Assembly: GCA_028697715.1 (NCBI GenBank)
Contig: JAQVDS010000003.1
Location: 62,001-126,000, forward strand
DNA: 64,000 nt
From: Acidithiobacillus sp.
Lineage (GTDB): Bacteria > Pseudomonadota > Gammaproteobacteria > Acidithiobacillales > Acidithiobacillaceae
Reading direction: 5' to 3'
Shown: in pieces, positions 1 to 64,000 of the stretch
Layout: every line of letters starts with the position of its first letter
How positions within the stretch are numbered: the first letter of the stretch is position 1
Notes under the pieces: model-generated
Told to the model about the DNA's origin: nothing
The model's database searches: none
What the model saw: the letters and a program-made list of their open reading frames with translations, nothing else
Translations under genes and position numbers: made by a program

Positions 1-2
1 TC

Positions 3-713
3 GGACCGGGCTATCTGGCGTGTCTGGTGCGGGAGCTGACCGTGCCCGAGGTGGGAGTGGTCAGCTGTCTCTATCGGGCGCGTCCCATTTCCGGTTTTTC
101 CTCGCAGCTTTTGGCCGTGCAGATCCAAGAGCATTTTTTGCCGTCGGTGCGCCTTGCCGCAGCGCTCGGGCCTAATATTTATTGCGGTGGTGCAACGATT
201 GCCGTGCGCCGCGAGTCCTTCGATGCGCTGGGTGGTTGTGCCGCCCTCGCCAATGAATTGGCTGATGACTATGCCCTGGGAGCCAGGATACGGGCCTTGG
301 GTTACCGCAGCGCGTTGAGCAACTACGTGGTCGAGACGCTGGTGGCAGAAGACGGATTCGCAGCCTTCTACGCCCATGCCCTGCGTTGGGCGCGCACTAC
401 CCGCGCCGTGCAACCCTGGGGGCATACCTTTTCATTTTTGACCTATCCGCTTCCTCTGGTACTGATGGCTGCCGCATTTTGGCAGGGATGGGCCTGGAGT
501 ACGGTGGCGCTGGTCGCGTGCCTGCGCCTCGTGTACCATTGGCGGATTGGACGAAAATTGCGATCGCCGTTGTCGGCGATGGCGGTGTTGTTGGCGGACA
601 TCCTGGGTCTGTGGATCTGGGCGCACGCGCAAATCGCCGGAAAGGTACGCTGGCGAGGTCGCAATTTTTCCATCGATGCCCACGGGCAAATGCATGACGG
701 AGTACAGCGATGA
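3..713 (+). CDS. hpnI: Hopanoid glycosyltransferase HpnI, 3' part
   Basis: The reading frame is open to the window edge, so the gene begins upstream; about 236 C-terminal codons are present. It resembles the family 2 ceramide-glucosyltransferase-like enzyme HpnI, which in known pathways adds N-acetylglucosamine to bacteriohopanetetrol. Visible are an ELADD stretch (acceptor/metal region), an HALRW motif that matches the (Q/R/H)xxRW signature of processive-type glycosyltransferases, and hydrophobic C-terminal segments typical of this membrane-bound family. Its stop overlaps the start of hpnJ (ATGA), so the two are co-translated. Function is assigned by family resemblance plus the hpnJ-hpnK context; the N-terminal catalytic half cannot be inspected. 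Confidence 0.85.
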   Translation, partial: GPGYLACLVRELTVPEVGVVSCLYRARPISGFSSQLLAVQIQEHFLPSVRLAAALGPNIYCGGATIAVRRESFDALGGCAALANELADDYALGARIRALGYRSALSNYVVETLVAEDGFAAFYAHALRWARTTRAVQPWGHTFSFLTYPLPLVLMAAAFWQGWAWSTVALVACLRLVYHWRIGRKLRSPLSAMAVLLADILGLWIWAHAQIAGKVRWRGRNFSIDAHGQMHDGVQR

Positions 714-2137
714 CCATGAAAACCTTGTTCCTGCAGGCGCCTTCCTTTGAAGGGTTTGATGGGGGAGCGGGCTCCCGCTACCAGGCCAAGCGCGAAATTC
801 GCTCTTTCTGGTTTCCCACCTGGCTGGCCCAGCCGGCAGCCATGATTCCCGGCAGTCGTTTGCTCGACGCCCCGCCGGCCGATATTACCGTGGATGAGAC
901 CTTGCGCATTGCTGCCAGCTACGAGTTATGCATCATTCACACCAGTACTCCTTCCTTTCCTTCCGACGTCCGCATGGCGGAAATGCTTAAGGCGCATTAC
1001 CCCAAGATGATGATCGGCTTGGTTGGTGCCAAGGTCGCAGTGGAGCCCGAGGAGTCCCTGCAGGCATCGCCAGCCATCGATTTCGTAGCGCGGGAAGAGT
1101 TCGATTATACGCTGAAGGAGATCGCCGAGGGGCGTCCGCTAGCGGAAGTGGACGGTATCAACTACCGCGACAGTAATGGGTTGCTGGTGCGTACTCCCGA
1201 TCGCGCCATGATCGAGGATATGGATGCCTTGCCTTTCGTTTCAGAAGTATACAAGCGCGACCTGCACATCGAAGACTACTTCATCGGCTACCTGAAGCAC
1301 CCCTACATCTCTTTTTACACCGGGCGTGGCTGTCGCTCCCAGTGCACCTTCTGCCTTTGGCCGCAGACGGTTGGTGGTCATCGCTACCGCACCCGCAGTG
1401 CCGCCAGTGTCATCGAGGAAGTAAAGTACATCCAGAAGGCCTTCCCGCAGGTGCAGGAAGTCTTTTTCGATGACGATACCTTTACCGACGATCGTCCGCG
1501 TGCGGAGGAGATCGCCCGTGGCCTCGGCAAGCTCGGCGTCACCTGGTCCTGCAACGCCAAGGCCAACGTCCCCTACGACACCCTCAAGGTGCTGCGCGAT
1601 AATGGCCTGCGCCTGCTGCTGGTCGGCTATGAGTCGGGCAACCAGCAGATTCTCAACAACATCAAGAAAGGCCTGAAGGTAGAGGCGGCGCGTAAGTTCA
1701 CCGCCGACTGCCACAAACTCGGCATCGCCATTCATGGCACTTTCATTTTGGGATTGCCTGGCGAAACCAAAGAGACGATTCAGCAAACCATCCAGTTTGC
1801 CAAGGAAATTAATCCGCATACCATCCAGGTTTCCCTGGCGGCACCGTACCCCGGCACCTACCTCTATAACCAAGCCAAGGAACAGGGCTGGCTTACCGAA
1901 GAGGATGAGGCGCATCTGGTCAACGACCGGGGTGTGCAGATCAGTCCCATGAGTTATCCCCACCTCAATCACACCGAAATTTTTGATTCCGTTGAGGTGA
2001 TGTACAAGAAATTCTACTTCCGTGCGGGCAAGATCGCAGAAATTACCGGAGAGATGCTGCGTAGTTCGCAAATGATGAAACGTCGCCTGCGGGAGGGGGT
2101 GGAGTTTGTGCGCTTTCTTCGTCAGCGGCATGGCTGA
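710..2137 (+). CDS. hpnJ: Radical SAM protein HpnJ (hopanoid cyclitol ether synthesis)
   Basis: 475 aa radical SAM enzyme with the CxxxCxxC iron-sulfur motif at C208, C212 and C215 (GCRSQCTFC), preceded by an N-terminal cobalamin-binding-like alpha/beta domain (roughly residues 20-150). HpnJ is known to act after HpnI and HpnK to contract the glucosamine ring of BHT-glucosamine to the cyclitol ether headgroup. ATG at 710 overlaps the hpnI stop; a second ATG at 716 is an alternative start. The three-gene order hpnI-hpnJ-hpnK supports the assignment. Cytosolic or membrane-peripheral. Confidence 0.9.
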   Translation: MTMKTLFLQAPSFEGFDGGAGSRYQAKREIRSFWFPTWLAQPAAMIPGSRLLDAPPADITVDETLRIAASYELCIIHTSTPSFPSDVRMAEMLKAHYPKMMIGLVGAKVAVEPEESLQASPAIDFVAREEFDYTLKEIAEGRPLAEVDGINYRDSNGLLVRTPDRAMIEDMDALPFVSEVYKRDLHIEDYFIGYLKHPYISFYTGRGCRSQCTFCLWPQTVGGHRYRTRSAASVIEEVKYIQKAFPQVQEVFFDDDTFTDDRPRAEEIARGLGKLGVTWSCNAKANVPYDTLKVLRDNGLRLLLVGYESGNQQILNNIKKGLKVEAARKFTADCHKLGIAIHGTFILGLPGETKETIQQTIQFAKEINPHTIQVSLAAPYPGTYLYNQAKEQGWLTEEDEAHLVNDRGVQISPMSYPHLNHTEIFDSVEVMYKKFYFRAGKIAEITGEMLRSSQMMKRRLREGVEFVRFLRQRHG

Positions 2138-2139
2138 GT

Positions 2140-3009
2140 GTGGCGACCGAACGAAAAGTCATTTTCAATGCAGATGATTTCGGCCTGGATACTTCCGTAA
2201 ATGCCGCAGTTGCGTCTGCGCATCAACACGGGGTGCTCAATAGCGCAAGTTTGATGGTCTCGGCCGCGGCGGCTTCTGAGGCCATACAGCTTGCGCGGAA
2301 TCTGCCTGATCTTGGAGTTGGTTTGCATTTGACTCTGGTGGATGGTTATCCGGTATTGCCTGCGGCGCAGGTTCCTGATCTGGTCGATGCCCATGGTCGT
2401 TTTGCCGCAGACCTCTGGCGTCGCGGCGTGCGCTATTTTTTTCTGCCGCAGGTGCGGCGCCAGCTCGCTGCCGAAATCGCCGCTCAATACGCGGCCTTTG
2501 CCGACAGCGGCCTGCGTCTCGATCATGTGAACGCGCACAAGCACTTGCACGCCCATCCTACTGTGTTGCACCTACTCATCGAAATTGGCAAGCGCTTTGC
2601 CTTGCGTGCAGTACGCATTCCGCGGGAGCCGTTGGCACTGGCGCGGCAGCTGGCGCCAGTGACGGGTAGCGCCGCATTGGGCGCGCGGTTATTGCTGCCC
2701 TGGGTTGCGGGCATGCGGCGCGTCATCCGCTCGCAAGGGCTCTTCTGCAACGATCTCTTGCTGGGACTGCAGTCCACTGGACAGATGGACGCTGACCGAC
2801 TGCAGCGTGCCCTCGCCGTGGCTCCGGCAGGGCAGGTGACGGAGCTGTATTTTCACCCCGCGCAGGAACAGACCGCGCAACTGCGGCAACTGATGCCAGA
2901 CTATCGGCCCGCGGCAGAGTGGCGGGCGCTCTGTGCGCCAGAACTCGCGGCAAATCTGCGCGCCCAGGGTATTCGTACCGGAACCTATCATGATTTCGCC
3001 TGCGGCTGA
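2140..3009 (+). CDS. hpnK: Hopanoid deacetylase HpnK (ChbG/YdjC family)
   Basis: 289 aa YdjC/ChbG-like carbohydrate deacetylase. The N-terminal NADDFG motif and the later DHVNAHKHLHAHP segment supply the Asp/His metal ligands typical of the family. HpnK removes the acetyl group from BHT-N-acetylglucosamine made by HpnI, giving the substrate for HpnJ. The start is GTG, two nucleotides after the hpnJ stop; no strong Shine-Dalgarno sequence is visible, which fits translational coupling. The 3' end overlaps the 5' end of hpnN. Confidence 0.9.
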   Translation: MATERKVIFNADDFGLDTSVNAAVASAHQHGVLNSASLMVSAAAASEAIQLARNLPDLGVGLHLTLVDGYPVLPAAQVPDLVDAHGRFAADLWRRGVRYFFLPQVRRQLAAEIAAQYAAFADSGLRLDHVNAHKHLHAHPTVLHLLIEIGKRFALRAVRIPREPLALARQLAPVTGSAALGARLLLPWVAGMRRVIRSQGLFCNDLLLGLQSTGQMDADRLQRALAVAPAGQVTELYFHPAQEQTAQLRQLMPDYRPAAEWRALCAPELAANLRAQGIRTGTYHDFACG

Positions 3010-5686
3010 GCGCTTTCTCGCGCGCTTTGGCGAGTGGTACATGCGCCGCATTTGTATGCTCATGGCCTTCTCGGTCCGCCATGCCAAAGCGGTTTTTCTC
3101 TTTTTTGTCCTCCTGCTCTTGGCGTCGCTCGCCTACATTGCCACCCATTTCGCGATGAATACCAACACCAGCGATGTGTTGTCTCGTGATCTGCCGTTTC
3201 AGAAACGTGAAATCGCCTACCAAAAGGTCTTTCCCCAGGATCGCGACAGTATCGTCGTCGTTCTGCAGGGAAAAGACGCGAGCGCGACGGCGAACGCTGT
3301 TGGGCGTCTACAAAGCTGGCTGGAAGCGCATCCCAAATATTTCCGCAGTGTTTATGTTCCGGGCGGTGGCAAATTCTTTGCCCAGAATGGCTTGTTATAT
3401 CTGTCCGAACAGCAGGTGCGGGAGTTTGCGCAGCGGATCACGGCGGCGCAGCCATTGATTGCCAGCCTTTCTGCCAACCCCAGTCTGGCAGGTATGAGTG
3501 ATCTGCTTATAGAGGCAGCGCAGCAGAGTCTGCACGGCAACGTCGATATTCAAGGTCTCGTACCCGTATATGATGCCTTTGCGCAAAGTATCGATGCGCA
3601 GCTGACCGGGCATCCGCAGCAGATTGATTGGGCCAAGTTGATGGGTGGCGGTTTGGGACATCTAGGACCCCAACAGCGCTTTGTCATTATCGAGCCAATC
3701 CTGAATTATGGCAGTCTGCAGCCAGCCGAGGCCTCCATCCAGTTCTTGCGCAAGGGTCTGGAGACCTTGCACATCGACGCAGCGCATGGACTGAAGGTGG
3801 GGATCACCGGCCAGGCAGTACTGGATGCAGAGCAACTGAAAACCGTCAGCGAAGGGGCGTTTACCTCCCTGGCCATCACTTTCGGCCTGGAGATCCTGCT
3901 TCTCATCATTGCGTTGCGCAGCACCCGTCTGGTCGTCGGGGTGCTCGTCAATCTCATCGCGGGTATCGTTCTCACTACCGCCTGGGCATTGCTGGTGATT
4001 GGTCCGTTCAACCTGATTTCTGTGTCTTTTGCCATTTTATTCATTGGGTTGGGTGTCGATTTTGGTATCCAGTTCAGCCTGCGCTTTCGCGAGGAGCTCT
4101 TCAACGGTGCGAGCCACGAAGAGGCCATGAAGCGCGTTTCCCGCGGTCTGGGCGCAGCCCTGTCACTTGCAGCAGTCGCGGCAGCCATCAGTTTTTTCGC
4201 CTTTGTTCCTACCAGTTATGCTGGCATTGTCGATCTGGGGCTGGTTTCCGGTGCCAGCATGTTGATTGGTCTATTCCTCACCCTTACCCTGCTGCCGGCC
4301 TTTCTCACCCTCTGGCGGGTCTCGGCAACGGCGCGGAAACACGTAGATTTTCCCCACTTTCATCGGGTGCCTACCCTGGCGCGGCATCCCATTCACCGCT
4401 ACGCCTGGCTGATACTCGCAGTGGTTGCCGTGCTTGCGGTCGCTGCAATACCAGCGGCGCTGCAGGTTCGCTTTGACTTCAATCCGCTACACATGATCGA
4501 TCAGAACGCAGAGGGGGTAAAGGTTTTTGAGGAATTGCTTGCCAATCCGGATACGGCACCCTATCGCATCGAGGTTCTCGCAAAAAATCTGGATGAGGCA
4601 CAAGCCATCGCCAAGCGACTGGAAAAGGTGCCGACGGTTGCCCGGGCGTTGACCATTGCTGACTATATCCCGCAAGACCAGGGGCCAAAACTCGCTATTC
4701 TCAACAACCTGCAGATCCTCGTACCACCATTCTCGCTGCTGATGCCTGCCAGTTTGACGCCGCCCGCATCGGATACGGCGCAGAAAATGGAGAAGCTACA
4801 AGAGAAGTTGCAGGAATTGGCCGCCAAGGACGAGGGCGCGCAAGGACGGGCGGCCGGCAAGCTAGCGAACGCACTGGGGCGCTTCCTGGCTGTAAATGCG
4901 CAGAATCCTCAGGCGCTGGCGTCGCTGCAGACCTCTCTGCTTGGCACCTTGCCAGGCGAACTGCATCAGTTGGGCGAGGCGCTCCTGGCCTCGCGGGTAA
5001 GCATCGACAATTTGCCGGCGGACTTACGCAGTCGCTACCTCGCCGCTGATGGGCAGGCGCGGGTAGAAGTCTTTCCCAAGGCGGATCTGACCAATAATCA
5101 GAAGATGCTGCAATTTGTCTCCACGGTGCTGCAGGCGGAGCCGCGTGCCGTTGGCGCGCCGGTGATGTTGGTGCAAGGGGGAGAGGCGGTATTGGGCGCC
5201 TTTCAGGAGGCGACCTACATCGCCATTGCGGGTATCGCCCTACTGCTTTTGCTGTCGCTGCGCCGCTACCGCGACATGTTGCTGATCGTTCTGCCTTTGC
5301 TGTTGGCAGCGCTGTTTACAGTGGCCGCAATGTCACTATTGGGTGTCAGTTTCAATCTCGGCAATATCATCGTCTTGCCACTCCTCGTAGGTCTAGGGGT
5401 GGCATTTGGCATCTATATCGTGTTGCGCTGGCGCAGTGGGGTCGATGCTGCACATCTGTTGCAAACGTGCACGCCCATGGCGGTATTTTTCAGTGGCCTC
5501 ACTACCCTTAGTGCCTTTGGTAGTATGGCGCTGTCCGTCGACCCGGGTATGGCGAGCCTGGGAGACGCCCTGAGTATCGCGCTCGCGGTGGTCCTGCTCT
5601 GCATTCTGGTCGTGCTGCCAGCACTTTTGCTCCTCTTTACCCCCTCACCGCGTGAGGAAGGAATCGCGCAGGATGAGGGCAGCTGA
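2990..5686 (+). CDS. hpnN: Hopanoid transporter HpnN (RND family)
   Basis: About 898 aa RND-family protein of the MmpL/HpnN type: an N-terminal transmembrane helix, a large periplasmic loop, five to six helices (residues about 280-450), a second periplasmic loop and a final helix group. HpnN moves hopanoids from the inner to the outer membrane in species where it has been studied. The frame is open from a GTG at 2933, but ATG 2990 or ATG 3041 (just before the SVRHAKAVF helix) are more plausible starts; none has a clear ribosome site. It overlaps hpnK by about 20 nt and runs into the next gene, so it is part of the same operon. Confidence 0.88.
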   Translation: MISPAAERFLARFGEWYMRRICMLMAFSVRHAKAVFLFFVLLLLASLAYIATHFAMNTNTSDVLSRDLPFQKREIAYQKVFPQDRDSIVVVLQGKDASATANAVGRLQSWLEAHPKYFRSVYVPGGGKFFAQNGLLYLSEQQVREFAQRITAAQPLIASLSANPSLAGMSDLLIEAAQQSLHGNVDIQGLVPVYDAFAQSIDAQLTGHPQQIDWAKLMGGGLGHLGPQQRFVIIEPILNYGSLQPAEASIQFLRKGLETLHIDAAHGLKVGITGQAVLDAEQLKTVSEGAFTSLAITFGLEILLLIIALRSTRLVVGVLVNLIAGIVLTTAWALLVIGPFNLISVSFAILFIGLGVDFGIQFSLRFREELFNGASHEEAMKRVSRGLGAALSLAAVAAAISFFAFVPTSYAGIVDLGLVSGASMLIGLFLTLTLLPAFLTLWRVSATARKHVDFPHFHRVPTLARHPIHRYAWLILAVVAVLAVAAIPAALQVRFDFNPLHMIDQNAEGVKVFEELLANPDTAPYRIEVLAKNLDEAQAIAKRLEKVPTVARALTIADYIPQDQGPKLAILNNLQILVPPFSLLMPASLTPPASDTAQKMEKLQEKLQELAAKDEGAQGRAAGKLANALGRFLAVNAQNPQALASLQTSLLGTLPGELHQLGEALLASRVSIDNLPADLRSRYLAADGQARVEVFPKADLTNNQKMLQFVSTVLQAEPRAVGAPVMLVQGGEAVLGAFQEATYIAIAGIALLLLLSLRRYRDMLLIVLPLLLAALFTVAAMSLLGVSFNLGNIIVLPLLVGLGVAFGIYIVLRWRSGVDAAHLLQTCTPMAVFFSGLTTLSAFGSMALSVDPGMASLGDALSIALAVVLLCILVVLPALLLLFTPSPREEGIAQDEGS

Positions 5687-6716
5687 TCTTTCCTCTTTCT
5701 CTCACCGGGGCATAGGCAGCGCCGCACTACTTTCCCTCGGGCTCCTGTTCACCGTCTGGCTGGTCTGGCACGAGGGAGCACGGGGAATATTTTCCATATT
5801 GCAGCAAAGCTCCTGGCTGATCTGGCTGCTGTTGCCCGCCCATGCCTTGGTGATTGCTTTGGATGCGATGAGTTGGCGCTGGCTCCTTGCCTCGGTGCCC
5901 GGGCGCCCGGCCTTGCCTAGGTTGACTTGGCTGGCCCTACTGCGCGAGGCCGTCAATGGCCTGCTGCCCGTTGCCCGTGTGGGCGGCGAATTTGTCGGTA
6001 TCCGCCTACTGGCACGTATGGGTGTTTCGCTGGTGCAGGCAGCGGCCAGCGTGGTGGTAGAGGTCAGTCTGACCTTGCTCAGTCAGTTTTTATTTGTCCT
6101 CCTCGGTGTCGTCCTTCTACTGGATCGGGCGGGCGGCGTGAAGTTGCTATGGGAGATCTTCTACGCTATGCTCGGAGCCTTGCCGGTCTTGGCTTTGTTG
6201 TTCTGGTTGCAGGGCCGTGTCGGCCTCTTTCATATGTTACATACAGTGTTGGGTCGCGTAAGTGGCGGCCGCGATTTTTCGGTCCTGATTGGCGATCCGC
6301 GGCAACTGGACGCAGAGATTCTGCTGATTTATCGACGGCGCTGGACATTGCTCTGGGCAAACTTCTGGCAACTGGCAGGGCTCTTTGCCGGTGCTGGCGA
6401 AGTCTGGCTGAGTTTCTTGCTCCTGCATCGTCCCATTCCCGTGTCTGCTGCCGTACTTCTGGAGAGTTTGGGGCAAGCCCTGAGAAGTGTGGCATTCTTC
6501 ATGCCCTCAGCGCTGGGCGTTCAGGAAGGGGGGTTCGTACTCTTTGGCGCAGTCGTTGGCGTTGGACCGGAGCTGGCCCTGGCCTATTCGCTCCTGCGTC
6601 GTTTCCGTGAATTGGCTCTCGGACTACCTTTGCTGATTTCCTGGTATGTTTGGGAGGGCCAAGGCTTGCGAAAAAAAATGGTTAGGAAGACAAGGTCTCA
6701 AGAGGAGGGCGCATGA
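5673..6716 (+). CDS. hpnL: HpnL-like membrane protein (flippase-like, UPF0104 family)
   Basis: About 347 aa polytopic membrane protein related to the lysylphosphatidylglycerol synthase transmembrane domain (UPF0104), the family used for hopanoid-associated HpnL. A conserved-looking tail [16 protein letters not shown] followed by [14 protein letters not shown] is typical. The precise role is unknown; a lipid flippase or membrane-remodelling role is only inference from the family and the operon. The frame begins at GTG 5652, but ATG 5673 behind a weak AGG is preferred; either way it overlaps hpnN by 14-35 nt. Its stop overlaps the next start (ATGA). Confidence 0.75.
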
Positions 6717-7555
6717 GCGTAGTGATGGGAGAGATGGGCGCGAAAAGTCATCGGGAACTGTTTTGTGAGTTTTTTCGCGCTACCCACATCGACTTTGATC
6801 CGGCCAGGATCGACTGGCCTGATCTGGATCCTGCGGCGGAGCAGCGCTTGAAGTCCCTGCCGTTTTGGGGAGAAGCAGTGGCCACGGAGAGTGTCACCGC
6901 ACGTATGGTGCAGCATATGGCCGACGCCGAGAGGGATCCTCTGGTCAAGGCAGCAATTGCCCTGGACGGTTTCGAGGAGCGCCGGCACGCCGAACTCTTG
7001 CAGGCGTTGGTGAATCACTACGGCATTGCGATTCCGCCCATGCCGACCCCACCACCCATTCGTGATCCGTATTGGGAATTCCTCTTTACCGGTTATGGGG
7101 AATGTCTCGACTCTTATTTCGCCTTTGGTCTCTTTGCGGCAGCGCGCGATTCGGGCTTTTTCCCGGAGGCGTTGGTACAGATTTTTGACCCGATCATGCA
7201 AGAGGAAGCGCGGCATATTATTTTCTTTATCAACTGGTTACATTGGTACCGTCAGCAACTGCCCTGGTGGAAGAAGATTCAGCTGGAATTTCGACGCCTC
7301 CAAGTAATCGCTCTGCAGGCTTGGGCGCGCATCCAGACGGCGCGCGGGATGGGTAATGGGGGAGAGGAAAACTTTACGATGACTGGGCATGAGCAAGTCA
7401 GTCAGGACATGAGTCTCACCAAGCTCCTTGCCCTCTGCCGCAGCGAAAACGAGCGACGCTTTGCCCCGTATGACGCGCGTTTGCTGCGCCCCAAGTTGGC
7501 TCCGCGCATCGCCAATTTTCTGTTTTTCTTTCTATCGCGCAGAAAAACGGCGTAA
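6713..7555 (+). CDS. Ferritin-like diiron protein in hopanoid operon
   Basis: 280 aa protein with two E-x-x-H type motifs (FEERRHAEL around residue 84 and [10 protein letters not shown] around residue 164), the hallmark of a ferritin-like four-helix diiron carboxylate fold. No enzyme function is recognised with certainty; oxygenase, oxidase or hydroxylase chemistry on a lipid would fit both fold and place. It starts with ATG overlapping the previous stop and has a strong AGGAGG site 4-5 nt upstream. The C-terminus is basic (LSRRKTA). It is the last gene before the hpnH promoter region. Confidence 0.7.
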
Positions 7556-7571
7556 CGAAAAGGTGCTTGGG

Positions 7572-7597
7572 TAACATACGCTACGGTATGTTATACT
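7572..7597 (+). promoter_or_regulatory. hpnH promoter with overlapping inverted repeat
   Basis: A perfect 8-bp inverted repeat (TAACATAC at 7572-7579, GTATGTTA at 7586-7593, 6-bp spacer) overlaps an extended -10 element, TGTTATACT (-10 TATACT at 7592-7597, TG at 7589-7590). No good -35 is present, as expected for an extended -10 promoter. The arrangement suggests repression by a dimeric regulator; the regulator is unknown. Confidence 0.5.
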
Positions 7598-7654
7598 TGG
7601 TACATGAATTCTATTGCCCGGGCATAAAACCCCGAGGAAAGGAGTAAGCTGGAA

Positions 7655-8758
7655 ATGGCAGTGCCACTTATACAGAGTTATCGCGTAGGCCGGTATATCA
7701 TCGGTCAGAAATTGCGTGGTAACCGCCGTTATCCCTTGGTGCTCATGCTGGAGCCGCTGTTTCGTTGTAATCTGGCCTGTGCTGGTTGCGGCAAGATCGA
7801 TTACCCCGATGAGATTCTGGACAAGCGACTTTCCGTGGAAGAATGTATCGGCGCGGCCGAGGAGTGTGGTGCGCCCATCGTCTCCATCGCCGGCGGGGAG
7901 CCGCTCATCCATAAGGATATGCCCGAGATCGTTGCCGGTCTCGTGCAACGCAAACGCTTCGTATACCTGTGCACCAATGCCCTGCTGCTGAAGAAGCGTA
8001 TGGGAGACTATCAACCGTCGCCCTACCTGACTTTCTCGGTACACCTGGACGGCAATGAGCATCGCCATGATGATTCCGTCTGTCAGCCGGGAACCTACAA
8101 GCGAGCGGCAACGGCTATTCGTGAGGCGGTGGAAAAGGGTTTCCGGGTGACGGTCAACTGCACCTTGTTTCAGGGCGAGGGCGCGGAGGAGGTCGCAAAC
8201 TTCCTGGATGACTGTAAAGCGCTCGGCGTGGAGGGGGTAACGATCTCCCCTGGCTTCAATTATGAGCGTGCGCCGCAGCAGGAAGTCTTCATCAAGCGGC
8301 AGGCGTCACGGCAGCTCTTCCGCGACATCTTCCGTATTGGCAAGGAGCGCAAGGCCAAGTGGAAGTTTAACCAATCTAGCCTGTTTCTGGATTTCCTTGC
8401 CGGTAACCAGACCTATCAATGCACGCCTTGGGGAAATCCGACGCGCAACATCTTTGGCTGGCAGAAGCCCTGTTATCTCCTCGTCAGCGAAGGCTATGCC
8501 CCCAGTTTTCGTGCGCTGATGGAGGAAACTCCGTGGGAGCGTTACGGGGTGGGAAACAACAGCAAGTGTGACCAGTGTCAGGTGCACTCGGGCTTTGAGC
8601 CAACGGCAGTGAATGATACCTTTGCGCATCCGCTTAAAGCACTGAGGGTGTCCTTGTTTGGGCCGAAGACTCGAGGTCCGATGGCGCCAGACATGCCTTC
8701 CAGCCCTCCGAACCCGGGATCGGAAAGACCTGTGTTCCCATTGCGGGTAGAGCGCTGA
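7655..8758 (+). CDS. hpnH: Adenosyl-hopane synthase HpnH (radical SAM)
   Basis: 367 aa radical SAM protein with the cluster motif CNLACAGC (C38, C42, C45) followed by GKIDYP, and a C-terminal cysteine pair region (NNSKCDQCQVHSGFEP). HpnH joins the 5'-deoxyadenosyl group to diploptene, the first committed step to C35 extended hopanoids. Start ATG is preceded by AAAGGAG. It has its own promoter region after the ferritin-like gene and is followed at 30 nt by hpnM. The assignment is strong from motif pattern, length and context. Confidence 0.92.
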   Translation: MAVPLIQSYRVGRYIIGQKLRGNRRYPLVLMLEPLFRCNLACAGCGKIDYPDEILDKRLSVEECIGAAEECGAPIVSIAGGEPLIHKDMPEIVAGLVQRKRFVYLCTNALLLKKRMGDYQPSPYLTFSVHLDGNEHRHDDSVCQPGTYKRAATAIREAVEKGFRVTVNCTLFQGEGAEEVANFLDDCKALGVEGVTISPGFNYERAPQQEVFIKRQASRQLFRDIFRIGKERKAKWKFNQSSLFLDFLAGNQTYQCTPWGNPTRNIFGWQKPCYLLVSEGYAPSFRALMEETPWERYGVGNNSKCDQCQVHSGFEPTAVNDTFAHPLKALRVSLFGPKTRGPMAPDMPSSPPNPGSERPVFPLRVER

Positions 8759-8788
8759 TTCGCTGAAGTGCTTGCAAAGGAGATTTTT

Positions 8789-9442
8789 ATGTTTCGTGGC
8801 ATCCGATTGATCCTGCCAGTCTTGGCTCTAGGCTTGGTATCCGCGGGTAGTAGTCCCGCTGCCTGGGCAGATGCAGCCAGCGGTCAGACGGCGGCACTGA
8901 GCAGTCCCAAGGCGACGATCGAGAATCTGGATAATGCCCTCATCGCCACCATGAAGGCCGGCAAAGCTGCTGGTTATCAGGGGCGGTACAAAATTATCGC
9001 CCCTGTCGTGGAGAAGACCTTTGATTTTCAGCGGATTGGGGAGTTGGCGTTGGGGTCGGACTGGGGCAAGCTCAATGCGGATCAGCAAAAGCAGTTTGTG
9101 AAGGTGCTACGCGAGTATACCGCCGCGACCTACGCTGGCCGTTTTGATGGTTACGATGGCGAGCACTTTGCCGTTGTTGAGGTGCAGCAGTTGCGCCCGG
9201 GCACCATGGGGGTTTTTACGACCTTCACGACGAAAAATGGCCGAGTGCATCGCTTTGACTACCTGCTCGAGCAGGCTGGTGGAAAAGATTGGAAAATCAT
9301 TAACGTCGTTGCCGACGGCGTCAGCGACCTGTCGCTCAAGCGTTCGGAATACACGACAATGATCGAGAGTAAGGGCTTCCCGGCACTGCTTGCGCATCTG
9401 CGAAAGGAAATCCAGGACTACGCATCCGGGAGTAGCTCGTGA
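8789..9442 (+). CDS. hpnM: HpnM / MlaC-like periplasmic lipid-binding protein
   Basis: 217 aa protein of the Ttg2D/MlaC family, exported by a signal peptide (MFRGIRLILPVLALGLVSAG, cleavage probably near AWADA). MlaC proteins shuttle lipids between inner-membrane Mla complex and the outer-membrane MlaA; HpnM is the hopanoid-cluster member. The ATG at 8789 is chosen because AAAGGAG lies 7 nt upstream; the frame also opens at a GTG at 8768 without a site. Its stop overlaps the GTG of mlaA by 4 nt, tying the two lipid-transport proteins together. Confidence 0.87.
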   Translation: MFRGIRLILPVLALGLVSAGSSPAAWADAASGQTAALSSPKATIENLDNALIATMKAGKAAGYQGRYKIIAPVVEKTFDFQRIGELALGSDWGKLNADQQKQFVKVLREYTAATYAGRFDGYDGEHFAVVEVQQLRPGTMGVFTTFTTKNGRVHRFDYLLEQAGGKDWKIINVVADGVSDLSLKRSEYTTMIESKGFPALLAHLRKEIQDYASGSSS

Positions 9443-10215
9443 TCGTCCGCCGTCTGGTTCTTCTGCTCGGTCTCGTTGCTTCCCTTGGCTTGAGCGGCTG
9501 CGCGACCATGCATGGCCCCGCAAGTACTTCTTCTGGGGCGAATGACCCCCTAGAGCCGGTCAACAAGCCCATTTTTAACGCTAATTTATGGCTGTTCCGC
9601 AATGTGTTGAGCCCCGTGAATAAGGGCTATAAGGCCGTTACTCCCAAATTCTTCCGCATCAGTGTCAGCAATGTCTTCGCCAATGCCGACATGCCCTATA
9701 TCTTCCTCAACGATTTTCTACAGGGACGGGTGCAGCCGGGAATGGAAGGCCTGAGTCGTTTTTTGGTCAATACCATTTTCGGCTTGGGCGGTATTTTTGA
9801 TGTCGCCAATAAGCTCGATCTTCCCAAGCAGGATAATGGCTTTGGCGTGACGCTGGGGGTATGGGGAGTGCCACAGGGACCGTATCTGGTCTTGCCATTT
9901 TATGGTCCCAGTTCGCTGCGCAACCTGCCCGGTATGGCGCTGGCGATTTTTGTTGCGCCCCCGTATTATTTTTCGAGCAGCAATGCGCAGTGGGCGTGGG
10001 GCGGGATGGGCGTAATCAACACCAGCTATGTGAATGCACCGCAGGTGAAAATGGTGGAAGATGCCGTCAACCCCTATATCTTTGCCCGCAATGCCTGGGA
10101 GCAGCATGAGCAGTTTCTGATCGATGGTGGTAAGGTGAACAAGAATCAGTTGTTGCAAGGTTTGGATTTGCCGCCGCCGACTGCAGGGACGGCTTCCGCT
10201 GCTAAGCTACCGTGA
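9439..10215 (+). CDS. mlaA: MlaA/VacJ outer-membrane lipoprotein
   Basis: 258 aa lipoprotein: a short hydrophobic leader ends in the lipobox LSGC (cysteine about residue 22). The body matches VacJ/MlaA, starting with NDPLEPVNKPIFNAN. In other Gram-negatives MlaA sits with porins and extracts mislocalised phospholipid from the outer leaflet. GTG start overlaps the hpnM stop. With hpnM and hpnN it forms a set of envelope lipid traffic genes, so a hopanoid role is plausible but not shown. Its stop overlaps a possible GTG start of gatC. Confidence 0.9.
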   Translation: MIVRRLVLLLGLVASLGLSGCATMHGPASTSSGANDPLEPVNKPIFNANLWLFRNVLSPVNKGYKAVTPKFFRISVSNVFANADMPYIFLNDFLQGRVQPGMEGLSRFLVNTIFGLGGIFDVANKLDLPKQDNGFGVTLGVWGVPQGPYLVLPFYGPSSLRNLPGMALAIFVAPPYYFSSSNAQWAWGGMGVINTSYVNAPQVKMVEDAVNPYIFARNAWEQHEQFLIDGGKVNKNQLLQGLDLPPPTAGTASAAKLP

Positions 10216-10226
10216 AGGGAGAAAAT

Positions 10227-10511
10227 TTGGATACGGAAATGGTCAAGCGCATCGCGCAGTTGAGTCGTATTGCCTTGCCAGATAACGAGTTGCCGCAGAT
10301 GGCCAGGCAGCTGGAGCGGATTTTTTCGCTGGTGGCGGAGATGCAGTCCGTGCCCACGGAGGGAGTCGAGCCGATGGCACACCCGCTGGATTTGCGGCAG
10401 CCGTTGCGACCCGATGAATTGCGGCAGGAATGCTTGTCCCGAGAAGATTTGATGGCTTCGGCGCCACGCGCGCAGGACGGGCTATTTTTGGTTCCCAAGG
10501 TTATTGAATAA
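10227..10511 (+). CDS. gatC: Asp/Glu-tRNA(Asn/Gln) amidotransferase subunit C
   Basis: GatC, about 95 aa, the small stabilising subunit of the GatCAB amidotransferase that converts Glu-tRNA(Gln) and Asp-tRNA(Asn). The family pattern VKRIAQLSRIAL at the N-terminus and the C-terminal DGLFLVPKVIE are clear. The frame is open from GTG 10212, but TTG 10227 is preferred because AAGGGA lies 6 nt upstream and gives the usual length. It lies directly after mlaA and 9 nt before gatA. Confidence 0.92.
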   Translation: MDTEMVKRIAQLSRIALPDNELPQMARQLERIFSLVAEMQSVPTEGVEPMAHPLDLRQPLRPDELRQECLSREDLMASAPRAQDGLFLVPKVIE

Positions 10512-10520
10512 GGTTTGGTC

Positions 10521-11987
10521 ATGGAACTCCACCAGATGGGCGTTGCGGAGCTCTCGGCAGGATTGCGCAACAAGGATTTTTCGGCGGTGGAGCTCAGCTC
10601 TACCCTGTTGCAGCGCCTGCGGCAAGCGCAGGATTCGCTCAATGCGTGCATTACCATTAGCGAAGAACCAGGGCTGGAGCAGGCCCGCGCTGCGGATCAA
10701 CGCCGTGCACAAGGCGATAGTGCCCCCCTGCTGGGGATTCCCTTGGCGCACAAGGATATCTTTTGTACCCGCGGGCAACGTACGACCTGTGGATCGAAGA
10801 TGCTGGCGGAGTTTGTCTCTCCGTACGACGCCACGGTGGTCCAGCGTTTTCAGAAAGCGGGTATGGTGACTCTGGGCAAACTCAACATGGACGAGTTTGC
10901 CATGGGCTCTTCCAACGAAACCAGCTTCTTCGGTGCGGTGCGCAATCCCTGGGACCTTACCCGGGTTCCGGGTGGTTCTTCGGGCGGTTCGGCGGCCGCG
11001 CTGGCGGCGCGTCTGCTGCCTGCCGCTACCGGTACCGACACGGGCGGTTCCATCCGCCAGCCAGCGGCGTTCTGTGGAGTGACTGGCCTGAAGCCGACCT
11101 ACGGGCGCGTATCCCGCTACGGGATGATTGCCTTTGCTTCGAGCCTTGACCAAGGGGGGCCGATGGCGCGTTCGGCTGCCGACTGTGCCCTGCTCATGGA
11201 CGTCATGGCCGGTCACGATCCGCTTGACTCTACCAGCCATCCGCAGGCCGCCGGACGCTTTTCGGCAGCCTTGGGGCGCAGCGTGAAGGGTCTGCGTATT
11301 GGGGTTCCGGAGGAATTTTTCGGTGAGGGACTGGATCCCGAGGTGGCACAGGCCGTGCAAGAAGCCATTCAGTGGTATGTTCGGGAGGGCGCGGAAATTC
11401 GACCGGTGCACCTACCCAATAATGTCCATGCCGTCAGTACCTACTATGTCCTGGCGCCGGCCGAGGCTTCCAGCAACTTATCCCGCTTCGATGGGATCCG
11501 CTACAGCCATCGCAGCGGCTCGGCTGTCGATTTGCAAGATCTCTACTTGCTGTCGCGCTATGAGGGCTTCGGTCCCGAGGTGCGCCGCCGTATTCTGGTC
11601 GGCAGTTACGTGCTCTCCGCTGGCTACTACGATGCCTACTATCGCAAGGCGCAGCAGCTTCGTGCTCTGATCCGTGAGGATTTTCGCCGTGCCTTTGCCG
11701 AGGTGGATGTGATCATGGGCCCGACCACTCCAACTCCCGCCTTCGCCTTGGGGGCCAAGAGTGCCGATCCGGTAGCCATGTATCTCGCCGATATCTACAC
11801 TATCGCGGTGAATCTGGCGGGTATTCCCGCCCTGAGTTTGCCTTGTGGCTTCAGTAAGGCAGGGTTGCCCATCGGTCTGCAGATCATGGGAAATTACTTT
11901 GCAGATGAGTTGATTCTCGGCCTTGGGGACGCCTACCAGCGGGATAGTGATTGGCACCAGCAAGAGCCAGGCTGGGAGGAGCAATGA
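10521..11987 (+). CDS. gatA: Asp/Glu-tRNA(Asn/Gln) amidotransferase subunit A
   Basis: 488 aa amidase-signature protein. The catalytic Ser-cisSer-Lys triad is visible: Lys in PLAHKDIF, the glycine-serine rich [13 protein letters not shown], and Ser in [14 protein letters not shown]. It releases ammonia from glutamine for GatB. Start ATG 10521 is preferred over GTG 10515. Its stop overlaps the gatB start (ATGA), giving the canonical gatCAB order. Presence of GatCAB implies that at least one of Gln-tRNA or Asn-tRNA is made by the indirect route. Confidence 0.96.
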
Positions 11988-13420
11988 GCATGGCCTGGGA
12001 AGTCGTCATCGGGCTTGAGGTGCATGTGCAGCTCAACACCCGCAGCAAGATCTTTTGCGCTTGTTCTACCGCGTTCGGCGCAGAGCCCAACGCGCATACC
12101 TGTCCCGTTTGTCTGGCCATGCCCGGAGCACTGCCAGTACTGAATGAGGCTGCTGTCGACAAAGCTATAGCCTTTGGCCTGGCCATTGGCGCCGAGCTTA
12201 ACCACCGCAGTGTCTTTGCGCGAAAAAACTACTTCTATCCGGATCTGCCGAAGGGCTATCAGATCAGTCAGTACGAAATCCCCATTGTCGGGCGTGGACA
12301 TCTCGATGTTTTGCTGCCGGATGGAATCGAAAAACGCATCAACATTACCCGAGCGCATCTCGAAGAAGACGCCGGCAAGTCTCTGCATGAGGCCTACGCG
12401 GGCGAGTCGGGCATCGATCTCAACCGTGCCGGAACGCCGTTATTGGAGATCGTCTCGGAGCCGGATATGCGCTCTGCGGTGGAAGCCGTCGCGTATCTGA
12501 AAAAGCTGCATGCCTTGGTGCGCTATCTCGATATTTCTGACGGCAATATGCAGGAAGGTTCCTTTCGTTGTGACGCAAACGTGTCCCTGCGGCGTCCCAG
12601 TGAACCCTTCGGCACCCGGGCCGAGATCAAAAATCTCAACTCCTTTCGTTTCCTGGAAAAGGCGATTAGCTACGAAATTCTGCGGCAGCAGGACATCCTC
12701 GAGGCGGGCGGTAAGGTCGTGCAAGAAACCCGCCTCTTCGATGCCAATCATGGCGAAACGCGCTCCATGCGCAGCAAGGAAGAGGCAAACGATTACCGCT
12801 ATTTCCCAGATCCCGATCTTCTCCCTTTGCAGTTGGAGGAAAAGCGCATTGAGCGGGTTCGCGTTGCGCTGCCGGAGCTGCCGGATGCACGTAAGGCTCG
12901 CTTCATCGAACAATATGGCTTACCAGTCTACGATGCTGCGGTGCTGACGGCCGCGCGGGAGTTGGCGGATTATTATGAAATCGTCGCTACAGGTCAGGAT
13001 GCCAAGCTGGCGGCCAACTGGGTAATGGGAGAATTGCTTGGGGCACTGAACAAAGCGGGTCTGGAGATTGATTCCTGTCCTGTCGCCGCAGAAGAGTTGC
13101 GGCAATTGCTGGCACGCATCGCCGATCAGACAATTTCTGGAAAAATTGCCAAGGAAATTTTCGAAATCCTCTTTGCAGAAGGGGGCTCGGTGGATGCAAT
13201 CATCGAAGCGCGTGGCCTGCGCCAAATTACCGATAGCTCTGCCATCGTTGCCATGATCGACGAGATCATCCAGAAAAATCCACAGCAAGCTGCCGATTAT
13301 CGCGCGGGAAAAGAAAAGCTCTTCGGATTTTTTGTGGGGCAGGTCATGAAGGCCAGCCAGGGAAAGGCCAACCCCGATCAGGTAAATGCCTTACTGCGGG
13401 AGCGCTTGCAGGCACAATAG
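11984..13420 (+). CDS. gatB: Asp/Glu-tRNA(Asn/Gln) amidotransferase subunit B
   Basis: 478 aa GatB with the expected opening [13 protein letters not shown], cysteines of the zinc site ([19 protein letters not shown]) and the C-terminal YqeY-like tail domain. It binds the mischarged tRNA, activates it with ATP and uses ammonia from GatA. ATG 11984 overlaps the gatA stop and has GGAGG upstream; the frame also extends to 11951 without support. It is followed immediately by a strong hairpin that ends the operon. Confidence 0.96.
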
Positions 13421-13421
13421 A

Positions 13422-13449
13422 AAACGTCCGGCATTGTTGCCGGACGTTT
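13422..13449. terminator. Bidirectional terminator between gatB and SCP2-like gene
   Basis: Perfect 10-11 bp inverted repeat AAACGTCCGG / CCGGACGTTT around an ATTGTT-centred loop, two bases after the gatB stop. On the minus strand it is followed by TTTTCT, so it can terminate the convergent SCP2-like gene as an intrinsic terminator; on the plus strand the T-run is short. Confidence 0.75.
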
Positions 13450-13459
13450 CCGCCCAGTA

Positions 13460-13966
13460 TCAGGATGCCGGAACCGTAGCCGGGACTTCCTTCACCAGTT
13501 TCAGGAACTCCGAGAACGGACCCATGTTTTCCATGGCCTCTATCTTAGGTCCCTTGAAGTTTAGGCGTCCAAACATCATCGCCATCATCGGGGAACCCAT
13601 GTGATGCCAGTCGTGGGTAGTGGCCCACATTTTGTAGTCGTAGTCATAGTTGAGATCAGTAACCTTCACTGCGCCGCCGTATATACATTCGGCCTTGCCA
13701 TCCTTGGGCGCAATTTCCAGTTGCACGGGCGGGGTCGATTTCATGGATGAATCGGAAATCTCCATGATTTTATAGCCCTTTCCACCGTTGTTCTTGATCC
13801 AGGATCCAGCTAGCTTGGTGGTCAGGGTGTCATTCTGATTCCAGGCAGAGCATAGCTCATTTGCCCATTCCGGCGACATGAAATCTGGGGCCGCCGCAAA
13901 AGCCAGGGCAGGTGCCGCAAGGATTGAACCGAGTACGGCAGACATCAACAAATTTTTGATCATCAT
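13460..13966 (-). CDS. Exported SCP2 sterol-carrier-like protein
   Basis: 168 aa protein with a signal peptide (MMIKNLLMSAVLGSILAAP, cleavage near AFAAAP). The C-terminal half, ending with FGRLNFKGPKIEAMENMGPFSEFLKLVK, looks like the SCP2 sterol-binding fold (the G-x-L-x-x-KG-x-hairpin plus last helix). Start has GAGGAGAAGG just upstream. It stands alone, convergent with gatB, with an AT-rich 130-bp upstream region. A lipid or hopanoid carrier in the periplasm is an inference from the fold and neighbourhood, not demonstrated. Confidence 0.6.
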   Translation of the reverse strand: MMIKNLLMSAVLGSILAAPALAFAAAPDFMSPEWANELCSAWNQNDTLTTKLAGSWIKNNGGKGYKIMEISDSSMKSTPPVQLEIAPKDGKAECIYGGAVKVTDLNYDYDYKMWATTHDWHHMGSPMMAMMFGRLNFKGPKIEAMENMGPFSEFLKLVKEVPATVPAS

Positions 13967-14097
13967 CCTTCTCCTCTTCCCGCTTGTTGATAAAACTTCT
14001 TGAGTCTATAGCAAAACCGAAATGCGGGAAAACAACAGATTTTTATTTTGGAATAAGCCAGAAAGATAAAGAATATCAGTAGATTCTCAGAACCTGT

Positions 14098-15249
14098 CTA
14101 TGCTCCCGATCGAGGATTAAAGAGCCTTTCATATTCGGCGATGGCAAAACGATCGGTCATGCCGGCAATGTAATCTGCCACTACCCGGGCACGGCGCCGC
14201 AGATCGCCAGAATGGTCCCGCAAAAAGCCTTGCTGTTTGCGCGGCAGGAGCTGCGGATCCGAAAAGAGCAGCTCGAAAATCTGTCCTACCGTGCGCTTCG
14301 CCTTTTCGGCTTGCCGATGCACCTGGGGATGGCGATAGAGATTCTGCATCAAGAAGCTTTTCAGGGAGCGAATGGCGCGTACCCTGTCTGGACTGTGGGC
14401 GGCGAGGGGTTCGCGGTATTGGCGTACGTCCGCAGGACTCTGAATTCCTGCGGCGGTGATCCGAGAGGAGGTATGTTCCACCAGATCGGTAATCAGCAGA
14501 TTGATCAGGCGACGACCGGCTTCGTGCCGTAACACCGTGCGCGATGCCGTGGGATACCGCTGCGCGACTTCGCGGTAGATGGGGCCAAACATGCTTTCTT
14601 CGATGAGCGCATCGAGATTGAGCAGGCCGGCGCGCAAGCCGTCATCGATGTCGTGGTTGTTATACGCGATTTCGTCCGCCAGATTGGTGATCTGCGCCTC
14701 CAGGCTGGGCTGTTCGCCCTTGAGAAAGCGCTCGCCCACATCTCCCAGTTTCTCTGCACGATTGCGGCTGCAGTGTTTAAGTACCCCTTCGCGGGTCTCG
14801 AAGGTCAGGTTGAGACCTGGGAAGTCTCCGTAGCGCATCTCGAGCATGTCGACGACACGCAGAGACTGGATGTTGTGTTCAAAGCCGCCATAATCCGCCA
14901 TGCAGGCGTTCAGGGCATCCTGTCCGGCATGGCCAAAGGGGGTGTGGCCCAGGTCATGGGCAAGGGAGATCGCCTCCACCAGGTCTTCATCCAGACCTAG
15001 CTGGCGGGCAATGGAGCGTCCAACCTGGCCCACTTCCAGGCTATGGGTGAGGCGGGTGCGGTAGAGATCGCCCTCGTGATTGACGAAGACCTGGGTCTTG
15101 TACTCCAGGCGGCGGAAGGCGGTGGAGTGAATGACGCGATCTCGATCGCGCTGGTATTCGCTGCGGCCCCCGGTCGGCTCGCTCTCAGCATGACGCCGCC
15201 CCCGGCTCTGCCCCGTTTGCGCTGCGTAACTGGCGAGGCCCCGCTCCAT
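14098..15249 (-). CDS. dgt: dGTPase-like deoxynucleotide triphosphohydrolase
   Basis: 383 aa HD-superfamily protein of the Dgt type. The metal-binding HD signature is seen as RTRLTHSLEV followed by HDLGHTPFGHAGQ and later NHDIDDGLRAG. Such enzymes hydrolyse dNTPs to nucleoside and triphosphate, controlling dNTP pools. The ATG follows directly on the thyX stop, so it is co-translated with thymidylate synthase, another dNTP-pool gene. It is the last gene of the long minus-strand pil-aro operon. Confidence 0.9.
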   Translation of the reverse strand: MERGLASYAAQTGQSRGRRHAESEPTGGRSEYQRDRDRVIHSTAFRRLEYKTQVFVNHEGDLYRTRLTHSLEVGQVGRSIARQLGLDEDLVEAISLAHDLGHTPFGHAGQDALNACMADYGGFEHNIQSLRVVDMLEMRYGDFPGLNLTFETREGVLKHCSRNRAEKLGDVGERFLKGEQPSLEAQITNLADEIAYNNHDIDDGLRAGLLNLDALIEESMFGPIYREVAQRYPTASRTVLRHEAGRRLINLLITDLVEHTSSRITAAGIQSPADVRQYREPLAAHSPDRVRAIRSLKSFLMQNLYRHPQVHRQAEKAKRTVGQIFELLFSDPQLLPRKQQGFLRDHSGDLRRRARVVADYIAGMTDRFAIAEYERLFNPRSGA

Positions 15250-16056
15250 TTATGCGTGACTCTCCTGCAGAACCTGCTCCATGGTCTGGGCCAGCAGCGG
15301 CAGGCGGCGGGAGAAAAGCAGGTAGGCGGCGTCGGCGTACTGACGGATTTCGTACTGGGCATCGGGCTTGCGCCGCAGGCGGAAAAAGTTCATCAGGCTG
15401 CGGAAGTTCACGGTCCAGTAGACATCGGAATAGACCGCTACCGGCATCACGTTGCGCAATAGTTCCCGTGCCCGGCCACGGTAGGGATCGCGGCCGCTAC
15501 TTTTGGCCGGCAGGGTGCCCTCCGCACGTGCCGCCTCTATCCGCGCGCAGGCGGCTTCATAGTGCCGCTCGTACCAAGTGAACAGTTCGCTCATCAGCGA
15601 CTCGTATTCGGCCATGGCATCGTCGTCAAGAACGGCATAGCCATCGACGCTGCGGGCGGCGAGATCGGGCACATAAGCCTCCGATATCGGCTTGCGGTAG
15701 CGCATGGAAAACTCATTCCAGCTGGATATCCGGTGCTTGACCCATTGGCGCAAAACAAAGATGGGGGCGATGAAGCGGAAACGAAAATAGACCGTTTCGA
15801 AGGGAGTACCATGCTGATCGCGAAGCAACTGATAGAGCAGGGTGCGATCGCGTTCGCTGAAGGCTTCGGCATTGGCCAGGCGATTGTTGGTGGTACTGAT
15901 GCGGGCGGTATTGACGATGGTGGCTTCATCGCCCCAGCTGTCTTCAAGCTCGATGAAGCCGAAATTACCGATGCGCAGGCAGGCGTCAGGATGCACGCGC
16001 AGGCGCTCGGCAATTTCTTCCTCCAGCTCGCTGGTGGCCTTGTTATGTGCTGCCAT
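15250..16056 (-). CDS. thyX: Flavin-dependent thymidylate synthase ThyX
   Basis: 268 aa ThyX, which methylates dUMP to dTMP using methylenetetrahydrofolate and FAD. The ThyX signature is present as KHRISSWNEFSMRY; the first Arg of the usual RHRxxSxNExSxRY is Lys. RNVMPVAVYSDVYWTVNFRSLMNF matches the C-terminal active-site region. The gene begins 3 nt after aroB and ends at the dgt start. Use of ThyX means dTMP synthesis here does not need to regenerate dihydrofolate; a thyA gene elsewhere cannot be excluded. Confidence 0.93.
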   Translation of the reverse strand: MAAHNKATSELEEEIAERLRVHPDACLRIGNFGFIELEDSWGDEATIVNTARISTTNNRLANAEAFSERDRTLLYQLLRDQHGTPFETVYFRFRFIAPIFVLRQWVKHRISSWNEFSMRYRKPISEAYVPDLAARSVDGYAVLDDDAMAEYESLMSELFTWYERHYEAACARIEAARAEGTLPAKSSGRDPYRGRARELLRNVMPVAVYSDVYWTVNFRSLMNFFRLRRKPDAQYEIRQYADAAYLLFSRRLPLLAQTMEQVLQESHA

Positions 16057-16059
16057 GAT

Positions 16060-17142
16060 TCACTCCATGAAGGCGTTGAGGGTCTGCCGCACGGCAGCTT
16101 CCGGCACGTCACCGGTGATGATCGACTCGCCGATGCTGCGCAGGAGGATGAAGCGGATCTGTCCGCCGGCAGCCTTTTTGTCGATGCGCATAAAGCGAAG
16201 GTACTCCTCTGCCGGCAGACGTGGGGCGTGCGTCGGTAGACCGGCCGCCTGAATCAGGCGGAAGATGCGCGCCTGCTCGCTCTCGCGCAAAAGATCGAGA
16301 CGGCGGGAGAGATCTGCGGCCATGACCATGCCGATGGCAACCGCCTCGCCGTGCAGATAGGTGCCGTAACCGGTGGCGGCCTCGATGGCGTGGCCAAAGG
16401 TATGGCCATAATTGAGGATGGCGCGCAGGCCGCCTTCGAGTTCATCGCGCGCCACGACTTCGGCCTTGTCGGCGCAGGAATCGTGAATAATCCGCGCCAG
16501 GGCGTCGCCATCCTCGGCGAGAATGGCGTCCAGATGATCTTCCAACCAAGCAAAAAAGCCCGGATCGTTGATCAGTCCGTACTTGATAACCTCGGCCAAG
16601 CCGGAGCGAAATTCGCGCTCGGGCAGACTGTCCAGAGTGTCGACATCGGCAATCACCGCGCGCGGCTGGTAGAAGGCGCCGATCATGTTCTTGCCCAAGG
16701 GATGATTGATACCCGTTTTGCCGCCCACCGAGGAGTCCACCATCGCCAGCAGGGTCGTCGGGATTTGCAGAAAGGGAATGCCGCGCTGATAGATGGCGGC
16801 GACGAAGCCGCCGAGATCACCAATCACGCCACCGCCCAGGGCACAGAGGGTGCTATCCCGTCCCAGCCCAGCCGCCAGCATCTGCCCACAGACCTCTTCC
16901 ACCCGGGCGAAGGATTTACTCCCCTCGCCATGCGGCACAATGATTTCCACCAGCGGGCGCTGTGCGTGCGCCAGGGTCTCGCGCAGGGCAGGCAGGTACA
17001 GGGGGGCCACCAGATCGTCGGACAGGATGGCGATGGCGCCCGCATTCAGGTGGGGGAGAAAGCGTTGTGCCTCGTGCAGAATCCCCGAACCAATCTGTAT
17101 GGGGTAGGAGCGTGCACCGAGCTGGACTTGAAGACTAGGCAT
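16060..17142 (-). CDS. aroB: 3-dehydroquinate synthase
   Basis: About 360 aa AroB of the shikimate pathway (DAHP to 3-dehydroquinate, NAD and metal dependent). The family features GGGVIGDLGGFVAAIYQRGI and NYGHTFGHAIE (metal ligands) are clear. The frame extends to 17175, but ATG 17142 (MPSLQVQLGARSYPI) is the usual N-terminus and is preceded by a GGAAGAG stretch. It follows aroK with a 77-nt gap, as in many gammaproteobacterial pilQ-aroK-aroB operons. Confidence 0.95.
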   Translation of the reverse strand: MPSLQVQLGARSYPIQIGSGILHEAQRFLPHLNAGAIAILSDDLVAPLYLPALRETLAHAQRPLVEIIVPHGEGSKSFARVEEVCGQMLAAGLGRDSTLCALGGGVIGDLGGFVAAIYQRGIPFLQIPTTLLAMVDSSVGGKTGINHPLGKNMIGAFYQPRAVIADVDTLDSLPEREFRSGLAEVIKYGLINDPGFFAWLEDHLDAILAEDGDALARIIHDSCADKAEVVARDELEGGLRAILNYGHTFGHAIEAATGYGTYLHGEAVAIGMVMAADLSRRLDLLRESEQARIFRLIQAAGLPTHAPRLPAEEYLRFMRIDKKAAGGQIRFILLRSIGESIITGDVPEAAVRQTLNAFME

Positions 17143-17219
17143 TTCGGGAATCTCTTCCTGCGACGTTCTCCCCATTGTAGGGGGCTCGTGCCGCAGTGCA
17201 AAGTGTTTTCGCTATCGCG

Positions 17220-17744
17220 CTACTGGCCCGTACAAAGGTCGCGCAGATGGCGTAGGATCTGCCGTAGTACTTGGTCGGAACGTAGCCCATCGCCACGTAC
17301 CCGCCAGTGGGCGGTCTGCCGATAGATGGGCGTGCGCTCCGCAGCCAGTTCCTCCAGGCGCTGGCGTAAATTGTCCACCTGCAGCAGCGGACGCTGACGA
17401 TCATGGCGGAGCCGTTTGCGCTGTTCGTTGACGCTGACTTCCAGGTAGATCACCTCGCCCATGTGGCGCAGCAGTTCCCGATTGCGCGGATCGAGTACGG
17501 CGCCGCCACCAGTGGCCAGCACGATATCTTCATCCTCCTGCGCGATGTCGTAGAGCACGCGATGCTCGCGTTCGCGAAAACCCGCCTCGCCCTCAATGGC
17601 AAAGATCGTGGGAATATCCACCCCGGTAGCAGCCACGATGCGCGCATCGGAATCGACGAAGCGCCAACGCAAACGGGCCGCCAAAAGGCGGCCGATGGTG
17701 CTCTTGCCAGACCCCATGGGGCCAATGAGGATGATTCTAGCCAG
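17220..17744 (-). CDS. aroK: Shikimate kinase, apparent CTG start
   Basis: Shikimate kinase, about 174 aa, ATP-dependent phosphorylation of shikimate. The frame contains an ATG at 17717, but starting there would cut off the first beta-strand and the first Gly of the P-loop GPMGSGKST. The upstream in-frame codons give (M)ARIILIGPMGSGKST, the canonical AroK N-terminus, starting at CTG (17744-17742); an in-frame TAG lies four codons further up, and there is no ATG, GTG or TTG between. AGGAG lies exactly 6 nt before the CTG. Other motifs: DSD, GGGAVLDP, RPLL and R at the lid. It overlaps the end of pilQ by 8 nt. Confidence 0.9.
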   Translation of the reverse strand: MARIILIGPMGSGKSTIGRLLAARLRWRFVDSDARIVAATGVDIPTIFAIEGEAGFREREHRVLYDIAQEDEDIVLATGGGAVLDPRNRELLRHMGEVIYLEVSVNEQRKRLRHDRQRPLLQVDNLRQRLEELAAERTPIYRQTAHWRVRGDGLRSDQVLRQILRHLRDLCTGQ

Positions 17745-20070
17745 CGTCGTCTCCTATGCTCTCCCCACCCACCACCTTGGGGGTAATGAAGACCAATAAT
17801 TCCGTCTGCGCCGTATTATATTCCTTGGCCTTGAACAGCCAACCCAGCAGCGGAATATCCTTCAGCAAAGGAACCCCCGACTGAGTGCTGCTGTCGGTTT
17901 CGGAATAAATACCGCCAATGACGACCGTCTGCCCATTGTTGACCAGCAGTTTGGTCTTGACTTCCTGGGTATTGATGGGAACACCACCCGCCGTCACCTG
18001 GGCGTAGTTCGGCTGATTGTTGGTGGCCTCCACGTCCATGGTGACCTTGCCGTTGGGGGCGATGTGCGGGGTGACCTTGAGGCTCAGCTCAGCCTTCTTG
18101 AAGGAAACCGCGGTAGCGCCACTGCTCGATGCCTGCTGGTAGGGGATCTCCGTACCCTGGGCAATGGTGGCGGTTTCGTTGTCCTCGGTCAGCACTTTCG
18201 GGCTGGAGATGATCTTCGCTTTGTTGGCCGCCTGCAGAGCCTGCAGTTGCAGGTTCAAAATCCGGCTGCCGGAAGCATTGCCCAGGGCAAAGCCAAGGGA
18301 GGCGGGATTCAGGCCGGTTAGCGGACTACCGGTGGGCGCATAGGCGGGCAGGTTCACCAGCGCAGGCACGCCACCACTGGTGCTGCCGGTGCTGGTGCCA
18401 GTGCCACTGCTGCTGCCGAAGCTGCTGATCGGATAGTTGCCACCCTGGGTGCTGGTACTACCCGAGGCGCCGGTACCCGACAGATTGATGATGCCGCCGC
18501 CGCCACCAGAGGTGTAGGTGCCACCCCATTGGATACCCAGAGACTGCGCGGCATTGGTGGTGATCTGGACGATACGCGCCTCGATCAAGACCTGGGGAAC
18601 CGGCTTGTCGATTTTGGCAATCAGCTTTTTAATGTTGTCGATGTCTTGCGGGGTATCCCGCACCAGGAGACTATTGGTGCGGGTGACCACGGCGACGGAC
18701 CCCCGCGGACCCAACAGGGAATTGCCAATGAGATTTTCCGAGGGAATTCCCAGGGCAGAGGCGAGGGCGCGACTTTGCTGAGCATTGAGGCCAGACCCGG
18801 AATCGTTATTGTTGATCTGTTGGGAGAAGCCACGCAGCAAATCCGCAATCTGGGTTGCCCGGGCATATTGCAGGGGGATGAGTTCGGTCTCTAGCGGCTC
18901 CAGCTTGCGCTTGCTAGCCTCGGCCTTCAATTCCGCCTCTTCCTGGCTGGTGATCTGGTTGGCCGGGGCAACCCAGAGAATGTTGCCGATGTGTTTTGCC
19001 GCAAGTCCTTGCGATTCCAAAATCACCTTGAAGGCCTCTTCCCAAGGTTCATTCTTCAGGCGAATGGAAAGAGTACCGGAAACACTATTCGAAACCACGA
19101 TATTCTGGTGGGTGAAGTCGGCAATGACCTGTAAGGCATCCCGTACGCTGATGTTCTGGAAGTCCATGCTCAGGCGCTTACTTTGCATGGGATTCTCTGC
19201 GGCGGCATTGGCATCCTCATGGCGCACTGAGATCATGGTCTGCTGGCCGAGCTGATAGGCAGAGTACTGAAATGGCCCATTGATGTGAAAGATGAGGCGG
19301 GTGCTGGTGCCCAAGGGATAGACATCGACGTACTGTACCGGGGTACCGAATTGATCCGTACCAAAGCGATGGGTGAGGCTACTGGACACCTGGGTGTTGT
19401 GCAAGGTAACGACCAGGCGCCCTGGCTCCCGATTCACGTCCATTTGCGGCTGCATCCCCTGAATGCTGAGGGAGAGCATACCAGCGCCATCCTTTTCCCG
19501 ATGAAAAGCCAGGTTTTCCACGCTCGTGCCGAGGGTGGCAGGTACGACTGACGTCTCCGGAGCAGCGGCAACGGGCGCGCTGGATTCAGTGTTAGGAGTA
19601 GGAGTGGCTGTGACCGCAGGCGTAGCTGCTGGCTTCTTCTGCAGGGCAACGAAGCGCAAACGGTAACCACCGGGAGCGGGTTCCACCATCACCGCCTGTG
19701 GCGAGCGCAGCAGCAGGTCTAGCCGGGCGTTGTGTCCGTCATTTTCGCTAAGAATGTTTTCGATTACCCCCCCACCCGCGACGTTGTCGGCTTGGGGGAG
19801 GAAATGGGTGTCTTGAAAGTCGATCTGCACGCGGTAGCCATGGTTGAAGGTATTCACATCATAGGATGGACGCGAATCGCTCTGGATGTTGACTACCGTT
19901 CCCTGGGCATTGGCCTCCACCTGTATCCCCTGGATCAAGCTTGCGGCCCAGCTGGTACCGGTGACAGCCATGCAGCTCATTGCAGTCAACAGGGCAAGCC
20001 GCAGGGTGGCAGGCCGTTTCCGCTGCTTGCTCTGGGACGCTACCACTGCGAAAGAATCATTCTGGTTCAT
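17737..20070 (-). CDS. pilQ: Type IV pilus secretin PilQ
   Basis: About 777 aa outer-membrane secretin of the type IV pilus. Order of parts: signal peptide (hydrophobic run ending GTSWAAS), two AMIN domains (residues about 40-290), secretin N0/STN domain (QNISVRDALQVIADF), N1 domain, and the C-terminal secretin pore (VPLLKDIPLLGWLFKAKE). A Gly/Ser/Thr-rich stretch sits inside the secretin domain. ATG 20070 is preferred over 20079 because AAGGA lies 8-9 nt upstream. It is translated after pilP and overlaps aroK. Confidence 0.94.
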   Translation of the reverse strand: MNQNDSFAVVASQSKQRKRPATLRLALLTAMSCMAVTGTSWAASLIQGIQVEANAQGTVVNIQSDSRPSYDVNTFNHGYRVQIDFQDTHFLPQADNVAGGGVIENILSENDGHNARLDLLLRSPQAVMVEPAPGGYRLRFVALQKKPAATPAVTATPTPNTESSAPVAAAPETSVVPATLGTSVENLAFHREKDGAGMLSLSIQGMQPQMDVNREPGRLVVTLHNTQVSSSLTHRFGTDQFGTPVQYVDVYPLGTSTRLIFHINGPFQYSAYQLGQQTMISVRHEDANAAAENPMQSKRLSMDFQNISVRDALQVIADFTHQNIVVSNSVSGTLSIRLKNEPWEEAFKVILESQGLAAKHIGNILWVAPANQITSQEEAELKAEASKRKLEPLETELIPLQYARATQIADLLRGFSQQINNNDSGSGLNAQQSRALASALGIPSENLIGNSLLGPRGSVAVVTRTNSLLVRDTPQDIDNIKKLIAKIDKPVPQVLIEARIVQITTNAAQSLGIQWGGTYTSGGGGGIINLSGTGASGSTSTQGGNYPISSFGSSSGTGTSTGSTSGGVPALVNLPAYAPTGSPLTGLNPASLGFALGNASGSRILNLQLQALQAANKAKIISSPKVLTEDNETATIAQGTEIPYQQASSSGATAVSFKKAELSLKVTPHIAPNGKVTMDVEATNNQPNYAQVTAGGVPINTQEVKTKLLVNNGQTVVIGGIYSETDSSTQSGVPLLKDIPLLGWLFKAKEYNTAQTELLVFITPKVVGGESIGDDAG
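17742..17757 (-). promoter_or_regulatory. aroK ribosome-binding site and CTG start
   Basis: Reading on the minus strand, AGGAG is followed by ACGACG and then CTG GCT AGA. Spacing of 6 nt is ideal. The site lies inside the last codons of pilQ, so aroK translation is probably coupled to pilQ. Confidence 0.65.
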
Positions 20071-20098
20071 GTGCTTCATCCTTGCTCAGATCCTTGAC

Positions 20099-20638
20099 TC
20101 AAGCATTGCTCTGAAAGTGCAGAGTCGTGCTTTGTTTTTCGTAGCCGCCGAACGCATTGGGCAGATACTGAATGACAACGACTTCATGACGCTGAGCGTC
20201 GATGGACACGATGTGGCCATTCTTGTCGCCGATGCCGCTACCTACGTCCGCACGATAGACCTTGTCGTCCGGGGTCAGAAATACCGCCCAGTATTTTCCA
20301 TCCGCCTGCATGATTCCGGTTAGGGTAAGGCTGCCAAGCGCATATTTTTCCAAGGGCTGGAGTGGGCCCTTCCGCTGCGGAGCTATTTTCGTTCCAGCCG
20401 CTGCCGCCTCGGCGCGTAATGCTAGAGTGGAAAAACTGGTGAAGGGATCGCGGTTCGAAGGATTGCTATAAGCCGTAGCCGTATAGTGTGGTATCGGCGG
20501 CAGTGGCTGAATCTTGGGGTGCAGCTGCGGCCCTTCCTGGACAAAGGCCTGCAGCTTTGCCAGATTTTCGTTTTGCGAGCAGGCGCTCAAGAGCAGGGTG
20601 AGCGTCGCCAGACTGACAATGCGGCCGGAAACCTTCAT
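20099..20638 (-). CDS. pilP: Type IV pilus assembly lipoprotein PilP
   Basis: 179 aa lipoprotein with lipobox LSAC after a short leader, a proline-rich linker, and the beta-sandwich C-terminal domain (LTGIMQADGKYWAVFLTPDDKVY). PilP links the inner-membrane PilMNO platform to the secretin PilQ. It overlaps pilO by 4 nt (ATGA) and is 28 nt before pilQ, in the standard pilMNOPQ order. Confidence 0.93.
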   Translation of the reverse strand: MKVSGRIVSLATLTLLLSACSQNENLAKLQAFVQEGPQLHPKIQPLPPIPHYTATAYSNPSNRDPFTSFSTLALRAEAAAAGTKIAPQRKGPLQPLEKYALGSLTLTGIMQADGKYWAVFLTPDDKVYRADVGSGIGDKNGHIVSIDAQRHEVVVIQYLPNAFGGYEKQSTTLHFQSNA

Positions 20639-21276
20639 TTTTGTGCTCCTGTCTGCTCGGGCTTGACCTCAATATAGCGGTAGGTCGTTGCCACGCAGAA
20701 CATTTGCAGTTGCTGGGCCGCCAGCGCCTTGGCGGGCGAAACGGGGCCACTGGCGCCTGCCGTGGGTGAGATAGTGATGTCGTTGATCGTCACGATCCGC
20801 GGCATCGCCGCCACCGCCGCAACGAAGCGCCCCATGTCGTTATACGTTCCCACCACATTGATCTTTACTGGAATTTCGGCATAAAAATTCTTGTTTACTT
20901 CCGGAAGTGGTTGAAAGAGGGTGAACTCCAGCCCGCGGCTCCGGCCGGCTAGCGTGACGTCGTCGAGCAGGGAAGGGATTTGTGCGCGATTCGGTAGCTG
21001 GCTCAGAAAACGCTGGAAGCGCTGTTTCATTTCCTGGATTTGCTTTTGATACGCAGGCAGATTGGCGGCCAGGAGCTGCTTCTGGCGCACCTGCTCTTTC
21101 ATGCTTTCCACCTGTAAATGGAGATCGTGATATTTGTCGTTTTCTGGGGAAATGAACCAGAACCAAGCAAAAACACCCAGTAAAATGATGATGACAGCCG
21201 CAATGATGGCCTTGGCCTTTAGCGGCAGGCGCATGAGATCATCAAGCTGCAGGTTGTTGATTTCATCCCAGGTCAT
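20635..21276 (-). CDS. pilO: Type IV pilus inner-membrane protein PilO
   Basis: 213 aa bitopic protein: short cytoplasmic N-terminus, one transmembrane helix (residues about 22-42), a coiled-coil (about 50-95) and a ferredoxin-like periplasmic domain. PilO pairs with PilN to form the alignment complex. It overlaps pilN by 14 nt and pilP by 4 nt. Assignment rests on size, topology and gene order. Confidence 0.92.
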   Translation of the reverse strand: MTWDEINNLQLDDLMRLPLKAKAIIAAVIIILLGVFAWFWFISPENDKYHDLHLQVESMKEQVRQKQLLAANLPAYQKQIQEMKQRFQRFLSQLPNRAQIPSLLDDVTLAGRSRGLEFTLFQPLPEVNKNFYAEIPVKINVVGTYNDMGRFVAAVAAMPRIVTINDITISPTAGASGPVSPAKALAAQQLQMFCVATTYRYIEVKPEQTGAQK

Positions 21277-21838
21277 GAGTGTGCTCCGGCTTTGTCTTGG
21301 GCAAGCGGGTTTGCATCTGCAGAGTGAACTGATTTACTTCGTCGCCGCCCAGTTTGGCTTTGCTAATGATGTCCAGCGTAGGTTTGTCGAAAACGCCACT
21401 GGTTTCAATTTTTCGCATGAATTCGGCCACTTGATCGTTACCCTCGGCGTAGCCGGAGAGGGTCACGTTGTCTCCCTGTTGTTGTAGCTTGATCAAAAAC
21501 ACCCCTTGCGGGGTGATGGCCGCCAGCGAGTTGAAAATCCTGACGCTGAGATCACGTTGATCCTGAAGTGTGCTGATGATTCGTTCCCTTGCAAGCAAAG
21601 CATCACGTTTTTTACGTAGATCGGCAATAGAGGTAATTTTTTGATCCAATTGTTGGGTGACACCCTGCAAGTAGAGGATTTTTTCCTGTTCTGCCTGCAC
21701 ACGCCCAACGAATACCTGATAAACTCCATAATAAATAGCTGCTGCGACAAGCAGCACAAGAAGCAGCCCCGCGAGGAAAACTTGTTGCTGTTTTTTTCTC
21801 TTGGTTTCGCGATGAGGAAGTAAGTTGATGAAGATCAT
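21263..21838 (-). CDS. pilN: Type IV pilus inner-membrane protein PilN
   Basis: 191 aa protein with the conserved cytoplasmic motif INLLPHRE at residues 4-11, which binds PilM, followed by a lysine-rich stretch, one transmembrane helix (about 22-42) and a coiled-coil/periplasmic domain. The start overlaps the pilM stop by 4 nt. Confidence 0.94.
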   Translation of the reverse strand: MIFINLLPHRETKRKKQQQVFLAGLLLVLLVAAAIYYGVYQVFVGRVQAEQEKILYLQGVTQQLDQKITSIADLRKKRDALLARERIISTLQDQRDLSVRIFNSLAAITPQGVFLIKLQQQGDNVTLSGYAEGNDQVAEFMRKIETSGVFDKPTLDIISKAKLGGDEVNQFTLQMQTRLPKTKPEHTHDLG

Positions 21839-22878
21839 TCAGCAAACCTCCGAAGAGCGAGTCCGCAGGCTACCGCCATGGCAGAACCTTCGCTACGCAA
21901 GAAACGCTCGTTCACGGCCGATCCGATGCTCATCCCGGTAAACGGGTCGGGCGTCTCGACCGGTAAGGAAGCGAGCTGTTTGGTAATGCCCGCCAGATTG
22001 GCCCCGGGGCCGAAGAGTGCGATTTTTCGCAAATTGACATCGGGTAGGCTGGCTTGAAAGAAGTCCAGAGCACGCAGGATTTCTCGACCTAGATCGGCGA
22101 CAAACGGGGCGAGTACGTCCTTCTCGTATTCTTGGGGCAGGCCACCGAAGCGCTGCATCCGTATGGCATCGTCACGACTTAGGCCAAAATGCTGTGAGAT
22201 CCTTTCGGTCAGCTTCGCCGTGCCAAAATTGTGGTCGCGAGAATAAATGGGTTGGGAGTTTTCGAAAACGTGTACCCCAGTCGTGCTACCGCCGATCTCG
22301 ATCAGGACGATGCCACCTTTTTCGCTACGGATCTGCGGTTGCAGATGATTGATGAGCGTCCACAGGGAAAATTGCCGCACATCGAGAATGCTAGGCTTGA
22401 GGCCGGCGCCTTCCAGTATGGCGGAAATGTCCTCCACATGATCTTTTTTGCTGGCAACGAGGAGAATCTGCTGATATCCCTTCCGTTCTGGATCCGGCCC
22501 CAGCGCAGCGAAGTCAAAATTGACCTGCTCCATGGGGAAGGGAATGTATTGTTGACCCTCGTAGCGAATCTGGTCCTCGACGACGTCATCGCGCATTCCC
22601 GATGGCAGAGAGATAATTTTGACGATGGCGTTGTTGGACGGTAATGCCGTTGCGGTCTTTTTGGTGCGGATGCGTGATCGCTGCAGAATCGTGCGGATAG
22701 CGCTACTGCTGGACTCGAGCTCCCGTCCATCCGGCTCTGCACCTAGGTAACTCAGTATCGTCTCGCTGTCGGCATGGGTAACGGTAAACTGTCCCCGCGT
22801 CGAAGACAGCTCTACAAGTTTTACTGCATCCAGTCCAATATCGAGACCGAGCAGCGGGGGACGGGGCATGCGTAGCAT
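21835..22878 (-). CDS. pilM: Type IV pilus actin-like protein PilM
   Basis: 347 aa cytoplasmic actin/FtsA-like protein. Nucleotide-binding motifs GLDIGLDAVKLVELS near the N-terminus and LIEIGGSTTGVHVFE (phosphate 2) are visible. PilM binds PilN and couples the pilus motors to the envelope complex. It is the first gene of the minus operon; GAGG lies 5 nt upstream of ATG 22878. A good sigma-70 promoter lies about 80-105 nt upstream. Confidence 0.94.
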   Translation of the reverse strand: MLRMPRPPLLGLDIGLDAVKLVELSSTRGQFTVTHADSETILSYLGAEPDGRELESSSSAIRTILQRSRIRTKKTATALPSNNAIVKIISLPSGMRDDVVEDQIRYEGQQYIPFPMEQVNFDFAALGPDPERKGYQQILLVASKKDHVEDISAILEGAGLKPSILDVRQFSLWTLINHLQPQIRSEKGGIVLIEIGGSTTGVHVFENSQPIYSRDHNFGTAKLTERISQHFGLSRDDAIRMQRFGGLPQEYEKDVLAPFVADLGREILRALDFFQASLPDVNLRKIALFGPGANLAGITKQLASLPVETPDPFTGMSIGSAVNERFLRSEGSAMAVACGLALRRFAE

Positions 22879-22958
22879 GTTTTCCTCACCTTGGTGCGTA
22901 ATGAATCGCTATGCTGTTCCCAAGCAAGCGAGCGTCTACTTTTTGCAACTTGCCCGGA

Positions 22959-22986
22959 AAATTAGCAGCATTCCGCAGCCTGTCAA
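22959..22986 (-). promoter_or_regulatory. Probable sigma-70 promoter of the pilMNOPQ-aroKB operon
   Basis: On the minus strand TTGACA (22986-22981) is followed after 16 bp by TAATTT (22964-22959). Transcription would start near 22952, giving a leader of about 75 nt before pilM. The perfect -35 and its position make it credible. Confidence 0.6.
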
Positions 22987-23086
22987 GGCATACTCGGAAA
23001 AATCTTCGCGGCTTGTCCGCTTGGGGTTTGGTGCTGCCGGACAATCTCGCTAGACTGGTAACCCCGATCCAGTGCGCAAACGGTAG

Positions 23087-23984
<898 letters not shown>

Positions 23985-23988
<4 letters not shown>

Positions 23989-24425
23989 AAGATTTCGCAA
24001 GCGTATATGGTGGCATGCTCTGGGCGATTCGCGACTGGGCCCAGTGGGATGCTTTGGTAGCTACCTTGCAGACAGAGGCAGGCGACGACTGGTATGTCTA
24101 CTTTGTCGGACAGGAGCCACCGCAGGCTCCCTTGTCCGCCGAGACCTTCTGTCGGGTGCTGACGGAGATCGATGTGCTGCTGCACCACGATCATCGCGAG
24201 CGATACCTTGGGATTGTTTATGTGGATGACCGCGAGCATCCCAGTTTGCTCAAGATCTATGATCCCAACAATCTCGGCGCCTCGTGTGGCAGCAGTGGCA
24301 AACAGATACCACCAGGTTGGGTCCTGTCTCGTATGCCGCCCGAACGACTGCCTGGCCCGGTAATCATTCCCGAGGGGCGACTGCGTTGGTGGCGAGAATT
24401 ATTTGACAGACAGCGAGGTGCATGA
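23985..24425 (+). CDS. Conserved-looking protein of unknown function
   Basis: 146 aa soluble protein, not recognised. It is acidic to neutral, with aromatic-rich segments (DDWYVYFVGQEPP; EIDVLLHHDHRERYLGIVYVDD) and a CGSSGK turn near residue 104. No signal peptide or membrane helix. The 4-nt overlaps with yjbQ and the MutS2-like gene strongly support that it is a real, co-translated gene. A mixed alpha/beta fold is suggested by the pattern only. Confidence 0.75.
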
Positions 24426-25963
24426 TGGAAGGGGACTGGAAGTTGCTGGATTTTGAGGGGATTCGTCGATTGCTCGAAAAACTCTCTGCCACGCCCATGG
24501 GTGCCGATGCCGCGCGGAATCTGGGTCCAGCACCTTCGGTAGCAGCCGCTCGACAGTTGCAGGAGGCGATCACGGCGGCACGCTTCGGCCTGGAATCGGG
24601 CGCCGGCCCCGTATTGCCCGAGCTGCCGGATCCGCGTCCGGCCTTGCGGCAGGCGGCGACACCAGGCGCAGCGCTATCCGGCCAGGCGTTCCGCAACCTG
24701 CATCGGATTCTGCGTGTCGGGCAGGAGTTGCGTGCCTTTGTCGAGGCGCGGCCGGCACTGCTGCCGCTGGGGGCGGAGGTCCTCGATGCGGCGGGTTCCC
24801 TGATCGATGCCATCGATGCCATGCTGCTGCCCAATGGTTCCGTTCGCGAAGACGGTAACGGCACCTTGCGCCGCCTGCACAGTGAACTCAAGCAGGAGAG
24901 GGAAGCCGTGCAGCGGCAGATTCAGCCGCACCTGCGTGGCGGAGGCAAGGCGCACTGGGCCGGACAGCGACTGTCGGTGCATTTGCCTGATGGCTCGCGA
25001 GAAGAGATCCGTGGCGTGCGTCGGGGAGCGGGGCCCGGAGGACACGGTACCGTGATCGAGCCAATGGAGCTGGTGGCGCTCAATAATCACTTGGAAAAGA
25101 TCTCCGGCACGATCGAACAGGAAAATCAGAGTGTGCTGCGGGCCCTGACCGATGATGTGCGCGCGCTGCTGCCGGCGCTGCAGAAATTGGTGGACGCCCT
25201 GACCTGGCTCGATCTGGCCATCGCCGGAGCGCAGCTCTCCTTGCACCTGCAGGCGCAGGCTGCGGAACTGGTGGAAGAGCCCATTTTGCAATTCGCGGGT
25301 GCCGTGCATCCGCAACTCTGGCTAGCGCACGTGGATCATCGTGGGCCCAAGCCCAAGCCTCTTTCGGTTCGGATCAATGCGGAAAATCCTATCCTGGTGG
25401 TGACCGGCCCGAACACTGGTGGCAAAAGTGTCTCGCTGAAAACCGTGGGCTTGCTCGCAGTGATGGCGCAGTGCGGTTTGCATGTGCCGGTTTCGGGGCG
25501 GGCCGTCGTGGGGCGCTTCAGTAAGATTTTTGTCGACATGGGTGACCCGCAAAGCATGGCCTTTGCTTTGTCTACCTTTTCTGGTCATATCGATATGCTG
25601 AAAAAACTCTTGGCGGAGGCCGACGCATCGACCCTCATCCTGCTCGATGAACTGGGGACCGGCACCGATCCGGAAGAGGGTGCGGCGATGGCGATGGCAG
25701 TACTGGACGAGCTGGCGCGGCGCGGCGTGCGCGGTATGGTCACGACCCATCTGACGCCTATTAAGAGCTTTGCCGCCGAGCATCCGGCCCTGCAAATCGC
25801 CTCTATGCGCTTCGACCATGAGCGCCTGGAGCCTACCTACGAGCTCGAAATCGGCGTTCCCGGAAAGTCCCTTGGGCTCTTGATTGCCGAAAAGTCCGGC
25901 CTACCGGTGGAATTGGTGCGCGAAGCGCGCGGCTATCTTGCGCGTCTGCATCAGGGTGCATAG
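24422..25963 (+). CDS. Short MutS2-like ATPase lacking the Smr domain
   Basis: 513 aa MutS-family ATPase of the MutS2 branch. N-terminal core and clamp helices are followed by the ATPase: Walker A GPNTGGKS (about 327-334), the STFSGHID signature, Walker B LILLDELGTGTDPEEG and TTHLTPIK. It ends shortly after the ATPase (EARGYLARLHQGA), so the long coiled-coil plus KOW/Smr nuclease part of typical roughly 780 aa MutS2 is absent. There is no coding remnant in the 98 nt that follow, so this looks like a natural short form. A role in recombination control or ribosome rescue, as for MutS2, is uncertain. Confidence 0.82.
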   Translation: MMEGDWKLLDFEGIRRLLEKLSATPMGADAARNLGPAPSVAAARQLQEAITAARFGLESGAGPVLPELPDPRPALRQAATPGAALSGQAFRNLHRILRVGQELRAFVEARPALLPLGAEVLDAAGSLIDAIDAMLLPNGSVREDGNGTLRRLHSELKQEREAVQRQIQPHLRGGGKAHWAGQRLSVHLPDGSREEIRGVRRGAGPGGHGTVIEPMELVALNNHLEKISGTIEQENQSVLRALTDDVRALLPALQKLVDALTWLDLAIAGAQLSLHLQAQAAELVEEPILQFAGAVHPQLWLAHVDHRGPKPKPLSVRINAENPILVVTGPNTGGKSVSLKTVGLLAVMAQCGLHVPVSGRAVVGRFSKIFVDMGDPQSMAFALSTFSGHIDMLKKLLAEADASTLILLDELGTGTDPEEGAAMAMAVLDELARRGVRGMVTTHLTPIKSFAAEHPALQIASMRFDHERLEPTYELEIGVPGKSLGLLIAEKSGLPVELVREARGYLARLHQGA

Positions 25964-25995
25964 AGGAACACGCGGTTTCGCCAAGGCATTTTTAT

Positions 25996-26024
25996 TTGAC
26001 GCTGTCGTCAAAACTGCATAGCGT
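25996..26024 (+). promoter_or_regulatory. Possible promoter of ilvBHC
   Basis: TTGACG at 25996-26001 followed after 17 bp by TAGCGT (26019-26024), a good -35 with a poor -10, about 40 nt before the ilvB start. The 98-nt leader is too short to see a clear attenuator. Confidence 0.3.
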
Positions 26025-26061
26025 TGGGCGCAGTATGTTGATCTTGTGAGGAGCCTTGACC

Positions 26062-27801
26062 ATGTCTGCCCCCAATCAGACTCGTGAACGCACGCGTTCT
26101 TCCACTGAGACCGAAGAACTTACCGGCGCTGAAATTGTTGTGCGCGCCCTGCGGGATGAGGGCGTGGAGACGGTATTTGGTTATCCCGGTGGCGCCGTGC
26201 TCTATATCTACGACGAACTGGACAAGCAGGATGCTATACAGCATGTGCTGGTCCGCCACGAGCAGGCAGCGGTGCATGCAGCCGATGCCTACTCGCGCAG
26301 TACCGGCAAGATTGGAGTGGCCCTGGTCACCAGCGGCCCGGGTGCTACCAATGCCGTTACTGGCATTGCGACAGCGTACATGGACTCCATTCCTTTGGTT
26401 GTTATCACTGGGCAAGTTCCCGTGGCGTTGATTGGTAACGATGCCTTCCAGGAGGTGGATACCGTCGGGATCACTCGTCCCTGTACCAAGCACAATTTTC
26501 TGGTGCGCGACGTGAACGAGCTTGCCCAGACCATCAAGACTGCTTTCTATCTGGCCGCTTCCGGGCGGCCGGGTCCGGTACTCATCGACATCCCCAAGGA
26601 TGTCACCGCCAAGCGTTGCCGCTACGAGTACCCGGAAAAGGTGCAGTTACGCTCCTACAAGCCGACGGTGAAGGGACACTCCGGGCAATTGCGCAAGGCT
26701 CTGCAGCTCATTGCCGCGGCGGAACGTCCACTGTTTTACACTGGCGGCGGTGTCATTCTTTCGGACAGCGCGGACGAGCTCACCCAGCTGGTGCGCCGTT
26801 GTGACGCGCCCATTACCAACACTTTAATGGGGCTGGGTGGTTATCCGGCCTCTGATCGCCAGTTTCTGGGCATGCTCGGTATGCATGGCACCTACGAAGC
26901 GAACATGGCCGTGCAACACTGTGACGTCCTCGTTGCTCTCGGTGCTCGTTTTGATGACCGGGTGACGGGCAATCTCAGCCACTTCGCGCCGCATGCCAAG
27001 ATTATTCATGTCGATGTCGATCCCGCGTCTATCTCCAAGAACGTGAAGGTCGATGTGCCAGTGGTTGGCGATCTGCGTTCGGTGTTGCGCGAGATGAACG
27101 AGCTGGCGGAGGAAATGGGCATCGGCGGCGGGTCGTTGGAGCGCTGGTGGGCGCAAATTGAGGAGTGGCGGCAGCGCGATTGCCTGCACTACACCCAGAC
27201 CGATACCATCATCAAGCCCCAGTATGTCGTCCAAAAACTCTTTGAACTCACTGTTGGCAATGCCATTGTCACCTCCGATGTCGGTCAGCACCAGATGTGG
27301 GCGGCACAGTTCTATGGTTTTGACCGCCCACGGCGCTGGATCAACAGCGGTGGTCTGGGCACCATGGGCTTTGGCCTGCCGGCGGCGATGGGCGCGCAGA
27401 TGGCGGAACCGCAGAGCACGGTTGTTTGTGTGACGGGGGAGGGCAGCATCCAGATGAACATTCAGGAGCTTTCCACCTGTCGGCAGTACAAGCTTCCCAT
27501 CAAGGTGGCCTGCCTCAATAATGGCTATCTGGGCATGGTGCGGCAGTGGCAGGAGTTTTTCTACGAAGAGCGTTATGCCTCCAGTTATATGGAGGCGCTG
27601 CCGGACTTCGTGAAATTGGCCGAGGCTTATGGTCACATCGGCCTGCGTGCGGAAAAGCCCGCCGACGTCGAGCCCGTGATTCGCGAGGCCCTGCGCCTCA
27701 AGGACCGCATGGTTTTCATGGACTTTCTTGTCGATCGCACCGAGAATGTCTATCCCATGGTACCGGCGGGAGCCGCGCTGTCTGACATGATTCTGGTATA
27801 A
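26062..27801 (+). CDS. ilvB: Acetolactate synthase large subunit
   Basis: About 579 aa thiamine-diphosphate enzyme, first common step in valine, leucine and isoleucine synthesis. N-terminal TPP Pyr domain with catalytic Glu in RHEQAA, central FAD-binding domain, and C-terminal PP domain with GEGSIQMNIQELST (cofactor binding). ATG 26062 with TGAGGAG upstream; a TTG two codons earlier is an alternative. ilvH follows after 3 nt and ilvC 24 nt later. Confidence 0.95.
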   Translation: MSAPNQTRERTRSSTETEELTGAEIVVRALRDEGVETVFGYPGGAVLYIYDELDKQDAIQHVLVRHEQAAVHAADAYSRSTGKIGVALVTSGPGATNAVTGIATAYMDSIPLVVITGQVPVALIGNDAFQEVDTVGITRPCTKHNFLVRDVNELAQTIKTAFYLAASGRPGPVLIDIPKDVTAKRCRYEYPEKVQLRSYKPTVKGHSGQLRKALQLIAAAERPLFYTGGGVILSDSADELTQLVRRCDAPITNTLMGLGGYPASDRQFLGMLGMHGTYEANMAVQHCDVLVALGARFDDRVTGNLSHFAPHAKIIHVDVDPASISKNVKVDVPVVGDLRSVLREMNELAEEMGIGGGSLERWWAQIEEWRQRDCLHYTQTDTIIKPQYVVQKLFELTVGNAIVTSDVGQHQMWAAQFYGFDRPRRWINSGGLGTMGFGLPAAMGAQMAEPQSTVVCVTGEGSIQMNIQELSTCRQYKLPIKVACLNNGYLGMVRQWQEFFYEERYASSYMEALPDFVKLAEAYGHIGLRAEKPADVEPVIREALRLKDRMVFMDFLVDRTENVYPMVPAGAALSDMILV

Positions 27802-27804
27802 CGC

Positions 27805-28293
27805 ATGCACCGACATATCATTTCTGTTCTACTGGAAAACGAAGCTGGCGCCTTGTCGCGGGTGGCAGGACTATTCTCGGCGCGGGGCTATAACATCGAG
27901 GCGATGACTGTTGCCCCCACTCATGAGGCCAGCGTCTCGCGTATGACCATCCTCACCCAGGGTTCAGAAGAGATCATGGAGCAGGTACTCAAGCAGCTGA
28001 ACAAGCTGGTCGAGGTCATCCGGGTCAATGATCTGAGTGAGGGTCCGCACATCGAGCGCGAGCTGATGCTGATCAAGGTGCATGCGGTGGGGTCGGATCG
28101 GGAGGAGGTGAAACGTCTTGCCGATATCTTCCGGGGGCGCATCATCGATGTGACCGATCGGAGTTATACCATCGAGTTGACGGGTACTGGAGAAAAGCTC
28201 GACGCCTTTCTCCACGCACTCGATCCCGGTATGGTCATCGAAGTGGTACGCAGCGGCGCCAGTGCCATCAGCCGCGGTGCAAAGAGTATTTGA
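27805..28293 (+). CDS. ilvH: Acetolactate synthase small (regulatory) subunit
   Basis: 162 aa regulatory subunit with an N-terminal ACT domain (HIISVLLENEAGALSRVAGLFSARGYNIE) that binds valine for feedback control and a C-terminal domain. It starts 3 nt after ilvB and partners that protein. Confidence 0.96.
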   Translation: MHRHIISVLLENEAGALSRVAGLFSARGYNIEAMTVAPTHEASVSRMTILTQGSEEIMEQVLKQLNKLVEVIRVNDLSEGPHIERELMLIKVHAVGSDREEVKRLADIFRGRIIDVTDRSYTIELTGTGEKLDAFLHALDPGMVIEVVRSGASAISRGAKSI

Positions 28294-29334
<1,041 letters not shown>

Positions 29335-29432
29335 GCACTTCTATTGTTCCCTGCTGGGACTGCCTTATCACTGGGGCGGTCTCCTTGGCAGGAGCGCTTC
29401 CCCAAGCCTTGGCGACTTGCTAGGCTTGCGCC

Positions 29433-30101
29433 ATGTCGAGTTCTAACTATCCCTATACTTTGCTGGCGCGGGAAGGTTGGCCTTTCATTGGCTTGTTCCT
29501 TCTGCTTACCATCCTGGCGGGGCTTTTTGCGCCCTGGTGGGTAGCTATTCCCTTTCTTCTCCTGTTTCTCTTCAGTGTGCAGTTCTTTCGCGATCCTGCT
29601 CGAGCACTGCCCGCAGCGCTGGCAGGCGGAATCCTTTGCCCTGCCGACGGCCGCGTCATTGCCATCGAAACGATGGAGGATCCCTACCTGCAGCGGAAGG
29701 CCCTGAAGATCAGCATTTTCATGAATGTCTTTGATGTGCATGTCAATCGCTTGCCCATCGGCGGAGTCGTCCAGCAACGTTGGTATTTTCCGGGTAAGTT
29801 TTTCAATGCGGCGCTGGACAAGGCCTCCCTAGAGAATGAACGTAATGCCCTGTGGGTGCGCACGGAGGATGGGCAGGATGTGACCGTGGTTCAGGTAGCC
29901 GGGCTCGTGGCACGACGCATCCTCTGTTACGTGCAGCCAGAAGAGCCGGTCCGCACCGGCCAACGCTTTGGCTTCATTCGTTTTGGCTCGCGGGTGGACA
30001 CCTATCTGCCGCCCAACGCGCAAGCGTTGGTCCACCTAGGGCAACGGGTGCGCTCTGGTGCGGAGTGGATCGCGCAACTGGAGCATGCGGATGATGAGTA
30101 G
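29433..30101 (+). CDS. psd: Phosphatidylserine decarboxylase (short type)
   Basis: 222 aa Psd of the short, archaetidylserine-decarboxylase-like type. One or two N-terminal membrane segments (residues about 15-50), then the catalytic domain. The self-cleavage site is in FIRFGSRVDTYLP (Gly-Ser), producing a pyruvoyl C-terminal chain. It makes phosphatidylethanolamine from the product of PssA, whose gene overlaps its 3' end by about 10 nt. Confidence 0.92.
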   Translation: MSSSNYPYTLLAREGWPFIGLFLLLTILAGLFAPWWVAIPFLLLFLFSVQFFRDPARALPAALAGGILCPADGRVIAIETMEDPYLQRKALKISIFMNVFDVHVNRLPIGGVVQQRWYFPGKFFNAALDKASLENERNALWVRTEDGQDVTVVQVAGLVARRILCYVQPEEPVRTGQRFGFIRFGSRVDTYLPPNAQALVHLGQRVRSGAEWIAQLEHADDE

Positions 30102-30837
30102 ACGCTATCCTCGTCGGGGGGTCTATCTGCTCCCCAATCTCTTTACCACCGCCAGCCTGTTTGCCGGATTTTATTCCATCGTGGCCTCGATTCACGGGCA
30201 TTTTCGGGTGGCGGCGATTGTCATCTTCATTGCGATGATCCTGGATGGGCTGGACGGGCGGGTAGCGCGCATGACAGGCACGCAAAGCGCCTTTGGTGCG
30301 GAGTATGACTCTCTGGCTGATGTGATTGCCTTTGGTATCGCGCCCTCTCTGTTGGCGCTCCTCTGGGGATTACAGAATTTCGGCAAGTTTGGTTGGCTTG
30401 GCGCCTTTGTGTTTACGGCATGTGGTGCGTTACGTTTAGCTCGATTCAATAGCCAGGCGCATAGCGCTTCCAAGCGCTATTTTCAGGGCCTGCCCATCCC
30501 GACAGCGGCAACGGTCCTGGCCAGTTTGGTCTGGGTGGCGGTGGGGGAAGGGTATCCTTGGCTCACGGAAATCGCCCGATATCTGGCTCTGGCTTTGGTG
30601 TATTTGCTGGGGTTACTGATGGTGAGCAATATCCGCTACCGGAGTTTTAAAGACATTGATTTGCACGGGCGTATGCCCTTTGCCCTGGCGATCAGCGTGG
30701 TTCTGATTCTAGCCGCCATTGCCGTGCACCCACCCTTGGTGCTGTTCGTTATTTCGCTGGTTTATGTGCTGATTGGCGTACTCAGCACCCTCTGGCAGCT
30801 CAGTCAGCGGCGCCGCCACCGCCGCGATGCGCATTAA
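30091..30837 (+). CDS. pssA: CDP-diacylglycerol-serine O-phosphatidyltransferase
   Basis: About 248 aa polytopic CDP-alcohol phosphotransferase with the motif DGLDGRVARMTGTQSAFG...DSLAD (D-x2-DG-x2-AR-x8-G-x3-D-x3-D). It makes phosphatidylserine. The frame opens at 30058; ATG 30091 is preferred as GGAG lies 7 nt upstream, and the first membrane-flanking LLPNLFT follows. It ends in TTAA, in which its TAA overlaps the TAA of the convergent gene. Confidence 0.93.
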   Translation: MMSRRYPRRGVYLLPNLFTTASLFAGFYSIVASIHGHFRVAAIVIFIAMILDGLDGRVARMTGTQSAFGAEYDSLADVIAFGIAPSLLALLWGLQNFGKFGWLGAFVFTACGALRLARFNSQAHSASKRYFQGLPIPTAATVLASLVWVAVGEGYPWLTEIARYLALALVYLLGLLMVSNIRYRSFKDIDLHGRMPFALAISVVLILAAIAVHPPLVLFVISLVYVLIGVLSTLWQLSQRRRHRRDAH

Positions 30838-31487
30838 GGGGAAACCCGCACGATCATATAGGCAAGTACTGCGGTCACGGTAAATAGAATTAATCCATAG
30901 AGAGCGTACAACCATTTATGGATGTGGTATTGACCTTGATCGACTTTTTTGACAGTACGCACAAAATTGATGCCACCGATCACCAAATTGCTTACGCCAA
31001 GGACGATAAAAATGATTCCCATACCGGAGAATCCCTCTCCGGCGCTGAGTTTGGTGTGCAGCATCGCCGATAACTGTTCGAGGAAGAAATCGAATTTCTC
31101 GATCACGAAACCGAAGGCAATCAGACCAATGCCCGTACGCACCCAAGCGAGAAAAGTGCGCTCTGCGGCCATATATATGCGCGGGTCGATGATTTCTTTT
31201 TCCGACACGGTAATTCCTTTTCCGATATGATGAAGGTCGGCGAAAAACCAGAAACCGACCACAAAAATGAGCCCTATGGGCGGCCAAATGAGTAGGCGAT
31301 GCAATTCGCGAAACAGCCGCGCGTAGTGATTCTCTCCTAAGGCGAGAAAAAGAATTTCCAGACGATAGGCGAGCAAGCCAGTGCCAATGGTAAAGAAAAT
31401 CAGCTTGAAATAGCCCAGATAGGTGCGTTCCAACGCCATATACAGGCGTGGCTCCTGCGCGGTAGGTAGATGCCGTAGCAGAATCAT
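30834..31487 (-). CDS. DUF202-type membrane protein (paralogue 1)
   Basis: 217 aa protein with about five to six transmembrane helices. The conserved segment DPRIYMAAERTFLAWVRTGIGLIAFGFVIEKF is the DUF202 (YidH-like) domain; a similar QEPRLYMALERTYLGYFKLIFFTIGTGLLAYRL near the N-terminus suggests an internal duplication. Function unknown. A paralogue lies at 36939-37601. It is convergent with pssA and downstream of yifB by about 14 nt. Confidence 0.8.
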   Translation of the reverse strand: MILLRHLPTAQEPRLYMALERTYLGYFKLIFFTIGTGLLAYRLEILFLALGENHYARLFRELHRLLIWPPIGLIFVVGFWFFADLHHIGKGITVSEKEIIDPRIYMAAERTFLAWVRTGIGLIAFGFVIEKFDFFLEQLSAMLHTKLSAGEGFSGMGIIFIVLGVSNLVIGGINFVRTVKKVDQGQYHIHKWLYALYGLILFTVTAVLAYMIVRVSP

Positions 31488-31501
31488 GAAGGCAAAGAAT
31501 C

Positions 31502-33013
31502 CTATGGATTGGCCAGGGTATGGGCGAGGCGTCGATACTGCAGTGCCTCAGCTAAATGCTCCTGACGTATGGCGCTTTCCAACGCAAGATCGGCAATACT
31601 GCGGGCGACCCGCAGGACACGATGATAAGCTCGCGCAGAAAAGTGCAGGCGCTCTGCTGCCAGGCGCAGAAAGCCACGGGTATCTGCGTCCAGGGCGCAG
31701 TGCTGGTCCAGGGCGTCGCCCTGTAACTGCGCGTTATTACAGCCTTGGCGTTGCCATTGCTGCTCGACTGCGCGACGGATGCGTTCCCGCCACAGCGCGC
31801 TGCTATCGCCGCGGGGTGCCTGTTCCAGATATTCCGGCGCGAGCACAGGCACCTCCACTTGCAGATCGATACGGTCCAGCAGAGGCCCCGACAGGCGACT
31901 GCGATATTGCTGGATTTGTGCAGGGCTGCAGCGACAGGCCTGCAATGGATTGCCCAGGTGCCCGCAGGGACAGGGATTCATTGCCGCGATCAACTGGAAG
32001 CGGGCGGGAAAACGTGCGCGCTGACGCGCACGGGCGATGTGGATTTCCCCGGTTTCCAGAGGTTCACGTAAGACTTCCAGAACGGAGCGGGAAAACTCCG
32101 GCAATTCGTCAAGAAACAAGACGCCACGATGGGCGAGGCTGATCTCGCCGGGACGCGGCTGCGAACCGCCACCTACGAGGGCCGCCGCAGACACGCTGTG
32201 GTGTGGGCTGCGATAGGGGCGACGTCGCCAGGTGGCCGGATCGAACAGCCCATGCAAACTGTGGATGGACGCGACTTCCAGTGCTTCCTCGTCGCGCAAA
32301 GGTGAAAGCAGGCTGGGTAGGCGGGCGGCCAGCATGCTTTTGCCGGTGCCGGGTGGACCGGAAAACAACAGATGGTGCCCGCCCGTGGCGGCAATGATCA
32401 GAGCCCGTTTGGCCTGCTCCTGACCACGAACGTCCGCAAGATCTCCGCCATCGATCGGCAGATCAGACGCGAGCGCAGGCGGCGGCACGTCGGGAATCGC
32501 TTGCTCGCCGCGTAAAATTGCCACCAGCTGTGCCAGGCTCTGCGCTGGCAGAAGCCGGCACTTCCCTGCCAGGCTTGCCTCACTTACGGTATCCCAGGGG
32601 AGGGCCAGGCGGTGACCCGCCTCCTGTGCAGCGAGGGCACAGGCAAGAATTCCGGGGACCTTGCGCAGGCTGCCGTCCAATGCAAGTTCGCCAATACATT
32701 CGAGATCTTCCAGGGTAGACTGCGGCAACTGCCCACTCGCACGGAGAATGCCGAGGGCGATGGGCAGGTCGAATCGTCCGCCTTCCTTGGGCAGATCGGC
32801 TGGTGCAAGGTTGACAATGATGCGCCGCGCCGGAAAGTCCAGGCCACTGTTCTGAATGGCGGCGCGTACTCGATCGCGGGATTCGCGCACCGCCGCTTCC
32901 GGCAAGCCCACGATGGCAAAGGTGGGCAAGCCCGGCCCCAGGTCGCATTCGACCATGACCTCCGCGGCCTGGATGCCTATAGGCGCGCGGCTGCGCACCA
33001 GCGCCAAGGCCAT
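31502..33013 (-). CDS. comM: YifB/ComM-family AAA+ ATPase (Mg-chelatase-like)
   Basis: 503 aa protein: N-terminal ChlI-like Lon-substrate domain, central AAA+ module with Walker A SGPPGTGKSM and Walker B GVLFLDELPEF, and C-terminal domain. ComM homologues are helicases that promote branch migration in natural transformation. With the pil genes in this window it could serve DNA uptake, but that is inference. It follows ubiK by 5 nt. Confidence 0.9.
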   Translation of the reverse strand: MALALVRSRAPIGIQAAEVMVECDLGPGLPTFAIVGLPEAAVRESRDRVRAAIQNSGLDFPARRIIVNLAPADLPKEGGRFDLPIALGILRASGQLPQSTLEDLECIGELALDGSLRKVPGILACALAAQEAGHRLALPWDTVSEASLAGKCRLLPAQSLAQLVAILRGEQAIPDVPPPALASDLPIDGGDLADVRGQEQAKRALIIAATGGHHLLFSGPPGTGKSMLAARLPSLLSPLRDEEALEVASIHSLHGLFDPATWRRRPYRSPHHSVSAAALVGGGSQPRPGEISLAHRGVLFLDELPEFSRSVLEVLREPLETGEIHIARARQRARFPARFQLIAAMNPCPCGHLGNPLQACRCSPAQIQQYRSRLSGPLLDRIDLQVEVPVLAPEYLEQAPRGDSSALWRERIRRAVEQQWQRQGCNNAQLQGDALDQHCALDADTRGFLRLAAERLHFSARAYHRVLRVARSIADLALESAIRQEHLAEALQYRRLAHTLANP

Positions 33014-33018
33014 GGAGC

Positions 33019-33267
33019 TCAGCCTTCGCTCTGCTCTGGCCCCACTATTTTATCGAGACGGGCCTCAAGGGCCGCGACCCGTGCCGCGAGGCGGGTATTC
33101 AGCTCTTGCTGGATCTCGAATTCCTCGCGGGTAACCAGATCGAGACGATCTAAGGCGTTGCTGATGATGGTCTTTAGCTGCTTATCCAGGTCTTCCTTGA
33201 CCGACCCGAAGCGGGCCACCGCGTCGCCGATGGCGGCGGCAATATCGTCGGCAATTCGGTGTTGCAT
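33019..33267 (-). CDS. ubiK: Ubiquinone biosynthesis accessory factor UbiK (YqiC/BMFP)
   Basis: 82 aa, almost wholly helical with a C-terminal coiled coil (EEFEIQQELNTRLAARVAALEARL), matching the BMFP/UbiK family. UbiK helps the aerobic ubiquinone complex together with UbiJ. It sits 10 nt downstream of two UbiH-family hydroxylase genes, which supports the role. Confidence 0.85.
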   Translation of the reverse strand: MQHRIADDIAAAIGDAVARFGSVKEDLDKQLKTIISNALDRLDLVTREEFEIQQELNTRLAARVAALEARLDKIVGPEQSEG

Positions 33268-33277
33268 CGTGCTCTCC

Positions 33278-34459
33278 TTACAGGCCCATGGCTTGGCGGA
33301 TGAAAAAACGTTTGAGTGGAGGCGTCATACTGGTACCCCAGAGCCCCAAATCACGCAGCCGCGCCAAGGCGCCACTGCGATTCGAGAATAGATGATTCAG
33401 GCCACCGCAGGCAAAGACCGTCAGCAGATTGTCGGGGCGCCGCTGCCGTTGATACAACACCAGAGCTTCGCGGCGACCGAAATCCTCGCGTTTCTGGACC
33501 TTGTCGCCAATAAGCTGAGTGAGCGCGGCGACATCGCGAAAGCCGAGATTCACGCCGAGCCCTGCCAACGGATGGACACCATGCGCGCTGTCACCGATCA
33601 AGACGACGCGATCCTGCACGTAGCGATTGACATGCAGGGCGCTCAACGGGAATTTCCCCCGTTTGCCGATGTCGAGGAGCCTTCCGAGCTGCGGTCCAAA
33701 GGCATCTTGCAAGCGACACAGGAATTCTGCGTCGTCCATGGCAAAGAGCTGTCGTGCGCTAAGGTTGCGCGCACTCCAGACCAGGCTGGCCTGGGCCTGA
33801 CCCTGGGCGTTGTCGGCAAAGGGGAGGAGGGCGAGCGGCCCGCTTGGCAAAAAGCGCTGATAGGCGATGCCGCTATGCGGTCGCTCGATCTGCACGGTGG
33901 CAACGATCGCTTCCTGCTGATAGTCCGCGCGATAGATGCTGGACTGAAAGATCTGTTGACGCAATCTGGACTGCCGCCCCTCGGCAATCGCCAGCAGACG
34001 CCCGCGATAGCCGGTGCCCCCCTGATCCTCCAGCTCAATTCCTTCGGCATCGCTATACGACATCCGCCATTGGCAGTCGTACAGCAGGCTACCGCCGGCA
34101 CGGCAGAACGCAGTGCGCAGTGCTTGTTCTAGTTTTTGGTTCTCGCAGATATAGCCGAGAACCGTCTCGCCGACGTCTGCGGCGTCGAGCTGAATACTGC
34201 CAGCATGTTCGGCATCCCAGACGCGCATTCCCCGCACCGCTGTACCGAGGGAAGCGATATCGATTTCCTGTTGCGCAAGGAAGGCAGTCGCCCCTGCATT
34301 GATGAGGCTGCAACGCTGCAGGGGATCTGTGGCATCGGCTTGCGGCGCGGTGCGGCGCTCGGCTATGGCGGTTCGAAAACCTTGGCGTTGCAGAGCCAGA
34401 CCCAAGGCACCACCGACCATGCCAGCGCCGGAGATCAGGATGTCGAAATCATCGGCCAA
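33278..34459 (-). CDS. UbiH/UbiF-family FAD hydroxylase
   Basis: 393 aa flavoprotein monooxygenase: FAD GxGxxG motif GAGMVGGALGLALQ near residue 11, DG-like region, and the GDSAHGVHPLAGLGVNLGFRDV motif. It probably hydroxylates a ring position in ubiquinone synthesis (UbiF/UbiI-like); the exact position cannot be told. Overlaps the next upstream gene by 11 nt. Confidence 0.88.
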   Translation of the reverse strand: MADDFDILISGAGMVGGALGLALQRQGFRTAIAERRTAPQADATDPLQRCSLINAGATAFLAQQEIDIASLGTAVRGMRVWDAEHAGSIQLDAADVGETVLGYICENQKLEQALRTAFCRAGGSLLYDCQWRMSYSDAEGIELEDQGGTGYRGRLLAIAEGRQSRLRQQIFQSSIYRADYQQEAIVATVQIERPHSGIAYQRFLPSGPLALLPFADNAQGQAQASLVWSARNLSARQLFAMDDAEFLCRLQDAFGPQLGRLLDIGKRGKFPLSALHVNRYVQDRVVLIGDSAHGVHPLAGLGVNLGFRDVAALTQLIGDKVQKREDFGRREALVLYQRQRRPDNLLTVFACGGLNHLFSNRSGALARLRDLGLWGTSMTPPLKRFFIRQAMGL

Positions 34460-35693
34460 AACGGGTTACCTCCAGGGCGGGAATGCTGCTCGCGGCTGGC
34501 AGCTCAACGCCGGCCAGACGTGCCGCCAGCTGTTTCTTCAGCCATCCGTTGTGTTCCAGGGCCGACAGTGCGATCTCACGTCCCAGTCGCCAGGGCAGGG
34601 GGGGCAGGGCGAAGAGCTGGTTCATCCCTTCCGTGAAGGCGATCGTTTCTGTGCGATCCCGCCGGCGAATTCGCTGAAAATCTCGTAGCAAAGTCTCGGA
34701 ACCCGGATCGACCCCTTGTGTTGCGGCCTCGCGCAACAGTGCCGCCAGCGTTACGGCATCCCGTAGGCCTAGATTGTACCCCTGCCCCGCCAGTGGATGT
34801 AGGGTCTGGGCGGCGTTACCCAAAGGAAGGATTCGACTGCTTGTTGGGGCAGAGAGTTGCTGAAAGTGCAGTGGATAGAGGGCGCGCCCGGCTAGCTGAG
34901 AAAAGCCGGAAAGACCGGGCGGCAGGTACCGATGGAGTTCCTGTAAAAATGCTGCGTCGCTGCCATTCATCAGGCGGCTCGCGGCGCTTGGCAACAAACT
35001 CCAGACCAGAGAGAAGATCCCGTCCGCGCGCGGCAGGAAGGCGAGAGGACCACTTTCGAGAAAATGCTCGTACGCCGTACCGGTGGAGCCGGAGATCGGT
35101 CCAACGCGGGCGGTGCAGGCATAGCGATTGTGATCCCAGCCGCGGCGTTGCAGACCGAGCAACGATTGCAGTTTGCCATGACCGCCATCGGCCAACACCA
35201 ATAGTCGCGCAGATAGCCTGTTGCCGTCGGCCCAAGCCAGAGTCACGCGGTCGGGAAGCCAGGAAAAATCCGTCACCGGTCCCCAGCACAGGCGCTGGAA
35301 TTCGTCGGAATCTGTGGGCAACTGCGCGATCAGCGCCTCTTGTAGATTGGCGAGCGGGATCAGCCTGCCGAGAACACCTTCCTGCGCCTGCAGTAGCTCA
35401 CTGGACAGGGTTACTCGGTTCGGGCTACGGGCTTGGGAAATCTGTACTTGCTGAATCCGTCCACTGAAGGCATCCGAAATCACTACCCCGAAGCCGTGCA
35501 GTATACGTATAGAGGCGAGAGCGAGGGCGACACTGCGTTCCGGCGCGAACGCATCCTGGCCCGTACCAGTGTTGCTAAGCACTGAATGGGGTGTGGTATC
35601 GATGACGCGAATGCGAAGCGCCGACCCCTGGAGGGCCAGTACAAGGCTGTGGGCAATGGGTCCATCACCCAGGATGAGCAGATCGCAATCCAT
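34449..35693 (-). CDS. ubiH: UbiH-type ubiquinone hydroxylase
   Basis: 414 aa FAD monooxygenase. The LGNAAQTLHPLAGQGYNLGLRDA motif has the Asn and Gln variant seen in E. coli UbiH rather than GDAAH. The N-terminal dinucleotide motif is GDGPIAHS, with Ala for the third Gly, a mild deviation. First of four co-directional genes ubiH, UbiF-like, ubiK, comM. Confidence 0.87.
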   Translation of the reverse strand: MDCDLLILGDGPIAHSLVLALQGSALRIRVIDTTPHSVLSNTGTGQDAFAPERSVALALASIRILHGFGVVISDAFSGRIQQVQISQARSPNRVTLSSELLQAQEGVLGRLIPLANLQEALIAQLPTDSDEFQRLCWGPVTDFSWLPDRVTLAWADGNRLSARLLVLADGGHGKLQSLLGLQRRGWDHNRYACTARVGPISGSTGTAYEHFLESGPLAFLPRADGIFSLVWSLLPSAASRLMNGSDAAFLQELHRYLPPGLSGFSQLAGRALYPLHFQQLSAPTSSRILPLGNAAQTLHPLAGQGYNLGLRDAVTLAALLREAATQGVDPGSETLLRDFQRIRRRDRTETIAFTEGMNQLFALPPLPWRLGREIALSALEHNGWLKKQLAARLAGVELPAASSIPALEVTRFGR

Positions 35694-35787
35694 AGCCTAT
35701 ACTCTAGGGCTTCGCGTCTGGGGCGGCAAGCACCATGCGGAAGGGCGCGAGCGGTGCTTCCCCACACCGATGCGGCACGGTTACCGA

Positions 35788-36150
35788 TCAGTAGTAGACT
35801 GGCACGACACCCGAGGCCATGGTCTGGATGGCCTGTGCGGCACCGGCCATCGTCGCTTCAGGAATGAAGTGCACCTCTTCCAGACCACGCTTCTTGTAGC
35901 AGCCAGCGCAAATCCAGAATTTGGCACCGTTTTGCACCAGAAAGTCGCGCAATTCCAGCAGCGGCGGAAAGGTCGGTTCCTGCATGCCATGCAGATAGTT
36001 GTCCGAGCGCGCAAGATGAACACCATCCAGCGATAGGAAAAGGGTGACTTCGTGTCCTTCCGTCAGGGCGTTCTTGGCGAGTACCAAACCAACGGTGGCG
36101 CGGTCGAGGTCATTGCCGGCGTGGGTAATGTTGACAAAAAAATGTGCCAT
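35788..36150 (-). CDS. DsrE/DsrF-like protein
   Basis: About 120 aa DsrE-fold protein (MAHFFVNITHAGNDLDRATVGLVLAKNALTEGHEVTLFLS) with cysteine in WICAGCYKKRG, a CxxC pair that could carry sulfur. Members take part in sulfur transfer. ATG 36150 is preferred to 36168 because GGAG lies about 10 nt upstream. Divergent from the peroxiredoxin gene; the 94 nt between it and ubiH show nothing clear. Confidence 0.8.
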   Translation of the reverse strand: MAHFFVNITHAGNDLDRATVGLVLAKNALTEGHEVTLFLSLDGVHLARSDNYLHGMQEPTFPPLLELRDFLVQNGAKFWICAGCYKKRGLEEVHFIPEATMAGAAQAIQTMASGVVPVYY

Positions 36151-36280
36151 GGGTGTTTGCTCCGTCATCAGTGGGTCGGTTTCAGTTTAGTACAATTCCA
36201 GATTCTGATGAAGTAGAGACAGTCGCAGGCGTCTGGGCTATCCTTAGAACCTCAATCTCAACCGGATCAGGAGGTATGTC

Positions 36281-36883
36281 ATGGCCGTGCTCGTTGGTAA
36301 GAAAGCCCCGGATTTTGTCGCTCCCGCGGTGATGCCGGACAACAGTATCAATGAAAAATTCCATTTTTCGCAGTATATCAAGGGCAAGTATGCGGTACTG
36401 TTTTTCTATCCGCTTGACTTCACCTTCGTCTGCCCCTCCGAGATCATCGCCTTCAACCATCGCCTGTCGGAGTTTCATGCGCGCAAGACCGAGGTCATCT
36501 CCTGCAGCATCGACTCCCATTTCACCCACCTGGCCTGGAAAAATACCCCCGAGAACAAGGGCGGTATCGGCAACATTCAGTTGCCCATGGTTGCTGACCT
36601 GACCAAGCAGATCGCCCGCGATTACGACGTGCTCTTTGACGAATCGGTTGCGCTGCGTGGGTCGTTTTTAATCGACCGGGATGGCGTGGTACGCCATCAG
36701 GTTGTCAATGACCTGCCATTGGGCCGCAATATCGACGAAATGATTCGTATGGTCGATGCGCTACAGTTCTTCGAAGAACACGGAGAGGTTTGCCCAGCGC
36801 AGTGGGAGAAAGGCAAATCCGGAATGAAGGCCGACCCTGCCGGGGTTGCCAGTTATCTGGCGGAACACGCCAAGGATCTCTGA
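36281..36883 (+). CDS. 2-Cys peroxiredoxin (AhpC/TSA)
   Basis: 200 aa typical 2-Cys peroxiredoxin: peroxidatic C51 in DFTFVCPSE and resolving C171 in GEVCPAQW. Reduces H2O2 and organic peroxides. AGGAGGT lies 5-6 nt upstream of ATG, a near-perfect ribosome site implying high expression. Confidence 0.95.
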   Translation: MAVLVGKKAPDFVAPAVMPDNSINEKFHFSQYIKGKYAVLFFYPLDFTFVCPSEIIAFNHRLSEFHARKTEVISCSIDSHFTHLAWKNTPENKGGIGNIQLPMVADLTKQIARDYDVLFDESVALRGSFLIDRDGVVRHQVVNDLPLGRNIDEMIRMVDALQFFEEHGEVCPAQWEKGKSGMKADPAGVASYLAEHAKDL

Positions 36884-36901
36884 CCCTAACGGATGGAGAA
36901 T

Positions 36902-36927
36902 ACCGATCCCGGTATAGCGGGATCGGT
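36902..36927 (+). terminator. Stem-loop after peroxiredoxin gene
   Basis: Perfect 10-bp inverted repeat ACCGATCCCG / CGGGATCGGT with a 6-nt loop, 19 nt after the peroxiredoxin stop and 12 nt before the next gene. There is no T-run, so it may act as a weak terminator or mRNA stabiliser that separates high from low expression. Confidence 0.5.
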
Positions 36928-36938
36928 GGGATTGCGCC

Positions 36939-37601
36939 ATGCTGCTCCGGAAAAAGTTGCTTGCCGTTCGCGAGCCACGTCTCTATCTCAGTATGGAGCG
37001 CAGTTATCTGGCGCTGCTCAAATTTATTATCGTAGCCTTTGGTGCTGGACTCCTGGCACGCAAGGCAGCCATGGCCTTGGTGTTTTTTCATGACCAGCGC
37101 CTCCGGCCTTTTTTTCTCGATCTTTATCATTTGCTGACGATTCCATCCGTTGCCGCGATTTTTCTGATCATCCCTATGTTCTGGCGCGACCTACGTTCGT
37201 TATCGCTGGGGCCAAGCGTGAGTGCGCGAGAGATGCTTGATCCCCGGGTCCATTTTTCGGCCGAAAGGACATTCCTGTCGTGGACCCGCACTGCCCTGAG
37301 CAGTCTCGCGCTCGCCTTCGTTCTGGCAAAATTTGATTTCTTTTTACGTAAATTTTCTCTGCTCTTGCACCAACCGATTCCTTTGCTCCATCGCTTGACC
37401 GGGACCAACACCCTCTTTATCGGTTTTGCTGTAGTGTTATTGTCTCTGGGGTCTTGGGGGCTTTTTGCCACCTTGCACGACATTCGACAGGGTGAGTGCG
37501 CCACGCATGTTTGGCGTTATCGCGTGTTCCTATTGCTCCTGTTTCTGGTCGGTGTGGGTATGCTGCGCTTGCTCTGGCTTCTCAGTGGGGCGCGGCAATG
37601 A
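36939..37601 (+). CDS. DUF202-type membrane protein (paralogue 2)
   Basis: 220 aa membrane protein with the same layout as the gene at 30834-31487: REPRLYLSMERSYLALLKFIIVAFGAGLLA near the N-terminus, DPRVHFSAERTFLSWTRTALSSLALAFVLAKFDFF in the middle (DUF202). Function unknown. Its stop overlaps the dusA start (ATGA). Confidence 0.8.
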   Translation: MLLRKKLLAVREPRLYLSMERSYLALLKFIIVAFGAGLLARKAAMALVFFHDQRLRPFFLDLYHLLTIPSVAAIFLIIPMFWRDLRSLSLGPSVSAREMLDPRVHFSAERTFLSWTRTALSSLALAFVLAKFDFFLRKFSLLLHQPIPLLHRLTGTNTLFIGFAVVLLSLGSWGLFATLHDIRQGECATHVWRYRVFLLLLFLVGVGMLRLLWLLSGARQ

Positions 37602-38602
37602 CCGCCGTCTACCTTTCTTCTGGTACATTGTCCGTCGCCCCCATGATGGATTGGACAGACCGGCATTGTCGCTTTTTTCTGCGACAGGTCTGCCCCAGCT
37701 GCGTGCTCTACACCGAGATGGTTACTACCCCTGCCATCCTGCGCGGCAAGGATCCGGCCCGCTACCTGGATTTTGATCGGCAAGAATCTCCTTTGATCTT
37801 ACAGTTGGGGGGCGATGACCCCGAGGCCATGGCACGTGCCGCCCGCATCGCGCGCGATGAGTATGCCTATGCCGGGCTCAATCTCAATGTCGGCTGTCCC
37901 TCACCACGTGTCCAGAAAGGACGTTTTGGCGCCTGCCTGATGCGCGATCCGCTCCTCGTTCGGGAGCTCCTCGATGCCATGGCGAGCAGTGGCTTGCCAG
38001 TTAGCGTCAAGCACCGCCTCGGCCTGGACCGAGAGGAGCAGTATGAGGGCCTCGCCGATTTCGTGCGCAGCATTGGTCAGGGGAGCTGCAAACATTTTAT
38101 CGTCCATGCGCGTAATGCCTGGTTGAAGGGTCTCAATCCGGCGGAAAATCGCGAGATACCGCCCCTGCGCTGGAACTGGGTGCAACGACTGAAGCAGGAC
38201 TTTCCGGACTTTCGCATCGAACTCAATGGTGGGTTGCGCGATGCAGAGCAGGTCCTCGCCCTCTGGCCCAGTGTCGATGGCGTCATGCTGGGGCGCGCGG
38301 CATATCACTCGCCGCTGCTGCTCGCCCAGATCGAACAGGCCCTGGGCCGTCGTCAGGATCTGCCGCAACCGCGAGCGATATTGAATGCGCTCTTACCTTA
38401 TGTAGATGCTTGGGGCGAACGCCTGCCGGCACCACGTCTGCTGCGTCATTTACATGGTCTTTATGCTGGTCTTCCGGGGGCTAAGGCGTGGCGGCGCCTG
38501 CTCGGTTCGGCGCGGCCGGCTGAGTCCGCTGCCGTGGCGCTACGCCGAATGCTGCTTGTCTTGCAGAGCTGGCAGCAGGATGTGGTGCTGGAGCTCGGAT
38601 GA
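37598..38602 (+). CDS. dusA: tRNA-dihydrouridine synthase DusA
   Basis: 334 aa FMN enzyme reducing uridine in the tRNA D-loop. The N-terminal APMMDWTDRHCR is the DusA signature; the catalytic Cys lies in GCPSPRVQKGRFGACLM; the C-terminal helical tRNA-binding domain is present. The frame extends to 37496, but ATG 37598 overlaps the preceding stop and gives the usual N-terminus. Overlaps the next gene by 4 nt. Confidence 0.92.
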   Translation: MTAVYLSSGTLSVAPMMDWTDRHCRFFLRQVCPSCVLYTEMVTTPAILRGKDPARYLDFDRQESPLILQLGGDDPEAMARAARIARDEYAYAGLNLNVGCPSPRVQKGRFGACLMRDPLLVRELLDAMASSGLPVSVKHRLGLDREEQYEGLADFVRSIGQGSCKHFIVHARNAWLKGLNPAENREIPPLRWNWVQRLKQDFPDFRIELNGGLRDAEQVLALWPSVDGVMLGRAAYHSPLLLAQIEQALGRRQDLPQPRAILNALLPYVDAWGERLPAPRLLRHLHGLYAGLPGAKAWRRLLGSARPAESAAVALRRMLLVLQSWQQDVVLELG

Positions 38603-39294
38603 CGGACTGGGTCGCCTTTGATCTGGATGGCACGCTTACCCGCGGCGAGACCATCGTCTCCTTCTACCGCACGGTGTTGGGTGAGGGCCGCGCCTTTCGC
38701 CTCCTGCTGCGCTCGCTGCCGATGCTTGGCGCCTACGCGTTGGGCTGGCGCAGTAATGGTGAGACCAAGGAGTGGGTGCTGCAACGCAGCCTTGCGGGTC
38801 GGTATCCCCAAGAATTCGAGCAGGGAACGATGGAATTCATAGATCGCGTGCTGCCCCGGCTTCTGCGCGATTCCGTATGGGATCGTCTGGCCCAGCACCG
38901 CGATCTGGGGCAGCGTCTGGTGCTGGTGACGGCAACGTTGGAACTCTACGCCCGCCCTTGGGCAGAGCAGGTCGGATTTGATGCGGTCATCGCTACCCGT
39001 CTAGCCACGGACGAATCCGGGCGTTTTACCGGTCGTTTGCAGGGCGCCAACTGTTGGGGACCTGAAAAGGCCCGCCGCCTGCGGGAAGATTTGGGTGTCA
39101 ACAAACTGGCGTACGCCTACGGCAACAGTCGCGGAGATCGCGAGATGCTGGCCATGGCAGAAAACCCCGTGTGTATCTGTCGGGCCAACCGCTGGGGTGG
39201 CGACCTTCTCGCCTTGTCGGCCGAATCAGTCGCTAGCACGGTCATTACGCCCACTGTGCAGCAAAAACTCGAGAAAACTCCGGGTAACGGCTGA
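38599..39294 (+). CDS. HAD-superfamily subfamily IB hydrolase
   Basis: 231 aa SerB-like HAD phosphatase: motif I DLDGTLTRG, motif II VTAT, motif III/IV K-x-x-R and YGNSRGDREML. Substrate unknown; relatives act on small phosphoesters or lipid phosphates. Its last 69 nt overlap, in the opposite strand, the 3' end of cbbR. Confidence 0.87.
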   Translation: MTDWVAFDLDGTLTRGETIVSFYRTVLGEGRAFRLLLRSLPMLGAYALGWRSNGETKEWVLQRSLAGRYPQEFEQGTMEFIDRVLPRLLRDSVWDRLAQHRDLGQRLVLVTATLELYARPWAEQVGFDAVIATRLATDESGRFTGRLQGANCWGPEKARRLREDLGVNKLAYAYGNSRGDREMLAMAENPVCICRANRWGGDLLALSAESVASTVITPTVQQKLEKTPGNG

Positions 39295-40140
39295 GGGGCT
39301 CTTGCCTTTGCGCTGCACCGCGTGCCATTTGCGCAGGATGGGAAAGCCTTCTACGTCGAGAATGCACAGGGCTCCCGAGGCGAGTTCGGAGCTGATGGTG
39401 TGGCGTGCCAGGATGCCGAGGCCGAGGCCGCCAGCAACGAGTTGTTTGACTGCCTCGTTGCTGCTCAGGGTCATGCGGGGTTTGAGCTTGATGCCCTGCT
39501 CCGCAAGATAATTCTCCGCCGTGAGCCGTGTGCCCGACCCGGCTTCGCGCAGGATGAAGGGCTCCTTTCCCAGACGCGCCAGGGGAATGGATCTCTCTGC
39601 AGCCAGCGGATGCGAGGCCGCGGCGATGACGACGATAGGATTGTCCAGAAAGGGTTGCGCAATCCCGTCGATCTCTTCGGGCACCTGGCCCATGATATAG
39701 ACGTCATCGAGGTTCTCGCGCAGGCGCTCCAGGATACTGTTGCGATTGACGATTTCCAGATGCGCCTCGATTCCTGGGTGCGCTGCACAGAACGCACCGA
39801 GCAGGCGAGGGGCAAAGTATTCTGCGGTGGAAGTGATACATAGCCGCAGTCTCCCGCGTTCGAGTTGCTGCTCCGCTGCCAGCTCATCGAGTAGGGATTC
39901 GAGATGCCGCTGCAACTCGCCGCCGGCTGCGGCGACAATCTCGCCGGCACTGGTCAGAAACAGTTTTTTTCCGACCTGTTCATAAAGGGAAACCCCGAGA
40001 TTTTCTGATAACTGTTTGATCTGTAGTGATAAGGCCGAGGGCGTCTGGTGCAATTCCGCAGCTGCCTTGCTCATGCTAAGATGTCGCGCCAGTACCGTAA
40101 AAATACGTAATTGGTGTAGAGTGACCTGACGAACAGACAA
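39226..40140 (-). CDS. cbbR: LysR-type regulator CbbR
   Basis: 304 aa LysR-family activator of the Calvin-cycle operon: N-terminal winged helix-turn-helix (LHQLRIFTVLARHLSMSKAAAELHQTPSALSLQIKQLSENLGVSLYE is the pattern, residues 8-54) and a periplasmic-binding-like effector domain. It diverges from cbbL across 128 bp, the standard layout for CbbR, which responds to NADPH, ATP or RuBP levels in other bacteria. Its 3' end is antisense to the HAD gene end. Confidence 0.93.
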   Translation of the reverse strand: MSVRQVTLHQLRIFTVLARHLSMSKAAAELHQTPSALSLQIKQLSENLGVSLYEQVGKKLFLTSAGEIVAAAGGELQRHLESLLDELAAEQQLERGRLRLCITSTAEYFAPRLLGAFCAAHPGIEAHLEIVNRNSILERLRENLDDVYIMGQVPEEIDGIAQPFLDNPIVVIAAASHPLAAERSIPLARLGKEPFILREAGSGTRLTAENYLAEQGIKLKPRMTLSSNEAVKQLVAGGLGLGILARHTISSELASGALCILDVEGFPILRKWHAVQRKGKSPSAVTRSFLEFLLHSGRNDRASD

Positions 40141-40155
40141 GGTTTTACTTCTCCA

Positions 40156-40209
40156 TATGGTAACGTTAATTATATTTTACTTTACCTTACGGTAAAGCTT
40201 CTGTAAATT
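40156..40209 (+). promoter_or_regulatory. cbbR-cbbL control region: CbbR sites and cbb promoter
   Basis: The AT-rich divergent region holds a perfect inverted repeat TTTACC-TTAC-GGTAAA (40181-40196), containing a LysR T-N11-A motif (40183-40195), and a second TAACGTTA palindrome (40161-40168) with a T-N11-A at 40156-40168. A candidate promoter for cbbL is TTTACC (40181-40186), 17 bp, TAAATT (40204-40209). The repeat and the -35 coincide, as in many CbbR activation sites. Confidence 0.55.
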
Positions 40210-40268
40210 CGCGGCTGGAAGGCTATCTGCAGGTCAAATTGGTTTGGAACATTCTTTAGGAGGGATCT

Positions 40269-41687
40269 ATGGCTGGTAAATATGAAGCCGGCGTGAAGGA
40301 GTACCGCCAGACGTACTGGGCTCCTGACTACGTGCCGTTGGACTCGGATTTGTTGGCGTGCTTCAAGATCGTGCCGCAGCCGGGCGTGGATCGGGAAGAA
40401 GCGGCTGCGGCGGTTGCGGCAGAATCTTCTACCGGTACCTGGACCACGGTGTGGACCGACTTGCTCACCGATATGGACTACTACAAGGGCCGTGCCTATC
40501 GGATCGAAGACGTGCCTGGCGACGACACGGCATTCTACGCCTTCATTGCCTACCCCATCGATCTCTTCGAGGAAGGTTCGGTCGTCAATGTATTCACTTC
40601 CTTGGTAGGTAACGTGTTTGGCTTCAAGGCCGTGCGCTCTCTGCGTCTGGAAGATGTCCGTTTCCCTTTGGCTTACGTGATGACCTGTAACGGTCCCTCC
40701 CACGGCATTCAGGTAGAGCGCGACAAGCTCGACAAGTATGGGCGTCCGATGCTTGGCTGTACCATCAAGCCCAAGCTGGGTCTGTCGGCCAAGAACTATG
40801 GCCGTGCGGTGTACGAAGCCCTGCGTGGCGGCCTCGACTTCACCAAGGATGACGAGAACGTCAACTCTCAGCCCTTCATGCGCTGGCGTGACCGCTTCCT
40901 CTTCGTTGCCGACGCCATCCACAACGCCGAAGCGCAAACGGGTGAACGCAAGGGCCACTATCTGAACGTTACCGCCCCTTCACCGGAAGAGATGTATGAG
41001 CGTGCCGAGTTCGCCAAAGAGCTAGGCATGCCGATCATCATGCATGACTTCCTGACCGGCGGCTTCTGCGCCAACACGGGTCTGGCCCGTTGGTGCCGGA
41101 AGAATGGTGTGCTGCTGCACATCCATCGCGCCATGCACGCCGTGATCGACCGTAACCCGCATCATGGTATCCATTTCCGGGTCTTGACCAAGGCCCTGCG
41201 TCTGTCGGGTGGTGATCACCTGCACACCGGTACCGTGGTCGGTAAATTGGAAGGCGACCGTGCCTCTACCCTTGGCTGGATCGACCTCTTGCGCGAATCC
41301 TATGTCCCCGAAGACCGCAGCCGCGGTATCTTCTTCGACCAGGATTGGGGCGCGATGCCCGGCGCTTTTGCAGTGGCCTCTGGCGGTATTCACGTTTGGC
41401 ATATGCCTGCCTTGGTCAACATCTTCGGTGATGACTCGGTGTTGCAGTTCGGTGGTGGTACCTTGGGGCACCCCTGGGGTAACGCCGCCGGCGCAGCCGC
41501 CAACCGGGTAGCGTTGGAAGCCTGTGTCGAGGCGCGCAATCGCGGTGTCGAGCTGGAGCGCGAAGGTAAGGAAATCCTGACCAACGCCGCCCGCCACTCA
41601 CCGGAGCTGAAAATCGCTCTGGAGACCTGGAAGGAAATCAAATTCGAGTTCGATACCGTCGACAAGCTCGACGTACAGAACCGTTGA
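40269..41687 (+). CDS. cbbL: Rubisco large subunit, form IA
   Basis: 472 aa RbcL. Active-site features: [15 protein letters not shown] (catalytic Lys), [16 protein letters not shown] (carbamylated Lys, Asp, Glu), HRAMHAV, and the loop-6 segment [12 protein letters not shown]. Placement with carboxysome genes and the small subunit supports form IA. A strong AGGAGGG site is 6 nt upstream. Fixes CO2 inside the carboxysome. Confidence 0.98.
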
Positions 41688-41726
41688 TTTTCTGGCTAAT
41701 GCATTTGCTTCAGGAAGGAGTCCATC

Positions 41727-42056
41727 ATGGCTGAAGTTCAAGATTACAAGCAGGTACGGCGTTACGAGACCTTCTCGTATCTCCCGCCAATGTCGGCGGA
41801 ACAGATCCGCGCGCAGGTGCAGTACATCATCGCCCAGGGCTGGAACCCGGCGGTGGAACACGTGGAGCCGGAACGTTCCTTCAACCACTATTGGTACATG
41901 TGGAAGCTGCCCATGTTTGGTGAGCGGAACGTTGATACCGTTCTTGCCGAGCTCGAGGCTTGCCGCCGCGAGTACCCCAAGCATCTCGTTCGTTTGATCG
42001 GCTACGACAACTATACCCAGAGTCAGGGTCTGGCCTTCGTAGTGTATCGCGGCTAG
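41727..42056 (+). CDS. cbbS: Rubisco small subunit
   Basis: 109 aa RbcS ([33 protein letters not shown], then [10 protein letters not shown] and RLIGYDN). Caps the CbbL octamer; in alpha-carboxysomes the CbbL-CbbS interface binds the N-terminal repeats of CsoS2. AGGAAGGAG site upstream, 39 nt after cbbL. Confidence 0.98.
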
Positions 42057-42076
42057 TAAGCCGAACAGATCGATCA

Positions 42077-42106
42077 TTGGCACCTGGCAAGCATGCCGGG
42101 TGCCAA
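42077..42106 (+). terminator. Strong stem-loop between cbbS and csoS2
   Basis: TTGGCACC (42077-42084) pairs with GGTGCCAA (42099-42106), continued by a G-U pair and four more pairs around the loop AGCA: 13 pairs in total. No T-run follows. It most likely lowers read-through or protects the cbbLS end of the mRNA, giving more Rubisco than shell protein. Confidence 0.65.
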
Positions 42107-42120
42107 GTTAAGGGGGACGT

Positions 42121-44583
42121 ATGTCGGATTCATCAGCATCCGGTCCAATGCGGGGCCGGGCTTTGGCGCAGGAGAAGCGGCGCCAGCAGGCAATGCGTAG
42201 GCAGGGTGGCGGCGCGGCCAAGCCGGTCGTTGCGCCTTCCGCGCCAAAGTCTGGGAACAATCAGGAAACGCGGGTCGCTCCCGCTCTTGAGGTCCATTCC
42301 GAGAAGATGGCGATTCGTGGCAGCGGGCGTGAGGCAGCCTTGGCCCATCGCGCCATGCGCTGCGCTGGGGCTCAATGCTGGGCCGATCCGCAGCAGCGCC
42401 AAGTGCGTCATCGCGGTCAAAGACCCGCAGCAGTAACTCCGACGGTAACGCCAGCAGTCAGCGAAGAGGCAGCACCCGCTTTGATTCCCGGAGTAGAGGA
42501 GGAATTCCTGGATTCCGTCTGTGAACTCGTCGAGCAAAGCCCCGAAAGCTTTGGTTGGCGTGAACGCCCGGTGCGGCAACTCTGTCGCGCACGGCGGCAG
42601 ACCCTGGCGCAGCGGGGCAAGGCCGCACTCACCGTTGTACGCGGTCTGAGTTCCGCGGCCGCTCGTTTGCGTTACCTGGAAAATGGCAGTGCGCGGGAGT
42701 TCGCCAAATTGCGGCGCGAGGAACAGGCGCAGCGGGGACGCGGGTTTGCCAAGGGTGGCGCTGATGCCGCCGGTAAACGACGTGCAAAGAAGTTTCGCAA
42801 GGTCGAGGAAGGCACGACCTTGGCTGGCTCTATGGTTACCGGTACGCAAGTGGAGCGCAGCGACGCGGTTACCGGCAATGAGATGGGCACTTGTCGGCCC
42901 ATCACGGGAACCGAATATATTGGTGCTGAGCAATTTGATCAGTTCTGTGGCGAGCGTCCTGCGGCCAGTCCAGCCAAGGTAACGGTGACCAGTACCTCCG
43001 GTCGGCAACAGGTCTCTGGTACCCAGGTCGGACGCTCCGCATCGGTCACCGGTGACGAGTCCGGCGCATGTCGCAATGTGACTGGCTCGGAATACCTCAG
43101 CAGTGAAAGCTTCCAGAGCTTCTGCAATGCCAAGCTCCCAGAGCGTCCAGCAAAGGTGATCACGGGCAGCACGCAAAAGAATGCGCTCCCTGTAACGGGC
43201 AGTGATGAATCGCGTGCCAATCGTGTGACTGGCTTTGAGGCCGGGGCGCAGCGGAGCATTACGGGTTCCCAATACTGGGATGCGGGCGTCGCCAAGATGA
43301 CCATCAATGGTGCTCCGCGTAAGGTGGCGGAAACGCATACCTTTGCCGGTCGCACGGTGTCTGGAACAGCGGTAGATGGCAGTCAGCGCATTACCGGTCT
43401 GGAGCCGGGTGCGTGTCGGCAGCTGACGGGTACCGAGTACTTGAGTCTGGAAAACTACCAGACCCTGTGTAACACCAAGCCGTCGCCGTCGCCGGCCAAA
43501 GTTGGGACGGTTGCGACGGACAAGGGGCAGCGGGTCACTGGTAATCTCGTGGATCGCTCCGAGAAGGTTACAGGCAACGAGCCGGGCTCTTGTCAGCGGG
43601 TCACGGGTACCGGTTACAACAGCCCTATTCTGTGCGGGGGTGGTGTTGATAAAGTCCAGAGCATGACCAGTCTCGCTGGATCGACCATTACCGGGACGGG
43701 GATGGATCATCGCCCAAAAATGACAGGTGACGAGCAGGGAGGGTGCTGGCCCGTCACCGGAACCGAATATCATGGGCAAGAGCAATTTGCCCACTGCGCG
43801 AGCACCCCGCAGGCGGAAGCAGCAAAGGTTGCCGTCAGTCGTACGGCAAAAGGTCAGTGGGTTAGCGGACCCGCTATGGAGCCGGCAGAGAATGTCACCG
43901 GCAACGAAGCGGGTGAGGATCTGGCGGTTTCCGGCACGCCCTACCAAGGTGAGGAAATGGGTACCGTGGCCACGGCACCGGCTGGCACTTGTGCTTGTGA
44001 TGGCTGTTCCTACAAGCAGAAGGCTATGGCGTGGGATGCCATGCAAGGCGGCACGGCCGGCAGTCAACGCTTTGTGCCCGCACCAGCCGCATCAGCGCCG
44101 GTCGCTAGCACGCCTGTACCCGCTCAGGACTTCAGTATTGTCCCTCCTGCCCGGCAGGGGCGCAGCCGAATCACTGGTAACGCGTTTGAGCAGAGCGGTC
44201 GCATCACGGGACCGGTCAATCTGGCGCGCGGCCTGATTACCGGTACTCCAGAGTTTCGCAGTCGTGAGCCGCAATCGGACAGCGCCCTGCCGCCGGCAGC
44301 GGAGATGCTAGCAGCGCCTGAGGCCGCCGCACCAGAACGGGGTGCGTGGCAGATCACCGGCGATGACTGGAGCCGTAACGCTCGGGTTACCGGTACTGAA
44401 GGAGCCTGGGCGCAGGGACGCAATCCTACCCAGCGCGGCGCGGTTCGCAGCTGCGTGATGAGTGCCGGGGTCAACCGCAATCAGGCTCTGGCTGCACCGC
44501 TGAGCGATTCCAAGGTTACTGGCAGTAGTGGCAGCGCCCGCAAAGGCGCGGCAGTCACCTACTCTGGTGGCGCAAGGGGATAA
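42121..44583 (+). CDS. csoS2: Carboxysome scaffold protein CsoS2
   Basis: 820 aa intrinsically disordered scaffold linking Rubisco and shell. N-region (1-235) has up to four basic helices, e.g. CRARRQTLAQRGKAAL and AKLRREEQAQRGRG, that bind Rubisco. Middle region (about 239-645) has seven M-repeats with VTG/ITG triplets and Cys, e.g. VTGTQVERSDAVTG...CRPITGTEY; the third repeat has lost its cysteines, as I recall also for Halothiobacillus. The C-terminal region has three ITG/VTG blocks and ends AAVTYSGGARG, the shell-encapsulated peptide. AGGGGG lies upstream of ATG. A -1 frameshift signal lies at codons 531-533. Confidence 0.97.
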   Translation: MSDSSASGPMRGRALAQEKRRQQAMRRQGGGAAKPVVAPSAPKSGNNQETRVAPALEVHSEKMAIRGSGREAALAHRAMRCAGAQCWADPQQRQVRHRGQRPAAVTPTVTPAVSEEAAPALIPGVEEEFLDSVCELVEQSPESFGWRERPVRQLCRARRQTLAQRGKAALTVVRGLSSAAARLRYLENGSAREFAKLRREEQAQRGRGFAKGGADAAGKRRAKKFRKVEEGTTLAGSMVTGTQVERSDAVTGNEMGTCRPITGTEYIGAEQFDQFCGERPAASPAKVTVTSTSGRQQVSGTQVGRSASVTGDESGACRNVTGSEYLSSESFQSFCNAKLPERPAKVITGSTQKNALPVTGSDESRANRVTGFEAGAQRSITGSQYWDAGVAKMTINGAPRKVAETHTFAGRTVSGTAVDGSQRITGLEPGACRQLTGTEYLSLENYQTLCNTKPSPSPAKVGTVATDKGQRVTGNLVDRSEKVTGNEPGSCQRVTGTGYNSPILCGGGVDKVQSMTSLAGSTITGTGMDHRPKMTGDEQGGCWPVTGTEYHGQEQFAHCASTPQAEAAKVAVSRTAKGQWVSGPAMEPAENVTGNEAGEDLAVSGTPYQGEEMGTVATAPAGTCACDGCSYKQKAMAWDAMQGGTAGSQRFVPAPAASAPVASTPVPAQDFSIVPPARQGRSRITGNAFEQSGRITGPVNLARGLITGTPEFRSREPQSDSALPPAAEMLAAPEAAAPERGAWQITGDDWSRNARVTGTEGAWAQGRNPTQRGAVRSCVMSAGVNRNQALAAPLSDSKVTGSSGSARKGAAVTYSGGARG
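43713..43758 (+). other. Programmed -1 ribosomal frameshift signal in csoS2
   Basis: Slippery heptamer CCCAAAA (43713-43719) in the correct phase C CCA AAA, 6-nt spacer, then stem GGTGACG (43726-43732) with CGTCACC (43752-43758) enclosing an inner AGCA/TGCT helix. The -1 frame reads Asn-Asp-Arg-stop (TGA 43728-43730), so the short form would be about 536 aa against 820 aa. CsoS2A/CsoS2B formed this way are known from Halothiobacillus neapolitanus. Confidence 0.8.
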
Positions 44584-44592
44584 GGCGCAGGT

Positions 44593-46149
44593 ATGGATAC
44601 GCGAAGAAAAATGCGGCACCTACGCCAGAGTGCTTCGTCTTCGGCGCCAGCGATGTCGATGGCACAACGCTACTCTTCGCAGGGGCAAGCGCCTCTTGCC
44701 GCAAATGGTATAGCAGCTGAGCATCCCGCCTGCACCGCACTGCCTCACCGCTCCTGTCGTCATCCGTTGACGAATGTGGTGGAGAATGTTCGGCTCGGTC
44801 ACTGTGAGGACGGCGTCAAAGGTCGCTTTGATGCGATCCTGCCCGTATTGCAGGAAGTGGCCGCCCGCGGGCTGGGTAGTGGGTACGCGGAAAATGCACA
44901 ACGCTTGGCTCAGGAGCGTCTGGGCTTTTCCTTCCCGGAAAATCTGCTCGAAAACGCCTGGGTCCGGGGTTTTGATATGCGTTCCCTCTTTGCCAGCGCC
45001 ACGTTTGCTGCACTGGAACTGGGTGTGGCGCGTTTTTCTCAGCGTCTGCGCGAGGAATTGCAGGCCGGTGAGAATGTCGATGCGATGTTGGTGGACTGTG
45101 GTTTTCACGCCATGAACCTTTCGCTCTGCGCCGACGGTCGTCTGAAGGGTTTTTTGCCCTATGTGCTGCGTATGCCAGCGGGACACCTGCTGCGTCGCAG
45201 TGCTTTCGCGGGCACGCTTTTCGATGTGGAAAGGGATGTCGAGGACTGGCAGGCGACCGAATTGCGCCGGTATCGCGAAGGGTTCCCGACTACGGCAGAT
45301 GTGCCGACCCGCTACCTGAAGGTTGCGGTGTATCATGGTAGCTCCCTCGATCCGACGCACGAGGGGTGTGCAGCGCATGGCAGCAATGAGAGCTTGGCGC
45401 TGGAAATGGCGATGCAGCGGCTGCAGGCGTTCCGTGAAGCCATCGAAAACGAGTTCTGTTGCGGTGCCAGCACCGACATTTTACTGATTGGGTTGGATAC
45501 GGATACCGATGCCATTCGTATCCATGTGCCGGATGCCAAGGGCAACCTGAGCGCCTATCGCTACGTCGATAACGCACAAGTGTATCGGCAAACGCTGGAG
45601 ATGGATGCCGACCGCGCCCGTCTCGCCGTCTACGAGGCGATTCGTGTCGCGGCTGAGTCATCAGGCTGGGGACAGGGGGAAGGCATGCCCCATGACGGTA
45701 TGCGTCGCCTCATTGCCACTTTGTTGATCAATAATCTGAGCCAGATCGAATACGTGGCGGATCGGGTGGGTGGGTGGTACCCAGATGCTGGGCATGACGA
45801 GCGTTTTATTAGTGTGGGTGATGGTTTTCAGGAATTGCAGATGCGCAATGTCGCCTATTACGCCCGTCTCGATACAGTAGAAGAGGGCGCTGCGGATCTT
45901 GATGTAGGCATCAAGATCTTCAAGCATCTCAATGTCGAACGGCAGTTGCCGATTCCCATGGCGCTGCACTATCGCTATGACTCGCGCGTTCCCGGGAATC
46001 GTGAACGAGTAGTGAGCAAGTTGCAGCGGGTGGCAGATGCAATCCGTCAGCGCTACGCGCAGCTCGATCGTGATGGCTGGCTGTATCTGCATGGCAGCGT
46101 TCAGGATCTGCCTTTGGGAAGCGCGTTGGAGGAGGTGGATTTGGCATGA
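44593..46149 (+). CDS. csoSCA: Carboxysomal carbonic anhydrase CsoSCA
   Basis: 518 aa epsilon/CsoSCA-type beta-carbonic anhydrase (CsoS3). An N-terminal disordered tail (Ser/Ala-rich, about 50 aa) probably binds Rubisco; the zinc ligands are expected in VDCGFHAMNLSLC and VYHGSSLDPTHEGCAAHGS. It converts bicarbonate to CO2 inside the shell. Starts 9 nt after csoS2; its stop overlaps csoS4A (ATGA). Confidence 0.96.
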   Translation: MDTRRKMRHLRQSASSSAPAMSMAQRYSSQGQAPLAANGIAAEHPACTALPHRSCRHPLTNVVENVRLGHCEDGVKGRFDAILPVLQEVAARGLGSGYAENAQRLAQERLGFSFPENLLENAWVRGFDMRSLFASATFAALELGVARFSQRLREELQAGENVDAMLVDCGFHAMNLSLCADGRLKGFLPYVLRMPAGHLLRRSAFAGTLFDVERDVEDWQATELRRYREGFPTTADVPTRYLKVAVYHGSSLDPTHEGCAAHGSNESLALEMAMQRLQAFREAIENEFCCGASTDILLIGLDTDTDAIRIHVPDAKGNLSAYRYVDNAQVYRQTLEMDADRARLAVYEAIRVAAESSGWGQGEGMPHDGMRRLIATLLINNLSQIEYVADRVGGWYPDAGHDERFISVGDGFQELQMRNVAYYARLDTVEEGAADLDVGIKIFKHLNVERQLPIPMALHYRYDSRVPGNRERVVSKLQRVADAIRQRYAQLDRDGWLYLHGSVQDLPLGSALEEVDLA

Positions 46150-46397
46150 GAATCATGCGGGTGGAAAAGACACTGGTCTCTACCAATCGCATCGCCGAGA
46201 TGGGGCATCGTCCTTTGCTCGTGGTGCAGGAAAAGGAAGGTGGTACGCGTTCGGTCGCGGTCGACGCGGTCGGCTGTATCCCTGGTGACTGGGTCATCTG
46301 CGTCGGTTCCTCGGCAGCACGGGAGGCCGCTGGATCCAAGGATTACCCATCGGACCTCACAATTATCGGTATCATCGACAACTGGACGCCGGCCTGA
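46146..46397 (+). CDS. csoS4A: Carboxysome vertex protein CsoS4A
   Basis: 83 aa BMC-P pentamer (EutN/CcmL fold): MRIMRVEKTLVSTNRI, VAVDAVGCIPGDWVICVGSSAAREA, IIGIIDNW. Caps the vertices of the icosahedral shell. ATG overlaps the csoSCA stop. Confidence 0.96.
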   Translation: MRIMRVEKTLVSTNRIAEMGHRPLLVVQEKEGGTRSVAVDAVGCIPGDWVICVGSSAAREAAGSKDYPSDLTIIGIIDNWTPA

Positions 46398-46398
46398 G

Positions 46399-46644
46399 AT
46401 GGAAATCATGTGCGTTCAGTCCGATCTGGTTACGACACGCCGAATTCCCGGCTTGAAGCAGGCATCGTTACGGATATTGCGTGATAGTAACGGGAAGATG
46501 GTGGTGGCAACGGATCCGGTCGGTGTCCCCAAGGGCAAGTGGGTGTTTACCGTGTCCGGTTCGGCAGCGCGCTATGCGCAGGGTGATTTCGAGGTCCTCA
46601 CTGACCTTACCATTGGTGGCATCATCGATTTTTGGGAACCCTGA
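46399..46644 (+). CDS. csoS4B: Carboxysome vertex protein CsoS4B
   Basis: 81 aa second BMC-P pentamer paralogue: MEIMCVQSDLVTTRRIPGLK, ATDPVGVPKGKWVFTVSGSAARYA, IGGIIDFWEP. ATG 46399 lies 1 nt after the csoS4A stop. The frame is open further upstream (to 46240), but that part overlaps csoS4A in another frame and is not coding. Confidence 0.95.
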   Translation: MEIMCVQSDLVTTRRIPGLKQASLRILRDSNGKMVVATDPVGVPKGKWVFTVSGSAARYAQGDFEVLTDLTIGGIIDFWEP

Positions 46645-46659
46645 CGGGTTCGGGTTTTT
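46636..46659 (+). terminator. Terminator-like hairpin at the csoS4B end
   Basis: GAACCC (46636-46641) and GGGTTC (46646-46651) form a 6-bp stem with loop TGAC that contains the csoS4B stop, followed by GGGTTTTT. It is a short, probably leaky intrinsic terminator before the shell genes csoS1CAB; alternatively a processing point. Confidence 0.45.
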
Positions 46660-46680
46660 CTCTGTAAGGAGGGGTGAATA

Positions 46681-46977
46681 ATGGCAGATGTAACAGGTAT
46701 TGCTCTCGGAATGATCGAAACTCGTGGCTTGGTGCCGGCAATTGAAGCGGCCGATGCCATGACCAAGGCAGCAGAAGTGCGCTTGATCGGACGTCAGTTC
46801 GTTGGTGGCGGCTATGTGACGGTCCTGGTGCGTGGCGAGACCGGTGCCGTGAACGCTGCGGTTCGCGCTGGCGCCGATGCCTGCGAGCGCGTCGGCGACG
46901 GTCTGGTGGCCGCACACATCATCGCGCGCGTGCATTCGGAAGTGGAAAACATCCTGCCCAAGGCTCCAACCGCGTAA
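46681..46977 (+). CDS. csoS1C: Carboxysome shell hexamer CsoS1C
   Basis: 98 aa BMC-H hexamer ([20 protein letters not shown]), making the shell facets, with a pore loop in [13 protein letters not shown]. Differs from CsoS1A only near the C-terminus (KAPTA against KVPTV). AAGGAGGGG lies about 6 nt before ATG. Confidence 0.97.
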   Translation: MADVTGIALGMIETRGLVPAIEAADAMTKAAEVRLIGRQFVGGGYVTVLVRGETGAVNAAVRAGADACERVGDGLVAAHIIARVHSEVENILPKAPTA

Positions 46978-47033
46978 AGCGGCTAGGTCGGTCAGGTTCC
47001 CAAAGATTTTTTGATTTTTGTTAGGAGATTACA

Positions 47034-47330
47034 ATGGCAGATGTAACAGGTATTGCTCTCGGAATGATCGAAACGCGTGGTTTGGTGCCGGCTATCGAGG
47101 CGGCTGATGCCATGACTAAAGCCGCTGAGGTGCGCCTGATCGGTCGTCAGTTTGTTGGCGGTGGCTATGTGACGGTGCTGGTGCGTGGTGAAACTGGTGC
47201 GGTCAATGCGGCTGTGCGTGCCGGCGCCGACGCTTGCGAGCGGGTGGGCGATGGCTTGGTGGCTGCCCACATCATTGCCCGTGTGCACTCTGAGGTGGAA
47301 AACATCCTACCCAAGGTGCCGACCGTCTAA
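47034..47330 (+). CDS. csoS1A: Carboxysome shell hexamer CsoS1A
   Basis: 98 aa BMC-H hexamer nearly identical to CsoS1C. The first 41 nt of the two genes are the same, while later codons differ synonymously. TTAGGAGAT site 7 nt upstream. 56 nt separate it from csoS1C. Confidence 0.97.
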   Translation: MADVTGIALGMIETRGLVPAIEAADAMTKAAEVRLIGRQFVGGGYVTVLVRGETGAVNAAVRAGADACERVGDGLVAAHIIARVHSEVENILPKVPTV

Positions 47331-47346
47331 TCTAGTTCGTGGATGT

Positions 47347-47374
47347 GACACGGCGGGCTGTCGCTCGTCGTGTC
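47347..47374 (+). other. Stem-loop between csoS1A and csoS1B
   Basis: GACACGGCG (47347-47355) pairs with CGTCGTGTC (47366-47374), 9 bp with one G-U, loop of 10 nt, 17 nt after the csoS1A stop. No T-run. Could stabilise the csoS1A mRNA 3' end. Confidence 0.5.
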
Positions 47375-47405
47375 CCTCCTCCTAAACCCTAGAGGGAGAT
47401 AGAGC

Positions 47406-47744
47406 ATGGCAACAGTAACAGGCATTGCCTTGGGGATGATCGAGACGCGTGGTCTGGTGCCGGCTATCGAAGCGGCCGATGCCATGACCAAGGCCGCAGA
47501 GGTTCGTCTGGTCGGTCGTCAATTCGTTGGTGGTGGTTATGTCACGGTCTTGGTACGTGGCGAGACCGGTGCGGTGAACGCTGCGGTTCGGGCTGGCGCC
47601 GATGCCTGCGAACGGGTTGGCGATGGCTTGGTCGCAGCGCACATCATCGCGCGTGTCCACTCGGAAGTGGAGAACATTCTACCGACGACGCCTACTGCAG
47701 ACGGTAGTGGCCGCGATGGCGACGTCAGTGCGGTGCAAAGCTAA
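47406..47744 (+). CDS. csoS1B: Carboxysome shell hexamer CsoS1B
   Basis: 112 aa BMC-H hexamer, close to CsoS1C/A but with MATVTG start, RLVGRQF and a C-terminal extension ([16 protein letters not shown]) of about 12-14 aa, typical for CsoS1B as the minor facet component. AGAGGGAGATAG upstream. Confidence 0.97.
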
Positions 47745-47756
47745 GTAGAGGCGTTC

Positions 47757-48203
47757 GTGTTGCGACCGCATCCCCGTATCGCCGGTTTTCTCGGGCGAGC
47801 GCTCAGTCATGAGTTTCTGGCAGTGCAGCAGTACCTCGTGCAGTCCCGTCTGTGTCGACTCTGGGGCTGGCAGGACTGGGCCGAGAGCTTCGCCCGGGAA
47901 TCTCGGGAGGAGTTGGAGCACGCGGGCCTGCTTAGCGATCAGCTGTTGCGCATGGGCATTGCGCCCAGTGCCGGCACCTTGCGGCCGTCGCGGCCGGGCA
48001 GGGATCTGCGGGAGATGCTCGAACAGGACGTGGCGATCGAGTGGTCGGCAGTAGAGCTTTACGCCGAGGCCCTCGATTTCAGTCAGCGAATGCGCGATGC
48101 ACCCACTGCTTCGCTGTTCGCGCAGTTGCTGGAAGACGAAAAGGGGCATCTAATGCATCTGCAGGAAACCATCAGCTCTCTCGGGACCCATCATGGGCAC
48201 TGA
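47757..48203 (+). CDS. Bacterioferritin-like protein of the carboxysome operon
   Basis: 148 aa four-helix ferritin-like protein with HEFLAVQQYL, EELEHAGLL, EWSAVELYAEAL and EDEKGHLMHL, providing Glu/His ferroxidase-type ligands. Such a gene is regular in cso operons; its role in the carboxysome is unclear (iron storage or redox). GTG start with GAGG upstream; the 3' end overlaps acRAF by 11 nt. Confidence 0.88.
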   Translation: MLRPHPRIAGFLGRALSHEFLAVQQYLVQSRLCRLWGWQDWAESFARESREELEHAGLLSDQLLRMGIAPSAGTLRPSRPGRDLREMLEQDVAIEWSAVELYAEALDFSQRMRDAPTASLFAQLLEDEKGHLMHLQETISSLGTHHGH

Positions 48204-48468
48204 GACCTCCGCCGGTTGTCCCGATGGCTGGGAGGAGCGCGGCAAGCCGCTGTCCTGGACTCGACGTTTCAGTTTCCCGGATTATGCGGCTACCCGCAGC
48301 TTTCTGGATCGGCTAACGGAACTGTCCGAAGAGTTCGACTACTATCCAAACCTGAATTTTGCGCGCGATTATGTCGTGGTTGCCGTGCAATTTGATGGTG
48401 ATCAGATTGACGCCCGGCTCGCGGGATATGCGCATGCCGCACAAGCGGCATACGCTGCGGCGGAATAG
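48193..48468 (+). CDS. Alpha-carboxysome Rubisco assembly factor acRAF (PCD-like)
   Basis: 91 aa protein of pterin-4a-carbinolamine dehydratase fold. The catalytic His-His-Pro of true dehydratases is replaced by YYP (EEFDYYPNLNFARDYVVVAV), indicating loss of the enzyme function and a chaperone role, as known for acRAF in cso operons. Overlaps the previous gene by 11 nt and ends 3 nt before mcdA. Confidence 0.88.
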   Translation: MGTETSAGCPDGWEERGKPLSWTRRFSFPDYAATRSFLDRLTELSEEFDYYPNLNFARDYVVVAVQFDGDQIDARLAGYAHAAQAAYAAAE

Positions 48469-48471
48469 GGT

Positions 48472-49092
48472 ATGGCGACGTTGCGTATCGCTCTGTTCAA
48501 CGCCAAGGGCGGTTGCGGTAAGACGACCCTGGCGTGGAACCTGGCATCCGGGCTTGCGCAGCGCGCTAGTACCTTGCTGTTGGACGCAGACCCCCAAGGG
48601 AGTCTCCAACGTTGGGCAGATTGGAGCGAAGAAGATGGCAATGGTATGACGGTTGCCGGTCGGGAGGCGCTGAAAAGCTCGGGAATCGGTTCAGCACAGT
48701 ACTGTGTCATCGATTGTCCTCCTGCCTTGGAGGCAGTGGAAACGCGAAAGGCTCTGGATCTTGCTGACGTCGTGCTGCTACCGGTCCTCCCTTCGCCTCT
48801 CGACCTTTGGGCGAGTCAGCGCAGTGTCGAAGCCATTGAAGAAATTCGAAAGAAGAATCCGAAGCTGCGCGCGGCACTTGTGCTGAATCAGGTCGAGGGG
48901 CGGAGCGCGCTGTCGCGGGCGGCCGAACATGCCATAGTAACTTTGGGATTGCCGGTTTTTCGCGGGCAGATCGCGAGAAGAGCGATCTATCGCAACGCTG
49001 CAGTCGAGGGCAAAAGCGTTTACCAGATGGGGAAACGAGCTGATGCTGCGGTTGCGGAAATTGAGGTACTGATCGAGGAGGTTCTCAAATGA
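48472..49092 (+). CDS. mcdA: ParA-type carboxysome positioning ATPase McdA
   Basis: 206 aa ParA/MinD ATPase with deviant Walker A KGGCGKTT at residues about 12-19 and switch DADPQGS. It coats the nucleoid and, with McdB, spaces carboxysomes. Immediately after acRAF; overlaps mcdB by 4 nt. This is the alpha-type McdA found in cso operons. Confidence 0.92.
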   Translation: MATLRIALFNAKGGCGKTTLAWNLASGLAQRASTLLLDADPQGSLQRWADWSEEDGNGMTVAGREALKSSGIGSAQYCVIDCPPALEAVETRKALDLADVVLLPVLPSPLDLWASQRSVEAIEEIRKKNPKLRAALVLNQVEGRSALSRAAEHAIVTLGLPVFRGQIARRAIYRNAAVEGKSVYQMGKRADAAVAEIEVLIEEVLK

Positions 49093-49310
49093 CTAGCCAG
49101 TTGGAAAACAAGCTCAATGCGAGCATGCAGAGTCCACGTCGGCGCAGTACCAGCAAGGCTGATACTCTGGTGCAAAGCAAGGCGCCAGAGTCTTCAAGCG
49201 GTAGCGTGAAGAAGGCTCCTCCGAGCAGTGAATCCAAAGCAGAATCTGTTGCGGATCTCAATGCTGGCGGCGGACGCGAGTTGAATCCACAGCGTATCTG
49301 GCCGGACTGA
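49089..49310 (+). CDS. mcdB: Carboxysome positioning factor McdB (alpha type)
   Basis: 73 aa, disordered, rich in Ser, Lys and Glu, and ending in RELNPQRIWPD, the conserved C-terminal Trp motif of alpha-McdB. It links carboxysomes to McdA and can phase separate. Overlaps mcdA by 4 nt (ATGA). Confidence 0.88.
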   Translation: MTSQLENKLNASMQSPRRRSTSKADTLVQSKAPESSSGSVKKAPPSSESKAESVADLNAGGGRELNPQRIWPD

Positions 49311-49352
49311 ATCCGCCAGGCAACAGCGCGCTATAAACCAGCGACGACGACC

Positions 49353-49368
49353 GGGGGCCGAGGCCCCC
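49353..49368 (+). terminator. GC-rich hairpin between mcdB and cbbO
   Basis: GGGGGC (49353-49358), loop CGAG, GCCCCC (49363-49368), followed by CTTT. A short but very stable hairpin 43 nt after mcdB, probably weakening read-through to cbbO. Confidence 0.45.
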
Positions 49369-49399
49369 CTTTACCGGAGGGCGAGCTGAGCAGCTTCTT

Positions 49400-51751
49400 A
49401 TGGCAATCCTGCTGACCGACTATCCCGATATCCTCGAAGAACTGGGTCCCGACGCATCGGCAGTTCTCGAAGCGAACTGGCACGAGGCCGCGCGGATCTT
49501 TACCCAGCGCGGTCTGGAAGCCTATCTGGAGGGTGCGCGCAGCCTCAAATCCTTGGGGCGCGGGACGGAGCTCGTGCTCAGTTTCATTGAGGCCGGTCCG
49601 CATGTGGCACGGGAAATTGGCGAGCAGGCGGTTTTCGAAATGCTGTCCACCGCCATCCGCATGTTCTCCAAGACCAGCTCCGAGGTCTTGGTCCTGTTTT
49701 TTTCGACTGCCCCCATTGTCGCCCAGCGTCTGGGAGAGATCGACCTTTTCCGCGGCTATCTCCTGCTTCTCGATCAATTGCTGGCGCAGGCCCCGCGAGG
49801 CGTGCGCCCTATGTTGGGTAAAATCGAGGTGCTCCTCGAACAGATGACCCTGGGTGGGCTGCGGCGCTGGGCCAACTGGGGCATTTCCGCCTACCGCAAC
49901 GATTTTTCGGCGCAGGCGGAGTTTTTTGGCCTGGAAACCCCACAGGCCCTTGCCGTGTTGCAGCAGGAGCACCGTGGCATCCTTTTTGTGGACGTGCAGC
50001 GACGCCTGAATATGTACCTACGCGCTTTGTGGGGAAGGGATTTCTTTCTGCGTCCGACCTCCGGCGATTACGAAAGCCGCACGGGTTATCAGCCTTACAT
50101 CGAGGACTATTTCATTTTTGTTCCCGATGCGTACGACGATGCGGTAATCGCGGACGACGACAAGGTGCCTGCTCTGGAGGTCTATCGGGCAGCGGTCGCC
50201 CATGCCGCGGCGCATGTCGTTGAGTCGCAGTTCGATACCCGTCTGGAACTCGCTACCCCGCTGAAAAAGCTCTGGATTGGAGTTTTGGAAGACGCTCGGG
50301 TGGAGACCCTGGAGGGCCGGCGCTTCCCGGGACTTCTGCCCCTCTGGCGGCGCCTCGGGCAAACCGAGGCGGTGCGGCAAAAAAAGGCCGACGCGCGGCT
50401 TGGCGAACTTGCCGAACGGGCTGCCTATGCACTCATCGAGCCCGATTATCAGGACGAGCATCCGTTGGTGGCGCGTGTCCGGAGTCTGTTTCCGCGGCTC
50501 CTGGACGAGCAGGAAGATCGGTATGGCGTTCTTCTCTCTGCCGCCGAGGAGCTTGCCGAACTCAGCAAGGAGCTGGGCCTGGAGTTTTCCGCGCAAAAGG
50601 ATCAGCCGTCCAGCCCCTACCGTGACGACAACCGCTATCTGTGGACCCCGCCCGCGAGCGCAGTCGATATCCTTAACGGTAGCCAGCCCCAGGTACGCAA
50701 GTATGTAAATCTGATGGAGATGATCAACACTCTCGATGTGGAGTATGCTGGTGATGATGCCCAGGAGATCTGGATTCTCGCCACCGAGCTCTATGACGAC
50801 GACGGCAAGACCTTCAACGAGAAGGAGGGGAAGGAGCCGGTCGCGCAGCCGGTGAGCTATTCCGAGTGGGATTACCAGACACAGCTGGAACGCCCGATGT
50901 GGACTACGGTCTACGAGAAGCGCCCGAAAATGGGAGACCCAGCGGAAATCGAGGCTCTGTTGGAGCAGCACAAGCCTTTGGTGCAGAAGATCGGCAAGAT
51001 GATCGAGGCCATCCAGCCGCAAGGTGTGGTGCGTACGCGCAAGGTGGAAGATGGCGATGACATCGACATCAATGCGGCGATTCTGGCGATGACCGATATC
51101 CGCATGGGACAGCAGCCCGATCCGCGCATCGGCATTCGTACCCGGCTGCACATTCGTGACCTATCGGTGACCCTGCTCATCGACCTTTCGGAATCGACCA
51201 ACGACAAGCTGCGCTCGCGCAGCGAGGGAGATGTCACGGTGTTGCAGCTGGCGCGCGAGGCTGCCGTATTGCTCGCCGGCGCTCTCGACCGGATTGGCGA
51301 TCCCTTTATGCTGTGCGGCTTTGACTCCAACGGTCGCCACGACGTCGAATTTTACACCTTCAAATCCTTCGCTGCGCCTTATGACGAGAAGGTGAAAGGA
51401 CGCCTGGCCGGCATGACCGGCAAACTCTCCACGCGCATGGGTGCGGCATTGCGCCACACCGGGCATCTGATGGAGCAGTATCCGAGCCAGAAAAAGTTGC
51501 TGATCCTGCTCACCGACGGCGAGCCGGCAGACAATGACGTGCGTGATCCGCAGTATCTGCGTTTCGATAGCAAACGGGCGGTGGAGGAACTGGCGCGCAA
51601 GGGAATCCGCACATTCTGCCTGTCTCTCGATCCCTACGCCGACGAGTATGTCAGCCGTATCTTTGGCCAGCGCAACTACTTGGTGCTGGATCATGTCGAT
51701 AGTCTTCCGCTGAAATTGCCGCAGCTCTATGTATCGATGACCAAGTCCTAA
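49400..51751 (+). CDS. cbbO: Rubisco activase component CbbO (VWA protein)
   Basis: 783 aa protein with a helical N-terminal part and a C-terminal von Willebrand A domain whose MIDAS motif is LLIDLSESTND (DxSxS). CbbO bridges CbbQ hexamers to inhibited Rubisco; CbbQO is a Rubisco activase. ATG 49400 is the only clear start; a ribosome site is not obvious (GGAGGGCGAG is about 20 nt upstream). cbbQ lies 6 kb downstream, not adjacent. Confidence 0.93.
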   Translation: MAILLTDYPDILEELGPDASAVLEANWHEAARIFTQRGLEAYLEGARSLKSLGRGTELVLSFIEAGPHVAREIGEQAVFEMLSTAIRMFSKTSSEVLVLFFSTAPIVAQRLGEIDLFRGYLLLLDQLLAQAPRGVRPMLGKIEVLLEQMTLGGLRRWANWGISAYRNDFSAQAEFFGLETPQALAVLQQEHRGILFVDVQRRLNMYLRALWGRDFFLRPTSGDYESRTGYQPYIEDYFIFVPDAYDDAVIADDDKVPALEVYRAAVAHAAAHVVESQFDTRLELATPLKKLWIGVLEDARVETLEGRRFPGLLPLWRRLGQTEAVRQKKADARLGELAERAAYALIEPDYQDEHPLVARVRSLFPRLLDEQEDRYGVLLSAAEELAELSKELGLEFSAQKDQPSSPYRDDNRYLWTPPASAVDILNGSQPQVRKYVNLMEMINTLDVEYAGDDAQEIWILATELYDDDGKTFNEKEGKEPVAQPVSYSEWDYQTQLERPMWTTVYEKRPKMGDPAEIEALLEQHKPLVQKIGKMIEAIQPQGVVRTRKVEDGDDIDINAAILAMTDIRMGQQPDPRIGIRTRLHIRDLSVTLLIDLSESTNDKLRSRSEGDVTVLQLAREAAVLLAGALDRIGDPFMLCGFDSNGRHDVEFYTFKSFAAPYDEKVKGRLAGMTGKLSTRMGAALRHTGHLMEQYPSQKKLLILLTDGEPADNDVRDPQYLRFDSKRAVEELARKGIRTFCLSLDPYADEYVSRIFGQRNYLVLDHVDSLPLKLPQLYVSMTKS

Positions 51752-51777
51752 CGGGAAATCTTTTGGTAACACTGGCA

Positions 51778-51811
51778 GGGAATCCTACCTCGCGGGATCT
51801 GGTGGATTCCC
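51778..51811 (+). other. Stem-loop upstream of dabB
   Basis: GGGAATCC (51778-51785) and GGATTCCC (51804-51811) form an 8-bp stem with an 18-nt loop, 26 nt after cbbO and 27 nt before dabB. No T-run. Possible transcript processing or weak attenuation. Confidence 0.4.
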
Positions 51812-51838
51812 CTGTGCCTCGGCAACAAGGAGTTTTTG

Positions 51839-53527
51839 ATGGACACCCTAGCGATTGTGATTCCTTTCGTGCCCGTCCTGTCGGCAGCGATCATTTTTCT
51901 GTTCTTGCGTAACCGCAAGGGAACAGCTGCGCGCCTCAGCGTGCTGGCCACTTTGCTGACCTTCCTGCTGTCGCTGTCTTTATTGGGTGACTACATCACC
52001 TCGCAGGTGGCGAGGGTGGAATGGATCGGACAGATCTGGGGGAGCATCTGGCTGGATCCCCTGGCCTTGATCATGTGGACCTTCGTATCGGGAATCAGTC
52101 TCCTAGTACATATGTATTCGGTCCGCTATATGGTCGAGGAGCCGAATTATCCGCGCTTCTTTGCCCTGCTCGATCTGATGACGGCAACCATCTTTTTCAT
52201 GGTCTCCGCAGCGGATTTGATTACCCTGTTGGTGGCCTGGTTTTTGGTGGGGGTGTTTCTCTATTTTCTGCTCGGACACGACACCGATCGTTCGGCATCC
52301 GGGCGCTATGCCTTCTGGACGCAGATTACCTATCGCTTTGGTGATCTACCTCTCTGGCTGGCGGCGTTCATTCTGTTCAAGGCCTATCATAGCCTGTCCT
52401 TGCCGGTCATCTTCGCGCAGGTGGCGGCCGCGCCGAATGCCGTGCAGCTCTGGGGCATGCCTGTCCCGGCCTGGGTCGGCATCCTTATCGCCATCTCCGC
52501 CTTTGCCCGCTCGGCGCAGTTCCTGCTGCATGGCTGGCTACCCTACACCATGGACGGCCCGACACCCGTCTCGGCGCTGATGCACGCCGGCATCGTCAAT
52601 GCCGGCGGTTTCCTCTTCAACCGCTTTGCGCCGATCTTTGAGTATACCAGTCTGGCCCTGCACATCGCCTTTGTGGTGGGACTGATCACCGCGGTCTTGG
52701 GATCGGCGTTGATGCTGATTCAAAACGATATCAAGCGCTCCCTAGGTTATTCGACCATGGGCCAGATGGGTTTCATGGTGATGGAGTGTGGTCTGGGTGC
52801 ATTCCCGCTGGCAGTATTCCACCTCATCGCCCACGGTTTTTTCAAGGCGTCGCTCTTTCTGGGAGCGGGCAACGCCATTGGTGAGGCCCGCGCCGCGGAC
52901 GGCGTACCCCCAGACCCCGTCTATGTCTCGGTGGTGGAGCGTCGGCCCAATAAACCCTCCCGTCTACCATTGATTACCGCCGCGGCACTCACCATTCTCG
53001 TACCAGTGCTGGTGCTGAGTCTGTCGCACTTCTTTGTGGCCTCGCACCTGTTCTTCGAGCAGGGGGTCATCATTCTGCTGTTCTTCGCTTGGGTTACTGG
53101 CGCGCAGGCGCTATTTGCCACGCACAAGATGACCCACAGCAATCCCTGGCAGGTCATGGGTGGGATACTGGGCTCTTTCGTGCTCGTGGTGATTGGCTAT
53201 ACCTTGATCAGTCACTACTTTGGGAACTTCCTCTATCCGGAGCACGGGGCCAGTAAGCGGCTCTTTGCCTCGGCAAGTATCGGAGTGCTTTCGTATGATG
53301 TCTTGGTCATCATCTTGGCCCTGCTCTTTGTTGGCGGCTGGGCGCTGACTTTCTTTGCCGACGCCCGCGATTGGGGACAACATCTCAGCGAAAAATGGCA
53401 TGGTACCTATGTGGCACTGTATGCGCTCCTGACCCGCGAACTCTATCTGAATGACTTTTTTGTGCGCATGACACAGGTGCTGTTTGCTGCATCCCGTCGT
53501 CTCAACGTCTGGTTCCGCTGGAGTTAA
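51839..53527 (+). CDS. dabB: Inorganic carbon transporter subunit DabB
   Basis: 562 aa membrane protein of the proton-conducting NuoL/MrpA family with about 13-14 helices, e.g. LLHGWLPYTMDGPTPVSALMHAGIVNAGGFL and GYSTMGQMGFMVMECG. In DAB complexes DabB supplies proton flow to drive the vectorial carbonic anhydrase DabA. AAGGAG is 6 nt before ATG 51839; the frame also opens with TTG 51836. Confidence 0.93.
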   Translation: MDTLAIVIPFVPVLSAAIIFLFLRNRKGTAARLSVLATLLTFLLSLSLLGDYITSQVARVEWIGQIWGSIWLDPLALIMWTFVSGISLLVHMYSVRYMVEEPNYPRFFALLDLMTATIFFMVSAADLITLLVAWFLVGVFLYFLLGHDTDRSASGRYAFWTQITYRFGDLPLWLAAFILFKAYHSLSLPVIFAQVAAAPNAVQLWGMPVPAWVGILIAISAFARSAQFLLHGWLPYTMDGPTPVSALMHAGIVNAGGFLFNRFAPIFEYTSLALHIAFVVGLITAVLGSALMLIQNDIKRSLGYSTMGQMGFMVMECGLGAFPLAVFHLIAHGFFKASLFLGAGNAIGEARAADGVPPDPVYVSVVERRPNKPSRLPLITAAALTILVPVLVLSLSHFFVASHLFFEQGVIILLFFAWVTGAQALFATHKMTHSNPWQVMGGILGSFVLVVIGYTLISHYFGNFLYPEHGASKRLFASASIGVLSYDVLVIILALLFVGGWALTFFADARDWGQHLSEKWHGTYVALYALLTRELYLNDFFVRMTQVLFAASRRLNVWFRWS

Positions 53528-53531
53528 GCCC

Positions 53532-54305
53532 ATGGAATGGATCGTTCTTCTGATTAGCGCAGTTCTGCTCCCCATTTTTCCGCTGAGTTTGATTTTCAAT
53601 CGCTTGGTGGCGACGGCACCGGGACCCTGGGGTAGGGCATTGGCGCTTCTGGTCTTGCCACAATTGGGGATTCTGTTGCTGTACCACACCGGGCCCTTCT
53701 TGCCCTTGCCCGTACTCGGGCAACGGATCTGGTTGATGATGGTACTCTTCACCGCGGTTTTTTATGCCTTTCGCGCCGTGAGTGCACGGGAAATCAGCGT
53801 CTGGTCGCGTCTTAGTGCGAGTTCCGGATTGACGCTGACTTGGTTGCTGGTGGCCAGTGGTAGCCCGGTGCATCTGACGCAACTGTTCGTCCTGGCTTGG
53901 TCCGTGCCGGCGGCCTTGCTCATGATCTGGGCGGGTCTGCTGAGTCAGCGGATGGGCGGTGCCTATCTGGGGTTGCGTGGCGGACTCGCCACGGAACTGC
54001 CGCGTCTTAGTGGACTGATCACCGTTACTGCGTTGGCTCTGGTGGCGACGCCGGTATTCCCCGGGTTTTTTGCAATGTTGCAGGTATTTCACTTGCTCAG
54101 TTTGTCTTGGTTGTGGCCTTTGTTGCTGCTCTTGATGATCTGGGGATGGTCGATCGGTAAATTCCTGCAGGATCTGCTCTTTGGTATTTACCAGGGGGAG
54201 CCGCTGACGGATATCGGGGGCACGGTGACCAGTGTGGGTGCCGGAGTGCTGTTCCTTTTCGCATTGTTTGGACTCGTCTGGAGTGGCCTATGGATAGGAA
54301 ACTGA
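53532..54305 (+). CDS. NuoM/NuoL-like short membrane protein in dab operon
   Basis: 257 aa, about eight helices. PVFPGFFAMLQVFHLLSLSWLWPLLLLLMIW resembles the central PG-F part of NuoM/NuoL-type antiporter subunits, but the protein is only half the normal length. It starts 4 nt after dabB (ATG 53532, TGGAG 8 nt upstream) and overlaps dabA by 16 nt. An accessory subunit of the DAB pump is inferred from position. Confidence 0.7.
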   Translation: MEWIVLLISAVLLPIFPLSLIFNRLVATAPGPWGRALALLVLPQLGILLLYHTGPFLPLPVLGQRIWLMMVLFTAVFYAFRAVSAREISVWSRLSASSGLTLTWLLVASGSPVHLTQLFVLAWSVPAALLMIWAGLLSQRMGGAYLGLRGGLATELPRLSGLITVTALALVATPVFPGFFAMLQVFHLLSLSWLWPLLLLLMIWGWSIGKFLQDLLFGIYQGEPLTDIGGTVTSVGAGVLFLFALFGLVWSGLWIGN

Positions 54306-57300
54306 CCCTGGGCGATCGCCTCAAGGTGCGCTCAATGATCTACGTTGCGGGCGAGCCGATCCCGCGTTTCTGGCCCATGCGTACCTTCATCCATCACAAT
54401 CCGCTCTTTGGTCTGGAGCATCTGCCTTTTCCGGATGCGGTGGAGGAGGGTAGCCGCCTGTTCCACGGTCGCGGATACCTACCCCGCTCGCATTATCAGG
54501 GATATCGAGCCGAAGGCAAGGTGGATGACGCCGCCTTGCGGCGCTATCTGCAGGGTTTTCTGCGCGAGCAATCTGTCGATCTTCCTGGCATCGATTTCGA
54601 GGCCTGGTTGTGGACGATCATGACGGAATGCCGCTCCGAACGTCTGGTCCAGGCCAGTGACTGGTTGGATGGGGAGGTCTTGGCCGCTGCCTTGCAGGGA
54701 CGGCCGGCCCCCGAGCTCGACGAAACGGTGCTTCTGGAGCGTTTGCGGACCGTGTTAGGACGCAAGATTGCCAGTGATGGCCCCCTGTATGACAACATCG
54801 ACCGCCTTTTCGGAACGAAAATTGGCGATACCCTGGATGAGTTGCTGGTAAAAAGCTGCCTGGATTTTTTTGACGAAGGACAGTCTGCATGGCAGGCCCC
54901 GAGTCGGGAGAAAGGCTTTTTTGCCTCCTGGAAGGATGTTGCCCAGCACAATCTGCGCTTCACCCTGCTTGGGTTGCACCTGCGTGAGCTGTTGGCATCC
55001 AGTGAGAGTCCCGAGAGTACCATTGCGCACATTTTGCATTTATTGAAGATACCGGAAGACCATTGGCAAAAATACATTACCCGCCAACTCACTCGCTTGC
55101 ATGGCTGGGCGGGTTTCATTCGCTTTCGCAGCACGGCGAAGCATTATTACTGGGCCCAGCAATATCCCGCAGATCTGACGGATTACCTTGCGGTACGCAT
55201 GGTGCTGGGTCTGTCTTTGGTGCAAGAGGCTGTCCGTCATTACGGTTGTCCGGGAGATGCAGAAGCTCTGCAGCAATTTGTGCACGACGATCCGCATGGC
55301 GCGTATCTGCGCAGTGAGCTCCATGTCGGGACGATCTTGCCGGCCTGGGCGCAGCGCGTGGATGATGCGCTCGCGCGTCGTTCTCGGAGCGGCTATGCGA
55401 CTCTGGCCAAAGAATACATTCAGGCCAAACGGACGCACGAGGCAGAGCGCAAAACTCGCGTCTTACGCGCTTTGGCGGGGCGGGTGGGAAGCGGTGCCCT
55501 ATCCGCATTGCAGTCCCTGGCCCCGGAACAGGTAGCTGAATTTGTGAATGTGCTGCGCCGTTGGGAGCGAGCGGAAGGGTTTGCCTGGCTGCGCGCCATG
55601 GAGTCGCATTACATCACGGATTTGGTGCGGAAGGTGCGCCTGCCGGAAGACCATCCGAAAAAACGTCCCTTTGCCCAGGCGTTTTTCTGTATCGACGTGC
55701 GCTCGGAGCCGATCCGCCGCCATCTGGAGGCGCTGGGTGATTATCAAACCTTTGGTATTGCCGGCTTCTTTGGTGTGCCCATTGGCTTCCTGGAATATGG
55801 CAAGGGCAGCGAGGTGCATCTGTGCCCAGCGGTACAGACCCCCAAAAACCTCATCGTCGAAATCCCGGCGGAACTGGAGCTGGAAGAGGAGCCACTCTAT
55901 GGAGCGCTTGAACACGTGCTGCACGATATCAAATCCTCGGTTTTATCGCCTTTTGTGGCCGTGGAGGCCGTCGGCCTGATCTTCAGTCTGGGCTTGATCG
56001 GCAAAACCGTGGCCCCGGTGTTCTATCACGAAACGCACGGGCATCTACATGCCGCTAAACCCGTCACACGTCTGCTGGTCGACAAGCTTAATGCTGAGCA
56101 GGCTGGTTCCATCATCCGTGCGGTGCAACGGGCCATGATCGTGCGCGCCCTGCAGCGGGAGCTGGGGATGCACCGCGAACACGTAACCGACGATGAAATC
56201 CGTGAACTCCGGGAAATTGCCCTGGGCAATCTGAGTGGGAAAAGTGCGTTGGCGAATCGCCTCGCTTTGACTCCGGAGGCAGAAGCCGAGTTTATCGACA
56301 AACTCCGCAGCGTGTACCGCGTAGATCGATATGAGACAAGCCTGCAGATGGAACGGATCGCTCGCCTCGGATTCAGTCTGGACGAGCAGGTGCATTACGT
56401 GTCGAACGCCTTGTTGTCCACCGGATTGAGCCAAAATTTTTCCCGCTTTGTGCTGATGGTGGGGCATGAAAGCCAGACGCAGAACAATCCCTACGAGTCA
56501 GCGCTGGACTGTGGTGCCTGTGGTGGTGGCCGGGGACTACCCAATGCTCGGGTTATATGTACCATGGCCAACAAGCCCGAAGTGCGTCGACGCCTCTTAG
56601 AGAAAGGCATTGCCATACCGGAAGATACTTGGTTTCTACCCGCCGTTCATAACACGACTACGGATGAAATCACCTTGCATGATCTCGACCTCCTCCCGGC
56701 GCGCCACCTACTCTATCTCGAGCGCTTGCAAAATGGCCTGACTGCGGCAACCCGGCGCACGGCTGCGGAGCGTATGCCCACCTTGGGTGCTAGTCAGGCT
56801 CTGGCTGCTGAGCCCATCGCGGCAGCGGCCCTGGCGCGCCGCCATGCCCATGATTGGTCGCAGGTGCGCCCCGAGTGGGGCCTTTCCCGCAACCTCTATG
56901 GCATCATTGGTGGTCGTCACCTGACCGAAGGGGTGGACCTGCAGGGGCGATCCTTCCTGCAATCCTATGACTATCGCTTGGACCCGAAAGGCCGCTTCCT
57001 GGAAAACATCCTCTCGGCGCCAGTGGTGGTGGGCGAGTGGATCAATCTGGAGCATTACTTTTCGACGACGGACGTGCATCACTACGGCAGCGGCAGCAAG
57101 GCGTATCACAACGTTGCCGGTCGTTTCGGGGTAATGACCGGAAATCAGAGCGATCTGCGCACCGGCTTGCCCATTCAGTCGATGTATCAGGAGGGTAAAC
57201 CCTACCACGAGCCGGTTCGCCTCATTGCTTTGGTCGAGGCGCCCGCGGGCTTCGTCCTCGCTGCCGTGGGCCGTCTGCCCAAGGTGAAGGCGCTGATCAT

Positions 57301-57436
57301 GGGCGGCTGGCTGCGGGTCATCGTCATCGATCCCGAGGACGATTACCGTTGTCTGGTGCTGGAAGAAGGCGAATTTCAGGTGCACCCGGAATCGGGTAGA
57401 CAATATCGGCAGAGCTTATTGGAGGCTAGTGCATGA
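54290..57436 (+). CDS. dabA: Inorganic carbon transporter subunit DabA (DUF2309)
   Basis: 1048 aa UPF0753/DUF2309 protein with a beta-carbonic-anhydrase-like zinc site: C467 and D469 in FCIDVRSEPIRRHLE and H726 and C741 in GHESQTQ...LDCGACGGG, the same H-C spacing of 15 as in the known enzyme. It hydrates CO2 to bicarbonate vectorially, building the pool for the carboxysome. ATG lies within the 3' end of the preceding ORF; its stop overlaps the CPII start. Confidence 0.95.
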   Translation: MDRKLTLGDRLKVRSMIYVAGEPIPRFWPMRTFIHHNPLFGLEHLPFPDAVEEGSRLFHGRGYLPRSHYQGYRAEGKVDDAALRRYLQGFLREQSVDLPGIDFEAWLWTIMTECRSERLVQASDWLDGEVLAAALQGRPAPELDETVLLERLRTVLGRKIASDGPLYDNIDRLFGTKIGDTLDELLVKSCLDFFDEGQSAWQAPSREKGFFASWKDVAQHNLRFTLLGLHLRELLASSESPESTIAHILHLLKIPEDHWQKYITRQLTRLHGWAGFIRFRSTAKHYYWAQQYPADLTDYLAVRMVLGLSLVQEAVRHYGCPGDAEALQQFVHDDPHGAYLRSELHVGTILPAWAQRVDDALARRSRSGYATLAKEYIQAKRTHEAERKTRVLRALAGRVGSGALSALQSLAPEQVAEFVNVLRRWERAEGFAWLRAMESHYITDLVRKVRLPEDHPKKRPFAQAFFCIDVRSEPIRRHLEALGDYQTFGIAGFFGVPIGFLEYGKGSEVHLCPAVQTPKNLIVEIPAELELEEEPLYGALEHVLHDIKSSVLSPFVAVEAVGLIFSLGLIGKTVAPVFYHETHGHLHAAKPVTRLLVDKLNAEQAGSIIRAVQRAMIVRALQRELGMHREHVTDDEIRELREIALGNLSGKSALANRLALTPEAEAEFIDKLRSVYRVDRYETSLQMERIARLGFSLDEQVHYVSNALLSTGLSQNFSRFVLMVGHESQTQNNPYESALDCGACGGGRGLPNARVICTMANKPEVRRRLLEKGIAIPEDTWFLPAVHNTTTDEITLHDLDLLPARHLLYLERLQNGLTAATRRTAAERMPTLGASQALAAEPIAAAALARRHAHDWSQVRPEWGLSRNLYGIIGGRHLTEGVDLQGRSFLQSYDYRLDPKGRFLENILSAPVVVGEWINLEHYFSTTDVHHYGSGSKAYHNVAGRFGVMTGNQSDLRTGLPIQSMYQEGKPYHEPVRLIALVEAPAGFVLAAVGRLPKVKALIMGGWLRVIVIDPEDDYRCLVLEEGEFQVHPESGRQYRQSLLEASA

Positions 57437-57759
57437 ACACCCTCAATCTTCATCCATTGAAAAAGATCGAGATCATTCTCGAAGGCGCACACCGCGATTT
57501 TGCCACCGATCTCCTCGACCGCGCGGGGGTCAAGGGCTATAGCATCGTCGGTAATCTTTCGGGCAAAGGCAGCCATGGCATCTACGAGGGCCATTTGATG
57601 TTCAACGAAGATGATGTTTTGATCATGATCATCGTTGCCGTGCCTGAAGACTTGCTCGCGCCGATTCTGGAGGGCTTTACGCCCTTCTTTGAAAGACATC
57701 AGGGGGTGATGTTCGTATCCGACATTCAGGTGAGCCGCTTGGTGAAGTTCAAGAATTGA
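57433..57759 (+). CDS. Carboxysome-associated PII-like protein CPII
   Basis: 108 aa PII/CutA-fold protein ([29 protein letters not shown], then [17 protein letters not shown]). CPII proteins from cso/dab loci bind adenine nucleotides and bicarbonate and probably regulate carbon uptake. Overlaps dabA by 4 nt. Confidence 0.88.
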
Positions 57760-57772
57760 GAAGGAGATGTTC

Positions 57773-58576
57773 GTGAGTATGGATCAAGAGCAGTATCAAA
57801 TTACCGAAGAGCCTTACTACAAGGAGGTCCATGACGAGATCTCCCTCTTCGAGGCGGCTTACGCAGCGCGTTTGCCGATGATGGTAAAAGGGCCGACGGG
57901 GTGCGGCAAATCGCGATTTATCGAGTATATGGCCTGGCGTCTGCAGCGGCCGCTGATCAGCGTCGCCTGTAACGAAGACATGACGGCTTCGGACCTGGTG
58001 GGGCGCTTTCTCCTCGACAAGGACGGCACCAAGTGGCAGGACGGGCCCTTGACCACCGCCGCGCGTATGGGCGCCATCTGCTATCTGGATGAAGTGGTAG
58101 AGGCACGGCAGGACACCACGGTGGTGATTCATCCCCTCACTGACCATCGCCGCACCTTGCCCCTCGACAAGAAGGGCGAACTACTGCACGCTCATCCCGA
58201 TTTCCTGCTGGTGATTTCCTACAATCCTGGCTATCAGTCGTCGATGAAAGACCTGAAGCAGTCCACCAAGCAGCGCTTCGGTGCCCTCGATTTTTCCTAT
58301 CCCGACCGCGATCTGGAAATCGAGATCGTGGCGCACGAATCGGGGGTCTCCACAGAGATGGCCGGCAAGCTGGTATCGATTGCAGAGCGCTCGCGCAATC
58401 TCAAGGGCCACGGCCTGGATGAAGGGCTGTCAACGCGTATGCTGATTTACGCAGGTTCTTTGATTGAGAAGGGCATTGAGCCGCTGGCTGCCTGCAGTGT
58501 GGCGTTGGTCCGTCCGATCACCGATGACCCTGATATGCGTGATGCCCTCGACGCAGCGGTGACGACCTTCTTCTGA
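57773..58576 (+). CDS. cbbQ: Rubisco activase AAA+ subunit CbbQ
   Basis: About 267 aa MoxR-type AAA+ ATPase: Walker [10 protein letters not shown], Walker [11 protein letters not shown], sensor YNPGYQ. Works with CbbO to remove inhibitory sugar phosphates from Rubisco. GTG 57773 is preferred because GAAGGAG is 6 nt upstream, whereas ATG 57767 touches the site. The last gene of the plus-strand carbon block. Confidence 0.93.
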
Positions 58577-58611
58577 AATGGACCTTGGGCGGATGGTGCC
58601 ACGCTGCTGGG

Positions 58612-58636
58612 ACCACCCCCTCCCCATAGGGGTGGT
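58612..58636. terminator. Terminator between cbbQ and the Nudix gene
   Basis: ACCACCCC (58612-58619) with GGGGTGGT (58629-58636), 8-bp stem and 9-nt loop, in the gap between convergent genes. No clear T-run; a likely bidirectional terminator. Confidence 0.55.
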
Positions 58637-58643
58637 GCCGGAC

Positions 58644-59207
58644 TCAGCGGCGGTGCTGCCGCAGCCACTCCTGACTTTTGACCAGAAGCCGGTGAATGGA
58701 AAGCTCGCGGTTGTAGCTATGCACTTCGTGTAGCGGCACCCAGCGTAACTCATGGGACTCGCTGTTGCCGATTAAGGGCAAACGATCGTCGATTTCCATC
58801 AAAAAGCGGATATCCAGATGCCGATGTTCCGGCTCTTCGCGCCGCGCCGGGATGCGGTGAATGTCGATGTCGAAAATCTGCCTGGAAAGGAAATGGATCT
58901 CTTCGGTGGGAAGGCCAGTTTCCTCGCTGCACTCTTTGAGAGCGACCCGCAGGACATTTTCATCTCCATCGCTATGGCCGCCGGGCTGAAACCAGCGTCC
59001 CAGCTTGCGGTGCAACATCAATAACGTATGATCCCCTGCGGGATTGAGTACCCAGCAGGACGCGGTGATGTGTAGGCCCGGTCCATTGCGCAGAAAACAG
59101 TCCACTTCGCTGGCCAGGAGGGCGCAACCCTGGCGCGCATACGCCGCCTCTTCGGGGTAGCGCGAGCGGTAGTGACATAAGGCGTGCTGCAGTTCCTTCC
59201 GATCCAT
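58644..59207 (-). CDS. Nudix hydrolase
   Basis: 187 aa Nudix-fold protein. Nudix box GGHSDGDENVLRVALKECSEETGL fits G-x5-E-x7-RE-x2-EE-x-G, except for Lys instead of Arg in RE. Substrate unknown. ATG 59207 is preferred over TTG 59222, with GGAG 9 nt upstream. Follows csoS1D directly. Confidence 0.85.
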   Translation of the reverse strand: MDRKELQHALCHYRSRYPEEAAYARQGCALLASEVDCFLRNGPGLHITASCWVLNPAGDHTLLMLHRKLGRWFQPGGHSDGDENVLRVALKECSEETGLPTEEIHFLSRQIFDIDIHRIPARREEPEHRHLDIRFLMEIDDRLPLIGNSESHELRWVPLHEVHSYNRELSIHRLLVKSQEWLRQHRR

Positions 59208-59212
59208 CCCAA

Positions 59213-59827
59213 TCAGCTCCAAGAGGGATTCTGGACAGCATGGACCGCCGCTGCTGCCGCCTCGTCGACGTCGGCCTCGCGGCCAGCAATGGTTAGACGA
59301 CCGTAGGCGCCGACCGCACGGACATCGATGAGGGTGATGTTGGCTGCTTTTTCCGCCTGATTGGCGGCGTAGATCACATAGCCTGCAGGTTCGGTTTCCA
59401 GAATGAACATGCTCTGTTCGGGTAGAATCATCGACCCGCGGCGATTCTGGCGATTGATGAGCACGGTATGGTCCGGCATCATGCCGCGGATGATCTCGTT
59501 CCAGGTGACGCGGCAGACCGCACGGTCACTCTGTTGCGCGCCCATGCGCTGCAGTACCACGCGCCCCGCCTCGCGGACATCGCTCTGATCGCGATGGTGT
59601 ACCACCATGGTACCAAATTCGCGCTCCACCACCTGCTGCGAGAGATGCACTCGGGTCGCCTTGAGAGCGATGTCGGTCAGACGATGCACTGCCATGCCTG
59701 GCGATACCTCGATCCACAACGCCGCGTCCCCAGGCACCGGTAAGAAGCCCTGGGAGACCGAGGCCATGTACGCGGCAAGCTGGGGTTGCAGAGAATCGAT
59801 GTAAACGTAGGTGCGAAGCTGGATCAT
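59213..59827 (-). CDS. csoS1D: Carboxysome tandem-domain shell protein CsoS1D
   Basis: About 204 aa BMC-T pseudohexamer with two BMC domains: [20 protein letters not shown] / [24 protein letters not shown], and [35 protein letters not shown]. Closely patterned on CsoS1D, whose stacked trimers form gated pores. The frame extends to ATG 59869 (14 more residues); ATG 59827 gives the conserved start. Located on the minus strand beyond cbbQ, apart from other shell genes. Confidence 0.88.
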
Positions 59828-59914
59828 GAAAAGGACTTTGACATATCTTCCCAAGTATAAGCGAAACATGCTTCTATTTATAGCCGCTTGTATGTACCGC
59901 TTTTGCCCCTGTAG

Positions 59915-61150
59915 TTATCCCCAGAGGCTTCCGCGCCAACCGACGCGCAAGATGCCGACCAAAGCGTTGGGTAGGGTATTGCCCGGCGCATTGGCGCCGG
60001 GATTGATCACGTATTGCAGGTCGGGCTGGATATAGAAATTGTGAAAGACCGGCTGATACCAATTGACCTCCACTGAGGTTTCCGCGCCAGCTTGCCGCTG
60101 CCAGGCGCGGGCAAAGCCCAGGCTCAGGGTGCTCTTGGGTGAGGCGGGCAGGAAATCTCGCAACCGCAATCCTGCTCCCACGTAGGCGTTGATGGGAGAG
60201 GTACTCGCGGAATTGGGCGCAGCACCGGCCTGCACGAAGGCGCCCCAGTCCTCGCTATTACCGCTCTTCCAACGGTACTCGGCCGTGCCGTAAAAGCCTC
60301 CCTGACTGGGTGCAGGGCCAATGGCAATCGCGTTACGCAAGTAGTCGCTGCTGACGTGGTTGTAATATCCACCGGCCTTGAGGGTCAACTTGTCGGACGC
60401 CAGTGCCAGATTTTCGTCGATCTCGCCGTAATAGATCTGCCCTTCTCCCCCCCAGGGCGCGCGCAGATCGGTGTAGCCGTCGGCATTGAAGACCCCAGCC
60501 TGCAGGGTGGTCTCCTCCACCGTATAGGCAGCCATGACTCCCAGACTCGAATAGGGATAGGTGGGTGTGTAGGGAATGTTGCCTGAAATGACGGGATAGA
60601 TGCCGAAAGAAGCGTTGAACAACTCCGCAGCGACTCCGGTATCATTAAAGTAGTCGTTGGGATTGATTAGACCCACACGAAATGTGAAAGGCCCCAGATT
60701 TTGTCGGTAATAGGCCTTGTAGAGACGAGCGACGTGCGCGGTAGGTGTGGTCAGGTTGGACACTGACTGTACATCGCCGACGTAGCGATCGGGATCGCCG
60801 CTGTTCGCCACCAGTCCTTCTACCAGAAACAAACCTCCCTGCCACCAGCCAGCCTTGTCAGTATGCAGGGCCAATGCTCCCTTCCACAGGAAGGTGCCGG
60901 CGCTACCGCGGGCCTGACCGCCTCTGAGATTGGCAACTCCCTCCAGGTCCACGTGATTGACCAGGGAAAGACCATTCCACCAGTGGATGTGCTGCTCTTC
61001 GGGAATGGAGCGGGAGAGGGGAGCCGCTTGTGCCAGGCTACCGGCGGTCAGGCAGAGAGTAGTTGTAAGGAAAAGTATTGGCGGTTTCTTTGCGATGCCG
61101 GTAGTCGGGAAAACGCGTGGTAGCGCGATCAATTGGCGGGGATTTGGCAT
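59915..61150 (-). CDS. OprB-like carbohydrate-selective porin
   Basis: About 411 aa exported beta-barrel protein. Signal peptide KKPPILFLTTTLCLTAGSLAQAAP, then repeated amphipathic strands (GLSLVNHVDLEGVANLRGG, YYRQNLGPFTFRVGLINPNDYF) and a C-terminal strand ending in GSLWG. Resembles OprB-family porins; the substrate is not clear. The frame extends to 61219; ATG 61150 fits the signal peptide. Upstream operator and promoter are described separately. Confidence 0.75.
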   Translation of the reverse strand: MPNPRQLIALPRVFPTTGIAKKPPILFLTTTLCLTAGSLAQAAPLSRSIPEEQHIHWWNGLSLVNHVDLEGVANLRGGQARGSAGTFLWKGALALHTDKAGWWQGGLFLVEGLVANSGDPDRYVGDVQSVSNLTTPTAHVARLYKAYYRQNLGPFTFRVGLINPNDYFNDTGVAAELFNASFGIYPVISGNIPYTPTYPYSSLGVMAAYTVEETTLQAGVFNADGYTDLRAPWGGEGQIYYGEIDENLALASDKLTLKAGGYYNHVSSDYLRNAIAIGPAPSQGGFYGTAEYRWKSGNSEDWGAFVQAGAAPNSASTSPINAYVGAGLRLRDFLPASPKSTLSLGFARAWQRQAGAETSVEVNWYQPVFHNFYIQPDLQYVINPGANAPGNTLPNALVGILRVGWRGSLWG

Positions 61151-61170
61151 AGAGAGGCTTTCACTGAGGC

Positions 61171-61219
61171 TATGCAACCTAGTTGCATAATTATCTCGTG
61201 AAAGCCCCTGAAACGTCAA
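61171..61219 (-). promoter_or_regulatory. Porin promoter with operator-like inverted repeat
   Basis: On the minus strand TTGACG (61219-61214), 18 bp, GATAAT (61195-61190), then directly a perfect 8-bp inverted repeat TATGCAAC-CTA-GTTGCATA (61171-61189) at the likely transcription start. This looks like an operator for a repressor. Confidence 0.6.
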
Positions 61220-61296
61220 TTCATATACTGTCGCGATTTGCCCGCTGCTCTTCTGCTATGCTGCATTGAGCTCAGCCGATCTGGATGGAGCAGGGT

Positions 61297-61620
61297 ATGG
61301 CAGAAGAAATAATCATAGTGTTCTGTTCGCTGCCGGAAGAGGCAGATGCCGTGCGGCTCGCCGGGATCCTGGTGGAGGAGAAACTTGCGGCCTGTGTTCA
61401 GGTCTTGGCGCCCATGCAATCGGTATTTTTCTGGGAGGGGCAGGTGCAAGTCGCGGCCGAAAGGCTGTTGCTTTGTAAGACGCTCGCGAGCCACTACTCC
61501 GTTCTGGAGCGGCGCCTGTTAGAGTTGCACCCTTACGAAGTCCCGGAAATTCTTGCACTGCCCGTGACTACGGCGCTGGCCTCCTATCGTGGCTGGATGG
61601 ATGACGTGCTGCGTGGATGA
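61297..61620 (+). CDS. cutA: CutA1-family divalent cation tolerance protein
   Basis: 107 aa trimeric CutA1 fold: IIIVFCSLPEEADAVRLAGILVEEKLAACVQV, KTLASHYSVLERRLLELHPYEVPEILALP. Function in metal tolerance is not certain. ATG 61297 with GGAG 6 nt upstream is preferred over 61285. Precedes dsbD as in E. coli cutA-dsbD. Confidence 0.92.
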   Translation: MAEEIIIVFCSLPEEADAVRLAGILVEEKLAACVQVLAPMQSVFFWEGQVQVAAERLLLCKTLASHYSVLERRLLELHPYEVPEILALPVTTALASYRGWMDDVLRG

Positions 61621-61684
61621 GTACGGTCTGAGTCTTGCTAGGGATAAGGGGTGACATAGCCTTCATCAAACTGGGGAGCGGTGC

Positions 61685-63538
61685 ATGAGAGTTGGGGAAT
61701 CAAGCGGATGGCATAGATCCTGGTGGGAGCATCGAGATCGTCTGAGAGCGGCTGGACTGGTCCTGCTGGTGCTTTTCTGCGCGCTTTGGGGCAGTGCAGC
61801 CTGGGCGGGACAATTTCTTTCGCCCGATCAGGCCTTCCGTTTTTCTGCCGAGAGTGCCGGTGCAGGACGGTTAGCCCTCGAATGGCAGGTGGCGCCTGGC
61901 TATCATCTCTATCGCTCCAGGGTCCGGGTGCAACTGGCGCCCAGCAATGTCCAGATGGGGAAACTGCAACTGCCGCCGGGTAAGCTGCTCGATGATCCGG
62001 CCTTTGGCAAGGTGCAGGTGCTGGAAGGGGATAATCGTGTCCTCTTGCCTTACAGCATTGTCGGAAAGGCCCCGAAGGAGATCCAGGTCACCAGCGAATT
62101 TCAGGGTTGTGCCAACGCCGGGGTCTGCTATCCGCAGCAAAAAAAGACCATCCGTGTTTCTCTTGCCCCCAAACTGCTTGCTGAGAGTGCACCGTTGGCT
62201 TCCTCCAGCAGTAGTGCAGCGACCAGCGCAGCCTTGCTGCACCCGACAAAGGCCCCGCAGAGCAATGCCCAGGGCCTCGCCAGTTCCTTGCGGGAAAGCT
62301 TTGGCTGGACCCTGCTACTATTTTTTGTATCGGGGCTGGGTCTGGCCTTTACGCCTTGCGTGTTTCCGATGATCCCGATCCTGTCTGGCATCATTGTGGG
62401 CCAAAAAGAGCGACCGGGACGCACCCGTGCCTTTGCCTTGTCGTTGGCCTATGTTTTGGGTATGGCTCTGACCTACACCATTGCCGGCATTGCGGCGGCC
62501 TTGACGGGTGCCTATTTGCAGGCCTTTTTCCAAAGCCCCTGGGTAATCGGTATCTTTGCCCTGATTTTCTTGCTGCTGGCATTGTCGATGTTCGGTTTTT
62601 ATGACCTACAGATGCCGAGCGCCATCCAGAGTCGTCTGTCCCGCGTTGGCAAGGGGGGGCATCTCTTCAGCAGCTTCGTTATGGGGATTCTGTCGGCGCT
62701 GATTGTCGGCCCGTGTGTGGCAGCACCGCTGGCGGGCGGTCTCCTCTTCGTGTCGCAAACCGGAAATGTGTTGCTCGGTGCTCTGGCGCTGTTCGCGCTG
62801 AGTCTGGGGATGGGGGTACCACTGCTGATCATCGGCACCTCTGCCGGGCATTTTTTGCCCAAGGCCGGCGCCTGGATGGATGGCATCAAGGCGATTTTTG
62901 GGGTCTTGATGCTGGGGGTGGCGATCTGGTTCCTGAGCCGGATCCTCCCCGGTAGCGTTACCTTACTGCTCTGGGCGTTGCTGGCAATGTTTTCCGGGGT
63001 CTACCTGCGCGCCCTCGAGCCTGCGTCGGCAGGGGGGTGGAGTTTGTTTCGCAAGGCTCTGGGCGTTGCCCTGCTGGCCTACGGACTGGTCATGGGCGTT
63101 GGAGCGTTGCAGGGGCAGTCTGACCCCCTGCATCCGTTGGCGGGAATGGCATCTGGCCCGGTAACCAGTAACCATGCTGCCGAATTATCCTTTCAGATGG
63201 TCAAGAGTCCTGCGGCCTTGCAGGCAGCCTTGCAGGCCGCTCGGGGCAAGCCGGTGCTAGTGGACTATTGGGCGAGTTGGTGCGTGGAATGTGCGCGTAT
63301 GGACCAGATTGCCTTTCGTGATCCGGCAGTGCAAAAGGCGTTGCGCGGCTATACGCTTATTCGTGTGGATGTCACGGCCAGCGATGCCGATAGCCAGGCG
63401 TTACTGAAACGCTATCAACTGGCAGGGCCACCCGCCTTCATTCACATCGACAGCAACGGACGGGTGGCCGCGGTGCAGGAAGGATATCTGGGACCAGATG
63501 CCTTTCTGCACTGGCTGGATAGGTCTTCCAGCCAGTAA
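61685..63538 (+). CDS. dsbD: Thiol:disulfide interchange protein DsbD
   Basis: 617 aa inner-membrane reductase. N-terminal signal, periplasmic alpha domain with Cys pair (GCANAGVCYP), eight-helix beta domain with FTPCVFPMIPILSG and VGPCVAAPL, and C-terminal thioredoxin-like gamma domain with WCVEC (C533, C536). Passes electrons from thioredoxin to periplasmic DsbC/cytochrome maturation proteins. GGGGAG precedes the ATG. Confidence 0.94.
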   Translation: MRVGESSGWHRSWWEHRDRLRAAGLVLLVLFCALWGSAAWAGQFLSPDQAFRFSAESAGAGRLALEWQVAPGYHLYRSRVRVQLAPSNVQMGKLQLPPGKLLDDPAFGKVQVLEGDNRVLLPYSIVGKAPKEIQVTSEFQGCANAGVCYPQQKKTIRVSLAPKLLAESAPLASSSSSAATSAALLHPTKAPQSNAQGLASSLRESFGWTLLLFFVSGLGLAFTPCVFPMIPILSGIIVGQKERPGRTRAFALSLAYVLGMALTYTIAGIAAALTGAYLQAFFQSPWVIGIFALIFLLLALSMFGFYDLQMPSAIQSRLSRVGKGGHLFSSFVMGILSALIVGPCVAAPLAGGLLFVSQTGNVLLGALALFALSLGMGVPLLIIGTSAGHFLPKAGAWMDGIKAIFGVLMLGVAIWFLSRILPGSVTLLLWALLAMFSGVYLRALEPASAGGWSLFRKALGVALLAYGLVMGVGALQGQSDPLHPLAGMASGPVTSNHAAELSFQMVKSPAALQAALQAARGKPVLVDYWASWCVECARMDQIAFRDPAVQKALRGYTLIRVDVTASDADSQALLKRYQLAGPPAFIHIDSNGRVAAVQEGYLGPDAFLHWLDRSSSQ

Positions 63539-63548
63539 TGCGCGCCTG

Positions 63549-63782
63549 CTAGTGCCCGCTCTTGGCGAGCGGACCACCTTTCAGCAAATACAGCGTGCCG
63601 CAGTAAGGACAACGTGCCTCGCCGGTCTCCTCGATTTTGAGAAAGACCCGCGGGTGGCCGTTCCACGCCCCGCCGTGCGGACGTGGGCAGGCCAGCGGCA
63701 GCTCACTGGGATCGATCTCGACGAAACTTTGCGCGCAGCAGTGGATACCCTGGGAGTCGCGCTGGCCGGTTTCAGTCGACAT
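63549..63782 (-). CDS. Small CHCC zinc-finger protein
   Basis: 77 aa protein with the zf-CHCC pattern: ACPRPHGG...HPRVFL and ARCPYCGTLYLL. Such proteins relate to the mitochondrial complex I subunit NDUFS6; the bacterial role is unclear. Its start overlaps the ilvE stop by 11 nt; convergent with dsbD at 10 nt. Confidence 0.82.
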   Translation of the reverse strand: MSTETGQRDSQGIHCCAQSFVEIDPSELPLACPRPHGGAWNGHPRVFLKIEETGEARCPYCGTLYLLKGGPLAKSGH

Positions 63783-64000
63783 AGTGCAGCCACTCGGGAT
63801 GATCGTTGCGACGTCCCGCTACGGTGTCGAAGTAGCGGCTCTGCAGCGCTTCCGTGATCGGGCCACGCCGTCCATTGCCGATCTTGCGGTCATCGATTTC
63901 GCGGATGGGGGTCACCTCTGCAGCGGTACCGGTGAAGAAGGCCTCGTCGGCAATGTAGAATTCATCACGGGTGAGCTGTTTCTCGACGATCGGAATGCCG
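63772..64000 (-). CDS. ilvE: Branched-chain amino acid aminotransferase, 3' part
   Basis: The frame is open to the window edge and gives the C-terminal 75 residues of IlvE: IVEKQLTRDEFYIADEAFFT followed by GTAAEVTPIREIDDRKIGNG and ending PEWLHYVD. The PLP enzyme makes leucine, isoleucine and valine from the keto acids; it complements ilvBHC seen earlier. The rest lies outside the window. Confidence 0.93.
   Translation of the reverse strand, partial: GIPIVEKQLTRDEFYIADEAFFTGTAAEVTPIREIDDRKIGNGRRGPITEALQSRYFDTVAGRRNDHPEWLHYVD

Follow-up and report, generated by a model that had tools for sequence, protein, structure and literature searches.

A probable programmed -1 ribosomal frameshift signal in csoS2 of an Acidithiobacillus carboxysome operon

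The known csoS2 frameshift and the Acidithiobacillus locus

The carboxysome gene csoS2 of Halothiobacillus neapolitanus carries a programmed -1 frameshift (Chaijarasphong et al. 2016, as reported in PMC5009743, PMC12918739, PMC11365436 and PMC11481516), which lies in M-repeat 6 (PMC11365436, PMC11481516). The short form produced in this way, CsoS2A, has a published length of 570 residues, three of which come from the -1 frame, and the shift occurs with an efficiency of about 50%; among 162 csoS2-bearing species, 79 were predicted to shift (PMC5009743). CsoS2A is recruited via its M-region, and its presence goes with larger shells (PMC11481516), while CsoS2A by itself forms no carboxysomes (PMC11365436). 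A more distant parallel is the -1 frameshift of Escherichia coli dnaX, which likewise combines an in-phase slippery heptamer with a 3' stem and lets one mRNA give a second, truncated product (PMC5009743). However, dnaX is an unrelated gene, and the csoS2 site has no conserved upstream Shine-Dalgarno-like element: in 25 related csoS2 genes, the codons upstream of the heptamer are under little synonymous constraint, save for the third base of codon -1.

The window considered here is a stretch of 64,000 nucleotides from Acidithiobacillus sp. (assembly GCA_028697715.1, contig JAQVDS010000003.1, positions 62,001 to 126,000), and its features are listed in Table 1. The window csoS2 lies within an operon of the alpha-carboxysome type, where it is adjoined by cbbLS, csoSCA and BMC genes; the pterin-dehydratase-like match in the same operon is below the family cut-off. 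The protein aligns with H. neapolitanus CsoS2B (PDB 9ly8/8b12) with an E-value of about 1e-174 and contains seven M-repeats, and the closest named genomes by CsoS2 identity are Acidithiobacillus sp. YTS05 (96%) and Candidatus Igneacidithiobacillus taiwanensis (76%).

Table 1. Coordinates of the csoS2 frameshift cassette and its surroundings in the window
Feature	Positions	Strand	Basis
csoS2, full-length CsoS2B-like product of 820 aa (zero frame)	42121..44583	+	ORF; Pfam CsoS2_M PF12288, E=2.7e-130; H. neapolitanus CsoS2B alignment
Carboxysome operon: cbbL, cbbS, csoS2, csoSCA, csoS4-type pentamer gene, csoS1-type BMC genes	40269..49092	+	Pfam matches
Same operon, further members: ferritin-like, pterin-dehydratase-like and ParA-like genes	40269..49092	+	Pfam matches
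M-repeat 6 of seven (residues 511-559), slip site inside	43651..43797	+	Repeat listing
Slippery heptamer C_CCA_AAA, in phase with csoS2, codons P532-K533	43713..43719	+	Sequence; homologous codons in relatives
-1 frame extension Asn-Asp-Arg-stop (AAT GAC AGG TGA)	43719..43730	+	Translation
Spacer, 6 nt	43720..43725	+	Sequence
3' stimulatory stem-loop	43726..43758	+	Outer pairs in 25/25 sequences; synonymous-constraint peak ends at stem end

The elements of a frameshift cassette, as originally predicted, can be read directly from the window. The codons CGC CCA AAA ATG (43711-43722) place an X_XXY_YYZ heptamer in the zero frame as C_CCA_AAA, and the -1 frame, after Asn-Asp-Arg, runs into a TGA that would end a C-terminally truncated CsoS2A-like product of 536 residues with the C-terminus PKNDR. 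The spacer is followed by a 7-bp outer stem, in which GGTGACG (43726-43732) pairs with CGTCACC (43752-43758), and RNAfold draws the same outer stem in a 50-nt segment (-16.2 kcal/mol). The inner helix that had also been proposed is weaker and stands only in part, as AGCA/TGCT (43733-43736/43744-43747) may pair but RNAfold draws the inner pairs differently. The placement of the site before the sixth M-repeat needs correction, as it lies inside this repeat, between the first and the second [VIM]TG.

The site occupies the place of the H. neapolitanus frameshift, as had been proposed, and does so to the exact codon. P566-K567 of the solved H. neapolitanus CsoS2B (PDB 8b12, 9ly8) aligns with P532-K533 of the window protein. 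Among the loci collected here, L121 has an M6 identical to that of the protein in PDB 8b12/9ly8 and, because its sequence matches the solved CsoS2B, was taken as H. neapolitanus csoS2. At P566-K567 it has CCCAAAG and PKDVR followed by a stop, along with the GGTGACG/CGTCACC stem of the window, and a slip at these codons predicts 567 + 3 = 570 residues, exactly the published length of CsoS2A. The two genes share the M-repeat, the homologous Pro-Lys codons, a C_CCA_AA[A/G] heptamer, the identical 7-bp outer stem, a -1 stop after three codons and a predicted short form without the C-terminal domain. They differ in the heptamer (CCCAAAA in the window, CCCAAAG in H. neapolitanus), the -1 extension (NDR and DVR), the length of the outer stem (7 and 9 bp) and the predicted fold (-16.2 and -23.4 kcal/mol). 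The stem of the window is predicted to be less stable because an A at 43725 breaks a two-pair outer extension present in most relatives. When these extension pairs are counted, the stem of most relatives gains up to 2 bp and their spacer shrinks in effect to 4 nt. On this comparison, the site is orthologous to the characterised one in H. neapolitanus, for which the mechanism is already known.

Conservation of the cassette at the nucleotide level

Taken by itself, the signal in the window sequence is only moderately unlikely to arise by chance and is suggestive. Given the encoded amino acids and the codon usage of the gene, the heptamer would arise with a probability of about 0.02, and the 50-nt segment is equalled or surpassed in fold stability by 23% of synonymous recodings. 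Read at the sequence level, the comparative evidence from relatives is decisive. The csoS2 loci were gathered by PF12288 searches across the family, order, class and phylum as well as two further families, with the phylum-wide sample contributing only one additional csoS2-bearing genome. In all 25 related genes, CCCAAA[A/G] is found in phase at the homologous Pro-Lys codons, and the -1 stop follows after exactly three codons at all 25 distinct sites, the -1 TGA arising each time from a GGT codon that is invariant. All seven pairs of the outer stem form in each of the 25 sequences.

A codon alignment of the 25 genes locates the strongest synonymous-site conservation of csoS2 from the heptamer to the end of the stem. 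The alignment windows in which synonymous codons are shared most in excess of expectation all lie over the frameshift site. In the best 13-codon window, 0.86 of pairs share the codon versus 0.38 expected, which is 5.6 SD above the mean window of the gene (mean excess 0.08, SD 0.07), and conservation is back to background at the first codon past the stem. In particular, CCA, GGT, GTC and TGC are shared by all 25 genes, with almost the same constancy for GAG (all 23 Glu codons), CCC (all 21 Pro codons) and ACC (24/25). The third-position GC of these genes spans 0.51 to 0.87, and therefore a shared base composition does not explain the conservation of codons. Several families are represented, but as the genes share ancestry they are not independent samples, and an overall p-value is therefore omitted. 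One cassette-bearing csoS2 from a fragmented assembly (L151/L152) has an in-frame TAA about 29 codons past the heptamer, which is either an assembly error or the mark of a broken gene.

These patterns bear on the possibility that the site arose by chance, with a Pro-Lys before the TGDE repeat motif happening to yield a heptamer and repeated VTG-type codons happening to pair. Judged on this gene alone, such an origin would be compatible with the heptamer probability and with the ordinary fold given above, and the nearby TGA comes from GGT-GAC, which encodes the Gly-Asp of the repeat itself. However, synonymous codons are frozen only at this site across genes of several families, the heptamer is kept by a whole clade, and another csoS2 lineage encodes similar amino acids in the homologous repeat with different codons (for instance CCC AAG GTC ACC GGG GAT). 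A chance origin was rejected on the basis of synonymous-site conservation and the gene tree, and we consider it very improbable.

The stem is so nearly invariant that covariation is almost absent among the 25 sequences and, for this reason, uninformative as proof of the stem. The inner hairpin can adopt two alternative pairings, each mostly kept across relatives. Within it (43733-43751), the nucleotides GGGTGC are nearly invariant yet mostly unpaired in predicted folds, and this region is possibly a further structural element. Since the upper hairpin, including GGG TGC, is almost frozen, the comparison suggests that the stimulator may be more than a plain stem, which agrees with the greater complexity ascribed to the csoS2 stem-loop in comparison with dnaX (PMC5009743).

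The same near-invariance of GGG TGC, beyond the needs of a simple stem, would also fit an RNA element that is conserved for a different purpose, for example a pause, translational control or mRNA processing. This explanation appears just as improbable as chance, since the conserved unit starts exactly at the in-phase X_XXY_YYZ heptamer and retains the -1 stop, frameshifting has been demonstrated at the H. neapolitanus ortholog, and an Rfam search of the region gave no family match. Transcriptional rather than ribosomal slippage is less probable still: the A after the heptamer creates AAAAA at 43716-43720, but a run of five A is short for polymerase slippage, H. neapolitanus shifts with only AAAG, and the downstream stem is conserved.

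Predicted origin of two CsoS2 forms

The cassette is thus most readily understood as a programmed -1 ribosomal frameshift signal giving CsoS2A-like and CsoS2B-like forms, a reading that we hold to be highly likely. As ribosomes decode the CCA AAA of M-repeat 6, a stable stem of the mRNA would stand at their entry channel, and a fraction of them would slip one base back on C_CCA_AAA, with the P- and A-site tRNAs re-pairing with CCC AAA. The slipped ribosomes would add Asn-Asp-Arg and stop at the TGA, so that the resulting CsoS2A-like protein would keep the Rubisco-binding N-terminus and most M-repeats, and would lack what follows in M6, the whole of M7 and the shell-anchoring C-terminal domain. 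Ribosomes that do not slip would produce the CsoS2B-like protein of full length. We infer from sequence that slippage occurs in this organism and that two CsoS2 forms are made, as well as the efficiency of the shift and the role of the short form. In this way, evidence of selection at the nucleotide level would bring acidophilic chemolithoautotrophs within the range of the demonstrated frameshift, and annotations of these csoS2 genes should list two products.

Lineages with and without the site

The distribution of the site was evaluated on a tree of 90 CsoS2 proteins, which was built first and labelled for the heptamer afterwards. The label falls on one supported clade, in which it is carried by 23/23 members, and on a pair of loci elsewhere in the tree, requiring a minimum of 2 changes versus 22.1 in shuffles. 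Circularity, in the sense that relatives were picked for having the heptamer, was rejected on the same grounds, as the whole supported clade carries it in a tree labelled after construction. Loss of the heptamer or stem in close relatives was looked for, and the site is kept in all seven csoS2-bearing genomes of the genus.

Acidithiobacillaceae, the family of the window, has two distinct csoS2 lineages, one with the frameshift cassette (L011-L024) and one without (L003-L010). Among its 23 csoS2-bearing genomes, 15 have the site and 8 have the other lineage. The latter encodes a CsoS2 of about 773 aa with homologous M-repeats, but its homologous repeat has no CCCAAA[A/G] and it forms a separate supported branch. 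Both lineages are present within a single genus (g2), with 6 cassette-bearing and 7 cassette-free members. In the Halothiobacillus family, the csoS2-like frames of four genomes (L115-L118) measure about 625 aa and lack the heptamer.

What keeps the predicted two-form arrangement is a gene lineage, not the family as a whole. The original proposal of a conserved function for the two forms has to be qualified on two counts: some Acidithiobacillaceae use the lineage that has no such site, and H. neapolitanus can form carboxysomes without the short form (PMC11365436). Because a lineage with an almost frozen cassette coexists in the family with one that would make a single form, and the cassette of the window appears to be a weakened variant, the CsoS2A:CsoS2B ratio may be adjusted, or done without, from one close relative to another. 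We put this forward tentatively, as somewhat less than an even prospect; if true, nature would have supplied an experiment on the purpose of the short form. The presence of both shifting and non-shifting csoS2 in one family also offers a way to test what CsoS2A contributes to carboxysome size and to the loading of Rubisco.

The pair outside the main clade (L074 and L078) has CCCAAAA within a TGDE repeat, together with a three-codon -1 extension (NDG/NDR) and a stem, and this site represents either a second origin or the relic of an older one.
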